From: Halorubrum lacusprofundi ATCC 49239
GTDB lineage: Archaea; Halobacteriota; Halobacteria; Halobacteriales; Haloferacaceae
Assembly (NCBI RefSeq): GCF_000022205.1
Contig: NC_012029.1
Span: 434,001-498,000 of the forward strand
Length of the DNA: 64,000 nucleotides
Direction: 5' to 3'
Below, piece after piece: positions 1 to 64,000 of this stretch. The translations under genes and the position numbers were made by a program. The stretch's first letter is position 1. Every line of letters begins with the position of its first letter. Under the pieces are notes generated by a model that did not search any database, was not told where the DNA came from, and saw only the letters and a list, made by a program, of their open reading frames with translations.

Positions 1-52
1 GGGTGGCCGACTCCCTCGCACCGGCGACGCCACCGCCTCGTTCTTTATAAGT
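1..52 (+). repeat. 3' end of a dispersed structured repeat (copy A, cut by window start)
   Basis: The stretch has the conserved 3' segment of the repeat family seen complete at 46.2-46.6 kb: GACTCCCTCGCAC, then GCCACCGC, then the terminal TTTATAA at 45-51. The hairpin normally found between these two boxes is mostly missing. Everything 5' of it lies outside the window. No gene can be supported between here and the insertion sequence at 202. Confidence 0.6.
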
Positions 53-200
53 GATCGTCGCTGTTCTTGTACTGACCGCTGCTGGAACAACTGACCCGAC
101 TGCTACGGGCTTCAACAGCGCCAAAAAAACGAAACCGGAGAACGCGAGCGTGCGTGTTCGATTGCGGTGCGCGGTCGGAACGAGGCGTCTCGAGAGTGTA

Positions 201-1905
<1,705 letters not shown>

Positions 1906-1954
1906 CTATGCATACTATCACGGTCGGACGGGTTAATGATTGCGTTGGAAACCC

Positions 1955-2037
<83 letters not shown>

Positions 2038-2054
2038 CGTAACCTACCGAGTGG

Positions 2055-3713
2055 TTACATCGCACCGCCCATACCGCCCATGCCGCCCATGCCGCCGGCG
2101 GGGGCGCCGCCCTCGTCGCCGTCGCCGCCGGTCGACAGGTCGCCCGCAGAGATGATGTCGTCGATTTTCAGCACGAGGTTCGCGGCCTCGGCGGCGGAGG
2201 CGATCGCCTGCTCTTTCGCGTGAGCCGTCTCGACGACGCCGGCCTCGGTCGTGTTCTCGACTTCGCCGGAGAAGACGTTCAGTCCGGCCTCGGTGTCGCC
2301 GGCCTCGTGGGCCGCGCGGAGGTCGACGAGCAGGTCGATGGCGTCGAGCCCGGCGTTCTCGGCGAGCACGCGGGGGATCAGTTCGAGCGAGTCGGCGAAC
2401 GCCTCGACGGCGAGCTGCTCGCGGCCCGAGACGGTGTCGGCGTAGTCGCGCAGACGGCTCGCGAGCTCGACCTCGATGGCGCCGCCGCCGGGGAGCGTCC
2501 GCCCGTCGGAGACGGTCGTCGAGACCACGTCGATGGCGTCCTGGATGCCGCGTTCGAGCTCGTCGACGACGTGCTCGGTGGTGCCGTACAGCAGGAGGGT
2601 GACGCCGTGGGCGTCCTCGCCCTCGACGTAGAACAGCCCCTCCTCGGTGTCACGGCTGACCGTACCGATCGCGAGGTCGTCGGCGGTGAGCGAATCGAGG
2701 TCGCTGACGATGGGCGCGCCGAGGACGTTCTTGAGGAAGGTCAGGTCGGACTTCTTCGTCCGGCGGACGGCGAGGATGCCCTCCTTCGCGAGGTAGTGCT
2801 GGGCGAGGTCGTCGATCCCCTTCTGACAGAAGACCACGTCGGCGCCAGATTCGACGATTTTGTCGACTTTGTCGCGGAGCTGCTCTTCTTCCTGATCGAG
2901 GAAGCGCTGGAGCTGGTCGGGCGACTCGACGTTGACGGCGGTGTCAACGTCGGCCTCCTCGACCTCGATCGGGTCGTTGAGGAGGAGGACGTTCGCGTCC
3001 TCGAAGTCGGTCGGCATGTCCTCGTGGACCGGGTCCTTGTCGATGACGGCACCCGAGAGCAGGCGGGACTGTCCGGCCGCGCGGCCGGTGCGCGTCTCGA
3101 TGTTGAGGTTCGCCAGATCGACGACGTGCGAGCCGTCGTCGGCCTCGACGGTGACGCCCTGAATCGCGCGGACGACGAGGTCAGCGAGGGTGTCCTTATC
3201 GAGCTCCGCGCCCTTGCCGGTCATCGACGTCTCGGCGACGCTTTTCAGGGTCTCGGTGTCGTCGGGGTCGACCTGTGTGGCGACCTCGTCGACCTGCTCG
3301 CGGGCGTACTCGCTCGCGAGGTTGAAGCCCTTGATGACGGCCGTCGGGTGAATATCCTGTTCGAGAAGGTCCTCGGCGTTCTTCAGGAGCTCGCCCGCGA
3401 TCGCGACCGCGCTCGTCGTGCCGTCGCCGGCCTCGTCCTCCTGAGTCTGGGCGACTTCGACGATCATCTCGGCGGTCGGGTTGTCGATGTCCATCGTCTG
3501 CAGGATGGTGACGCCATCGTTCGTGATGGTGACGCCGCCCGTCGAGTCGACGAGCATCTTGTCCATCCCTTTCGGCCCGAGCGTCGAACGTACGGATTCG
3601 GCGACGCCGCGCGCCGCGGAGATGTTGTACTCCTGTGCGTCCTTGTCCTTGACGCGCTGGGCGTCGTCGCCCATGATGATCATCGGCTGACCCTGCTGCA
3701 TTCGCTGGCTCAT
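2055..3713 (-). CDS. ths: Thermosome subunit (group II chaperonin)
   Basis: 552-residue ATP-dependent cytosolic chaperonin subunit that assembles into a double-ring folding cage. The N-terminal equatorial part has the ATP-site motif GDGTTSAVA, and the C-terminus is a GGM-rich tail ending [10 protein letters not shown], typical of haloarchaeal thermosomes. The chosen Met ([14 protein letters not shown]) lies about 25 nt downstream of a TATA box at 3738-3746, so the mRNA is probably leaderless; the frame stays open 40 codons further upstream but runs across that promoter. An insertion sequence sits just after the stop codon. Confidence 0.96.
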
Positions 3714-3737
3714 ACAACGTTTGATTGATTGTGATTC

Positions 3738-3746
3738 TATATAAAT
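3738..3746 (-). promoter_or_regulatory. TATA box of the thermosome gene
   Basis: On the minus strand the sequence reads TTTATATAG, 25 nt before the ATG at 3713. This is the normal archaeal TATA-to-start distance and supports a leaderless transcript starting at or next to the ATG. Confidence 0.7.
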
Positions 3747-4077
3747 GTGTCGTTGATTGCTGTTCGATCGAGATCGCGGAACCGTACACGAACAGGCCAA
3801 AAACCGCCAGACTCCGCGGCTTTCGAACGACATTTGTGTGTATAGTTAGCATGCAACTTTATCACGATTGTATACCCCCATGCGGGTCGTTTATATATTC
3901 ATTTGCGCCGATCGATGAGTGTCCGTTCGAGGCGTTGCGAGCCGCTACTGTCGAGCGTGTTATTGTCGAACGTCGCTGTCGGATGTCGCTGTCGGATGTC
4001 GCTTTTGCGACGTCGCTATCGGTGTTTCGGTGTGAATTACCGAACGAGAACGGAAACGTGCGGTCGCCCGCGAGCGG
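3747..4077. other. Gene-free spacer, partly AT-rich
   Basis: No coding region can be supported. It includes a second TATA-like TTTATATATTC near 3889-3899 with no matching gene, and a tandem 13-bp repeat (unit CGCTGTCGGATGT) at about 3971-3996. It separates the thermosome promoter from the 3' end of the next minus-strand gene. Confidence 0.5.
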
Positions 4078-4245
4078 TCACCGGTCGCGCTCGTCGCTCC
4101 CGGTGAGGTACTGCGAGTCGATCTCGTCGAGCGTCGGTTCCGGTGGTTCGTCGGCGGCGTCGAGCTCACGTCGGTTGAGGCGGCTCTCTAACTGCCGGCG
4201 CTTGTTTCTCCCTTTCCGCTCGCGACCTGCTTTCGTGTCTGGCAT
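4078..4245 (-). CDS. Small basic/acidic conserved-looking protein, unknown function
   Basis: 55-residue protein beginning MPDTKAGRERKGRNKRRQLE, with a highly basic N-terminal half (KGRNKRRQ, RLNRREL) and an acidic, proline-containing C-terminal half (DEPPEPTLDEID). A second in-frame ATG two codons upstream (4251) would add Met-Thr. No membrane segment, signal peptide or cysteine is seen. The charged layout suggests a nucleic-acid or ribosome contact, but that is only a guess. It lies alone between the thermosome and tRNA-Ser. Confidence 0.6.
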   Translation of the reverse strand: MPDTKAGRERKGRNKRRQLESRLNRRELDAADEPPEPTLDEIDSQYLTGSDERDR

Positions 4246-4502
4246 CGTCATCCATGTCAACACTACCCATACTAATGAGTCTTGTGTCGGTGTATCGAAA
4301 CGTCTGTGACGTGACCGAATGGCACCGCTGCGCCGGGCTATGAGTGCGAGATCCTCAAAAAGCGCCAGACGAAGGGAGTTGAGCCCCAGTCGTTCCGCTC
4401 GCTCCGCTCGCGTCACTCCCTGGTTCAAATCCGCTGGTGCTTTTGCTGTCGCAGAACTCACTCGTCGCTCCGCTCCTCGTTCGTTGTTGCGACAACAAAA
4501 AC

Positions 4503-4583
4503 GCCAGGAGAGGGATTTGAACCCCCGATCCCAGAAGGGAACACGCTTTCCAGGCGTGCGCCTTACCACTCGGCCATCCTGGC
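4503..4583 (-). tRNA. tRNA-Ser (anticodon GGA)
   Basis: The minus strand folds as a class II tRNA. The acceptor stem pairs GCCAGGA with TCCTGGC, the anticodon arm is CACGC-CTGGAAA-GCGTG with anticodon GGA, a long variable arm pairs TTCCC with GGGAT-type sequence, and the T arm contains GGTTCAAATCC. CCA is not encoded. GGA reads UCC and UCU serine codons. No intron is visible. Confidence 0.95.
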
Positions 4584-4610
4584 TCGGTCTGAGATAATTC
4601 GGTGGGACTG

Positions 4611-4910
4611 TTAAGTCCTTCTTTTCGCGTGGAGTCGGTACTCGGTCGCGTACGCGATCCCGCCGGACGCGACGACGATCGTTCCCGCGAGCGCGAACAG
4701 CCCGACGTACCCGAAGGGGAGATCGCCGTCGACGAGCAGGTACCCCTGCGCGAGCACGAGGAACGCGAACCCGCCGACAAGTCCCCACAGGGCGGCGGAT
4801 CGCGCCCTCGCCGGACGGGTCGCCGAGACACCGGGCGAGCCCGCGGTCCCTTCGTTCCCGTCCCTCTCTTGTTCGTCGGCCCTGTCGGCCCCATTGGCCC
4901 CGTCGGCCAT
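4611..4910 (-). CDS. Small two-helix membrane protein
   Basis: 99 residues: a polar, charged N-terminal third followed by two hydrophobic helices (about residues 40-58, beginning LWGLVGGFAFLV, and 67-86, beginning GYVGLFALAG) and a short basic tail ending HAKRRT. It starts immediately after the RidA stop codon (TAG then ATG), so it is the second gene of a RidA operon. No enzymatic motif is present. The function is unknown; the coupling to RidA may simply reflect compact packing. Confidence 0.75.
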   Translation of the reverse strand: MADGANGADRADEQERDGNEGTAGSPGVSATRPARARSAALWGLVGGFAFLVLAQGYLLVDGDLPFGYVGLFALAGTIVVASGGIAYATEYRLHAKRRT

Positions 4911-5291
4911 CTACTCGGCGACGGCGACGGCCTCGATCTCGACGCCGACGCCCTTCGGGAGCGCGCCGGCCTGCACGGCCGACCGGGCGGGCGGCGATTC
5001 CTCGAAGTAGCCCGCGTACGTCTCGTTCATCTCGTCGAAGTCGTCGATGTCGGCGAGGAAGACGGTCGTTTTGAGCACGTCCGCCGGATCTGCGCCCGCC
5101 TCGTCGAGCACGGCCACGAGGTTGTCGAGGGCCTGCTCGGTCTGTTCGGCGATCGACGCGTCGTCGAGGAGGTCGCCGTCCGGCGTCAGCGGGATCTGGC
5201 CAGCTGTGAACACGAGGTCGCCGTTCGTCGTCGCCTGACTGTACGCGCCGACCGCCGCGGGGGCCGCGTCGGTGTGAACTGTCTCCTTCAT
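4911..5291 (-). CDS. ridA: RidA family reactive-intermediate deaminase
   Basis: 126-residue Rid/YjgF protein, normally a trimer that hydrolyses 2-aminoacrylate and related enamine/imine intermediates from PLP enzymes. The family features are visible: APAAVGAYSQA at the N-terminus, GQIPLTPDG, and the C-terminal RSAVQAGALPKGVGVEIEA with the arginine that binds the carboxylate. The length is typical. The start at Met 5291 (MKETVHTD) matches the family; a longer frame to 5354 is only basic, low-complexity sequence. Confidence 0.93.
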   Translation of the reverse strand: MKETVHTDAAPAAVGAYSQATTNGDLVFTAGQIPLTPDGDLLDDASIAEQTEQALDNLVAVLDEAGADPADVLKTTVFLADIDDFDEMNETYAGYFEESPPARSAVQAGALPKGVGVEIEAVAVAE

Positions 5292-5392
5292 ACGCGTTCG
5301 CCTTCGACTGGCGTCCCTAAGAGTGCCCGGGGAACGCGTCTCTCTCCACACCACCGTTGCCCCTATATCCTTTGCGTGCTAACACACGGCAT

Positions 5393-5824
5393 ATGACGGG
5401 AGCAGACATCGCCCCGGTCGTCGCGATCCTCGGCGCGGTGGCCTTGATCAATCTCGCGTTCGCGTGGCTGTTCACGCGCGGGGACCGCGATCCGGCCGAC
5501 TTCCTCGGGTCGGCGCGCGAGGTTCCCGAGGACTCGACGGCCGAGTTAGAGCGGGACAGCGACCGTGGGCCCGACCGCGAGCCCGAGCCCGGCCCGGACC
5601 CGCCCCGCGACGGCGCGACGGACTTCACGGTGAACGCGGGAGAGTCGGAGCCGACGGGCGACCCGCCCCCGCTCGACACCGACGGCGAGACGGTCGTCTG
5701 TCGGCACTGCGGCGCGGCGAACCGGACGGGCTACCAGTACTGCCGCTGGTGCGTCCGCTCCGGCTTCGTCGACGACGGGTCCGACGGGACCGCGGGGGCG
5801 GCGATGACGAACCGGTCGCTGTGA
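5393..5824 (+). CDS. Membrane-anchored single zinc-ribbon protein
   Basis: 143 residues. An N-terminal transmembrane helix (about residues 5-24, IAPVVAILGAVALINLAF) is followed by a long acidic and proline-rich linker and one C-terminal zinc ribbon with CRHCGAAN near residue 102 and CRWC near 116, a four-cysteine site. Such one-ribbon membrane proteins are common in haloarchaea and have no assigned function. The ATG at 5393 just precedes the hydrophobic segment; an upstream ATG at 5357 is less likely. Confidence 0.75.
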   Translation: MTGADIAPVVAILGAVALINLAFAWLFTRGDRDPADFLGSAREVPEDSTAELERDSDRGPDREPEPGPDPPRDGATDFTVNAGESEPTGDPPPLDTDGETVVCRHCGAANRTGYQYCRWCVRSGFVDDGSDGTAGAAMTNRSL

Positions 5825-5825
5825 A

Positions 5826-6638
5826 TCAGTCCGCGTCGACGCGACACCCGCCCGAGTAGTCGATCCCCTCGATCGTCTCGATGCCGTCGTCGCCACAGAC
5901 CGGGCAGTCGGGGTTGCGCCGGTACGGCACGGATTCGAAGGTCATGTCCATCGCGTCGTAGAAGAGCACGCGCCCGTCGAGCGTCTCACCCGTGTCGAGC
6001 AGGAGTTTGATCGCCTCGGTGGCTTGAATGCACCCGACCGTCCCAGGCAACACACCGAGCACGCCGGTCGTCGCACAGTCGGGCACCGTCCCCGGTTCCG
6101 GCGCCTCCGGGAACAGACACCGGTAACAGGGGCCGTCGGGAACGAGCGTCGTCGCCTGCCCCTCGAACTTGTAGATCGCGCCGTGGACCACGGGAAGCCC
6201 CTCGATCCGGGCGGCGTCGTTGACAACGTATCGAGTCCGGAAGTTGTCCGCGCAGTCGACGACGAGGTCGTAGCCGGCGAGCAGGTCGCGGACGTTCCCC
6301 TCGTCGAGCCGCGTCTCGTACGTCTCCACGTCGATGTCGGGATTGAGCCGGTCGACGTACCGCGCCGCCGACTCGACCTTCGGCTCGCCCACGTCGGCGT
6401 CGCCGTGGATCACCTGCCGCTGGAGGTTCGAGCGCTCGACCACGTCGCCGTCGACGATCCCGATTGTGCCGACGCCCGCGGCCGCGAGGTACTGGATGAC
6501 CGGCGCGCCGAGCCCGCCGGCGCCGACCACGAGCGCGCGTCCGTCGAGGAGGCGCTTTTGCCCCTCCGGGCCGACCTCGTCCATGATCACGTGTCTGGAG
6601 TACCGGTCGAGTTGGTCAGCGTCGAGCGAGAGACTCAT
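5826..6638 (-). CDS. ubaA: UbaA, E1-like activating enzyme for SAMPs (ThiF/MoeB family)
   Basis: 270-residue adenylyltransferase that activates the C-terminal glycine of small archaeal modifier proteins for protein conjugation (sampylation) and for sulfur transfer to tRNA and molybdopterin. The nucleotide loop GAGGLG is at residues 39-44, the Arg-rich strand SNLQRQ near 70-75, zinc cysteines are in CYRC (171-174) and CPVC (245-248), and the predicted catalytic Cys188 (in PDCATTGV) matches the position known for Haloferax UbaA. There is no rhodanese domain. A likely substrate, a SAMP2-like protein, is encoded at 17.1 kb. Confidence 0.93.
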   Translation of the reverse strand: MSLSLDADQLDRYSRHVIMDEVGPEGQKRLLDGRALVVGAGGLGAPVIQYLAAAGVGTIGIVDGDVVERSNLQRQVIHGDADVGEPKVESAARYVDRLNPDIDVETYETRLDEGNVRDLLAGYDLVVDCADNFRTRYVVNDAARIEGLPVVHGAIYKFEGQATTLVPDGPCYRCLFPEAPEPGTVPDCATTGVLGVLPGTVGCIQATEAIKLLLDTGETLDGRVLFYDAMDMTFESVPYRRNPDCPVCGDDGIETIEGIDYSGGCRVDAD

Positions 6639-6745
6639 GGGTGAATATGGGCGGTGAATCGGTATAATCGTGTTCCCGTCTCTCTGCCGTTCCGATGTTT
6701 GGGGGTGTTCGAGGCGTTCGAGGTGTTCGACGCCCCGCGGACGGT

Positions 6746-7636
6746 TTATAAGTAGTCGCCCAGCAGCGGCTCGACGCGCTCGCGGGTGTCCTCCGGGATC
6801 GCTTCAGTAGGCGTGTTGACGGTGCCTTCGAGCGATGTGTGGGCGTCGCACTCCAAGCCGTCCGGGAGCGTCCGCACGGCCTCCTCGACGGCGGCTTTGA
6901 TCGCCTTCTGATTCTGTTCGGCGTTCTCCAGTACCTCCGCGAGCGTCACCTCGCTGTCCGCCTTCCACACGTCGTAGTCGGTGACGCCGGCGATCGTCGC
7001 GTACGCGATCTCCGCCTCGCGGGCGAGCTTCGCCTCCGGGATCGCGGTCATGCCGACCAGGTCCCACCCTTGACTCTTGTAAAACTCCGACTCCGCACGC
7101 GTCGAGTACTGCGGGCCCTCGATGCAGACGTAGGTGCCGCCCTTCACGACGTTCGTGTCGTCGGCGGTGTCACCCTCCCCGTCGCCGCCGACGGCCGACT
7201 CCGCGGCCTCGGTGAGGTGATCGACCAGCTCGGGGCTGTACGGGTCCGCGAACGGCTGGTGGACGACGACGCCGTCGCCGTAAAAGGAGAGGTCGCGGTG
7301 CTTCGTCCGGTCGTAGATCTGATCGGGAACGACGAGCGTGCCGGGCTCCAGTTCCGCTTTCAGGCTCCCCACCGCGTTCGACGCGAAGATGTGCGTGACG
7401 CCCGCCTTTTTAAGAGCGTACATGTTCGCGCGGTAGGGGAGGTCGGTGGGCGAGACGCCGTGGTTCGAGCCGTGCCGCGGGAGGAAGGCCACTTCCTTCC
7501 CCGTGTCCCCGAACTCGCCGATCGTGATCGCGTCGCTGGGCTCGCCGTAGGGCGTGTCGTACTCGACCTCGCGCACGTCGTTCAGGGGCAGCGCCTCGTA
7601 GATGCCGCTGCCGCCGATAAAGCCGATGGTGCTCAT
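6746..7636 (-). CDS. mtnP: S-methyl-5'-thioadenosine phosphorylase
   Basis: 296-residue phosphorylase that splits methylthioadenosine, a by-product of polyamine and related synthesis, into adenine and 5-methylthioribose-1-phosphate. Typical signatures include the phosphate-binding GGSGIYEAL at the N-terminus, SNAVGSLKAELEPG, GPQYSTRAE, MTAIPEAKLAREAEI and VTDYDVW; the Asp residues of the last motif indicate adenine rather than guanine specificity. A small acidic insertion near residues 150-162 (GGDGEGDTADDT) is a halophilic feature. It is transcribed alone. Confidence 0.93.
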   Translation of the reverse strand: MSTIGFIGGSGIYEALPLNDVREVEYDTPYGEPSDAITIGEFGDTGKEVAFLPRHGSNHGVSPTDLPYRANMYALKKAGVTHIFASNAVGSLKAELEPGTLVVPDQIYDRTKHRDLSFYGDGVVVHQPFADPYSPELVDHLTEAAESAVGGDGEGDTADDTNVVKGGTYVCIEGPQYSTRAESEFYKSQGWDLVGMTAIPEAKLAREAEIAYATIAGVTDYDVWKADSEVTLAEVLENAEQNQKAIKAAVEEAVRTLPDGLECDAHTSLEGTVNTPTEAIPEDTRERVEPLLGDYL

Positions 7637-7681
7637 ACCCGGAGTGCGCCCGCTCGCTACTTATAAGGAGTGAAAGGGGAG

Positions 7682-8677
7682 CTACAGCAGCCACCGCACC
7701 GCCGCGAGCGCGAGCGCGCTCACGACGAGCAGGTGGACGAGGACCGCGCCGACGGCGGCCCCGCCGACCTCGCGCATCTCCCGGAGCCGGATCGAGAGCC
7801 CGAGGCCGACGAACGCCAGCGTGAAGAGCGCGTCCGACACCCGTCCGATCGACTCCAGCGCGGCCGGCGAGAGGAGCCCGCTGTTCGCGACCGCCGCGAC
7901 CGCGAGGAACCCGAGCAGGAACTTCGGGAACTCCGCCCACAGCCGCCGCACGCCGGGCTCGGTCGCCGACCGCGCGGTGTACGCGAGCGAGTAGGCGATC
8001 GCGACGCCCCCCAGAAGGGAGTTGCGCGCGAGCTTCGTCACGGTCGCCCACTGGCCCGCCTCCGTCGAGTGCGCGAACCCCGCGGCCGCGACGGGGCCGG
8101 TCGAGAACATGCTCACGCCGGCCCAGACGCCGAACTGGCGGCCGGTGAGTCCGAGCCACTCGCCGGCGATCGGGAACGCGACGAGCGTGACGGCGTCAAA
8201 GAGGAGGACGGTCGCCGCCGCGAACGTGATCGCTGACCCCCGCGCGTCGAGCACGCGCCCGATCGCGACGACCGCGGAGACGCCGCAGATACTCGCGCCC
8301 GCGGCCAAAAGCGAGGGCGTCGTCCCGTCGAGCCGGAACAGACCCCGAGCGATCGCCTCCGCGAGCAGGAGTCCGCCGCCGACCGCGACGACGACGAGCC
8401 CGAGCACGGTCGGCCCCGCGGCGAGGAACTCTTCGATGACGACCGCCGCGCCGAGCAGGACGATTCCGGTCTCCAAGAAGAGCTTGTCGACGCCGACGCC
8501 GGGCTCCGCTGCGTCCGGCGTCCCCGCGGTGTTACCGACGAGCGCGCCGATTCCGACCGCGACGACGAGTGGTTGGAGCCCGTCGACCGCGCCGGCGATG
8601 AGGTGCGAGAGGATCGCGCCGACGGCCAGAAAGGCGATTCCGGGGAGGTACGGTCGAGCGGCAGAGATGACTCCCAT
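7682..8677 (-). CDS. YeiH/UPF0324-family putative sulfate exporter
   Basis: 331-residue polytopic membrane protein with about ten hydrophobic helices. The conserved central region GASICGVSAVVAIG resembles the YeiH (UPF0324) family, sometimes annotated as putative sulfate exporters; the substrate is not proven. The start ATG overlaps the stop of the 63-residue protein upstream (TGATG), so the two are translationally coupled and may act together. Confidence 0.85.
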   Translation of the reverse strand: MGVISAARPYLPGIAFLAVGAILSHLIAGAVDGLQPLVVAVGIGALVGNTAGTPDAAEPGVGVDKLFLETGIVLLGAAVVIEEFLAAGPTVLGLVVVAVGGGLLLAEAIARGLFRLDGTTPSLLAAGASICGVSAVVAIGRVLDARGSAITFAAATVLLFDAVTLVAFPIAGEWLGLTGRQFGVWAGVSMFSTGPVAAAGFAHSTEAGQWATVTKLARNSLLGGVAIAYSLAYTARSATEPGVRRLWAEFPKFLLGFLAVAAVANSGLLSPAALESIGRVSDALFTLAFVGLGLSIRLREMREVGGAAVGAVLVHLLVVSALALAAVRWLL

Positions 8678-8868
8678 CAGAAGACGCCCGCGACCTGTCC
8701 CGCGACGTGGGCGGCGACGACGGCGAGCCCGAGCACGAGCGCCTGCCAGCCGCGGTCGAGTGCGAGCCACCGATCGACGAGCGGGGAGCCGGTCCGGGCG
8801 GCGGCGTCCGGCCGGTCGCCGGTCCTGTCCGCCCGATCGCCCGGCCCGTCGGCGGCGTCCGATACCAT
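8677..8868 (-). CDS. Small membrane protein coupled to the YeiH-type transporter
   Basis: 63 residues: a charged N-terminal half (Asp/Arg rich) and one C-terminal hydrophobic helix (WQALVLGLAVVAAHVAGQV). The stop TGA shares its A with the ATG of the transporter gene. A TATA-like TTATATATAG (minus; plus 8890-8899) lies about 25 nt before the ATG, so this is the leaderless first gene of the pair. It may be an accessory subunit; no family is recognised. Confidence 0.7.
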   Translation of the reverse strand: MVSDAADGPGDRADRTGDRPDAAARTGSPLVDRWLALDRGWQALVLGLAVVAAHVAGQVAGVF

Positions 8869-8996
8869 ACGTGGGGATCGCCGCGCTCGCTATATATAAG
8901 GTCGGACTCGGGGCGTTTCGGGAGGAGAACAAGCTGAATCGCGCCGGGGAAGGACCGAAAGAGGCACTTCGCGGGGCGGTGTCATGTCCACAACTA

Positions 8997-12123
<3,127 letters not shown>

Positions 12124-12172
12124 CTATGCATACTATCACGGTCGGACGGGTTAATGATTGCGTTGGAAACCC

Positions 12173-12255
<83 letters not shown>

Positions 12256-12323
12256 CGTAACTCGCGACAGCGAGTGCAGTCGTCGACCGATGTAGTCGTC
12301 GACCGGGACAGTCGCCGGCCGAG

Positions 12324-13736
12324 TCAGTCGTCGGCTTCGGCGGTAGCGTGATCGTCGGCGCCGTCGTCCTCGGTCTCAGCGCCTGCCTCCGCGTCGGCGT
12401 CGACCCGTGGGAAGTTCTCGATCGTCGCCTCGCGGAACGCCGCCTCGTCGAACTCGTGGTCCTCGTCGAAGAAGTCGAGAACCGTGTGTACGTCGGTCAT
12501 CGCGTTCTTCAGCGCGGTCGACGCGCCCGGCGAGGGCGTGATGTTGAACAGAACCCCGTCGCCGGTGATCTTCGCCTCGCCCATGTCGAGCTCCTTGGTC
12601 TCCGTATTGACGATCTGCGGGCGCACGCCGCCGTACCCCTTCGCGCGCTCGATGTCGTCGACGTCGACGCTCGGCACGACCTTCTGGACGTCCGGGAGGA
12701 ACGCGCGCTTGCCGATCTCGGGGATGTCGTACACGAGGTTGCGCACGACGTAGGGGAAGAGGATGCGGTCCGAGAGGATGTTGACGTAGCTCAGGACCGA
12801 CGCCGGCGAGAAGCCGAACACGTCGGCAAAGTCGCTCACGGTGGAGAGTCGGCCGCGTTCGAGTGCGGGGACGAGCTTCGCGGTGGGGCCGAAGCGCGTG
12901 ACTCCGCCGTCGTGCACGTCGGCGTCGCCGTGGACCGCCGCGAACGGGAGCTTCTTCATCTGCAGCGTGTACACCTTCCCGTTCAACAGGTCGTCGGCGA
13001 GGAAGAAGCTCCCCGCGACCGGAAGCAGCGACATGTGCTCGCCGTACCCCATCTCCTTGGCGAACTGGAGGCTGTGGGAGCCGGCGGCGACGACGACCGC
13101 GTCGGCCTCGAAGTCGCCGTCGTCGGTCTCGACCGTGAACCCGTCGTACCCCTCGTCGACGTTCTCGACCGCGGTGCCGAGGTGGACGCCGACACCGTCC
13201 TCCTCGCGGGCGGCGTCGACGAACGACTTCGCGACCGCGCCGTAGTCGACGACATAGCCGTCCGGTGTCTGGAGCGCCTTGAGCGCCGTGGTCGGGTCGC
13301 GGCCCTCGACGACCTTCGGCTCTAGCTCCTCGATCTCCTCGCGGCCGATCTCTCGGAGCTTCGGGTAGAGGTCGCCGAATCCGTTTTGATGGTAGCGCTC
13401 TTCCAGCTTGGCGGCCTCCTCGTCGCCGACGCCGAGGACCATCTTGCTGCGCTTGCTGTGCATCTCCCGGTCCGGGTCGGTCCCTTCGAGGTAGCCCGCC
13501 AGCAGCTCGGCGCCCTCCTTGACCTCCTCGGCCTTTTCGAGGGTGTAGTTCGTCTCGATGTCGCCGAAGTGCAGCGTCTGGGAGTTGTTCGTCCGGTGGG
13601 AGTTGATCGCGGCGATCTCCCGCTCTTTTTCGATCAGCGTCACGTCATCGATGTCGGTGAACTTCGCCACCGTGTACAGAAGCGACGCCCCGCTTATCCC
13701 CCCGCCGACGATGATCAGATCAGTGTTCTCGGACAT
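12324..13736 (-). CDS. mqo: Malate:quinone oxidoreductase (FAD-dependent)
   Basis: 470-residue flavoprotein that oxidises malate to oxaloacetate and passes electrons to the membrane quinone pool, a TCA-cycle step alternative to malate dehydrogenase. The FAD-binding GGGISGASLLYTVAKF starts at residue 11, followed by the IEKE strand end and the conserved NSHRTNNSQTLHFGDIETNYT. The C-terminal tail after residue 440 is very acidic and looks disordered. It is a single gene; the stop lies 67 bp from the inserted element at 12256. Confidence 0.9.
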   Translation of the reverse strand: MSENTDLIIVGGGISGASLLYTVAKFTDIDDVTLIEKEREIAAINSHRTNNSQTLHFGDIETNYTLEKAEEVKEGAELLAGYLEGTDPDREMHSKRSKMVLGVGDEEAAKLEERYHQNGFGDLYPKLREIGREEIEELEPKVVEGRDPTTALKALQTPDGYVVDYGAVAKSFVDAAREEDGVGVHLGTAVENVDEGYDGFTVETDDGDFEADAVVVAAGSHSLQFAKEMGYGEHMSLLPVAGSFFLADDLLNGKVYTLQMKKLPFAAVHGDADVHDGGVTRFGPTAKLVPALERGRLSTVSDFADVFGFSPASVLSYVNILSDRILFPYVVRNLVYDIPEIGKRAFLPDVQKVVPSVDVDDIERAKGYGGVRPQIVNTETKELDMGEAKITGDGVLFNITPSPGASTALKNAMTDVHTVLDFFDEDHEFDEAAFREATIENFPRVDADAEAGAETEDDGADDHATAEADD

Positions 13737-13890
13737 GCGTGGTGAAAGCTCTCACTCTTCAGAACGGGCTCGGTCGTTAACGTTCTTGCTATCTTCGCCG
13801 CCGATCCGGCGGTAGAGTCCCTACAGTCGTCGTTTTTGAAGTTCGACAACTGTCGTACTCGAAGCGACCCTGACGGAGGGCCCCGACGGG

Positions 13891-14550
13891 CTACGGCTCG
13901 TCGCGAGCGGTCCGGTACCGCTCGCGGAGCCGGGCGAACAGCTCCCGACCGGTCTCGGTTTGAAGGCGGGGTTCGGTCGTCGCGAAGAATTCGTCGAGGT
14001 CGTCGTACTCGCGGAACGCTCCCGGGTCGCCGCCGGCGGGGTCGTACCGGCCGCCGCGTTCGTAGAGCACCGCCTGTAGGCAGACGTCGAGCAGGTCACA
14101 CTCCTTGACGAGTATCGCCTCGGGCGACTCGCGGGCCTCGTAGTCCTCCCACGCGTCGCGAATACGGTCTGGGAGCGCGCCCGCGAGGTCTTCCATCGCC
14201 GCGCGCTCGGCCGCCTCTTTGGCGGCGGCGTCCACCGAGTCCGCCGTCGAATCGGCGCGCGTCGCGGCGTCGCCGGTCTCGGCCTCCGCCACGTCGTGGA
14301 CGACGGCGAGCCGGAGCGCGCGGTCGAGGTCGAGGCCGGGCAGGCCCTCCCGGAACTGGTCGCCGAGGGCCAACACGAGGTACGCGACGCCCCACGTGTG
14401 CGCGGCGACCGACTCGGGGGCGTCGACGCCGCGGAGCTGCCAGCCCGTGCGCCGCTCGTCTTTCAGCGCGTAAGCGTCGAGGAGGGCGTCGAGCGCGGGA
14501 CCGGCGTCGGAGCTGTCGTCGTTCGGATCCGATTCGTCGTCCGCGTTCAT
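13891..14550 (-). CDS. HD-domain protein, 5'-deoxynucleotidase-like (HDDC2/YfbR type)
   Basis: 219 residues. HD-domain ligands are visible in ESVAAHTWG (His), VVHDVAEAETGD (HD pair) and the later KECDLLD (Asp). Overall size and motifs fit the HDDC2/YfbR group, which removes phosphate from deoxynucleoside 5'-monophosphates; this is inferred from family resemblance. The N-terminal 20 residues are acidic and low complexity. It follows the phosphoribosyltransferase gene by 9 bp, so the two probably form a nucleotide-salvage operon. Confidence 0.82.
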   Translation of the reverse strand: MNADDESDPNDDSSDAGPALDALLDAYALKDERRTGWQLRGVDAPESVAAHTWGVAYLVLALGDQFREGLPGLDLDRALRLAVVHDVAEAETGDAATRADSTADSVDAAAKEAAERAAMEDLAGALPDRIRDAWEDYEARESPEAILVKECDLLDVCLQAVLYERGGRYDPAGGDPGAFREYDDLDEFFATTEPRLQTETGRELFARLRERYRTARDEP

Positions 14551-14559
14551 CGCGGGGCG

Positions 14560-15255
14560 CTACTCGGCGAGCGTCCAGGCGTTCTCGCCGGCGCGGTCGG
14601 CCACGTCGCGGCGGACCATCTCGTCGAGCACCTCGTCGAGGCGGCCGGCCTGGGCGACCTCCATCTCGATGCGGCCGATGCCGTGGAACTCGTCGAGGTA
14701 GTGCCGAACGTCCTCCCGGTCAAAGACCGTCTGGTCGGCGCGCTCCATCGCGCCCTCGGTGAGGTCGATCATGTCTTCGAGGAAGTTCCACGGGTAGACG
14801 ACCCACGTCCACTGTTCGAGCCGTTCGCCGACGAAGTCGGGCTGGAACTCGGAGGTACCGAGCAGTTGGAGCGTGGCGGTCCGGACCTCGCCCGCGTCCC
14901 GGTCGTCGACGTACTCCTCGGCGCGGCGGATCGAGCCGCCGGTGTCCGCGATGTCGTCGATGATCAGGACGTCTTTCCCCTCGACGCTTCCCTCCGGCAT
15001 CGGGTAGCGGATCTGGGGCTCGTCGCTCTTCTCGGCGGCGCCGACGTAGTGTTCCATCTTCAGGCTCGTGAGGTCGTTGAGCCCGAGGAAGTCGCAGATG
15101 CATCGCCCGGCGAACCAGCCGCCGCGCGCCAGCGCGACGACCACGTCCGGCTCGAAGTCGGCGCGCTTCACCGCGTTGGAGACGTTGCGGCAGAGCCCGT
15201 AGATGTACTCCCAGTTGGTGAGGGTGCAGTCGAAGTCGTCCGGGAGATCGCTCAT
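14560..15255 (-). CDS. Phosphoribosyltransferase (type I PRTase fold)
   Basis: 231-residue haloarchaeal phosphoribosyltransferase. The PRPP-binding signature is VLIIDDIADTGGS near residues 95-107, preceded by the PPi-loop-like VVALARGGWFAGR. The C-terminal half (from about residue 150) is an extension with an acidic helix-rich character. The substrate base is uncertain; purine salvage or xanthine/guanine transfer are likely options. Start at 15255 (MSDLPDDFDCT). The HD nucleotidase-like gene follows after 9 bp. Confidence 0.85.
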   Translation of the reverse strand: MSDLPDDFDCTLTNWEYIYGLCRNVSNAVKRADFEPDVVVALARGGWFAGRCICDFLGLNDLTSLKMEHYVGAAEKSDEPQIRYPMPEGSVEGKDVLIIDDIADTGGSIRRAEEYVDDRDAGEVRTATLQLLGTSEFQPDFVGERLEQWTWVVYPWNFLEDMIDLTEGAMERADQTVFDREDVRHYLDEFHGIGRIEMEVAQAGRLDEVLDEMVRRDVADRAGENAWTLAE

Positions 15256-15390
15256 ACGGCCGTTCCTCCCACCCGCGCGCTGATAAGGGTTTAGCAACGC
15301 TCCTCGAAGACGACGACCGGAGCGAGGACGACGCCGTGACCCACGCGGAACCGTGACCCACGTGCTGTGACCTACGCGGAGTCACCGCGG

Positions 15391-15470
15391 CGAGGCTGGG
15401 GCTTTGGCGGTGTTCGCCGTCGGTCCGTCGTCGACGATTTATAAGCAAGCGGCTGGGGCTTTGGAAAGGT
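15391..15470 (-). repeat. Partial structured-repeat copies (B): two 5' modules, minus strand
   Basis: On the minus strand two head-to-tail copies of the family's 5' box CCAAAGCCCCAGCC occur (plus positions 15451-15464 and 15394-15407), separated by a TTATAAAT TATA-like box (plus 15438-15445). The 3' half of the element (CTTTGAGTCCC and later hairpins) is absent. The rest of the 345-bp spacer from 15256 to 15600 has only a short direct repeat of GTGACCCACG and no gene. Confidence 0.7.
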
Positions 15471-15600
15471 TCTCGGCGTCACCGACGGCGACGACGGAGA
15501 GAGGAACCGCGAACACGAGAATCCATCCAGATCCACCAATAAAACACGCATCGTATCGGTCCCGACACGATTTAGGTGACCCGCCCGCAACGGGTCGGTA

Positions 15601-17088
15601 ATGAGTACTCAGGCCGCGACGGAGGAGCGGACGGTCGTGATCGGGCTGGAGGTTCACGTCCAGCTCGAGACCGACACGAAGATCTTCTGCGGCTGCTCGA
15701 CGGAGCCCGAAGAGGACGAGGAGCCGAACACGCGCACGTGCCCGACTTGCCTCGGGCTGCCGGGCGCGCTGCCGGTCCTCAACGAGGGCGCCGTCGAGGC
15801 CGCCGTGAAGATCGGCAAGGCGATCGACGCCGACATCCCCGAGACGACGACGTTCCACCGGAAGAACTACTACTACCCCGATCTCCCGAAGAACTTCCAG
15901 CTCACCCAGTACGACGCCCCGATCTGCCAGTCCGGCGAGCTTGAGGTCCGCGTCGACAGCGAGCCCCGAACCATCGGAATCACCCGCGCGCATCTCGAAG
16001 AGGACCCCGGGAGCCTCCAGCACGCCGGCGGCTCGATCGAGACCGCCACCCACACCCTGGTGAACTACAACCGCGCCGGGACGCCCCTGATGGAGATCGT
16101 CACCGAACCGGATTTCCGGTCACCGGCCGAGACTCGCGCCTTTTTGGCGAAGCTGGAAGAGGTGTTGGAGTACCTCGGCGTCTTCGACCCGACCCGCGAC
16201 GGGAGCCTGCGCGTCGACGCCAACGTCTCCTTGGTCCCCGAGAGCGAGGTCGCCGCCGACGGGACGATCAGCGACGACGCCCTCGCCGACGTGAACCGCG
16301 CCGAGGTGAAGAACATCTCCAGTCACAAGGGCGCAGAGCAGGCGCTCGCGTACGAGGTCACCCGGCAGGAGAACGTCCTCCGGCGCGGCCGCGAGATCGA
16401 ACAGGAGACGCGCCACTGGGACGAGGCGCGCGGCGTCACCGTCTCCATGCGCTCGAAGGAGGCCGAGAAGGATTACCGGTACTTCCGGGAGGCCGACCTC
16501 CCCGCGCTGGAGGTGTCGGACTGGAAATCGCAGATTCCGATCCCGGAGCTGCCCGACGCCCGCCGCGAGCGCTTCCGCGAGGAGTACGGGCTCGACCGCG
16601 AATCGGCCTCGAAGCTCACCTCGACGAAGGCGGTGGCCGACTTCTTCGAGGACGTGGCCGAGCAGTTCGACCCCGAACTCGCCGCGACGTGGGTCGCCGA
16701 CAACCTCCTCGGCGAGCTCAACTACCGGGAGATGTCGATTACGGACGTGGAGGACCGCCTCGACGAGTTCAAACGCCTGATCGAGTTAGTCGCGGCCGAC
16801 GAGCTCACGGTGAAAAACGCCGAGGAGATCGTCCTCCGTGAGATGCTCGACGCGGGCGAGGACCCCGAGACCGTCATCGAGCGCGAGGGGCTCGGCGTCG
16901 CCGACTCCGGCGAGGTCGCGGCCGCGGTCACGGCCGCCATCGACGACAACCCCGACGCCGTGAGCGACTACCACGACGGCGACGAGGGCGCGATCAACTT
17001 CCTCGTCGGACAGGTGATGCAGGCGACGGGCGGGAGCGCCGACCCGGGCGAGGTGAACGGGCTGCTCCGCGAGGAGCTGGACGGGTAG
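15601..17088 (+). CDS. gatB: Asp-tRNA(Asn)/Glu-tRNA(Gln) amidotransferase subunit B
   Basis: 495 residues. GatB binds the misacylated tRNA and, with GatA and GatC (not in this window), converts Asp-tRNA(Asn) and Glu-tRNA(Gln) to the amidated forms. Family marks: GLEVHVQLETDTKIFC at the N-terminus, zinc-site Cys pair in CGCS and CPTCLGLPG, KNYYYPDLPKNFQLTQYD, and a C-terminal GatB/YqeY domain with NFLVGQVMQATGGSADP near the end. It is the first gene of a plus-strand run continuing with the SAMP2-like protein 7 bp later. Confidence 0.96.
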   Translation: MSTQAATEERTVVIGLEVHVQLETDTKIFCGCSTEPEEDEEPNTRTCPTCLGLPGALPVLNEGAVEAAVKIGKAIDADIPETTTFHRKNYYYPDLPKNFQLTQYDAPICQSGELEVRVDSEPRTIGITRAHLEEDPGSLQHAGGSIETATHTLVNYNRAGTPLMEIVTEPDFRSPAETRAFLAKLEEVLEYLGVFDPTRDGSLRVDANVSLVPESEVAADGTISDDALADVNRAEVKNISSHKGAEQALAYEVTRQENVLRRGREIEQETRHWDEARGVTVSMRSKEAEKDYRYFREADLPALEVSDWKSQIPIPELPDARRERFREEYGLDRESASKLTSTKAVADFFEDVAEQFDPELAATWVADNLLGELNYREMSITDVEDRLDEFKRLIELVAADELTVKNAEEIVLREMLDAGEDPETVIEREGLGVADSGEVAAAVTAAIDDNPDAVSDYHDGDEGAINFLVGQVMQATGGSADPGEVNGLLREELDG

Positions 17089-17095
17089 GTCGTCG

Positions 17096-17314
17096 ATGCA
17101 TGTCACCGTCGAGGTCGTCGGCGAGGGGACGGCGGAGTACGACCTCCCCGACGACGCCACCTACGCCGACCTCATTCGCGAGGCCGGCTACCATCCTCAG
17201 GAGGCGTCGGCGCTGGTCGACGGCTCGCCGGTTCCTGGCGACCGCCTCGTCGACGCCGAATCGGTCCGGCTGCTCAGGCTTATCAAGGGCGGATCGACGG
17301 GCGGCGGCGCGTGA
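17096..17314 (+). CDS. samp2: SAMP2-like ubiquitin-fold modifier with C-terminal extension
   Basis: 72-residue beta-grasp protein of the MoaD/ThiS/SAMP type. The sequence through RLIKGG (Gly65-Gly66) closely resembles Haloferax SAMP2, which ends at its Gly-Gly; here six more residues (STGGGA) follow. SAMP2 is activated by UbaA, conjugated to lysines and used in tRNA thiolation, and both uses need a free terminal Gly-Gly, so this form should need trimming. The stop TGA overlaps the GTG start of the next gene. The reading frame through the extension is unambiguous. Confidence 0.85.
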   Translation: MHVTVEVVGEGTAEYDLPDDATYADLIREAGYHPQEASALVDGSPVPGDRLVDAESVRLLRLIKGGSTGGGA

Positions 17315-17799
17315 GCGGGGAGGGCGACCCGTCCGACTCGCCCGACTCGCCGGACAATATCGAAATCGGGACGGCCTCACCCGACGACCGCCTCGATATT
17401 CTCCGCGTGCTCGACGCCGCCATGCTGGAGACCGACGCCGAGACCGTCGACGCCGCGATCGACGCGGGCGACGCACTCGTCGCCCGGTTTAAAAGAACGG
17501 ACGCGGTCGTCGGCGCGCTGGTCGCGACGCGGCCCGAGTCGGACCGAGTTCACGTCGACGCCGTGGCCGTCCGGCGGGCGCGTCGCGGCCGAGGGATCGG
17601 CTCCGCGCTCGTCGCCGAGACGGTGCGGCGCGCCGAGCGCGACGCCGAGAGTGCGGTCGTCACCGCCGAGTTCGATCCGGAACTGAAGGGATTTTACATC
17701 GATTTGGGGTTCGCCGTCGACAGCGAACGCGACGAAGTCGAGACGGGCCGTTTGCGCGGTCGCTGCCCGGCCGGCGGTGGCAGCGCCGACGCCGAGTGA
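17311..17799 (+). CDS. GNAT-family N-acetyltransferase
   Basis: 162 residues from a GTG that overlaps the SAMP2-like stop (GTGA). The acetyl-CoA binding motif is RRARRGRGIGSALVAE near residues 88-103 (R/Q-x-x-G-x-G/A pattern), and the C-terminal strand-helix GFYIDLGFAVD is typical of GNAT proteins. The N-terminal 20 residues are polar and poorly conserved in appearance, so the true start could be later. Its substrate is unknown; its place between samp2 and rlmE hints at translation or protein modification. Confidence 0.8.
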   Translation: MSGEGDPSDSPDSPDNIEIGTASPDDRLDILRVLDAAMLETDAETVDAAIDAGDALVARFKRTDAVVGALVATRPESDRVHVDAVAVRRARRGRGIGSALVAETVRRAERDAESAVVTAEFDPELKGFYIDLGFAVDSERDEVETGRLRGRCPAGGGSADAE

Positions 17800-17846
17800 A
17801 CCGGCGAACGACGCCGATAAACGGCCGGACGATCTACGACGGGGCA

Positions 17847-18656
17847 ATGAGTGGAAAGGACGAGTACTACAACAAGTCGAAACAGCAGGGGTACCGCGCC
17901 CGGTCGGCCTACAAGCTGAAACAGATCGACGAGGAGGCGAACCTGTTCGAGCGCGGCGACACCGTCGTCGACCTCGGCGCCGCGCCCGGCGGCTGGCTGC
18001 AGGTCGCCGCCGAGGAGGTGGGAGAGTCGGGGACCGTCGTCGGCGTCGACCTCCAGCGCATCGACGACCTCGACGACCACGACGTGGAGACGATCCGCGG
18101 CGACATGACCGAGGAGCGCACCCGCCACTACCTGCGCGAGGCGATCGGCGAGCGCGGCGCGGACGTGGTGATCTCGGACATGGCGCCGAACATGACCGGC
18201 GAATACGCCCTCGATCACGCCCGGTCGGTCCACCTCGCGCGGCAGGCGTTCGACGTGGCCGAGGAGCTGCTCGCCCCCGGCGGCGACTTCGTCGTGAAGG
18301 TGTTCCAGGGCGAGGATCTGGACGCGTTCCGCGAGGACGTCCGCGCGGAGTTCGAGTACCTCCGGACGGTCTCGCCGCCGGCCTCGCGCGACTCCTCCTC
18401 GGAGGTGTACCTCGTCGCCAAGGGGCTGAACACCGCCCCCGTTGCAGCCGGCGACCGGATCGAGGTGACGGTCGAGGAGCGCGGCGACGAGGGCGACGGG
18501 ATCGCGTACGTCGAGGGGTACTCGATTTTCGTCTCCGACGCCGATGTCGGCGAGACGGTGACCGTCGAGGTCGTCGACGCCAAGCCGCGGTTCGGGTTCG
18601 CGACACGCGTCGACGTGGGTACTCCCGATTCCGACGAGAGCGACGAGGGTGAGTGA
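17847..18656 (+). CDS. rlmE: 23S rRNA 2'-O-methyltransferase RlmE (FtsJ) with TRAM domain
   Basis: 269-residue SAM-dependent methyltransferase that modifies the ribose of a conserved uridine in the 23S rRNA A loop. SAM-binding DLGAAPGGWLQV is near residue 40-51, and the K-D-K-E active site is seen as Lys in SAYKLKQ, Asp in SDMAPN, Lys in VVKVFQG and Glu in SSEVYLVA. A C-terminal TRAM-type RNA-binding domain (about residues 200-255) is usual in haloarchaea. The ATG at 17847 was chosen over an upstream ATG at 17796 that overlaps the acetyltransferase end. Confidence 0.94.
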   Translation: MSGKDEYYNKSKQQGYRARSAYKLKQIDEEANLFERGDTVVDLGAAPGGWLQVAAEEVGESGTVVGVDLQRIDDLDDHDVETIRGDMTEERTRHYLREAIGERGADVVISDMAPNMTGEYALDHARSVHLARQAFDVAEELLAPGGDFVVKVFQGEDLDAFREDVRAEFEYLRTVSPPASRDSSSEVYLVAKGLNTAPVAAGDRIEVTVEERGDEGDGIAYVEGYSIFVSDADVGETVTVEVVDAKPRFGFATRVDVGTPDSDESDEGE

Positions 18657-18662
18657 GGCGCC

Positions 18663-20572
<1,910 letters not shown>

Positions 20573-20621
20573 CTATGCATACTATCACGGTCGGACGGGT
20601 TAATGATTGCGTTGGAAACCC

Positions 20622-20704
<83 letters not shown>

Positions 20705-20771
20705 CGTAAAGCGACGACTGCGTCGGAGCAGCGGCGCCGACGGCGACATCGACGGCGAGCGCTGATCGCGG

Positions 20772-21299
20772 TCAGGCGGCGCCGCCGCTCCGGACCCACT
20801 CGCGGAGTGTGAACCGGTCGTAGGCGGTCTCGGCGGCGACGGTCCACTCCGCTGAGTCCCACGCCGGGTAGAACGTGTCGCCCTCGTAGCTCCCCGTGAC
20901 GTGGCTGAGTACCATCCGGTCGAGGTGGGGCTGGAACAGCTCGTAGATCCCGCCGCCGCCGAGGACGTAGACGGTGTCGTCAGCGGCGTCGGTGTCGTCG
21001 GCGTCGCTATCTCCCTCGTCGAGGATCTCCGCCGCGCGTTCGAGCGCCGAGTCGACCCCGTCGGCGACGACCGCGGTCGGAACGTCGACGGACTCGACGC
21101 TCCGGCTCACGACGATCTGGCGAGAGCCGGGGAGGTGGTCGCGCATCGAGTCGAAGGTGCGGCGGCCGAGGATGACGGGCGAGCCCGCGACGCGCTCGCG
21201 GTACTGCCGAACGTCGGCCTCGATGTGGGGCCACGGCACCTCGCCGTCCCTGCCGATGGCTCGGTTCTCCGCGAGCGCCGCGACGCTGACGAGTTGCAC
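20772..21299 (-). CDS. folA: Dihydrofolate reductase
   Basis: 175 residues from a GTG start ([15 protein letters not shown]). It reduces dihydrofolate with NADPH. Seen: the N-terminal [23 protein letters not shown] with the active-site acidic residue, [11 protein letters not shown], and the nucleotide-binding [13 protein letters not shown]. An acidic insertion near residues 100-112 ([15 protein letters not shown]) is a halophilic feature. A long open frame upstream that seems to fuse it to other sequence is an out-of-frame shadow of the next gene. pABA-type genes for folate occur at 42-46 kb. Confidence 0.92.
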
Positions 21300-21382
21300 G
21301 GACGCCCTACGAGCGCGGGCGACAAAAAACCGGCCGGGCGGGGAGCGGGGAGGACGGGAAGCGGAGAGACGAGAGCGCCGCG

Positions 21383-22438
21383 CTACTCCCCGAGCCCGAG
21401 GAGGTCGAACGGATAGCCGTTGTCGTTGTCGTCGGCCTGCTCGTAGACGACGCGGGCGGCCGCCACGTCCTGGATCGCGAGGCCGGTGGAGTCGAAGACG
21501 GTGACGCCGTCGATGCCGGCGCCGCTCCCGGCATTGTCGCCCTCGCTCCCGGTCCCGGTCCGACCCGGACGGTTGCCGACGACGATCTCGCCGATCTCGC
21601 CGTAGATGTCGTCGTCGGTCAGAAGCCCTGCGGCGTAGGGGACGTTGATCTCGCCGGAGTGGGTACACTGCTCGTGGTCGTCGATGACGACGGTCGCGTT
21701 CAACAGGAGGTCGTCGGCGAGTTCGTGTTTGCCCTCGGCGTCCGCGCCCATCGCGTTGACGTGGGTGTGGTCGCCCACGTCGTCGGGGCCGACGATGGGG
21801 GACTCGACGGGCGTCACCGTCGAGAGCACGTCGCAGTGGCCGGCCTCCGCGATGGAGCCGGCGCGGACGTCGAAGCGGCCCTCGAAGGCGTCGATGAAGT
21901 CGGCGACGCGCTCCTCGTCGAGATCGCTGATCACGACCTCGTCGATGTCGCGCACCGCGGCGATCGCCTCCAGTTGGGTGTACGACTGAACGCCGGCGCC
22001 GACGATCCCGAGCGAGGTCGCGTCCGGGACCGCCAGCTCGTCGGTGGCGACCGCGGCCGCCGCGCCGGTGCGTTTCATCGTGAGCGTCGTGCCGTCGAGG
22101 ATCGCCAGCGGGAACGCCGTCTCGGGGTCGGAGTAGATCATCGTCCCCATCACGGTCGGGAGGTCGTGGTCGGCGGGGTTGTCGGTGTGGACGTTCACCC
22201 ACTTGATCCCGGCTGCGTCCCAGCCGGCGTCCTCGGCGGTGTCCTCGGTGCGTACGTCGAGGTAGGCGGGCATCGAGCGGAAGTCGCCGTTGTACTCGGG
22301 CAGGTCGATGTACGACTTCGCCGGCATCTTGGCGTTGCCGCGCTCGTAGGCCGTGAACGCGCCGCGGACCGCGTCGATGACGCGGTCCATGCGGGCGTTC
22401 TCGTCGACGTCGTCGGCGTTCAAAAGCAGCGTCTGCAT
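21383..22438 (-). CDS. Ornithine cyclodeaminase / alanine dehydrogenase family protein
   Basis: 351 residues of the OCD/mu-crystallin family, NAD(P)-dependent enzymes acting on amino or imino acids. Substrate-side motifs [11 protein letters not shown] and [11 protein letters not shown] are followed by the Rossmann loop [17 protein letters not shown] near residues 139-155 and a C-terminal [13 protein letters not shown]. Archaeal relatives include an alanine dehydrogenase, the best guess here. An acidic Gly-rich insertion near residue 300 looks species specific. Start at 22438 ([11 protein letters not shown]). Confidence 0.85.
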
Positions 22439-22508
22439 GGCGCAAACTTTTCCGGAGGGGTACTTCAAGCCTCTTGAATCGGTGGCGGCCCGCGAGCCCC
22501 GATCCGAG

Positions 22509-23198
22509 TCAGACCATGTCGCCGCGCACCGACGCCCCCTCCTGTTCGGCCCGCCGTCGCTTGAGGGTCTCGGCGGCCTCGTTGGCTACGTTCTCGTCGG
22601 CGCCGAGCATGCCGAGCGCGGCGGAGAGCGTCGGCATCGCGAGGGAGGCCTCGCGGAGTCGGTCGAACGCCTCCTCGTCGCGGGTGCCATCGACCCACAG
22701 GCAGACGCCCCGCGGGTCGAGCACCTCCTCGTAGGCGTCGCGGGCGAGCGCCCCCTTCAGGCGCTGGCGCACGTTGTCCTCGAAGCTCGCGTTACACACT
22801 TCGAGGTGGATCGGCTCGCTGTCGTCGGGCTTCGCCCGACTGCCAGAGGCGCTCCGCGCCTCGCTGTCGTCGACCAGTTCGGCCGCGAGGCACTTCTCGG
22901 GGGCGGCGTACCCGTTGTCGCTCGTGCGCACGCGGTCAGGGTGCGCCTCGGCCCACTCGGCGTGTACCGAGGTGCCGACGCCCTTCACGCCGTACTCGGC
23001 CGCGAAGTTGGCGGCCGCGTCGCTATCGCCGCCCATGATCACGTCCTTGGTGAGGTACACGTCGAGCCGCTCGACCGGATCGAGTCCCAGTGCGACGTCG
23101 CCGAAGGCCCACACCTCGCGGACGGGGACCGGCATGGTCTCGCGTTCGACGCGGTCGACGAGGGTCTCCAGCCGGGCGACGGCCTGCTCGCGGTCCAT
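22509..23198 (-). CDS. Conserved haloarchaeal protein of unknown function
   Basis: 229 residues. The N-terminal half has VREVWAFGDVALGLDPVERLDVYLTKD, which looks like a nucleotidyltransferase-type strand-turn (GD...LD) but lacks a clear full signature, so function is left open. A variable Ser/Asp-rich stretch (about residues 112-128) separates it from a helical C-terminal half. It is the last of three minus-strand genes with PolX and the Mut7-C protein, 57 bp downstream of the latter. Confidence 0.75.
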   Translation of the reverse strand: MDREQAVARLETLVDRVERETMPVPVREVWAFGDVALGLDPVERLDVYLTKDVIMGGDSDAAANFAAEYGVKGVGTSVHAEWAEAHPDRVRTSDNGYAAPEKCLAAELVDDSEARSASGSRAKPDDSEPIHLEVCNASFEDNVRQRLKGALARDAYEEVLDPRGVCLWVDGTRDEEAFDRLREASLAMPTLSAALGMLGADENVANEAAETLKRRRAEQEGASVRGDMV

Positions 23199-23255
23199 GC
23201 AGGAGGCGTAGGCGGGTCGCGGGCAAACCGGTTTCGTTCGGTGGCGGTCGAGGTC

Positions 23256-23795
23256 TCAGATCCCGTCGAGTCGCTCCGCGATCGACTCCCAGTGGCTCCC
23301 CTTCCAGAACCAGCGCCCGCAGTCGCGACAGCGCCACGCGGGGCGGGTGTCGGCGGTGTCGGGTTCGGACTCGGGCGCCCCCGCCGTCCCCACGTCGTCG
23401 GGCACGTACTCGGGGCGGTCGTCGGGGTCGGCGCTGTCCGAGGCCGACACCCGATCGACTCGCCCGTTACAGGCGCCACAGCGCGTCGGCTCGTCGACGA
23501 GCGCGACGGGGGAGCCCGCGGCGGCGACCTCGCGAAGCTGGTCGAGCACGTCGCGCTCGGTGAGGAGGACCGCGTCCCCGGTCCGGGCGGCGAGTTCGCG
23601 ATCGCGGGTGATCAGGGTCCGAGCCTCGGCCGCGGCCAGCGCCAGAACCTGGTCGTCCGCCTCGACCCCGCGGTCGAGCGCGTAGGCGGCGTCGTAGCCG
23701 CACATCCGGAGATACGTCGCGAGCTTCCCGCACATCGCGTCGAGGAGGACGCGCGGGGGTTCGTCATCGGCGGCCGCGCGGTCGTCGGTCGGCAT
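23256..23795 (-). CDS. Mut7-C RNase-domain protein (PIN-like, with zinc ribbon)
   Basis: 179 residues. The N-terminal part is a PIN-like Mut7-C domain with acidic residues in LLDAMCGKLATYLRMCGYDA and LITRDRELA; the C-terminal part has a four-cysteine zinc ribbon, CGAC near residue 113 and CRDCGRWFWKGSHW near 158. The family is predicted to cut RNA. The start ATG overlaps the PolX stop (TGATG), so both are made from one message. A Ser/Asp-rich insertion splits the two zinc-ligand pairs. Confidence 0.88.
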   Translation of the reverse strand: MPTDDRAAADDEPPRVLLDAMCGKLATYLRMCGYDAAYALDRGVEADDQVLALAAAEARTLITRDRELAARTGDAVLLTERDVLDQLREVAAAGSPVALVDEPTRCGACNGRVDRVSASDSADPDDRPEYVPDDVGTAGAPESEPDTADTRPAWRCRDCGRWFWKGSHWESIAERLDGI

Positions 23796-32916: not shown

Positions 32917-32923
32917 TTTATAA
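32917..32923 (+). promoter_or_regulatory. TATA box of the MFS transporter gene
   Basis: TTTATAA lies 25 nt before the ATG at 32948, the expected position for a leaderless transcript. Confidence 0.65.
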
Positions 32924-32947
32924 GCGTGACCGAGGTACCAACGGGCG

Positions 32948-34186
32948 ATGACCCTCGGCCGGATCAGGGAGTACGACGTACTCGTGCTCACGTCGCTGAT
33001 CTGGTTTCTCGGGAAGTTCGTTCGGTACGCGTTCCCGCCGCTGTTCGAGCCCCTGCAGGCGAGCTACGGGGTGAGCAACGCCGCCGTCGGAGCCGCGTTC
33101 TCGGGTTTCATGGCCGTCTATGCCCTCCTGCAGTTCCCGAGCGGAGCGATCGCCGACCGCGTCGGGGCCGTTCGGGTGATCGCGTTGGGCGCGGTCGTGG
33201 CCGGTGTCGGTTCCCTCGCGTTGCTCTTTGACACCCCCTTCGCGGTGCTGGCGGGGGCGATGCTCGTGATCGGCGCGGGGACGGGCGCGCACAAAACGGT
33301 CGCAATACGGCTGCTCTCGCGGGTGTACCCGGTTCGGACCGGGCGCGCGCTCGGCGCCCACGACACCGTCGGCGCGCTCGGCGGGGTGGCCGCGCCCGCG
33401 GCGGTCACCCTCTTCGTCGCCGCGCCGCCCGCGCTCGCCGGGTTCCTCTCTCGGCTCCCGGGCGCTGACTGGCGCGGCCTGTTCGTCGTCACGGGCGTCA
33501 TCGCGCTCGCGCTTGCGGGAGCCTTTGCCCTCCGCGTTCCGGGTCGGCTCCCGGCTGACGCCGACCGCGGCCCGGAGCGAGAGGGGTCGGAGCCGGGCGC
33601 GAGCGACTACCTCGCGTTGTTCGAGGACCGACGACTCGCGGCGTTCGTGATCGTGACGATCGCCTTCTCGTTCGCGTACAACGGGGCCGTCGCCTTCCTC
33701 CCGCTGTATCTCTCGCAAGCGGCCGGGCTGTCGACCGCGACCGCAAATCTGCTGTACTCCGCGCTGTTCGCGGTCACCTTCGTCCAACTCGTCTCCGGCG
33801 ACCTCTCCGACCGATTCGGCCGCTTCCCCGTGATGGTTGCTGCGCTCGCGCTCGCGGCGGCGGCTCTCGTCGGCGTCGTCGCGCTCGCAAGAGGGGAAAC
33901 AGGGGCGGGACCGATCGTTCTCGGCGCTCTCGTCGTCGCGTTCGGGCTCGGTTCTCACGGGTTCCGCCCGGTCCGCGGCGTGTACCTGATCGAGGCGCTC
34001 CCCGAGCGACTCGCTGGTGGCGGGCTCGGCGTCGTCCGCACCCTGTTGATGGGTGCCGGCGCGCTTGCTCCCGCGACGGTGGGGGCGATCGCCGACGCGT
34101 CCGGGTTCCGACCCGCGTTCGGGCTGCTCGCCGGGGCGCTCGCGCTGGCGGCGGTCGCGGCGGCGGGGCTGTGGGCGACCGAGTGA
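32948..34186 (+). CDS. Major facilitator superfamily transporter
   Basis: 412 residues with about twelve transmembrane helices in two six-helix halves separated by a polar loop near 205-220 (PADADRGPEREGSEPG). The loop-2 signature GAIADRVGAVRVIALGAVV and its repeat GDLSDRFGRFPVMVAAL identify the MFS. Substrate unknown; sugar-phosphate-type or drug efflux are both possible. It is followed 58 bp later by the riboflavin-pathway reductase but probably has its own promoter. Confidence 0.88.
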   Translation: MTLGRIREYDVLVLTSLIWFLGKFVRYAFPPLFEPLQASYGVSNAAVGAAFSGFMAVYALLQFPSGAIADRVGAVRVIALGAVVAGVGSLALLFDTPFAVLAGAMLVIGAGTGAHKTVAIRLLSRVYPVRTGRALGAHDTVGALGGVAAPAAVTLFVAAPPALAGFLSRLPGADWRGLFVVTGVIALALAGAFALRVPGRLPADADRGPEREGSEPGASDYLALFEDRRLAAFVIVTIAFSFAYNGAVAFLPLYLSQAAGLSTATANLLYSALFAVTFVQLVSGDLSDRFGRFPVMVAALALAAAALVGVVALARGETGAGPIVLGALVVAFGLGSHGFRPVRGVYLIEALPERLAGGGLGVVRTLLMGAGALAPATVGAIADASGFRPAFGLLAGALALAAVAAAGLWATE

Positions 34187-34243
34187 GGGGCAGACCCGGA
34201 AGTCGACCGAAACGACCATTCCTCGCCCGCGCGACCCTCGCGT

Positions 34244-34954
34244 ATGCACGTCGTCGTCAACGCGGCCCAGAGCGTCGACGGGAAACTCGCAACGCGGCGC
34301 CGGGAGCAGCTCCGGATCTCGGGACCGGAGGATTTCGACCGAGTCGACCGCGTCAGGGCGGCCGCGGACGCGGTGTTAGTCGGGGTTGGAACCGTCCTCG
34401 CGGACGACCCGCACCTCACGCTCGACGAGGAGGACCGACGCGTCGAACGGCTCCGGAACGGCCGCCCGGGCAACCCCGCCCGCGTCGTCGTCGACTCGAC
34501 CGGACGGACGCCGACCGACGCCCGGATCCTCGACGACGCGGCGACGACCTACCTGCTCGTCTCCGCGTCGGCGCCCCCCGAGCGACGCGAGGCGCTTGCG
34601 GCCGCCGGTGCCGAGGTCGTCGTGGTCGAGGGCGGAAGCGGGACCGAACGTGAGAGCGAGAGCGACGGGGACCACGTCGACCTCGTGGCGGGAATCCACG
34701 CGCTGGCAGAGCGGGGCATCGACCGGCTGATGGTCGAGGGCGGCGGTGAAGTCATCTACTCGTGTTTCGCGGCAGGACTCGTCGACGAGCTTCACGTGTA
34801 TGTGGGGTCGATGGTGATCGGGGGGCGTGACGCGCCGACGCTCGCCGACGGTGAGGGGTTCACCGAAGCGTTCCCGCGGCTCGATCTGGTCGATACCGAG
34901 CGGCTCGACGACGGAATCGTGCTCTCGTACGAGGTCGGAGACGGCACGCCGTAG
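34244..34954 (+). CDS. arfC: 2,5-diamino-6-ribosylamino-pyrimidinone 5'-phosphate reductase (RibD C-terminal type)
   Basis: 236 residues of the RibD C-terminal/DHFR-like fold, the archaeal riboflavin (and F420 precursor) pathway reductase. Motifs: VVNAAQSVDGKLATRR at the start, AVLVGVGTVLADDP, the central TYLLVSASAPP strand and MVEGGGEVIYSCFAAGLVDELHVYV near the C-terminus. A Glu/Ser-rich loop near residue 143 (GTERESESDGDH) is likely an acidic insertion. Its stop codon marks the start of the 14-bp tandem repeats that follow. Confidence 0.9.
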   Translation: MHVVVNAAQSVDGKLATRRREQLRISGPEDFDRVDRVRAAADAVLVGVGTVLADDPHLTLDEEDRRVERLRNGRPGNPARVVVDSTGRTPTDARILDDAATTYLLVSASAPPERREALAAAGAEVVVVEGGSGTERESESDGDHVDLVAGIHALAERGIDRLMVEGGGEVIYSCFAAGLVDELHVYVGSMVIGGRDAPTLADGEGFTEAFPRLDLVDTERLDDGIVLSYEVGDGTP

Positions 34955-35054
34955 GCAGGTCGTAGGGGGTAGATCGTAGGCGGCAGGTCGTAGGCGGCAG
35001 GTCGTAAGCGGCAGGTCGTAGGCGGCAGGTCGTAAGCGGCAGGTCGTAGGCGGC
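34951..35054. repeat. Minisatellite of about seven 14-bp units
   Basis: Tandem copies of about GTAGGCGGCAGGTC with a few substitutions (GTAAGC in some units, a GGGGGTAGAT variant near the start), beginning at the stop codon of the reductase gene. Unit length and near identity suggest slippage-driven copy-number change. No open frame or hairpin function is evident. Confidence 0.85.
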
Positions 35055-35343
35055 GAGCGCGGGGAAAACGACTGATACGTAGCGATGTGTGTCGGTGTGT
35101 GCGTGTGTCTGTGTATGATCGTGTGTGATCACTCACCACGGATCGGGCGGTATGCGGTCCGTGCTATCGGTTTACACCCGAATCACCGAAGTATTTATAT
35201 GTCGGCCTGCGGTAGGATCTGGTACCAGAACGCCTCCGGCGCTGGTGGGATCGCACGCTGAAATGAACGGGAGCTCTTATGTACGGCTTGACGCACGACA
35301 GCGAGCACTTGCCACCGCCGGAGCGGTGATGGAGAGATAAAAA
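35055..35343 (+). other. Leader region of the coiled-coil gene
   Basis: Non-coding except for a possible 25-codon ORF at 35263-35340 (starts MNGSSYVRLDARQR) that ends 3 bp before the next gene. A TATA box TTTATATG is at 35195-35202, giving a leader of about 115 nt, long for this organism. GGAGAG just before the ATG at 35344 is a fair ribosome-binding site, unusual here where most genes are leaderless. Confidence 0.5.
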
Positions 35344-36267
35344 ATGGTAACGAAAGAAGAAGTCATCGAACAGTACGATATCGAGGCGATGGACGAGGCG
35401 GACAACGTGGACCTTTCTGAGGACGATCTTGAGAACGGATCGAAGGGTCAGCTCATTAAACGCGCCGGGCAGCTGCGCGACCGACGGAACGAGCTGAACC
35501 AGATGGCCTCCGAGCGCGCATCCAACCGCGACGACCTCAACGCGAAGACCCGCGAGAAGGTCGATGAGGCCCAAGAACACCGCGAGAAGCGCGACGAGCT
35601 CAACGAGCAGGTCCAAGAGCACAAGGACAAGCGGAACGAGCTCAACGCCGATGCCAACGAGCTGTTCGACGAGGTTGAGGAGCTCAAACAGGACATGGAG
35701 CTCGGCTCCGGCAAGTCCATCGAGGAGCTCAAAGAGGAGATCGAGGACCTGGAGTTCCGTCAGCAGACGGAGGTCCTCGACGCCGAGGACGAGCGTGAGC
35801 TTATCGAGAAGATCGACGAGAAGCGAGAGAAGCTCGCCGAGAAGAAGGAGAAAGTCGACGACACCAGCGAGCTCGACGAGCTCGTCGAGGAGGCCGAGGA
35901 GGTCCGCTCCGAGGCGTCCCAGCACCACCAGAAGGTGACGGAGCTCGCCGACAAGGCTCAGGAGCACCACAACCAGATGATCGAGGCCTACCGCGAGGCC
36001 GACGACATCCGCGACGAGGCCGACGAGATGCACGAGCTGTTCGTCGAGGCCCAGGAGGCCGCCGACCAGCATCACGAGGACTTCGTTCGCGTTCAGAAGC
36101 GCCTGCGCGAGCTCGACAAGGAGGAAGAGAAGGAGCGCAAGGACGAGCGCGCCGAGAAGCGCGAGGAAGAGAAGGAAGAGGCCGAGGAGATCTATCAGAA
36201 GTTCAAGGAGGGCGAGACGCTCGACACCGAGGACCTGATGAAGCTCCAGAAGACCGGTCTGCTGTAG
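35344..36267 (+). CDS. Archaeal coiled-coil protein (COG1340-like)
   Basis: 307 residues, almost entirely Glu/Lys/Arg/Asp-rich heptad-like sequence predicted to form long coiled coils from about residue 35 to 295. No membrane segment or signal. It resembles the archaeal COG1340 family of large coiled-coil proteins with no settled function; a structural or ribosome-linked role has been suggested for relatives but cannot be judged here. High expression is plausible from the strong TATA box and the ribosome-binding site. Confidence 0.85.
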   Translation: MVTKEEVIEQYDIEAMDEADNVDLSEDDLENGSKGQLIKRAGQLRDRRNELNQMASERASNRDDLNAKTREKVDEAQEHREKRDELNEQVQEHKDKRNELNADANELFDEVEELKQDMELGSGKSIEELKEEIEDLEFRQQTEVLDAEDERELIEKIDEKREKLAEKKEKVDDTSELDELVEEAEEVRSEASQHHQKVTELADKAQEHHNQMIEAYREADDIRDEADEMHELFVEAQEAADQHHEDFVRVQKRLRELDKEEEKERKDERAEKREEEKEEAEEIYQKFKEGETLDTEDLMKLQKTGLL

Positions 36268-36354
36268 TTCGGTCGAAGCGGCATTTCTGCGGTTCTTTCG
36301 CGAGGCACCCAGCATCGGCTCCGCGGGTCACCGAATTGTTTATTGAGGAACGTT

Positions 36355-37878
36355 TTATCCGAAAAAACGCTCGTAAGCGGACGTGAAATCCGCATCCTCT
36401 TCGGCCGCTTCCTCCCACGCGGTGAGTCCACGTTCCGTAGCCGTCCCGGCGATCGAGTTATCGAGGAAAATCGCGACGATCCCTCCGACGGCCATACCCG
36501 TCGACCCGATGACGTAGATGGTGTTTGCGGCGACGTCGGCACCCAGAAGCGGGCCGACGAGGAAGCTGTCGGCCAGTCCCTGTTGAAAGGCGCTCGCGCT
36601 CCCGACGCTCCGCATGTACTCCGGGATGGCCAGCCCGGAGAAGAGCGAGATTCCGATGATGAAGATATTTCGCGACGAGTCGAGGTCGACGTACTTGAGG
36701 TTTGAGAGACCGACGCCGACGATTTGGGCGAACATTGCGATGTAGAGACCACCGATGATCGGGCTCGGAATCGTGGCGACGAGCTGGCCGAAATAGCCGA
36801 CGAACCCGACGAGAATCATGAGCGCGGCACCGATTTGGACGACGTACCGTGAGGCCACACCGGTGAGACCGATAGCACCGATATTTTCGGAGTACGAGGT
36901 CGACCCGCCAGTACCCATCACCCCGGAGAAGACGTTCATGAGTCCTTCCATACCGATGCCGTGAGACATGCGCTCGCTGCTGGGGGCACCCATTCCGGAG
37001 AGACGGGCGACGGCATGGTAATCACCGATAGATTCGACGATCGAAGCGGCGACACCGGCGAGCATACCGATGACGAACGCGGGCGTAACGCTCGGCATAC
37101 CCCACTGGAGCGGATAGATGGGATGGACCGGTTCGGCCGCCGCGACGCTTGCCAGATCGATGTAGCCGGGCGTGTCTGGCCCGAAGATCCCGAGGACCGA
37201 TAAGCCCGCAGCGATTGCCCATGCGACGACGATACCGAGGAGGACCGGAAACAGCTGGAAGATGTTTGACCTCTCTCCGAGGTACTGTGAGAACAAAACG
37301 ATAGCGACCAGCGTCAGACCGACGAGCCACCAGTTCTGATTGGCTGTCGCGATATCGGGCGAGTTGAACAGTGACAAGCCGATGAGTACGATGACCGGCG
37401 CGATAACGACCGGTGAGAGATATCTCCGCAACCGTCCGACGAGTCCGAGATAGCCGATCGCGACCTCGGCGAGCGCGGCGACGATGATCGCGCCTTGGAG
37501 TTGGAGCAGCGCCGCCCGCCAGGCGACGATACCCTCCGGCGGGTTCGCCGTCACGACGCCGATGACCGCGAGCGCGGGCGCGAGCATCGAGAACGGCGCT
37601 CCCTGCACGATCGGGTAGCGGTTGCCGAACGTCGTCTGCGCGAGTGTCGCGATTCCCGAGACGACGAAGAACGTGCCGACGAAACGCGGAACGACCGCGT
37701 CGGGCATTCCCATCGCACCCGCGAGGAGAAGCGGCACGGCGATGTTCGCGCCCACCATCGTGAGATAGTGCTGGACACCGAGAAAGAGTGACTTTCCGAG
37801 CGGTGGTTTGTCATTGATACCATACTGAACAAACGTATTTTCGTCCTCGTCCCCTGCCATCCTTGTGGCTTCGGTCAT
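36355..37878 (-). CDS. NCS2-family nucleobase permease (xanthine/uracil type)
   Basis: 507 residues with about twelve to fourteen helices. It resembles the nucleobase/cation symporter-2 family: GVQHYLTMVGANIAVPLLLA near the start, GSTSYSENIGAIGLTGVASR in the substrate region (TM 8-10) and PEYMRSVGSASAFQQGL. Such proteins import uracil, xanthine or uric acid with protons. Start taken at 37878 (MTEATRMAGDEDENT); 37860 is an alternative. Transcribed alone and divergently from sppA. Confidence 0.9.
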   Translation of the reverse strand: MTEATRMAGDEDENTFVQYGINDKPPLGKSLFLGVQHYLTMVGANIAVPLLLAGAMGMPDAVVPRFVGTFFVVSGIATLAQTTFGNRYPIVQGAPFSMLAPALAVIGVVTANPPEGIVAWRAALLQLQGAIIVAALAEVAIGYLGLVGRLRRYLSPVVIAPVIVLIGLSLFNSPDIATANQNWWLVGLTLVAIVLFSQYLGERSNIFQLFPVLLGIVVAWAIAAGLSVLGIFGPDTPGYIDLASVAAAEPVHPIYPLQWGMPSVTPAFVIGMLAGVAASIVESIGDYHAVARLSGMGAPSSERMSHGIGMEGLMNVFSGVMGTGGSTSYSENIGAIGLTGVASRYVVQIGAALMILVGFVGYFGQLVATIPSPIIGGLYIAMFAQIVGVGLSNLKYVDLDSSRNIFIIGISLFSGLAIPEYMRSVGSASAFQQGLADSFLVGPLLGADVAANTIYVIGSTGMAVGGIVAIFLDNSIAGTATERGLTAWEEAAEEDADFTSAYERFFG

Positions 37879-38017
37879 CACAAGGCTACAAAAATTCACT
37901 CTTTGGAGCGTTGACGGTCACCGGTCGCAACGTACCGAATCGGCGTTGCGACGAGTGGGTCTGCGACGACTTGCTCGTCTCCGACAGCATAAAACGACCA
38001 CACGCCTAATCGGAGGC

Positions 38018-38953
38018 ATGGAGCGCAACCCCCGCTCGAACGGGAAGAATCTTCTCGCGGCTGCGGTGATCGGCGCGACGGCGACAGTGGCGGGCAAGCG
38101 GCTCGTCGCTCGACTCACCCGCGGGCGGTTCGGCGAGACAGAGGAGTACAACACGGCGAAGGTGACGGTTTCTGGACCGATCCGGCGCGACACCGGCCGC
38201 CCGTCCCCGCTTTCGAGAGCGGGTGGGGCGACCGCCGACGACGTGGTCGAGCAGATCGAGGCGGCCGACGAGGACGAGGACGTGGAGGCGCTCGTCGTCG
38301 AGCTCAATACCCCGGGGGGCGAGGTGCTCCCGAGCGACGATATCCGGCGCGCGGCGGCCGACTTCGACGGCCCCACGCTCGCGTACGCTACCGACACCTG
38401 CGCGTCCGGCGGCTACTGGATCGCGAGCGGCTGCGACGAGCTGTGGGCGCGCGACGCGAGCCTCGTCGGCTCGATCGGCGTCGTCGGCTCCCGCCCGAAC
38501 GCGGCCGGACTGGCCGACAAGCTCGGGATCTCCTACGAGCAGTTCACCGCCGGCGAGTACAAGGACGCCGGCGTCCCGCTGCGGGAGATCGAGGAGGACG
38601 AACGCGAGTACCTGCAGGGGATCATCGACGGCTACTACGAGCAGTTCGTCGAGACGGTCAGCGAGGGCCGAGACATGGACCCGGAGGCGATCCGGGAGAC
38701 GGAAGCGCGGGTCTACCTCGGCAGCGACGCCGCCGAGATCGGACTCGTCGACGAGCTCGGCACCGAAGACGACGTTGAAGACCGGCTCGAAGAGCTGATC
38801 GACACGGAACCAGAGATCCACGAGTTCACGCCCAAGCGGGGACTCGCGGAGCGACTCGGTATCGGGGCCGAGCGCGTCGCGTTCGCGGCCGGCAGCGGCG
38901 TCGCGAGCGTGTTCACGAACGAGGGCGGCGACGTGGACGTCGAGCTACGGTAA
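38018..38953 (+). CDS. sppA: Signal peptide peptidase SppA (S49 family)
   Basis: 311 residues. An N-terminal membrane helix (about residues 11-27, LLAAAVIGATATVAGKR) anchors a S49 serine protease that cleaves leftover signal peptides. The nucleophile Ser is in DTCASGGYWIAS (near residue 131) and the general-base Lys in AGEYKDAG (near 185), the Ser/Lys dyad of bacterial SppA. The NTPGGEV region forms the binding groove. ATG at 38018 preceded by GGAGG 3 nt earlier. Confidence 0.92.
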   Translation: MERNPRSNGKNLLAAAVIGATATVAGKRLVARLTRGRFGETEEYNTAKVTVSGPIRRDTGRPSPLSRAGGATADDVVEQIEAADEDEDVEALVVELNTPGGEVLPSDDIRRAAADFDGPTLAYATDTCASGGYWIASGCDELWARDASLVGSIGVVGSRPNAAGLADKLGISYEQFTAGEYKDAGVPLREIEEDEREYLQGIIDGYYEQFVETVSEGRDMDPEAIRETEARVYLGSDAAEIGLVDELGTEDDVEDRLEELIDTEPEIHEFTPKRGLAERLGIGAERVAFAAGSGVASVFTNEGGDVDVELR

Positions 38954-39037
38954 GCCGGACGTGCCACAGGCGGGAAGGTTCGCGCTGATTCTCCGGCGAC
39001 GGGGAGCTTTTTATCCGGTCGGATCGAGAGTCGAAAT

Positions 39038-40165
39038 GTGACGACGCTGGTCATCTGTATCGACCGCTCCGGGGCGATCGGGCGGGCCACCAACGTCCCG
39101 ATGCCGGTCGCCGGCTGGGAGGCGGTCCGCTCGCTCGTCACCGACGCCGGGCTCAGCGACCCGGAGGACGCCAGCGTCAACTGTCTGCTCGAATCGCTGC
39201 GGGTCGCTCGCGACCTCCGCGACGAGCGCGAGGAGGCGGTCGTCGCGGTCGTGTCGGCCGAAAGCGACACCGCGGTCGGCGCGGATCGCTCGATCGCCGC
39301 CCAACTCGACGACCTCGTGGACCGATACGACCCCCGGGCCGCGATCGTCGTCGTCGACTCCGCCGAGGACGAGCAGGTGCTCCCGATCGTGGAGTCGCGG
39401 ATCCCGGTCGATTCGGTCGACCGCGTGGTGGTCCGGCAGGCCCGCGATATCGAGTCGACCTACTACTTGCTCAAGCAGTTCCTCGCCGACGAGCAGCTCC
39501 GGTCGACGATTCTCGTTCCGTTCGGGGTCGCGCTCCTGTTGGTGCCCGCGCTGTTCTACTGGTTCTCCGCCGGCGAGGCGATCGCGGGCGTCGCCGGGCT
39601 GCTCGGGGCCGCGCTCCTGTATAAAGGCCTCGCGATCGACCGGTTCGTCGCGGGGATGCCCGAACGGATCCGCGAGGCGCTGTACGCCGGTCAGGTGTCG
39701 GTGGTGACGTACGTCGTCGCCGGCGGGCTCGCGCTGGTCGGCGGCTTCTTCGGCGTGCTCTCCGCGTCGGCCCTGAGCGACGCCCCGGCGCTGGTCGAGG
39801 CGGTCGAGTTCACATACGCCGCGGTCCCGTGGTTCGCGGTCGCAGGTGTGACCGCAGCGGTCGGACGACTGCTCGACGAGCTGATCCGCGGCGAGGGAAT
39901 CCGAACGCCGTACCTCAACCTCCCGTTTGTCATCGCCGCCGTTGCCTTGGTTGTCCGCGGATTCGCCGGCTACTTCCTCGCGCAGGAGGCGATCCACGAG
40001 CCGTTCGAGGTGGGTGGCCTCGCCGTGAGTCCGGTCCAGCAGCTCGCGGCGTTCATCGTCGTCGGTATCGTGGTCTCGCTTATGGGAGTCAAGCTCGCGA
40101 GCGACGTGGGTACGGAAACGCTGGAGGACGTGATCGACGCGGATCGGGAGACGGACGGGAAGTGA
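39038..40165 (+). CDS. DUF373 family membrane protein
   Basis: 375 residues from a GTG. A soluble N-terminal domain (about 1-145) starts TTLVICIDRSGAIGRATNVPMPVAGWEAV, with a Rossmann-like pattern and VVVDSAEDEQVLPI, followed by about six membrane helices from 150 to 360. The DUF373 family is widespread in archaea, probably an ATP- or nucleotide-binding membrane protein of unknown function. A TATA-like CTTTTTATCC at 39007-39016 precedes the start by about 25 nt. Sits alone between sppA and aroE. Confidence 0.87.
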   Translation: MTTLVICIDRSGAIGRATNVPMPVAGWEAVRSLVTDAGLSDPEDASVNCLLESLRVARDLRDEREEAVVAVVSAESDTAVGADRSIAAQLDDLVDRYDPRAAIVVVDSAEDEQVLPIVESRIPVDSVDRVVVRQARDIESTYYLLKQFLADEQLRSTILVPFGVALLLVPALFYWFSAGEAIAGVAGLLGAALLYKGLAIDRFVAGMPERIREALYAGQVSVVTYVVAGGLALVGGFFGVLSASALSDAPALVEAVEFTYAAVPWFAVAGVTAAVGRLLDELIRGEGIRTPYLNLPFVIAAVALVVRGFAGYFLAQEAIHEPFEVGGLAVSPVQQLAAFIVVGIVVSLMGVKLASDVGTETLEDVIDADRETDGK

Positions 40166-40243
40166 GGGCGGGGTCGTTTCTGTCACCCGCGGTCGCCCAG
40201 AGCGACCGCGCCTCTTTTGTCGGTCGCGGTCGCGTGAGCGGGC

Positions 40244-41068
40244 ATGGACGTGTACGGACTGATCGGGAACCCGGTCGGCCATTCGCTGTCGCCGCCGATG
40301 CACGAGGCCGGCTACGGGACGCTCGGGATCGACGCGCGCTACGTGACGTTCGAGCCGGCCCCCGACGACGCCGTCGCGGCGATCGGGGGGGCCGGTGCGC
40401 TCGGGGTCGCCGGGCTCAACGTCACGGTCCCGTTCAAGCAGGACGCGTTGGACGCGGTGGATCCCGCGCCCCTCGCCGAGCGGATCGGCGCGGTCAACAC
40501 GGTCGACTTCGGGCCGCTCCGCGCCGGCGACGCTGACCGCCCACGAGGCCACAACACCGACGCAGCGGGCGTAAAACGGGCTTTTTCTCATCACGATATC
40601 GAACTCGCGGGACGGGACGCGGTCGTCGTCGGAGCGGGCGGCGCGGGGCGGGCCGCCGCGTTCGCGCTGGCCGACGCGGGCGCGACGGTCCACGTCGCGA
40701 ACCGCACCGCGGAGCGGGCGGTCGACCTGGCCGACGCGGTCCCCGGCGCGACCGGCGGGGGGCTCGACGATCTCGGCGACCGCATCGCCGGCGCCGACGT
40801 GCTGGTCAACGCCACCAGCGTGGGCATGGACGAGCCGGAGGCGACGCCCGTTCCGGCGGACCACCTCCACGGCGACCTCGCCGTGCTCGACGCGGTGTAC
40901 GCGCCGATCGAGACGCGACTCCTGCGGGAGGCGGCCGCCGCGGGCGCGACGACGATCGACGGGGCGTGGATGCTACTGTTCCAAGGGGTCGAGGCGTTCG
41001 AAATCTGGACCGGCGCCGACGCGCCGGTGGAGGCGATGAACGCGGCGCTGCGGGCCGAGTTGGAGTGA
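40244..41068 (+). CDS. aroE: Shikimate dehydrogenase
   Basis: 274 residues. NADP-dependent reduction of 3-dehydroshikimate to shikimate in aromatic synthesis. Shikimate-binding [16 protein letters not shown] at the N-terminus, catalytic Lys in [11 protein letters not shown], conserved AVNTVDFG and HNTDAAG (catalytic Asp), nucleotide loop [15 protein letters not shown] near 126 and the C-terminal [11 protein letters not shown]. It provides chorismate precursors for the pab-type operon 1.4 kb downstream. Confidence 0.95.
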
Positions 41069-41132
41069 GGCGGTAGCGCGTCGGAAACGGAGGAGTGACG
41101 CGAGTGTCGGAAACGGGCGAGCCGAGGGCGCG

Positions 41133-41591
41133 TCAGAACAGCGTCGGGCTCGCGAGCAGGCCCGCCGTGATAATGAGCGCGACGGAGAGCCCGGCGGCAC
41201 CGTAGAAGAACGGCTTCGCGTCGCGGGCGGGCTCGCGGAGCTTTCCGGCGTCGAGTCCGCTGGTCAGCTTCCCGCTTCCGACCTCGACGAGGCCGGTGAT
41301 CAGGAACCACAGGGCGATCATCGTCAACACGAGGTGTCCGCGGGCGCTGCCGGTGAGCGAGTCGAACGTGTAGAGCGTCCCCGCCATGTGGCCGCCGGAG
41401 GCGAGAAACGCGACCGCGGCGATCCGGGTGATCCACCGGAGACGGTCGACGATCGATCCGAGAGCGCTGCCGTCGATCTCGCCGCGGAGGGCGGGGGGAA
41501 GCACTGCCAGCGCGACGAACAACACGCCGCCGGTCCACAGCACCGCAAAGCCGACGTGGACCGACCACATCACCGGGTTGAGAGCGTTCAT
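41133..41591 (-). CDS. Four-helix membrane protein (CopD-like)
   Basis: 152 residues with four hydrophobic helices. The first carries VHVGFAVLWTGGVLFVALAVL and the second ends SGGHMAGTL; these conserved histidines and glycines are typical of small CopD/CtaG-like or DUF2269-like archaeal membrane proteins that may bind copper or heme. Function uncertain. Convergent with aroE. A short tandem repeat (GGTTGGGGATATTGAC units, about 41658-41705) lies upstream of its start. Confidence 0.7.
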   Translation of the reverse strand: MNALNPVMWSVHVGFAVLWTGGVLFVALAVLPPALRGEIDGSALGSIVDRLRWITRIAAVAFLASGGHMAGTLYTFDSLTGSARGHLVLTMIALWFLITGLVEVGSGKLTSGLDAGKLREPARDAKPFFYGAAGLSVALIITAGLLASPTLF

Positions 41592-41824
41592 ACCTCCGGT
41601 ACGCGCCGGCGATCCTTATAAACCGGCGGGACGCGGTCGATGGGGGATATCGACCGACGGTTGGGGATATTGACGGTTGGGGATATTGACGCTCGGTTGG
41701 AGGATACCAACGGTCGGTGACGGAGACTGAAAAAGGGAATTGGCGAAGGAAATCGGCGGCGACGAGCAGCAACATGTCCCGGCGGCGACGGCTTTTAAAT
41801 ACCCGACGTTCGTATCTGCCGTCG

Positions 41825-42349
41825 ATGGCCCTACTGCAGAAGATCAAAGAGAAGCTCGGGTTCGGGAGCGGTCCCGCCGAACGCGAGGAGACGGATCCGG
41901 AAGTGACCGTCGAGCGCGAGCCGGAACCGGAGTCGGAACCGGAGTCGGAACCAGAGCCGGAGTCGGAACCGACGGACGCGCCGGACGACGCGACCGCGGA
42001 CGACGAATCGGCCGGTGACGAGCCGGTCGCTACCGACACGGAGGCGGCGGCCTCGACCGACTCGCTGGTCGACGAGGAGGGGGCCGCTGAGGACCCGTCC
42101 GAGGCGGCCGAGCCGGCTGAGGCCGCGGGGATCGCCGACGAGGAGATCGCGGTCGACGACGACGACGAGACGGGCGTCGGCGTCGAGGAACTCAAGGGCA
42201 TCGGGCCGGCCTACGCGGAGCGACTCGCCGAGATCGGGATCGAGACCGTCGACGACCTCGCGGCCGCCGACGCCGAGGGGGTCGCTGAAGGGGCGAGCGT
42301 CGGCGAGAAACGGGCCGCGACGTGGATCGACCGCGCCAACGAGTTCTGA
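41825..42349 (+). CDS. Acidic-linker protein with C-terminal helix-hairpin-helix domain
   Basis: 174 residues. A short basic amphipathic N-terminus ([16 protein letters not shown]) is followed by an extremely acidic linker (about 20-115) with EPESEP repeats, then a helix-hairpin-helix domain ([28 protein letters not shown]) that should bind DNA or a partner non-specifically. TATA-like TTTAAATAC (41791-41799) lies 25 nt before the ATG at 41825. Directly upstream of the pab-type operon by 71 bp. Confidence 0.85.
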
Positions 42350-42420
42350 GACCGCCGCCCGCAACTGTCTCTGAGCCCGTCGACCGCAACTGTTTCGTCG
42401 GCCCCGGCGAACCGAGAGGC

Positions 42421-44151
42421 ATGCAGCGATGGGTACACACCGACCGGGACCGGTTCCGCGAGGTCGCCGCGGCGGCGCCCGCTGGCGCCCGAGTTCCGGT
42501 CGAGCGCCGGGTCGCCGTCGACGACCCCTTCGCGGCCTACCGGCGCGCCCGCGACGGCCCGGGCGGGTTCTTCTACGAGACCACCGGCGGCCAGTCCGGC
42601 TGGGGGTACTTCGGCGTCGACCCGGTCGAGCGGCTCACCGTCTCCGGGGACGCGGTGGTCGCGTCGGAGGGTAGCCGGTCGAGCGGCGACTACCGACGCC
42701 CGAGTCCCACTCTCGCGGCGTTGGAGGGGGTTATCGACGGCGAGGCGCTCGCACGCGGCGACTGCGACGTGCCGTACCCCTGCGGCGCGTTCGGCTGGCT
42801 CTCGTACGACGCCGCCCGCGAGCTGGAGTCGTTTCCGGAGTCGGCGCCCGCGGGCCCCGGCGCGGTCGACGATCGAGGCCTCCCGCGGCTCCAGATCGGC
42901 GTCTTCGACCGCGTGGCGGCGTGGGAGTGTCCGGTTTCCGCGGGTGGCGATGACTCGCGCGACTCGGCCGCCTCCACCCTCCGCGTGACGGCCTGTCCGC
43001 GCGTTCCCGAGGGGCTCGACGATCCTGACGCCGACCGCGACGCGCTCGACGCGCTGTTCGACGAGGGGGCGTCGCGGGCGGACGACCTGATTGACCGGAT
43101 CGAATCGGGCAACCCCGCTGTCGGGCCGGCACCCGACCCCGACGCGTCGACCGCGACCTTCGAGAGCGACGTGGGTCGAGAAGGGTACGCCGAGGCGGTC
43201 AGTCGGGTGAAGGCGTCCATCCGCGACGGCGACACCTTTCAAGCGAACGTCTCCCAGCGACTGCGTGCCCCGGCCGCGGTCCATCCGGTCGAGGCGTACG
43301 ACGCGCTTCGGACGGTGAACCCGGCGCCGTACTCCGGGCTGATCGAGTTCTCGCGGGAGGGGGGTGCGGAGGGGGACAACGACACCGACGATAACGACGA
43401 TAACGGCGACAACGACGACGGCGACGACGCCCCGTCCGGCGTCGACCTCGTGAGCGCGAGCCCGGAGCTACTCTTAGAGCGCGTTCCGAGCGGCGGCGCG
43501 GCGGAGGCGGGCGCCGACCGCGACGAGGGTGAACACGGCGCTCGCCTCGTCACGGAGCCCATCGCTGGCACCCGCCCGCGGGGGGAGACGCCGGAGGCGG
43601 ACGCTGACATGGAGGCGGAGCTGACCGGCGACGAGAAGGAGCGCGCGGAACACGCCATGCTCGTCGACTTGGAGCGCAACGACCTCGGGAAGGTCTCCCG
43701 ATTCGGCACGGTCGACGTGGCGGAGTACCGCCGGGTGGACCGGTACAGCGAGGTGATGCACCTCGTGAGCCTGATCGAGGGGGAGGCGCGGTCGGACGTG
43801 GGGCTCGCCGACGCGGTCGCGGCGTGTTTCCCCGGCGGGACGATCACGGGCGCGCCCAAGCCGCGGACGATGGAGATCATCGACGAGTTGGAGGAGACGC
43901 GGCGGGGCCCCTACACCGGCTCCATGCTCGCGGCCGGTTTCGACGGGCGGGCGACGCTCAACATCGTCATCCGCACGCTGGTCCGGCGGGCGGCCGAGTA
44001 CCACCTGCGCGTCGGCGCGGGAATCGTCCACGACTCCGAGCCCGACGCGGAGTACGAGGAGACGCTCGCGAAGGCCCGGGCGCTCGTGACCGCGGTCGAC
44101 GAGGCGCTCGCGGCCGGCGGGATGGCGGTCGAGGAGGGAGTCGACCGATGA
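42421..44151 (+). CDS. pabB: Aminodeoxychorismate/anthranilate synthase component I (PabB-like)
   Basis: 576 residues. Chorismate-binding domain in the C-terminal half with [43 protein letters not shown] and [23 protein letters not shown]. In the first of these the residue at 382 is Ala (PIAGT), the form usual in TrpE, whereas enteric PabB has Lys (PIKGT). Assignment as PabB rests on the neighbours: a glutamine amidotransferase and a class IV PLP enzyme like PabC. Acidic low-complexity insertions near residues 320-340 and 362-373. The gene overlaps pabA by 4 nt. Confidence 0.85.
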
Positions 44152-44786
44152 CGGGGGTTGGCGGCGATGATGACGACGCCGGCTGGCGCCCCGGCGCCGG
44201 CGACTCGGACGTGCGGGTCCTCGTCGTCGACAACTACGACTCGTTCGCGTACAACCTCGTCCAGTACGTCGGCGAGGTCGCCGGCGCGGTCGCGGTGCGG
44301 CGCAACGACGCGGTCGATCTGGCCGGGATCCGCGCGCTCGACCCCGACGGCGTCGTCATCTCTCCGGGACCGGGCACCCCCGCAGAGGCCGGGGTCTCGA
44401 TCGACGCCTTCGCGCTGGACCGCCCCGTGTTCGGCGTCTGTCTCGGCCACCAGGCGCTGTGCGCGAGTCGCGGGAGCCGGGTGCGCCACGCGCCCGAGGT
44501 CGTCCACGGGAAGCCGTCGACGATCGCCCACGACGGCGAGGGCGTGTTCGCGGGGCTCCCCGATCGGCTCCGCGTCGGCCGGTACCACTCGCTCTGCGTC
44601 GAGCGCGAGGACCTCCCCGACGAACTCGTCGAGACCGCCCGCACCGAGGACGAGAGCGAGGTCGTGATGGGCGTGCGCCACCGCGAGAAGCCACATATCG
44701 GCGTGCAGTTCCACCCCGAAAGCATCCTGACGCCGCGCGGGAAAGCATTGGTGCGGAACTTCGTGGAGGTGTGCGAGGATGGGTGA
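44148..44786 (+). CDS. pabA: Glutamine amidotransferase component II (PabA/TrpG-like)
   Basis: 212 residues. Class I amidotransferase supplying ammonia to component I. The nucleophile Cys is in [10 protein letters not shown] near residue 103, with the catalytic His/Glu in GVQFHPESI near the C-terminus; [19 protein letters not shown] and [10 protein letters not shown] are family signatures. A 25-residue acidic N-terminal extension ([17 protein letters not shown]) precedes the fold. Start ATG overlaps pabB (ATGA) and its stop lies inside the next gene. Confidence 0.93.
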
Positions 44787-45714
44787 GGACCCGGGCGGGG
44801 CGGACGACGCGGCCGAGGAACTCCGCTACCACGTCGACGGCGAGATCGTCCCCGCCTCGCAGGCGACCGTCTCCGTCGAGGACCGCGGGTTCGCCTACGG
44901 CGACGCCGCCTTCGAGACCCTGCGCGCGTACGGCGGCGAGGTGTTCCGGTGGGACGACCACGCCGCGCGACTCGCGGACACCTGCGAGACGCTCGGGCTC
45001 GACCACGGGCTCTCCGAGATCGACCTGAAAGCCCGGATCGACGAGACGCTCGCCGCGAACGACCTCGCTGAGGCGTACGTGAAGCTCTCTATCACGCGTG
45101 GGGTCCAGCCCGGCACGCTCGACCCGCGGCCCGAGGTCGACCCCACCGTCGTCGTGATCGCGAAGCCCCTCGCCCGCGGCGGCGTCGACTCGACACCGGT
45201 CCACGACGGCCCCGCCGCGCTCCAGACGACGAAGACCCGAAAGCCCTCCTCGCGGGCGCTCCCGGCCGACGCGAAGACGCACAACTACCTCAACGGAATC
45301 CTCGCACGGCTGGAACTGCGCGTGACCGGTGCCGACGAGGCGCTGATGCTCGATCCGGACGGCAACGTCGCCGAGGGGGCGACCGCGAACCTCTTCTTCG
45401 CCGACGGCACCGCACTCAAGACGCCCTCGCTCGACGGGCCGATCCTCCCGGGCGTGACGCGTCGCACCGTGATCGAGATCGCGGAGGCGGAGGGGATTCC
45501 GGTCGAGGAGGGGACGTACGCGCCGGACGCGGTGCGCGAGGCGGACGAGGTTTTTCTCACCAACTCGACGTGGGAGATCCGGCCGGTCGAGACGGTGGAC
45601 GGTATCGGGGTCGACGGCGACGGCGAGGGCGTCGAGGGACCGCTGACCGCGCTGCTCTCGCGGCTGTTCGATCGGCGCGTGGAGGAAGCGTACTACGACG
45701 GCGAGCGGCTATAA
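44779..45714 (+). CDS. pabC: Aminodeoxychorismate lyase-like class IV PLP enzyme
   Basis: 311 residues of fold-type IV PLP enzymes (branched-chain aminotransferase/ADC lyase group). The PLP lysine is likely the Lys in ADAKTHNYLNGILARL; VSVEDRGFAYGDAAFETLRAY at the N-terminus and ANLFFADGTALKTPSLDGPILPGVTR are typical. Taken with the operon it probably releases pyruvate from aminodeoxychorismate to give p-aminobenzoate; a D-amino-acid or branched-chain aminotransferase role is an alternative. Overlaps pabA by 8 nt. Confidence 0.85.
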   Translation: MGEDPGGADDAAEELRYHVDGEIVPASQATVSVEDRGFAYGDAAFETLRAYGGEVFRWDDHAARLADTCETLGLDHGLSEIDLKARIDETLAANDLAEAYVKLSITRGVQPGTLDPRPEVDPTVVVIAKPLARGGVDSTPVHDGPAALQTTKTRKPSSRALPADAKTHNYLNGILARLELRVTGADEALMLDPDGNVAEGATANLFFADGTALKTPSLDGPILPGVTRRTVIEIAEAEGIPVEEGTYAPDAVREADEVFLTNSTWEIRPVETVDGIGVDGDGEGVEGPLTALLSRLFDRRVEEAYYDGERL

Positions 45715-45789
45715 GGGGTTTATAAACGAGTGTTCGGAACGGAACACGAGCGGCCAAAGGCCTACGTATCGGTACCACGTGGGTCGGCT

Positions 45790-46203
45790 ATGTCACTGCG
45801 GCGGCGAGCCGCCCTTCTCGGTGGTGTGACAGCGGTCGGGTTCGGAGCGGCCGGGTATTACCGACTGACGACGACGACATGCGACGAGATTGCCTGTTTC
45901 GCGTTCGCGTATCAGGGAGCGGACGACGCCCCGAGTCGGTTGGACATCGAACACACCGGTGGGGAGCGTCAACTCCCCGCAGGAGACGTGTACATCACCA
46001 ACGTCAGCGTCGACTACGAATCGGGTGCAACGGACACCGTCGCGTGGGCGGAGTTAGACGACGGTATCGGACCGACCGACGCGATCAACGGTGAGGCCAG
46101 ACGGGTGAACCTCGGTTCGGTGGGTATCGTGCAGATCCTCTGGCAGCAGGACGACGTCGAGCGGGTCATCGAAGCGTGGGTGTTCGACGACGACGTTTCA
46201 TAA
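45790..46203 (+). CDS. Small exported or membrane-tethered protein
   Basis: 137 residues. The N-terminus MSLRRRAALLGGVTAVGFGAAG is a Tat-like signal or uncleaved anchor (three Arg followed by a hydrophobic stretch). The mature part (residues 30-137) is beta-rich, has two Cys (TCDEIACF), and no known domain. Start chosen at 45790 to give the signal. A TATA-like TTTATAAAC lies upstream at 45718-45726. Function unknown; expected at the cell surface. Confidence 0.7.
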   Translation: MSLRRRAALLGGVTAVGFGAAGYYRLTTTTCDEIACFAFAYQGADDAPSRLDIEHTGGERQLPAGDVYITNVSVDYESGATDTVAWAELDDGIGPTDAINGEARRVNLGSVGIVQILWQQDDVERVIEAWVFDDDVS

Positions 46204-46239
46204 GCAACCGGCAAATCTGGGATTTTCTGGCGAGTACTC

Positions 46240-46595
46240 AGTTATAAGTGGTCGTTGCTCTCGGCGGATCAGCGAGGAACGCCTCCAAAGCCCCAGCCGC
46301 TCGCTTATAAACGTCTGACCGCGGATCGATGACGAACACCTCTAAAGCCCCCGCCGCGACGACTCGGGGGCCTTGCTGCGCGCCTCACTCGGTCGCTACC
46401 GCTCCCTCGTTGCGGTGCTTGCTGCGGCCACCTTCGTCGTCGCGGCTGCCCCTTTGAGTCCCGCCCCACACCGCAACCGCAGCCTCACGCCTCCCCAGCC
46501 TCGTCGCTCACTTCGTTCGCGACTCCCTCGCACGCGCTCCTCGTGGCCTGTCGGCCACTCGGAGGCGTGCGCCACCGCACAGCTATTTATAAAGA
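46240..46595 (+). repeat. Structured repeat copy E (complete)
   Basis: Two 5' modules (TATA-like TTATAA at 46242 and 46305; boxes CCAAAGCCCCAGCCGC at 46285 and a CTAAAG variant at 46342) lead into a stem: positions 46353-46363 pair perfectly with 46436-46446, capped by a 35-nt block (46383-46417) that copy F shares exactly. Then CCCCTTTGAGTCCC, the CCTCCCCAGCCTCG block, a second stem GTCGC/GCGAC (46503-46507 with 46519-46523), a third stem near 46531-46570, and terminal TTTATAA. The 395-bp spacer holds nothing else; the kdgK stop follows at once. Confidence 0.85.
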
Positions 46596-46598
46596 GAC

Positions 46599-47555
46599 CT
46601 ATCGGTTGATCCCGCCCGCGCCGTCGACGACGCTCTCGACGTCGCCGGGCGTGATCACCGCGAGGTCGCCGTCGACGGTGCGCTTCAGGGCGGCGGCCGC
46701 GGCGGCCCACTCCAGCGAGTCGGCCATCTCGCCCCCGTCGATCCGCTTCGCGAGGTAGCCGGCGACGAACGCGTCGCCGGTGCCGATCGCGTCGTAGGTG
46801 TCGGCCTCGAAGACGCCCTGCTCGTACACCTCGCCGTTCCGGAGCGCGACGGCGCCCTCCGTGCCGCGGGTGACGACCACGGTCTCGAAGTCGAACGCGG
46901 ACGCGAGCCCGTGAGCGATCTCGACCGCGTCGCCCTCGCGGTCCAGTACCTCGCGGGCGTCCCGCCGGGGGACGAACAGGGTGTCGACGTGCTCGAAGAG
47001 GTCCTCGTAGGCGGCGCGAGCGGTCTCGGGGTCCCAGAGCTTCGCCCGGTAGTTGAGGTCGAACGAGCGCGTCGCGCCGGCGTCGCCCGCGGCGCGGAGC
47101 AGGGCCGTCGTCGTCTCCGCGGCCCGCTCCGAGAGCGCGGGCGTGATCCCGGTCGTGTGGAAGTACTCGGCCGCCTCCAGCGCCCCGGTCGGCAGCTCCG
47201 CGGGCGTGACCGTCGTGATCGCGGCGTCCGCGCGGTCGTAGATCACGTTCGTCCCGCGCGGCTCCCCGCCGTGTTCGAGGTAGTACGTCCCCAGCCGGCT
47301 CGCCTCGGGATCGGCCCACGACACGCCCGTCCGGACGCCGTGGCTTCGGAGCTCGCCGATGATTCGGCGCCCGAGCGGCGACTCCGGGAGCTTCGAGAGC
47401 CAGACGGCGTCGGCGCCGAGTCGCGCGGCGCCGACCGCGACGTTGCTCTCCGCGCCGCCCGCCTGCACGTCGAGGGTCTCGGTGGTCTCCAGCCGCTCGC
47501 CGCGCGGCGGCGAGAGCCGGAGCATCGTCTCGCCGAACGTCACCAGATCCGTCAC
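46599..47555 (-). CDS. kdgK: 2-keto-3-deoxygluconate kinase (PfkB family)
   Basis: 318 residues from a GTG start ([23 protein letters not shown]). PfkB-type sugar kinase phosphorylating KDG in the semi-phosphorylative Entner-Doudoroff route of haloarchaea. Substrate side: [17 protein letters not shown]; anion hole and catalytic Asp: [17 protein letters not shown] near residue 257. Ribokinase-like alternatives exist, but the N-terminus closely resembles known haloarchaeal KdgK. Monocistronic; its 3' end abuts the structured repeat. Confidence 0.87.
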
Positions 47556-47712
47556 GCCGACCACCCTACCGGCGCGGTGAGCGCGGTCGATCCGGTCGCC
47601 GCAGTCGCTGCGGTCGCTGCGGTCGCTTCGGTGTGCATACCGAAGCGTCGGCGAGGGGATACAAAAGGACCCGCGATCGGCGGCGGGGTGGCGCTCATCG
47701 CACCGCTGACGC

Positions 47713-48261
47713 TCACCGCACCGCCGACGCCAGCGCCACCGCCCCGAACAGGAGCAGCGCGAGCGCGGCAACGGGCTGGTTGCCGGCGGCGGCCAAGTAG
47801 ACGCCGTAGACGACCGCGACCGAGAGCCCGCCCGCGAGCAGGGTCGTCCCGGCGTGGACCGCGACGTTCCGGCGAGTCCGCGCCTCGCGACCCACCTGCT
47901 CGCCGAGCGCGATCCCGTGGTCCGCGAGGTCCCACGCGAGCGCGAGCGCGACCCCGGCCGCGAGCAGGGGCTCGACCGCCCCGCGCAGGTACCCGGCGAG
48001 CGCGATCCCGATCACACCGATCCCGGCTGCCCACGAGAGGATCCGGGGAGATTGTCGGAGCGCCCCGGCGAGGAGGCCGACCGTTGCGACCCCGACGAGC
48101 GCCCCGCCGGTCGGGGCGGCGAGGAACGCGGACAGCGCCGCGATCGCGCCGGCGACGAGGCTCGCGACGACCGCGAGCGTCGGCGGGCGGGCGTCGCGCT
48201 CGCGGTCGTCGGCCGCATCGTGCGACTCGGCGTCGTCGGTTGTCACCTCCCGTCGACTCAC
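47713..48261 (-). CDS. Six-helix membrane protein of the DUF58 operon
   Basis: 182 residues with a polar acidic N-terminus ([18 protein letters not shown]) and five to six hydrophobic helices. GTG start overlaps the stop of the DUF58 gene (GTGA). No domain recognised; as the last gene of a tightly overlapping operon it is probably part of the same membrane-linked complex. A 157-bp gap separates its end from kdgK. Confidence 0.75.
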
Positions 48262-49604
48262 CGCGACCACCTCCCGGTGGCCCGCGCGACCGCGACGGGG
48301 AAGGACCGGTCTCCCCACTCGGTCGTGCGGATCCCCGCCCCGCGCAGTTCGCGGAGCCGTTCGCGGCGCTCGAACGCGACCAGCCGCGTTCCCGGCGTGT
48401 CGCCGGCGGTCACGTCGGGCGAGAGGACGGTGACGAGGTGACCGTGGGCGTCGATCCGGCGCGCGAGCGACGCCGCGGAGTCATCGAGGAGCGGGGTGAA
48501 AAAGAGCACCTGCGCGTCGGCCGGAAGCCGCCGGCGGAACCGCCGGAACCACAGCGACTGGTAGAACCCCCCCTCGACCGGCGTCGGCGCCAGCGCGGGG
48601 TCGGTCGCCAGCGTCTCGCGCCCGCGGGCGGCGTGCGCCGTGCCGGCTCCCGGCGAGAGCCAGCAGTCGCGCGGACCCAGCGTCGCGATCCCGACCCGGT
48701 CCCCGCCGTCGAGCAGCGCGGTGAACGCCTGTCCGGCGGCCTCGACGCTCGCCTCCACGGCGGTGTCGGCGTCGGGCTCGCTCGCGGCGTACGCCGACTC
48801 GCGGGCGTCGATCAGGAGCACGACGGTCGCGGCGCGCTCCTCGCGGAGTTCGAGCGTCGCCAGCTCGCCCGTCCGCGCCCGCCGGTTCCAGTCGATCCGC
48901 TTGACGGGGTCGCCGCGGCGGTACTCGCGGGTGGCGTGGAACTCGACGCCGGCGCCGCCCACGTCGGTGGGTACGCGACCGTGATATTTCGTCGTCAACC
49001 CTCGCAAGGGGAGGTCGCCGCCCGCCGAGAGCTCCGGGGTACAGACGATCCGGGTCGGTGCCGCGAGTTCGGTCGTGCGCTCTTGAGAGCCGGCGGCGTC
49101 TCGCGTGATCCCGCGCATCGGCTCCCACTCGTGTTCCCCGCGGCTCGCCCGGACGGTGTACTCGAAGACCGCCGTCGCCCCCGGCCGGAGCGCGGTCCCG
49201 ATCCGCGCCGGGCCGTCGACGACCTCCAGTCCGGGCGGCACCCCGTCGACGAGTCGGAGGTCCGGGAGGGCAGCGTCGCCGACGTTGTGCGCCCGGACCG
49301 TGACGACCACGTCGTCGCCCGGTGCCGGGGTGTCGTCGCTCACGGTCCGCTCGACCTCGATCGTCGCCTCGGGCGCCTCGCCGATCCGGGCGTAGACGGC
49401 GTATCCCACGCCGACGGCCCCGGTCAGCACGAGCCCGGGCTGCCGGGCGACGACGCCGACCCCGACGAGCGCGAGGGCGACCCCGGCGATCCCGTCCCAC
49501 CGTCCGGTCTCGGACCGTCGGAGAGGCGTGCGCTCGGTCTGATCACCCCCGCGGTTCGCGGCGTCATCGTCGGGCGAGTCGCCGTCGGCGGTTCCGGCGC
49601 TCAT
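48258..49604 (-). CDS. DUF58 domain protein
   Basis: 448 residues. Two N-terminal helices (about 37-70), an extracellular-like beta domain (80-190, CARDB/DUF11-like VVVTVRAHNVGDAALPDL) and the C-terminal DUF58 domain with EYRRGDPVKRIDWNRRARTGELATLE, which leads into a vWA-like segment (VVLLIDARESAYA). DUF58 proteins usually sit with a MoxR AAA ATPase and a transglutaminase; neither is present here. Overlaps its neighbours on both sides by 4 nt. Confidence 0.87.
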   Translation of the reverse strand: MSAGTADGDSPDDDAANRGGDQTERTPLRRSETGRWDGIAGVALALVGVGVVARQPGLVLTGAVGVGYAVYARIGEAPEATIEVERTVSDDTPAPGDDVVVTVRAHNVGDAALPDLRLVDGVPPGLEVVDGPARIGTALRPGATAVFEYTVRASRGEHEWEPMRGITRDAAGSQERTTELAAPTRIVCTPELSAGGDLPLRGLTTKYHGRVPTDVGGAGVEFHATREYRRGDPVKRIDWNRRARTGELATLELREERAATVVLLIDARESAYAASEPDADTAVEASVEAAGQAFTALLDGGDRVGIATLGPRDCWLSPGAGTAHAARGRETLATDPALAPTPVEGGFYQSLWFRRFRRRLPADAQVLFFTPLLDDSAASLARRIDAHGHLVTVLSPDVTAGDTPGTRLVAFERRERLRELRGAGIRTTEWGDRSFPVAVARATGRWSR

Positions 49605-50167
49605 CGCGCCGCCTCCGCCGGATTGTCATCGTCGAGCCGCCCGATCGCGTCGATCGCGGCGCGGAGCCCGTACCCGTACCGTGACCGTCCCCGAATCCCG
49701 GCCCGAAGTCGGACCCCGATCGGGTACGACGCGTCGCTCGCGAGGAACGCGGCCGCGGTCGGGTCGTCGGTCCACGTCCCCACCTCGACGGCTCGCTCGG
49801 CCGCCGCGGTCGAGCAGTTCCGGTCCCGGGCGACCGCCGCGACCGCGACGGTGCGGACTCGCTCGCGGAGCTCGCGGCGGGAGGCGTACCCTCCGTGGGA
49901 CGCGGCGGTCATTCGGCCGATCCGCTCGTCGAGGTCGGCCCCGGGCACGGTCGCGGGCGCCCGGCGCTCCGGCTCGCCGGGGTCGGCGGCCCGCCGGTCG
50001 CGGCCGCGGCGCTCGTTCGCGTATCGAACCCCCTGCACGACGGCGAGCGCGCCGATGAGGGTGACGACGACGGTGGAGGGGTCGATCGCGGCCGCGATCG
50101 AGCGGTTCACGACCGCGACGAACCCGACCGCGACCGCGGCGACGCCGACGAGCGCGAGGGGGCGCAT
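49601..50167 (-). CDS. Membrane protein of the DUF58 operon
   Basis: 188 residues. Two hydrophobic helices (residues 2-20 and 31-48) are followed by a basic cytosolic part (RRGRDRRAADPGEPERRAP) and an alpha-helical C-terminal domain. ATG overlaps the DUF4129 stop (TAATG), and the stop overlaps the DUF58 start (ATGA). Members of this arrangement are usual in haloarchaea; role unknown. Confidence 0.75.
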   Translation of the reverse strand: MRPLALVGVAAVAVGFVAVVNRSIAAAIDPSTVVVTLIGALAVVQGVRYANERRGRDRRAADPGEPERRAPATVPGADLDERIGRMTAASHGGYASRRELRERVRTVAVAAVARDRNCSTAAAERAVEVGTWTDDPTAAAFLASDASYPIGVRLRAGIRGRSRYGYGLRAAIDAIGRLDDDNPAEAAR

Positions 50168-51159
50168 TACGGCTTCCCTCCGGAGTGTGTCGAGTCGCCG
50201 TGGCTCTCACTATCTCCGGCCCCATGCCGCTCCTCAATCTGACGCAGCGCTGCAATCGCCCGCTGCTCACGATCGTCCGTCGCGTCCGCGCCGCCGTACC
50301 GAACTCGCTCGAACACCTCGGTGAGCGTCTCGACGGGCTCCTCGTCGACGCCGGCGTCGACCGCCGCGGCCGCGAACTCGGCGGGCGTCGAGGACGCGGG
50401 CCGGTCCACGTCGAGGACCGCCGTCATGTCGCGCCACGCCCGGTACACCTCGTTGTCGGCGTCCGACGACTCGATCCGATCGGCCGCTTGCCCGGCGGTA
50501 CGCCCGACGGTGGCGAGGTCGGGCTCCGGCTCGTCGGGGTCGTTCTCGGCGGCGGCTCCGGAGCCCGGCGTCGCCTCGTCGTCGCCGCCAGCGAGGAGGA
50601 GGACTCCGACGCTCGCGACGAGGGCGGCGATCACGACGAGCGCGAACAGGAGCTCCGGCGCCGAGGCCGCCCCCTCGCCCCCGCCGGCCCCCGTACCGCC
50701 GGCGGCGCCCTCGGGAATGAGCCCCTCGTCGGAGCCGGCGATACCCAACTCGAACTCGCTTTCGTCCGACACCGACCCGCAGGTGGCCAATCCCCACCAG
50801 ATCAGTCCGATCGGGAAGCCGACCGCGCCGGCGGCCGCGAGGGCGGGGAGCGCCGAGCGCGTGTCACGGTAGACGATCGCCGCGATCCCGACGAGGGACC
50901 CGAAGAGCACTAACAGCGCCGGCGGCTCGCGGAGGAACTCGTAGCACAGCGGCTGCGTCGCGAGGGCAAAATCGCCGCCGGGCGACGGGGAGAAACCGGG
51001 ATCGCCCGGACCATCGCCGGCGCTCGGCGTGTCGCCCTCGACGCCGCCGAACCCGCCGCCGCCGAGACTGACGGCCGAGTCGAGCGTCGCGGCGGCGACG
51101 CCGAGCGCGACGACCGCGAGGAGGGCGAGGGCGACCGCCAGCAGGGTATCCCGCTTCAC
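50167..51159 (-). CDS. DUF4129 domain membrane protein
   Basis: 330 residues, first gene of the operon. An N-terminal hydrophobic signal/anchor, a Gly/Pro-rich extracellular segment, then helices at about 82-118 and 170-190, and a cytosolic C-terminal DUF4129 domain (from AADRIESSDADNEVYRAWRDMTAVLDVDRPASSTPAEF to RYGGADATDDREQRAIAALR). Such proteins often accompany transglutaminase and DUF58 proteins in surface or envelope systems. Tail GDSTHSGGKP is polar. Confidence 0.83.
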   Translation of the reverse strand: MKRDTLLAVALALLAVVALGVAAATLDSAVSLGGGGFGGVEGDTPSAGDGPGDPGFSPSPGGDFALATQPLCYEFLREPPALLVLFGSLVGIAAIVYRDTRSALPALAAAGAVGFPIGLIWWGLATCGSVSDESEFELGIAGSDEGLIPEGAAGGTGAGGGEGAASAPELLFALVVIAALVASVGVLLLAGGDDEATPGSGAAAENDPDEPEPDLATVGRTAGQAADRIESSDADNEVYRAWRDMTAVLDVDRPASSTPAEFAAAAVDAGVDEEPVETLTEVFERVRYGGADATDDREQRAIAALRQIEERHGAGDSESHGDSTHSGGKP

Positions 51160-51252
51160 GTCCGTGGATACGCCGTCCCGGAGGAATAGCTTTCGGCGGG
51201 GGAGGGCGGTGGGGAGGAGGAGACCGAACGCTCGCTTCCCGAATTTCCCGGA

Positions 51253-52299
51253 CTACGCCTCCGAGCCGTCGACCGCGTCGTCGAGGGGAGTAGTCGGAAA
51301 CAGCGCGTCGACATCCGGCTCCGGATCGATCAGTCGATAGGCGGTCCCGTCGGGTTCGATGATACCAGCGTCGGCGAGATGATCGAGGTGTGCGAACGCC
51401 TCTCCGGGGCCGTGGAGGACGTGGATCTCCGAGAGGTCGCCGAACAGCGCGGCAGAGACCTCCCACGCGGTTGCGGGCCCCTCGTCAGCGAGCACGTCGA
51501 GCACCCGCCGAGTCCGGTGCCGGTGGTGGTCGAGGATGGTCGCGGCCCGTCGGCTCGGGTCGTCGATCCGGTCGCGGTGGCCGGGGTGGGCCGCGTCGAA
51601 GTCGCGCTCGATGATCCGCACGAGGCTCTCGGCGTATGCCGCTAACGGCCCGTCAACGCGCACGTCCGCGCCGCCGACGTTCGGGGTATACTTCGGGAGG
51701 AGTGCGTCGCCCGCGAACAGCTCTGCTGTTGCGTCTGCGCCGCCGACCGACTCGTGGTCGGGGACCTCGCGCGGGTCGAAGGCGAACCCCGTGAGCCCGG
51801 CGGTGTGGCCCGGCAGGTGCATCGCTTCGAGGGCGACGCCGCCGGCGTCGATCACGTCGCCGTCGCCGAACGTCGTCACGTCGGCGGGCCGACCGCTGAG
51901 GTCGGCACTCACCGCGTCGAAGAAGGCGGTCAGCCGCTCTCGGTCGGGCTCCGGCATCCCCCACCGATCGAACGTCTCGCGCTGGAGGTCGCGATCGAGG
52001 AACAGCGGCGCATCGCTGCCGTCGACGAGCGACGCGTCCGCCTCGTGGACGTACACGTCCGCGTCGCTTTCGGCCTGAATCTCGCCGGCCAGTCCCGCGT
52101 GGTCGGGGTGCCAGTGGGTGAGCGCGATTGCGTCCACGTCGGCGAACCCGAGCCCGTACTCGGCGAGACCGGCCTCTAACTCCCCGCGTACGTCCGGGAG
52201 CGCGACGCCGGTGTCGACGAGCGCGGTCGTCTCGCCGTCGAGCAGGTACACGTCGTTTTCGCCCTCGAAGACGGTGTTGCCGAGTTGGATCCGTTTCAC
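51253..52299 (-). CDS. Metallo-beta-lactamase fold hydrolase
   Basis: 348 residues. The two-zinc site is visible: THWHPDHAGLAGE (HxHxDH, near residues 61-66), HLPGHTAG (near 155) and a later AHPGHRD (near 228). A C-terminal winged-helix-like segment (about 250-325, HRTRRVLDVLADEGPATAWEVSAALFGD) resembles the LACTB2-type RNA/hydrolase group. Substrate unknown. Monocistronic, 94 bp from the next gene. Confidence 0.86.
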   Translation of the reverse strand: MKRIQLGNTVFEGENDVYLLDGETTALVDTGVALPDVRGELEAGLAEYGLGFADVDAIALTHWHPDHAGLAGEIQAESDADVYVHEADASLVDGSDAPLFLDRDLQRETFDRWGMPEPDRERLTAFFDAVSADLSGRPADVTTFGDGDVIDAGGVALEAMHLPGHTAGLTGFAFDPREVPDHESVGGADATAELFAGDALLPKYTPNVGGADVRVDGPLAAYAESLVRIIERDFDAAHPGHRDRIDDPSRRAATILDHHRHRTRRVLDVLADEGPATAWEVSAALFGDLSEIHVLHGPGEAFAHLDHLADAGIIEPDGTAYRLIDPEPDVDALFPTTPLDDAVDGSEA

Positions 52300-52393
52300 A
52301 CGGAAACGTCGTCGGGAGCCCTTTTGAGGGTTGCCACCGCGGAAAGCAGGGACGCGTGACGGGTCGGGTGACGGCGACTCGGTCGAGCGTGAC

Positions 52394-53530
52394 TCAGTCG
52401 AGCACGTCGACCCCGGTGAACTCGAACCGGGCGCCGCCGCCCGCGGCGTCGGTGACGCGCACGTCCCAGCCGTGAGCCGTCGCGACGGCCTCGACGATTT
52501 CGAGGCCGAACCCGGTCCCGTCGTCGCTCGTGGTGTACCCCGTCTCGAACACCGTCTCGCGGTCGCTCTCGGGGATCCCCCGGCCGTCGTCGGCGACGTA
52601 GAAGCCCCCCTCGACGTCGCCGACCGTCACCGTGACGTCCTCGCCGGCGTGCACGACCGCGTCGCCGGGCTCTGCCCGGCTGCTCGTGGAATGGTTCGAA
52701 AACTCCGTCTCGGAGTTTTCGTCATCGCGAGAGACGGTATCGCCGTCTCTCGAACGACCGTGTTCCACGCTGTTCCGCATGAGGTTCTCGACGAGCTGTC
52801 TGAGTCGGCTCCGGTCCGCGCGGATCGCGCGGTCGGTCTCGATCCGGAGCGAGGCCGCTGCGGTCTCGACGCTCTCCCAGCACACCTCCGCGAGTTCGCG
52901 GAGGGGAACCCGCTCCGTCTCCTCGACGCCCTCGCCGTCACGGGCGAGCGTCAGGAGGTCGTCGATGAGCGCCGCCATTCGCTCGTGGGCGTTGGCGACG
53001 ACCTCCAGGTGCTCGGAGTCGTACTCCTCGCGGGCGAGGTCCAGCCGCCCCTGCGCGACGTTGAGGGGGTTCCGGAGGTCGTGCGAGACGATGCTCGCGA
53101 ACTCCTCGAGCCGTTCGTTCTTGCGGCGGAGCGCCTCCTCGCGCCGCTTCCGCTCGCGGACGTCTCGGATGACGCCGACGCGGTTCAGCTCCTCGCCTTC
53201 CTCGCCGGTCACCCTGTTGAAGCGCATCTCCGCTGGGAATCGCTCCCCGTCTGCCGTGAGGAACTCGTACTCGACCATGCCGACGTCGCGATCGCCCGCG
53301 GCCATCTCGTTGCGGACCTGTGTGGCCTTCTCCGCGGTTTCCTCCGTGACCCAGTCGTAGATATCCGTCCCCAGCAGCGCCTCGCGACTCACGCCCTTCA
53401 TCTCGGCATACCGATCGTTGACGTACGCGATGGTTCCGTCGGGACGGACGGCGTAGACGGCGTCATCGAGCGAATCGAGAATCGTCTCGTACCGTCGTAA
53501 CTCCCTGTCCCGAGGTGACCCTTCCGTCAT
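52394..53530 (-). CDS. PAS-domain sensor histidine kinase
   Basis: 378 residues. One PAS domain (about 12-130, TILDSLDDAVYAVRPDGTIAYVNDRYAEM and FLTADGERFPAEMRFNRVTGEEGEEL), a HisKA-type dimer helix with the phospho-acceptor His in IVSHDLRNPLNVAQGRLDL, and a HATPase domain with N-box LMRNSVEHG, G1 DDGRGIPESD and G2 GTGFGLEIV. Soluble, with no receiver domain or response-regulator gene next to it, as for many haloarchaeal orphan kinases. A repeat-rich stretch near residue 265-285 may be an acidic loop. Confidence 0.9.
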   Translation of the reverse strand: MTEGSPRDRELRRYETILDSLDDAVYAVRPDGTIAYVNDRYAEMKGVSREALLGTDIYDWVTEETAEKATQVRNEMAAGDRDVGMVEYEFLTADGERFPAEMRFNRVTGEEGEELNRVGVIRDVRERKRREEALRRKNERLEEFASIVSHDLRNPLNVAQGRLDLAREEYDSEHLEVVANAHERMAALIDDLLTLARDGEGVEETERVPLRELAEVCWESVETAAASLRIETDRAIRADRSRLRQLVENLMRNSVEHGRSRDGDTVSRDDENSETEFSNHSTSSRAEPGDAVVHAGEDVTVTVGDVEGGFYVADDGRGIPESDRETVFETGYTTSDDGTGFGLEIVEAVATAHGWDVRVTDAAGGGARFEFTGVDVLD

Positions 53531-53701
53531 AGCGTCTCTTGGACGCTCGTTTCAGCCGTTCAGTAATAAATGGGCCGTCGTGGTCGTCGATCGAGTGGCC
53601 GTCTCTCGGTCGCCCGCGACTCGCCCGCTCATCTCGCCGGGAAGAGCCTGATTCCCGCGCGAATTCGGTGTGTTTTCGTCGGCCCGCACCGACGATATCG
53701 T

Positions 53702-54079
53702 ATGGAGTACCAACCGGGCGTGTGCAACATCGGACCGGCCCAACAGCGACGGCGGCTCCTCCTCGGCGTCGGGTCGCTGCTGCTCGCGGTCGTCACCGTC
53801 GCCGTGATCCTCGCGATGGGGTGGCCGCGCTGGACGCTAATCGCCTCGCTGTTCCCGCTGTACGGCGCCGCGATGGGCTACTTCCAGTACCGCGAGCGGT
53901 TCTGCGTCGGCTTCGCGGGGATCGGCGTCTTCGACGTCGGTGACGGGACCAACCGGGTGCAAGATGAGGCGGCGCTCGAAGCGGACCGCCGACGCGCGGT
54001 GCGGCTGAACACGAAATCGCTGGCCGTCGGGGCGGTCGGATCGTTGGTGATCTACGGCGTGTCACTTGTGGTTTTATAA
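53702..54079 (+). CDS. Small membrane protein with three helices
   Basis: 125 residues starting MEYQPGVCNIGPAQQRRRLL. Two helices (18-36 and 44-62) are followed by a cysteine-containing loop (FCVGFAGIGVFDVG) and a C-terminal helix (107-124). Conserved-looking Cys at 8 and 71 might bind metal. No known family. Begins 171 bp after the divergent histidine-kinase gene. Function unknown. Confidence 0.68.
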   Translation: MEYQPGVCNIGPAQQRRRLLLGVGSLLLAVVTVAVILAMGWPRWTLIASLFPLYGAAMGYFQYRERFCVGFAGIGVFDVGDGTNRVQDEAALEADRRRAVRLNTKSLAVGAVGSLVIYGVSLVVL

Positions 54080-54119
54080 GTTGTTAGCGGGCGTGTCGTG
54101 AGTTCCGCTACGTACTCGA

Positions 54120-54480
54120 TCGATCGTTTATACGTGGTTGCTGGCAGATCGACGGTGACCACCTCCAAAGCCCCAGTCGCCGAGGACGGCGCACGCTCGC
54201 TGTGCTCCTCACTCGGTCGCTACCGCTCCCTCGTTGCGGTGTCGCCGGCGGCAAAGCCGCCGGCTGCCCGTGGCGCGTAGCGCCACGCTGCTTACGTCAC
54301 CTGCGCCGTCCTCGGCGACTGCCCCTTTGAGTCCCACCCGCCCGCCAACCGCACAGCACCTCACTCCTCCCCAGCCTCGCCGCTCGCGCCCGAGGGGCGC
54401 TCGCGGCGTCCCTCGCACGCGCTCCTCGCGACCTGTCGGCCGCTCGGAGGCGCGCGCCACCGCACAGCACCGCAAGGCGT
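54120..54480 (+). repeat. Structured repeat copy F (complete, no 3' TATA)
   Basis: A TATA-like TTTATAC (54127-54133) is followed by CCAAAGCCCCAG. The variable stem pairs 54175-54193 with 54302-54320 in a perfect 19-bp duplex, and inside it lie hairpins such as GCCGGCGGC-AAA-GCCGCCGGC (54243-54263) and GTGGCGC/GCGCCAC (54270-54286) and the 35-nt block 54207-54241 that copy E shares exactly. CCCCTTTGAGTCCC (54322-54335) follows, then a GCCGC/GCGGC stem (54379-54383 with 54403-54407). The element ends near 54480, 80 bp before purL; no gene lies in 54080-54560. Confidence 0.87.
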
Positions 54481-54560
54481 GTCGCCGTCGATGTCGTGTC
54501 GAACCACACGAACGTGCACATAGAAAAGCATTAGAACCGGCTCGATAACCACGTAAGTGA

Positions 54561-56840
54561 ATGAGTCTGTCCGAGCCGGACCACGAGCTCGTCGTCGCGG
54601 AGCTCGGCCGGGAACCGACGGCGGCCGAGGTCGCGCTGTTCGAGAACCTCTGGAGCGAGCACTGCGCGTACCGCTCCTCGCGGCCTCTGCTGTCGGCGTT
54701 CGAGAGCGAGGGCGACCAAGTCGTCGTCGGCCCCGGCGACGACGCGGCGGTCCTCGCGCTGCCCGAGCCGGACGCCGCGGACACGCCCGCGGCGGAGCGC
54801 GACGCCGACGATTACGGCGATCAGTACGTCACCTTCGGCGTCGAGAGCCACAACCACCCCTCCTTCGTCGACCCGGTCGACGGCGCGGCCACCGGGGTCG
54901 GCGGCATCGTCCGCGACACGATGTCGATGGGCGCGTACCCGATCGCCCTACTCGACTCGCTGTACTTCGGCGGCTTCGACCGCGAGCGCTCGCGGTACCT
55001 CTTCGAGGGCGTCGTGGAGGGCATCTCCCACTACGGCAACTGCATCGGGGTGCCCACCGTCGGCGGCAGCGTCGCCTTCCACGACGGGTACGAGGGGAAC
55101 CCCCTCGTCAACGTCGCCTGCGTCGGTCTCACGAACGAAGACCGGCTCGTGACCGCGACCGCACAGGAGCCCGGCAACACCCTGATGCTCGTCGGCAACG
55201 GCACCGGTCGCGACGGGCTCGGCGGCGCCTCCTTCGCCTCTGAGGACCTCGCCGAGGACGCCGAGACCGAGGACCGCCCCGCGGTGCAGGTGGGCGACCC
55301 CTACGCCGAAAAGCGGCTGATCGAGTGCAACGAGGCGCTGGTCGACGAGGACCTGGTCCTGTCGGCCCGCGACCTCGGCGCGGCGGGCCTCGGCGGCGCC
55401 TCCTCCGAACTCGTCGCGAAGGGCGGGCTCGGCGCCCGACTCGACCTCGACAGCGTCCACCAGCGCGAGCCGAACATGAACGCGATGGAGATCCTGCTCG
55501 CCGAGAGCCAAGAGCGGATGTGCTACGAGGTCGCGCCGGAGGACGTGGCGCGCGTCGAGGCGCTCGCCGAGCGGTTCGACCTCGGCTGCTCCGTCATCGG
55601 CGAGGTGACCGACGGGAACTACGTCTGCGAGTTCGCGGGCGCCGGGAAGGGCGAGGACGATGCGGACGACTCCGACGCGGAGTCCGAGGTCGTCGTCGAC
55701 GTGGACGCCGAGTACCTCGCCGACGGCGCCCCGATGAACGACCTCGCGAGCGAGTCCCCGACCCAGCCTGACCGAGACCTCCCGGACCCCGAACCGTCCC
55801 TCGACGAGGCGGTCGAATCGGTCGTCTCGGCCCCCTCGACCGCGAGCAAGCGCTGGGTGTACCGCCAGTACGACCACGAGGTCGGTGTTCGAACCGCGAT
55901 GAAACCCGGCGACGACGCCGCAATCATGGCGATCCGAGAAACAGCGTCGACCGACGCGGCCGACCTCGCCCCGGCCGATCAGGGCGTCGGTCTCGCGCTC
56001 TCGTCGGGCGCGAACCCGAACTGGACTGAGACCGACCCCTACGAGGGCGCCCGCGCCGTCGCCCTCGAAAACGCGACCAACCTCGCCGCAAAGGGCGCGG
56101 TCCCGCTGGCCGCAGTCGACTGCCTCAACGGCGGCAACCCGGAGAAGCCCGAGGTGTACGGCGGCTTCAAAGGGATCGTCGACGGGCTCGCCGACGCCTG
56201 CGCCGACCTCGACGCCCCGGTGGTCGGGGGCAACGTCTCGCTGTACAACGACAGCGTCGAGGGGCCGATCCCGCCGACGCCGACCCTCGCGCTGATCGGC
56301 ACCAGAAAGGGGTACAACGCGCCGCCTGCCGCCCTCGACGCCGACAGCGCGGGCGACTCAGAACTCCTACTGATCGGCGCCGGCGGCGCCGACGGCGGCG
56401 CGCTCGGCGGCTCCGAGTACCTCGCGCAGGCCGGGGGAACAGACCGGTTCCCGACGCTGCCGGACACGGAGACCAAGAGTCTTGCCGACCGCGTCGCGTC
56501 GCTCGCAGCGGTCGCCCGCCACGAATCGACGTTCGCGACCCACGACGTGAGCGACGGCGGGCTCGCCGTCGCGCTCGCGGAACTCGTGACTGACGCGGCG
56601 GGCGCCGACGTGACCCTCCCCGACCGCGTGGCCGTCTTCGAGGAGACGCCCGGCCGCCTCGTCGTCCAGACGACTGACCCCGAGGCAGTCGCCGAACTCG
56701 CCGGCGAGCTACCCGTTCTCCGGCTCGGTGAGGTGACGACCGACGGGGCGCTCTCGCTCTCAGTCGGCGACGACGAGACCGCGTTCGACGCCGACACGAT
56801 CCGGGAGCTCCGGGGCGTCATCGACCGCGAACTCGCCTGA
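54561..56840 (+). CDS. purL: Phosphoribosylformylglycinamidine synthase II (PurL, small type)
   Basis: 759 residues. Fourth step of purine synthesis, ATP-dependent amidation of FGAR with PurQ and PurS supplied elsewhere. FGAMS-type motifs include [16 protein letters not shown] at the N-terminus, the PGDDAAV block, GDKLTKIP-like [24 protein letters not shown] and GGNVSLYND. Two repeated AIR-synthase-like halves are visible. The ATG at 54561 follows the structured repeat directly, with no TATA box close by, so expression may depend on the leader or the repeat. Confidence 0.95.
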
Positions 56841-56918
56841 ATCGGTTTCGTCGACCAACAACCAGCCGAGCCGCTCATCGCTCCTCACGTTATCGCCGAG
56901 GGGGAGCGAGCGATACGC

Positions 56919-56936
56919 TTTTAGGTTTTCCTAAAA
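56919..56936. promoter_or_regulatory. Iron-box-like dyad (DtxR/SirR type)
   Basis: TTTTAGGTTTTCCTAAAA, an 18-bp perfect inverted repeat. Its core TTAGG-N4-CCTAA is the form bound by DtxR/IdeR-type metal regulators, including haloarchaeal Idr/SirR. It overlaps the likely TATA (CCTAAAATAC) 50 nt before the ATG at 56987, consistent with iron-dependent repression of the ABC ATPase. Confidence 0.6.
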
Positions 56937-56986
56937 TACATAGTCTCAGTTACGGGACGCCGGCCGGTCCGGCGCTCGACACATCG

Positions 56987-58156
56987 ATGGCTCACACGCA
57001 ATCAGTCAAACCGACACAGTCGGCTGGGGACGCAAGCGAGTCGCCCGCAGAAGCGAACGAATCGCACGCCGGCGCGACCGAGTCGGCCACCGACGCGTCG
57101 CCGGATCCGGTGTTGTCGCTGTCGGGGGTGACGAAGGAATTCGGCCCGGAGACCGCCGTCGACGGCGTGTCACTCGACGTCAATCCGGGAGAGTTGCTCA
57201 CCTTCCTCGGGCCGTCCGGCTGCGGGAAGACGACGACGCTCCGGACCATTGCCGGGTTAGAGGAACCGACCGAGGGACAGATTACGCTCGGCGACGAGAC
57301 CGTCTCCGGCGACGGTGCGTTCGTCCCCCCCGAACAGCGCGATGTCGGGATCGTCTTCCAGAACTTCGCGCTGTTTCCCCACCTCACCGTCCGGGAGAAC
57401 ATCGCGTTCGGGCTCGGCGACGGCGCGGACGCGACCGCAGACCGCGTCGACGAGATGCTCGACCTCGTCGATCTGCCCGAACACGGCGAGAAGACGCCGG
57501 ACCAGCTCTCCGGTGGGCAGAAACAACGCGTCGCACTCGCGCGGTCGCTCGCGCCGGAGCCCGACGTGCTCCTCCTCGACGAGCCGTTCTCGAACCTCGA
57601 CGTGCGGCTCCGCGTCGAGATGCGCGAGGAAGTCCGCCAGATCCTGAAAGCGGCCGGCGTCACCGCGGTTTCCGTCACCCACGACCAGGAGGAGGCGCTC
57701 TCCATCTCTGACCGCGTCGCCGTGATGAACGAGGGACAGATCGAGCAGGTCGGCCGCCCCGAATCGGTGTTCGAGCGCCCCGAGTCGAAGTTCGTCGCCT
57801 CCTTCCTCGGGCGGGCGTCGTTCCTCGAAGGGCACCTCCGCGACGGGAAAGTCGAGACCGGAATCGGCCGGTTCGACGCCGTCACGCTGGAGGGCTACGA
57901 CACCGTCTACGACGGGACGCCAGTCGACGTGCTCGTGCGCCCCGACGACCTACGGGCGAGCCCCGCGAGCGCCGAGCTGGCCGACGGGACCATCGTCTCC
58001 CGGCAGTACGTCGGTCCCTCGTTCATCTACCGGGTCGAACTCGAGTCCGGGGACGTCGTCCACTGCCTCCACAACCACGTCGAGGAGTTCGACCTCGACG
58101 AATCGGTGGGCTTGGAGCTCACCGCCGATCACCCGCTGGCCTGGTACCCGCGGTAG
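56987..58156 (+). CDS. ABC transporter ATPase, ferric-iron/spermidine type with TOBE domain
   Basis: 389 residues. Nucleotide-binding domain: Walker A GPSGCGKTT near residue 76, signature LSGGQKQRVALARSLA near 180, Walker B VLLLDEPFSNLD and switch His in SVTHDQEEA. C-terminal TOBE domain from about 290 (FLEGHLRDGKVETGIG onward). The subfamily is FbpC/PotA/CysA-like; the iron-box dyad upstream favours ferric iron. It stands alone without permease or binding-protein genes, so it may serve transporters encoded elsewhere. A 40-residue acidic N-terminal leader is present. Confidence 0.87.
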   Translation: MAHTQSVKPTQSAGDASESPAEANESHAGATESATDASPDPVLSLSGVTKEFGPETAVDGVSLDVNPGELLTFLGPSGCGKTTTLRTIAGLEEPTEGQITLGDETVSGDGAFVPPEQRDVGIVFQNFALFPHLTVRENIAFGLGDGADATADRVDEMLDLVDLPEHGEKTPDQLSGGQKQRVALARSLAPEPDVLLLDEPFSNLDVRLRVEMREEVRQILKAAGVTAVSVTHDQEEALSISDRVAVMNEGQIEQVGRPESVFERPESKFVASFLGRASFLEGHLRDGKVETGIGRFDAVTLEGYDTVYDGTPVDVLVRPDDLRASPASAELADGTIVSRQYVGPSFIYRVELESGDVVHCLHNHVEEFDLDESVGLELTADHPLAWYPR

Positions 58157-58211
58157 GCGAGTCGCTGTCGGCTGTTCTCGATGACTATTAAACCGCGAGC
58201 GACGCCGTCGC

Positions 58212-58361
58212 TCAGAACGTGAACAGGAACGGAATGACGTACGCGACGAGCAGACCGACGAGGAGCACGGCCGCGCCGATGCCGACCTCGCGGCTGCCGA
58301 ACCTTTGCATGGGAGAGGTCACGCGTTTGTCCGGATCGGGCTCGTGGGAGTGGTCGTCCAT
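58212..58361 (-). CDS. Very small membrane protein, unknown
   Basis: 49 residues read directly from the minus strand: MDDHSHEPDPDKRVTSPMQR, then FGSREVGIGAAVLLVGLLV and a membrane helix ending AYVIPFLFTF. The acidic, histidine-containing head and single C-terminal helix are typical of small haloarchaeal membrane proteins. ATG at 58361, TGA at 58214-58212. Too short for many gene callers. Function unknown. Confidence 0.65.
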   Translation of the reverse strand: MDDHSHEPDPDKRVTSPMQRFGSREVGIGAAVLLVGLLVAYVIPFLFTF

Positions 58362-58475
58362 GTGTGGGGATCGGTACGGGAGACACATAAGGGCATCTGA
58401 ACGGCTCGAGGACGACTTGACGCGATCGGGACCAGAGTAAAATCTCAGGATAAACGAGACCGACGTAGCTGGATC

Positions 58476-59273
58476 TTAGTCGTCCTCACTGGCCCCATCG
58501 CCATCGGCGTCACCGTTGTCCTCCCGAGTATATACGACCCCGCCGATCGTCAGCCGGGTAATTCCGCCACCGGCCCTGCCCGGTTGGAGAACGTCCGATC
58601 CATCGGTGGAAGTGATGGAGATACTTTCTGTGTTACCGTTGAGGTACACCGGAAGGTCACTAAACTCCCCGTAGATGTGAACTGCTCCGCCTCCGCTGTC
58701 GTTGCTTTCGCTCCCCACTCCGTTGTTCTCTTTAAAATCGACACGTATCGGTGAGACCGTAAACCTCCGAGTCTGTTCCACCGTCGTCCCGCCTGCGTTA
58801 CCGTAAAAGCCGAGTGTGATCGTAGCGGTGCCAGTATTATTCTTATCGAGATCGATATCACCGAAATCAACGCCGATCGACGCCGAGTGGCCGGGATCCA
58901 ACCCGCCGTCTCCGTCCGGGATCTCGTCGCGCAGGTCTTCTCCCTTCTCGATCGGGTCTTCGACATCGATCTCGATCCCTTCGAAATCACCCTCCGCTCC
59001 ATTGAGGGTCACGCCGAGTGCGAGTGGTGCGGTGAACTGGTTCGTCACCGTGAGAAAGCCGTTTCGGCCGTTTCCTTCTTCACCTGGACTAGCGTCCTTG
59101 TCGACCGGGACTACAGTTCTGTTCTGCTGTAACCCCAGATACGCGTTCTCGTCCTCGACGACGTTCACCGCCACGCCGCGCTTCGCCTCGACGCTACTGA
59201 ACGCGCCGGTGCCGATGCTCATCGCACCGGAGCTCGCCCCGCCGAGCAACAGGATGAGGTGTCGTCGTTTCAT
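58476..59273 (-). CDS. Secreted DUF1102-like surface protein (TasA-like?)
   Basis: 265 residues. N-terminal MKRRHLILLLGGASSGAMSIGTGAFSSVEAKRGVAV matches the pattern of the protein at 60427 (TGAF-S-V plus an R-V pair) and includes a twin-Arg-like, hydrophobic signal ending near residue 25. The rest is a beta-rich domain with VTNQFTAPLALGVTL and an Asp/Gly-rich C-terminal tail. DUF1102 proteins relate to archaeal bundling-pilus and TasA-type biofilm fibres; this is family knowledge and the assignment here is an inference. Transcribed toward the small gene at 58361. Confidence 0.75.
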   Translation of the reverse strand: MKRRHLILLLGGASSGAMSIGTGAFSSVEAKRGVAVNVVEDENAYLGLQQNRTVVPVDKDASPGEEGNGRNGFLTVTNQFTAPLALGVTLNGAEGDFEGIEIDVEDPIEKGEDLRDEIPDGDGGLDPGHSASIGVDFGDIDLDKNNTGTATITLGFYGNAGGTTVEQTRRFTVSPIRVDFKENNGVGSESNDSGGGAVHIYGEFSDLPVYLNGNTESISITSTDGSDVLQPGRAGGGITRLTIGGVVYTREDNGDADGDGASEDD

Positions 59274-59375
59274 TTGCGATGGCGTCTCACAGTTCGTTCA
59301 CCCTCCACAACGCGCTCTGACCCTATGGTTATACGGCGCCGGAACTCCCGTATGCGCCGCCTGAAACCCCGCTCC

Positions 59376-59958
59376 CTACGTCAGTTCCGGCGGTTCATCG
59401 GGTTCGCCGACCTTCATCTCCGCGGTGTAGTACTTGTGCGTGATCGCGGAGAACGCGAACGCGGACGACGATCGCGACCGTCCACGCGAACTCGGGCAAC
59501 AGGACGAACGGCCACGCGCCGAGCCACACCGCGCCGACGAGCGCGACGGCGACGCCCGAGAGGCCGAGGTAGTAGTCGCTCCACGGGATCTCCTTCCCCT
59601 CGACCACGTCCATGTACACGTCCACGTCGGTCATCGCGGGCATGGGCTCGACGATACCGCGGTTCTTGTTGAAGTCGACGACGCCCGCCTTGTCCATCTT
59701 CGGCAGGTGCGACTGCTGGAGCGCGGTGTACACGCGCTTGCGCTCGGTGCCGGTGATCTCCGCCGTCTCGATCCCGTTTTCCCAGGCGGCGATCTGCTCG
59801 GCCATGTCGCCGATCGCGATCGAGTCGTCCGCCTCGCGCTTCAACAGATGGACCGCGAACCGCCGGCGCTGATTGGACAACACGTCGAACAGCTCGTCCT
59901 CGGACACCTCCGTCGTCGGTTCGGTACCCCCCTCCACAATCTGCTGTACCGACGCCAT
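59376..59958 (-). pseudogene. HTH-domain membrane regulator with C-terminal frameshift (DUF7344-like)
   Basis: Starting at 59958 the frame gives a winged-helix domain (DELFDVLSNQRRRFAVHLLKRE to RKRVYTALQQSHLPKMDKAGVV) typical of haloarchaeal regulators, then two membrane helices (about residues 127-162). At 59463-59464 (GG on plus) the frame slips: removing one base gives the usual tail AFAFSAITHKYYTAEMK and a stop at 59378-59376. As read, it ends at 59395 with a basic out-of-frame tail. An assembly error or true frameshift are both possible; the DNA-binding half is intact. Confidence 0.75.
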
Positions 59959-60185
59959 TTCTGTCAGACACATATGAACACGCCAACATAAATCCCGCGG
60001 TTATGATAATCTGCTAAACTGTCTCGCCGTTCAAACAACGGCTTGCACAAGAGCGCTATTCTCCCTCAAAAACCGCCCTAAAACCGCAGAAACACGCGTT
60101 TGGGTGGGTCGGAGACGCCGAGATACGAATCGGCGTCTGTCAGATCTATTAGATCGAACAACATTGAGATCGCAACGATTGCCGG

Positions 60186-60299
60186 TTCAGGACGGGCCTG
60201 AACACGTTTCGAGCGGATTGCAGGTCGAGCCTGAAGCGATCGGATCGGGGTTCAGGGTCGGGCGGAACCCTCCGACCGGATCTTCAGTCCCGCCCGGAA
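60186..60299. promoter_or_regulatory. Four evenly spaced dyads in the divergent control region
   Basis: TTCAGG-N5-CCTGAA (60186-60202), TGCAGG-N5-CCTGAA (60219-60235), TTCAGG-N5-GCGGAA (60251-60267) and TTCAGT-N5-CCGGAA (60283-60299). Centres lie 32-33 bp apart, close to three DNA turns, so bound proteins would line up on one face. They lie 128-241 bp before the DUF1102 gene at 60427 and 228-341 bp before the regulator at 59958. The remaining part of the 468-bp spacer 59959-60426 shows no gene. Confidence 0.6.
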
Positions 60300-60426
60300 G
60301 TGTTTCTGCAAATTCATAACGATATGGGATAGGCCCCATGGGTGAAGTAGAGCGACCCCGGGTGACGCGGGATGTCGCGTCGTCGACGGCCCGCGGGTCG
60401 TGTGCGGACAACGAGGTTACACAACT

Positions 60427-61008
60427 ATGGCAAACCGACGCAAGTTCATCGCCGGACTGGGCGCATTGGCTACGGGTAGTGCGGCTGCAGTGGGTACGGG
60501 CGCGTTCACTAGTGTGAGCGCTGAGCGTTCAGTCACCATCGACACTGCGGACGACGCCTACGCGTTCCTCAGGCTGAACGAGCGCGGCGGCGGTGAACGC
60601 TCCGAGATTGACGGCGGCACTTTGGTGTTCAATATTCCCGGTGACGATGAGTCCGGGTATCCGAGTGAAAATCCGACGGACCCAGAAGGCCTCGGGACGG
60701 ACTCAGTCTACCGCTTCGGTGAGGATGCTGCCCACGACGAAGCTGGCTTGTTCGCCATCCGGAACCAAGGCACCCAACCAGTAAATGTGTACAGTACCCA
60801 AGAGACGACCGAAGGTGTGCCGTCGGTCACAATGTACAACGTCGATACCGGAAATCTGCTCACCGAGAGCAGTCCGTCGTCACAACTCGGTGTCGGATCT
60901 GCTCCACTCGTCTGCGGTCTAGAAATCGACACGCACGGTGTCCCCATTCGAGACGAAGAGTACGATGTCGATCTCACCATCAACGCAGTTGCTACCGGAG
61001 ACGACTGA
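60427..61008 (+). CDS. Secreted DUF1102 protein (TasA-like?)
   Basis: 193 residues. Signal region MANRRKFIAGLGALATGSAA with twin Arg (NRRKF), then GAFTSVSAERSVTIDTADDAYAFLRL, the N-terminal strand pattern shared with the proteins at 58476 and 61956. The mature protein is beta-rich with VYRFGEDAAHDEAGLFAIRNQGTQPVNVYS and one Cys near 164. Export is expected. Close relatives of this family polymerise into fibres; no signal peptidase SipW gene is present here. It is the likely main target of the dyad array upstream. Confidence 0.78.
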   Translation: MANRRKFIAGLGALATGSAAAVGTGAFTSVSAERSVTIDTADDAYAFLRLNERGGGERSEIDGGTLVFNIPGDDESGYPSENPTDPEGLGTDSVYRFGEDAAHDEAGLFAIRNQGTQPVNVYSTQETTEGVPSVTMYNVDTGNLLTESSPSSQLGVGSAPLVCGLEIDTHGVPIRDEEYDVDLTINAVATGDD

Positions 61009-61087
61009 CGGGCTAGGTTAGCGCGCGGTGTCGTCGATTATGTCGGCGGCCCGCGTTGCTCACTCGGCGGTCAGTTCCGAGTAATTA

Positions 61088-61475
61088 CTACTGCACCAGA
61101 TACGCCAGTACCTCCCGCGTGTTCAGCCGCGCTTCCGCCTCGGTCTTTTCCTCTCTCCACACCTCCGCACCAGCCATCTCGGCGGCGTGCAAAGCGAAGT
61201 GCTCGATCACCGCTTCACCGCCCTCCAACACCGCCTGCTTCCGCCGCACTGCTCCGACCCACTCCATCAGCGTGCGCTTGTACCCCTGCAATATCTCGGC
61301 GTCGTACTCCCCCAGCCCGAAGTGCGCGAACTCCAGGATCTCCGGCTCCGGATTGGCGATCGTCGACGCGTCCCGCCGGACCTGATCAAGCTCGGACTGC
61401 GGCAGCGGGCTGGTCTCACTACTGTCACTGCTCGCCGACGGCGTCCTTGATACCGGCGATGAGTCGATCGGCCAT
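61088..61475 (-). pseudogene. Frameshifted small helical protein
   Basis: From ATG 61475 the frame reads MADRLIAGIKDAVGEQ then a stop; a one-base shift near 61428 gives a continuous helical protein to a stop at 61088 (DSSETSPLPQSELDQVRR; GLGEYDAEILQGYKRT; EVLAYLVQ at the end), about 128 residues overall. The downstream part alone could start from TTG at 61291 (67 residues). No family is recognised. The short element at 61497 lies only 21 bp upstream of the start and may have disturbed its promoter. Confidence 0.5.
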
Positions 61476-61496
61476 TTTTCATTTTGGTTCGTTTAC

Positions 61497-61838
61497 GGAG
61501 AATCAAGGAGAAAGCCTCGCGCTTCAGCGCGGGGATGAATCCGACATTGCAAGGATTTAATTAGCCGCTTGTTGTCTTAACGATAAACCGAGGCGGCCTG
61601 CCCGCCCAATCAATCGGACAATATCGGGATTCGACGGTTCCAAGCAGAAGGCACCCCTTCTGTGTCGGAATCGGGTGCAGTCAACAAAAGTATCTCCGAA
61701 TCCCATGCCGGGATAGGAGTAACGGCTGATTGGCACAGCCAGTAGCCGCCCAATGTGGTCGCTACAAACCGCAACCATCCCAACCCAGCGGTGCGGTGCC
61801 GTGGGAATCCTCGCGCTTCAGCGCGGGGAGGATGTCAA
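61497..61838 (+). mobile_element. Miniature IS200/IS605-type element (no transposase)
   Basis: 342 bp with both ends: left end GGAGAATCAAGGAG...CGCGCTTCAGCGCG next to TTAC (61493-61496), comparable to the left end of the full elements, and right end ending GAGGATGTCAA (61838) with hairpin CGCGCTTCAGCGCG. No transposase frame. A shared internal stretch (GATAGGAGTAACGGCTG, 61709-61725) matches the solo end at 26.2 kb and probably belongs to a guide-RNA scaffold. Oriented plus; moves only with TnpA supplied elsewhere. With flanks it fills the spacer from 61476 to 61955. Confidence 0.82.
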
Positions 61839-61955
61839 CCGACGACGATCTCGACGTTTGTCTGGCTGATATCCCGTTACAGGCAACCCCTTCAGTCGTT
61901 TCAGGCACCACGTAATCATGGCCTTTGAGCTATAACAGTCTGTAGACACAGACCC

Positions 61956-63515
61956 ATGCCCACCGCCCGTCGCACCCTGATCTTCGCCCTGCTGCTCGTA
62001 GCCGCGGGCTCACTCATCTTCACCACAGGCGCGGCGGTGGTCGACGGCCCGGCCGACACCTTCGCGGACGACGACCTCGCGGTCCAGCCGGCCGACGGTC
62101 CGAACGGGAACTACGCCTATTTAAATGACGACGACGAGATCGTGGTCGACATCTCCGCGTCGAACCCGAACCTCGGGCCCGACTTCGAGGGCGTCAACCC
62201 CGACGCGCTCGCGGCGGCGGACGGCGTCTTCGAGATCACCTACACCGCCGACGAGTATGCGCGCGTCTGGATCGACCACCCCGGCGAGAACGTCACGTTC
62301 ACCGCCGACGGCAAGTCGTTCGAGGGGCGGGACAACAACGTCACGCTCGCGCCGAACGAGTCGGTCGCGGTCGGGCTCTCGCTCGACGCGCGCGGCGAAG
62401 TCGCCGGGACACAGTTGGGCGCCGACGAGTTCTCGATCCGCGGGGAGGTCGCGGAGCCCGAGTCGGTTCCATCTTCATCGGATTTCTCGACCGGAGACGG
62501 CGGTCCGACAATAACGGTCACGTCCCCGAGCGACGACCGCCGCGAGTTCGTCGCGAGCGACATCGACCACGACGACACGGTCCGGTTCGAGGCCGACGGC
62601 ATGCACCTCGACGGCGAGAACGTCACCCTCGACCGGCTCGACTTAGCGGGCGTCCGAAACGAGCACATCGAGGTGAACGCGGCCGGGAGTCCGGAGCCCT
62701 TCGCGAACGGAAGCGCGCTGGACGCACCGACGACCCCGCGGCCGATCGCGTACCTCGGCGTCGAGCACGACTTCGACCCCGACGAGGTCGACGCGATGAC
62801 GATCCGGTTCAGCGCCTCACGGGAGACGCTCGACGACGCCGGGATCGACCCGAAGAACGTGACGCTCTACCGGCAGACCGACGCCGGCAACTGGGCCGAA
62901 AAGGGTGCCAGCGTCGCCGACGAGGACGTGGTCCGTATTCGGGGGCTCTCCGAGGACCGCGTGCACTTCCGCGCGACGACCGACGGGTTCTCGACGTTCG
63001 CGGTCGCGGAGCGCGTCCCCCGCTTCGACGTGACCGAGACGGCTCTCGACACCCCGGCAATCGAGCCGGGAGAGGAGGCGACCGTCCGGGCGACCGTGGA
63101 GAACGGCGGGGGCGCGGCGGGCGAGCGAACGGTGACGCTGACGGCCGACGGCGACCCGGTCGCGAACGAGACGGTCTCGCTGGCGCCGAACGAGACGGCG
63201 ACCGTCGCGCTCTCGGGCGTGTTCGAGACCGCTGGCGAGTACGATCTCGCGGTTGCCGGGACGGACGCCGGAACCCTGCTCGTTGGTGACCCGGCGGGCG
63301 ACGACGGGTCGGCGGACAACGCGGGCACGAGGGCCGGAACGGGATCGGGAACCGACGAAGGTGCGCAAACCGGTGACGGAGCGGCAGAGGGGCCCGTCGG
63401 TGGACCGACCGAGGAGCCGGGCGCCATCGACCTCGTCGAGCTGGGAGGGCTGCTCGCTTTCGTCGTTCTCGTCGTCGCCGGAATCGCGCTCGTTCGCCGG
63501 ATGCCTCGATCGTGA
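61956..63515 (+). CDS. Surface protein with DUF1102-like, PGF-pre-PGF and CARDB parts
   Basis: 519 residues. Signal peptide MPTARRTLIFALLLVAAGSL; N-terminal domain (to about 180) resembling the DUF1102 neighbours (GNYAYLNDDDEIVVDIS); a PGF-pre-PGF domain (about 185-345, ending VHFRATTDGFSTFAVAERV); a CARDB-like beta domain (350-440, EEATVRATVENGGGAAGERTVTL); a Gly/Asp/Thr-rich linker; and a C-terminal membrane helix followed by RRMPRS. Cell-surface anchor or fibre-linked role is likely. Next to the DUF1102 pair, it may be their wall partner. Confidence 0.82.
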   Translation: MPTARRTLIFALLLVAAGSLIFTTGAAVVDGPADTFADDDLAVQPADGPNGNYAYLNDDDEIVVDISASNPNLGPDFEGVNPDALAAADGVFEITYTADEYARVWIDHPGENVTFTADGKSFEGRDNNVTLAPNESVAVGLSLDARGEVAGTQLGADEFSIRGEVAEPESVPSSSDFSTGDGGPTITVTSPSDDRREFVASDIDHDDTVRFEADGMHLDGENVTLDRLDLAGVRNEHIEVNAAGSPEPFANGSALDAPTTPRPIAYLGVEHDFDPDEVDAMTIRFSASRETLDDAGIDPKNVTLYRQTDAGNWAEKGASVADEDVVRIRGLSEDRVHFRATTDGFSTFAVAERVPRFDVTETALDTPAIEPGEEATVRATVENGGGAAGERTVTLTADGDPVANETVSLAPNETATVALSGVFETAGEYDLAVAGTDAGTLLVGDPAGDDGSADNAGTRAGTGSGTDEGAQTGDGAAEGPVGGPTEEPGAIDLVELGGLLAFVVLVVAGIALVRRMPRS

Positions 63516-63564
63516 CGGCGACCGCGCCGACAGCTCTTAACCGCTGGTCCGAGACGGTCGGGGC

Positions 63565-64000
63565 GTGACGGCCTCTCCGAACGCACGGAGCGACGGGACC
63601 ACGGCGAAACGGGACGCCGACGGCTCCGGCTTTCGCCGCGAGTTGGTCGCGGGGGTCCGACTCGTCGACCTGCTCGCGCTCGCGGCGGTGCCCGTGGTTC
63701 TCGGCGCCGTTTTCGCGCTGCCAGAATCAACCCGGCGGTCGCTCGCGTTCGCGTACACCGATCCGACGGTGCGGACCGCCTTCACCGCCCACTACGTCCA
63801 CCTCGATGTCGATCACCTCGCCGGCAACGTAGCGGGGTACGTCGTCCTCGCCGGTGTCGGGTACGCGCTCGCGGTGTTGGCGGGGTGTCGGCGGTTCTTC
63901 ATGGTCGCGCTCGCGACGTTCCTCGCCGCCTTTCCCGTCGTGTTGTCGGCACTGAACCTCGCCGTCCCGCGGAACGCGATCAGCTTTGGATTCTCCGGGA
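63565..64000 (+). CDS. Rhomboid-like intramembrane protease (cut by window end)
   Basis: Translated from GTG 63565: a polar, Arg/Asp-rich N-terminus, then membrane helices with HYVHLDVDHLAGNVAGY (rhomboid H...H-L-x-x-N pattern) and a final FGFSG, which fits the GxSG box with the catalytic Ser at the window edge. The C-terminal half and the catalytic His lie beyond the window. Previous gene stop at 63515, 50 bp upstream, perhaps the same operon. Confidence 0.75.
   Translation, partial: MTASPNARSDGTTAKRDADGSGFRRELVAGVRLVDLLALAAVPVVLGAVFALPESTRRSLAFAYTDPTVRTAFTAHYVHLDVDHLAGNVAGYVVLAGVGYALAVLAGCRRFFMVALATFLAAFPVVLSALNLAVPRNAISFGFSG

Follow-up and report, generated by a model that had tools for sequence, protein, structure and literature searches.

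Copy E and other copies in the window

The DNA analysed here, called the window, is a 64-kb stretch of Halorubrum lacusprofundi, and copy E lies in it beside a PfkB gene that also adjoins it in the closest species (Table 1). The two A units of copy E form a 37-nt direct repeat (81%, spacing 57), and its stem1 extends outward through pairing of AAAG (46344-46347) with CTTT across a C-rich internal loop. A second complete copy, copy F, lies upstream of purL, and the window also holds a third complete copy, a degenerate copy and a remnant. An earlier note on this DNA had located the boxes and stems of E and F, with a stem1 of 11 and 19 bp and a stem2 of GTCGC/GCGAC and GCCGC/GCGGC, respectively, and these were recovered as described, as was the TATA-like TTATAA, which lies 44 nt ahead of CAAAG; its CCAAAG box, however, belongs to the tandem unit, and the CAAAG/CTTTG base of stem1 is also paired. 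The degenerate copy is interrupted between its two A units by a match to the Rfam family sot0042, which probably represents the 3' end of a transposase-less IS1341/TnpB element. Elsewhere in the window, two apparently identical 424-aa OrfB_IS605/Cas12f1-like proteins are encoded about 8.4 kb apart (10475-11746 and 18924-20195, minus strand); they have the same Pfam matches and scores and are apparently a recent duplication of a TnpB-type element.

Table 1. Copies of the repeat and their parts in the 64-kb window.
Feature	Coordinates	Strand	Details
Copy E, complete core	46240-46595	boxes +	two 5' units A, stem1, box C, stem2, hairpin D; bordered by TTATAA 46242-46247 and TTATAAA 46587-46593; predicted folding strand is the complement
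E unit A1	46242-46300	+	TTATAA ... CCTCCAAAGCCCCAGCCGC
E unit A2	46305-46357	+	TTATAAA ... CCTCTAAAGCCCCCGCCGC
E stem1	46353-46446	+	outer arms 46353-46363 GCCGCGACGAC / 46436-46446 GTCGTCGCGGC, 11 bp
E box C	46447-46506	+	conserved, unpaired, C-rich; GGG/GGGG tracts on complement; CCCCTTTGAG 46449-46458, CCTCCCCAGCCTCG 46490-46503
E stem2	46505-46523	+	GTCGC/GCGAC
E box D	46524-46583	+	terminal hairpin and GCCACCGCACAGC 46571-46583
Copy F	54127-54468	+	upstream of purL; one unit A (54151-54180)
F stem1	54175-54193/54302-54320	+	19 bp, perfect
F nested double-hairpin insert	about 54241-54290		in stem1
F box C	54315-54381	+	CCCCTTTGAG 54322-54331, CCTCCCCAGCCTCG 54366-54379
F stem2		+	GCCGC/GCGGC
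F box D	54409-54468	+	GCCACCGCACAGC 54456-54468
Third complete copy	32197-32860	+	five tandem A units, 54-bp spacing (32223-32466), then stem1
Third copy, 3' part	32599-32841		box C 32599-32666; several nested hairpins; box D 32787-32841; TTTATAA
Degenerate copy	26179-26610	+	A 26211-26237; A 26441-26463; box C 26457-26503
sot0042 match	26245-26413		128.7 bits
Remnant copy	15385-15475	-	two A units only (15394-15421, 15449-15472)

Distribution and architecture of the family

Copy E matches 52 pieces of its own genome (best non-self E-value 9e-65), all 52 Halorubrum genomes searched contain the family, and the 20-nt core of box C, with at most 3 mismatches, occurs at 70 sites in the H. lacusprofundi genome compared with 2 for the backward pattern, so that chance is excluded for the family. 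All 70 sites lie on the main chromosome (2.735 of 3.69 Mb), for which the probability is 7.5e-10 under length-proportional spread. Across the haloarchaeal class, matches were found in 131 of 194 sampled genomes and in 49 of 65 genera, while none of the 53 genomes from outside the haloarchaeal order matched, the sole matches among the 60 genomes sampled in the phylum being haloarchaea. Box counts per genome range from 5 to 164 in Halorubrum and are mostly 0-25 elsewhere, with 86 boxes in one non-Halorubrum genome (plasmid coordinates match Halobaculum sp. XH14); the reversed-pattern control gave 0 in every genome. A few haloarchaeal plasmids carry copies, and the viral contigs and phage records searched contained no match to the family.

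According to profile searches, almost all copies have their modules in the order A(n)-stem1-C-stem2-D. In a set of 198 non-identical Halorubrum copies with all three boxes, 1-5 A units precede stem1, most commonly at a spacing of 57 and next of 54; the unit is about 54-57 bp long, usually opens with TTATAA and ends with the box CCAAAGCCCCAG. At the base of stem1, CAAAG pairs with CTTTG across the internal loop CCCC/CCC; within the arms, which include the conserved 5' segment GCTGCGC, lies an apical hairpin whose short pairs are interrupted by TC/TC mismatches. The A-C gap is 75-95 nt in most of the 198 copies and longer where small double-hairpin cassettes are nested in the stem. Such cassettes, for instance CCGGCGGC-GCCGCCGG plus GTGGCGC-GCGCCAC, sit at varying stem sites (54241-54290 and 32667-32790 in the window), and 58 of the 198 copies have a long gap. 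L189:4802-5039 (minus) differs from every other aligned copy in having the interior of stem1 inverted, presumably through recombination of its two arms, and in L020:8465-8961 the stem2 region contains about five tandem copies, each of about 43 bp, of CTCTCTTCGGTCGCCCACATCGCTCGCGGCGTCCCTCGCGCGG. In other genera, a unit may stand alone, be joined by a C-D-like part or face a second one in an inverted tail-to-tail pair with 18-27 nt between them, and the base of stem1 is GAAAG/CTTTC, a compensated change relative to CAAAG/CTTTG in Halorubrum; none of the copies read from outside Halorubrum showed A units.

Covariation and persistence at fixed loci

The consensus fold was obtained with RNAalifold from an alignment of 70 copies (A1) and comprises 46 pairs, of which 34 show double changes. 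Paired cells amount to 95.4%, compared with 32-47% when the partners are slid by 1-3 columns, and none of the covariation shuffles attains any observed measure. A phylogeny-aware null was also applied (FastTree tree, Fitch states, substitutions reassigned along branches, 40 replicates), under which 13 column pairs are significant, namely 10 of the 46 consensus pairs and 3 beside helix columns. Similarly, the 120 paired Halorubrum arms comprise 66 distinct arm sequences. A single consensus fold is thus backed by real covariation, as for a structured nucleic-acid family. With significant covariation and copies in genomes far beyond H. lacusprofundi, the dispersed, structure-conserving family proposed in the earlier note has strong support.

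The purL-upstream copy is decisive for covariation because it was chosen by synteny and not by similarity. Among the 30 genomes from which a locus was retrieved, about two thirds keep it at this place and in this orientation, and D then ends some 100 to 150 nt ahead of the start codon. At 16 purL loci the core is readable by a strict pattern, and in 14 of these at least 10 of 12 outer positions are paired, while the paired arms of the orthologues have a mean identity of 69% and a minimum of 33%; the unpaired box C is 82% identical, compared with 64% for the flank. The remaining purL loci are rearranged, empty (L088, L089) or reduced to a remnant (L080); in L080, all that is left of the element is four tandem copies of GCCACCGCAC, the terminal bases of box D. 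Halorubrum copies share loci between species, and those of the window look vertically inherited. The family therefore appears to be an ancient, previously unrecognised, non-coding structured repeat that is kept by selection.

Folding strand

Although the pairs next to them covary freely, the TC/TC mismatches hardly vary, and neither does the CCCC/CCC internal loop. Tandem G.A mismatches are stable and U-C mismatches are not; since TC/TC reads as tandem G.A on the complement, this points to the complement as the folding strand. The complement also folds better in 60 of 60 copies with RNA as well as DNA parameters (-137 vs -113 kcal/mol), and flanking controls show no strand bias (-121 vs -119). 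Wobbles at consensus pairs are of the complement type in 66 cases and of the plus type in 27 (bootstrap ratio 1.5-3.9), and those in the outer stem1 arms of Halorubrum in 41 and 12, respectively, both counts being uncorrected for relatedness; outside Halorubrum the bias in the outer arms is not significant (15 vs 11). A cruciform would use both strands equally, and the bias thus indicates a single strand. The apical loops of the complement are GNA in 23 of 32 triloops and GNNA in 19 of 22 tetraloops, with C-G closure in 51 of 54. These features point to the G/A-rich complement as the folding strand in Halorubrum, and the plus strand named in the earlier note was the wrong one.

With regard to the chemical nature of the folded molecule, tandem G.A pairs and GNNA loops are also found in RNA. 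GNRA is the usual RNA tetraloop and makes up only 4 of the 19 GNNA apical loops. It has been reported that d(GCGAAGC) forms an exceptionally stable DNA mini-hairpin with a sheared G-A pair (PMC6582339). The loop types argue for DNA indirectly, and tail-to-tail units offer no space for two promoters; on both counts there is a slight lean towards DNA rather than RNA. The G tracts of the complement (GGGYGGG, GGGG and GGGG), a candidate intramolecular G-quadruplex, are conserved across genera. An L7Ae-type k-turn was considered and is unsupported, the G.A tandems lying in symmetrical 2x2 loops without a 3-nt bulge. The orientation of copies along the chromosome gave no replication or replichore signal (31 runs vs 34.6 expected, z = -0.9).

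Gene context and possible transcription

Called genes, which come from a simple codon model and are approximate, overlap 2 of the 198 copies, and the element is thus non-coding. Among the 184 Halorubrum copies with both neighbours called, 78 are in convergent settings, 52 and 27 in the tandem settings and 27 in divergent ones; the few copies examined in other genera are more often upstream of genes. Neighbouring stops are about 50-70 nt away and neighbouring starts about 100 nt, so that promoters are spared.

Another possible, though rather doubtful, explanation is a non-coding RNA with many gene copies, which would be read from the complement (minus) strand, start upstream of D and act through its fold, either by protein binding or within a 3' UTR or an intergenic transcript. 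The covariation, the tandem G.A mismatches and the wobble bias fit such an RNA equally well, while the rarity of GNRA loops counts against it. Its main argument is the archaeal-promoter-like sequence beyond D: TTTATAA is found there in many copies, and a second AT-rich box follows at a fixed spacing of about 32 nt (57 motif matches in the range 28-34 nt), with TATTTAAA on the minus strand; however, stem1-only copies have no evident TATA box, and the 18-27 nt between the putative 5' ends of tail-to-tail units leave no room for two promoters. In addition, the D-side gene ends toward the element in 105 of 184 cases, and read-through would then place the element in a 3' UTR, yet copies occur in all orientations relative to genes.

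Ends, mobility and origin

In 17 of the 198 Halorubrum copies, all of them long, an inverted GATAGCGGGAGTGGGTATAGC flanks both sides at fixed distances, compared with 1 per side in the reversed-flank control; E and F have no terminal inverted repeats (TIRs), and these ends are absent from the whole window. In genome G130 (genus g40), L292 and L297 are 97.4% identical over 416 bp, have unrelated flanks and end in GGYGGTGTTTAGTT; the TIR of this genus is GGCGGTGTTTAGTT. Target duplications of 8 bp, read by eye from the flanks, are TCCTCGAT and ATCCGGTG (L292/L297) and GAAAGAAT (L296). At four loci of the genus (L292, L296, L297, L301) the units are paired as twins, with inverted ends of 14 bp and direct repeats of 8 bp. 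The terminal repeats, together with the near-identical g40 copies and their duplications, show that units of the family have moved as MITE-like elements, and the origin of the family is probably mobile. The hairpin-based mobile element that had also been proposed is well supported as an origin, although the window copies seem to have been inherited vertically; neither E nor F nor any other Halorubrum copy gave a target duplication, and no recent transposition was seen within Halorubrum. Pattern searches with the element ends found no partner transposase. Sequences like the outer ends of long copies occur at L314 and L315 (TTCGGCTCTGTTGAAATCC) near small genes that are PIN- or HTH-like, as judged by eye from translations, and are not transposases. 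E and F have the core but not these ends, as expected if the core is selected, a contrast that is partly by construction because copies were collected by core, the purL locus excepted.

Template-switch repair of quasi-palindromes is an established mechanism, and E and F might be functionless relics of a transposon whose arms match because template switching or conversion copies one arm onto the other. The mobile origin, the inverted stem1 interior of L189 and the occurrence of nested insertions and losses all suit such relics, but correction of this kind should erase the TC/TC mismatches and the CCCC/CCC loop, both of which are nearly invariant, and it predicts no strand bias among the wobbles; nor does it account for the conservation of unpaired box C above its flank in the purL orthologues. 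Arm-to-arm copying without selection is therefore disfavoured, and we consider this explanation unlikely. Most improbable is the proposal of the earlier note, namely plus-strand RNA synthesis from the TTATAA of the individual A units, for although TTATA lies 26 nt ahead of the first A box in 58 of the 198 copies, which is the commonest distance and a plausible one from TATA box to start, the plus strand folds less well than the complement in all copies sampled, its wobbles are the rarer type, the invariant UC/UC mismatches would have no structural reason, and the A units were confined to Halorubrum among the copies read.

The explanation favoured here, with evenly balanced confidence, is that of an ancient haloarchaeal family of MITE/REP-like elements, mostly immobile now and kept for a strand-specific hairpin. 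E and F would be fixed, eroded members of these non-coding hairpin repeats, which after insertion would have been inherited vertically at fixed intergenic sites, with selection preserving the fold of one strand, the G/A-rich complement. Single-stranded, the complement would fold into a long hairpin made of short Watson-Crick segments and intervening tandem G.A mismatches, with a G(N)A or G(NN)A loop and C-G closure at its apex; this hairpin would lead into a linker rich in G tracts and then two further hairpins. A putative hairpin-recognising protein would act on this strand, and the folded molecule may be, with slight preference, DNA exposed in replication, transfer or an R-loop, rather than RNA.

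Comparison with known systems

Rfam contains no match for copy E at gathering score, with only chance-level matches at E-values up to 10; the sot0042 family (RF02656) is represented in the window by an insertion into the degenerate copy, and not by E itself. The open-access literature, searched by sequence and by description, contains no account of the family. On this coverage the family is provisionally considered new; the nearest kinds each lack or only partly share a defining feature. The modular intergenic BOX and ERIC repeats of bacteria resemble the present family in that they too fold as a whole and carry an internal unit of variable number, but they differ in host domain and anatomy. 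The REP, BIME and REPIN sequences are similarly dispersed, intergenic, long-lived and high in copy number, and form imperfect hairpins, single or in inverted pairs (PMC3116915, PMC3733652); however, REPs are 20-40 bp long, while stem1 here is about 100-125 nt, and their GTAG/CGTC foot is absent, the foot here being (C/G)AAAG...CTTT(C/G). According to a 2018 survey, the only TnpA-Y1 subclass in Archaea is of the IS200 type and not RAYT (PMC6006769).

The MITEs, PATEs and SMRs of Haloquadratum walsbyi are also short, non-coding and haloarchaeal, and some copies here likewise have TIRs and target duplications; palindromes are the targets of SMR-A elements, as the stems here are of smaller inserts (PMC3119063). 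Set apart by description, the present family differs in its compensatory evolution at genus-wide fixed loci, strand-specific mismatches and class-wide spread. As regards MITE features, TIRs were seen in the 17 long copies and in genus g40 but not in the window, and 8-bp duplications at L292, L296 and L297 but for no Halorubrum copy; PATEs, by contrast, are defined by having neither TIR nor target duplication, and some copies here have both. The class I intergenic repeats of HF2, a virus of Halorubrum, are 56-58 bp long with a TATA box and the motif TCTTTAAGTC (PMC8707807), but this motif is not unit A, and no phage record or viral contig matched the family. A resemblance of the CTTTCAGTCCC box to CRISPR-repeat ends was set aside, as the box is single or forms one inverted pair.

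Significance

For annotation it matters that Rfam has no entry covering these copies and that they may be mistaken for genes, the 191-aa minus-strand ORF at 54209-54784 being one spurious example. Intergenic repeats do not usually show covariation of this strength at a fixed locus, and this one extends across an archaeal class in which no RAYT-type hairpin system has been reported; it bears directly on the open question of whether the abundant hairpin repeats of prokaryotes act as parasites or as parts of the cell. A binding protein is predicted from the conserved, strand-specific mismatches, and the copy upstream of purL lends itself to genetic tests. Tentatively, a haloarchaea-wide element may have been co-opted for a chromosomal function at about 70 sites, with a putative protein recognising the strand-specific G.A hairpin as single-stranded DNA or as RNA. 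If true, this would be, as far as literature and database searches show, the first co-opted hairpin system described in Archaea.
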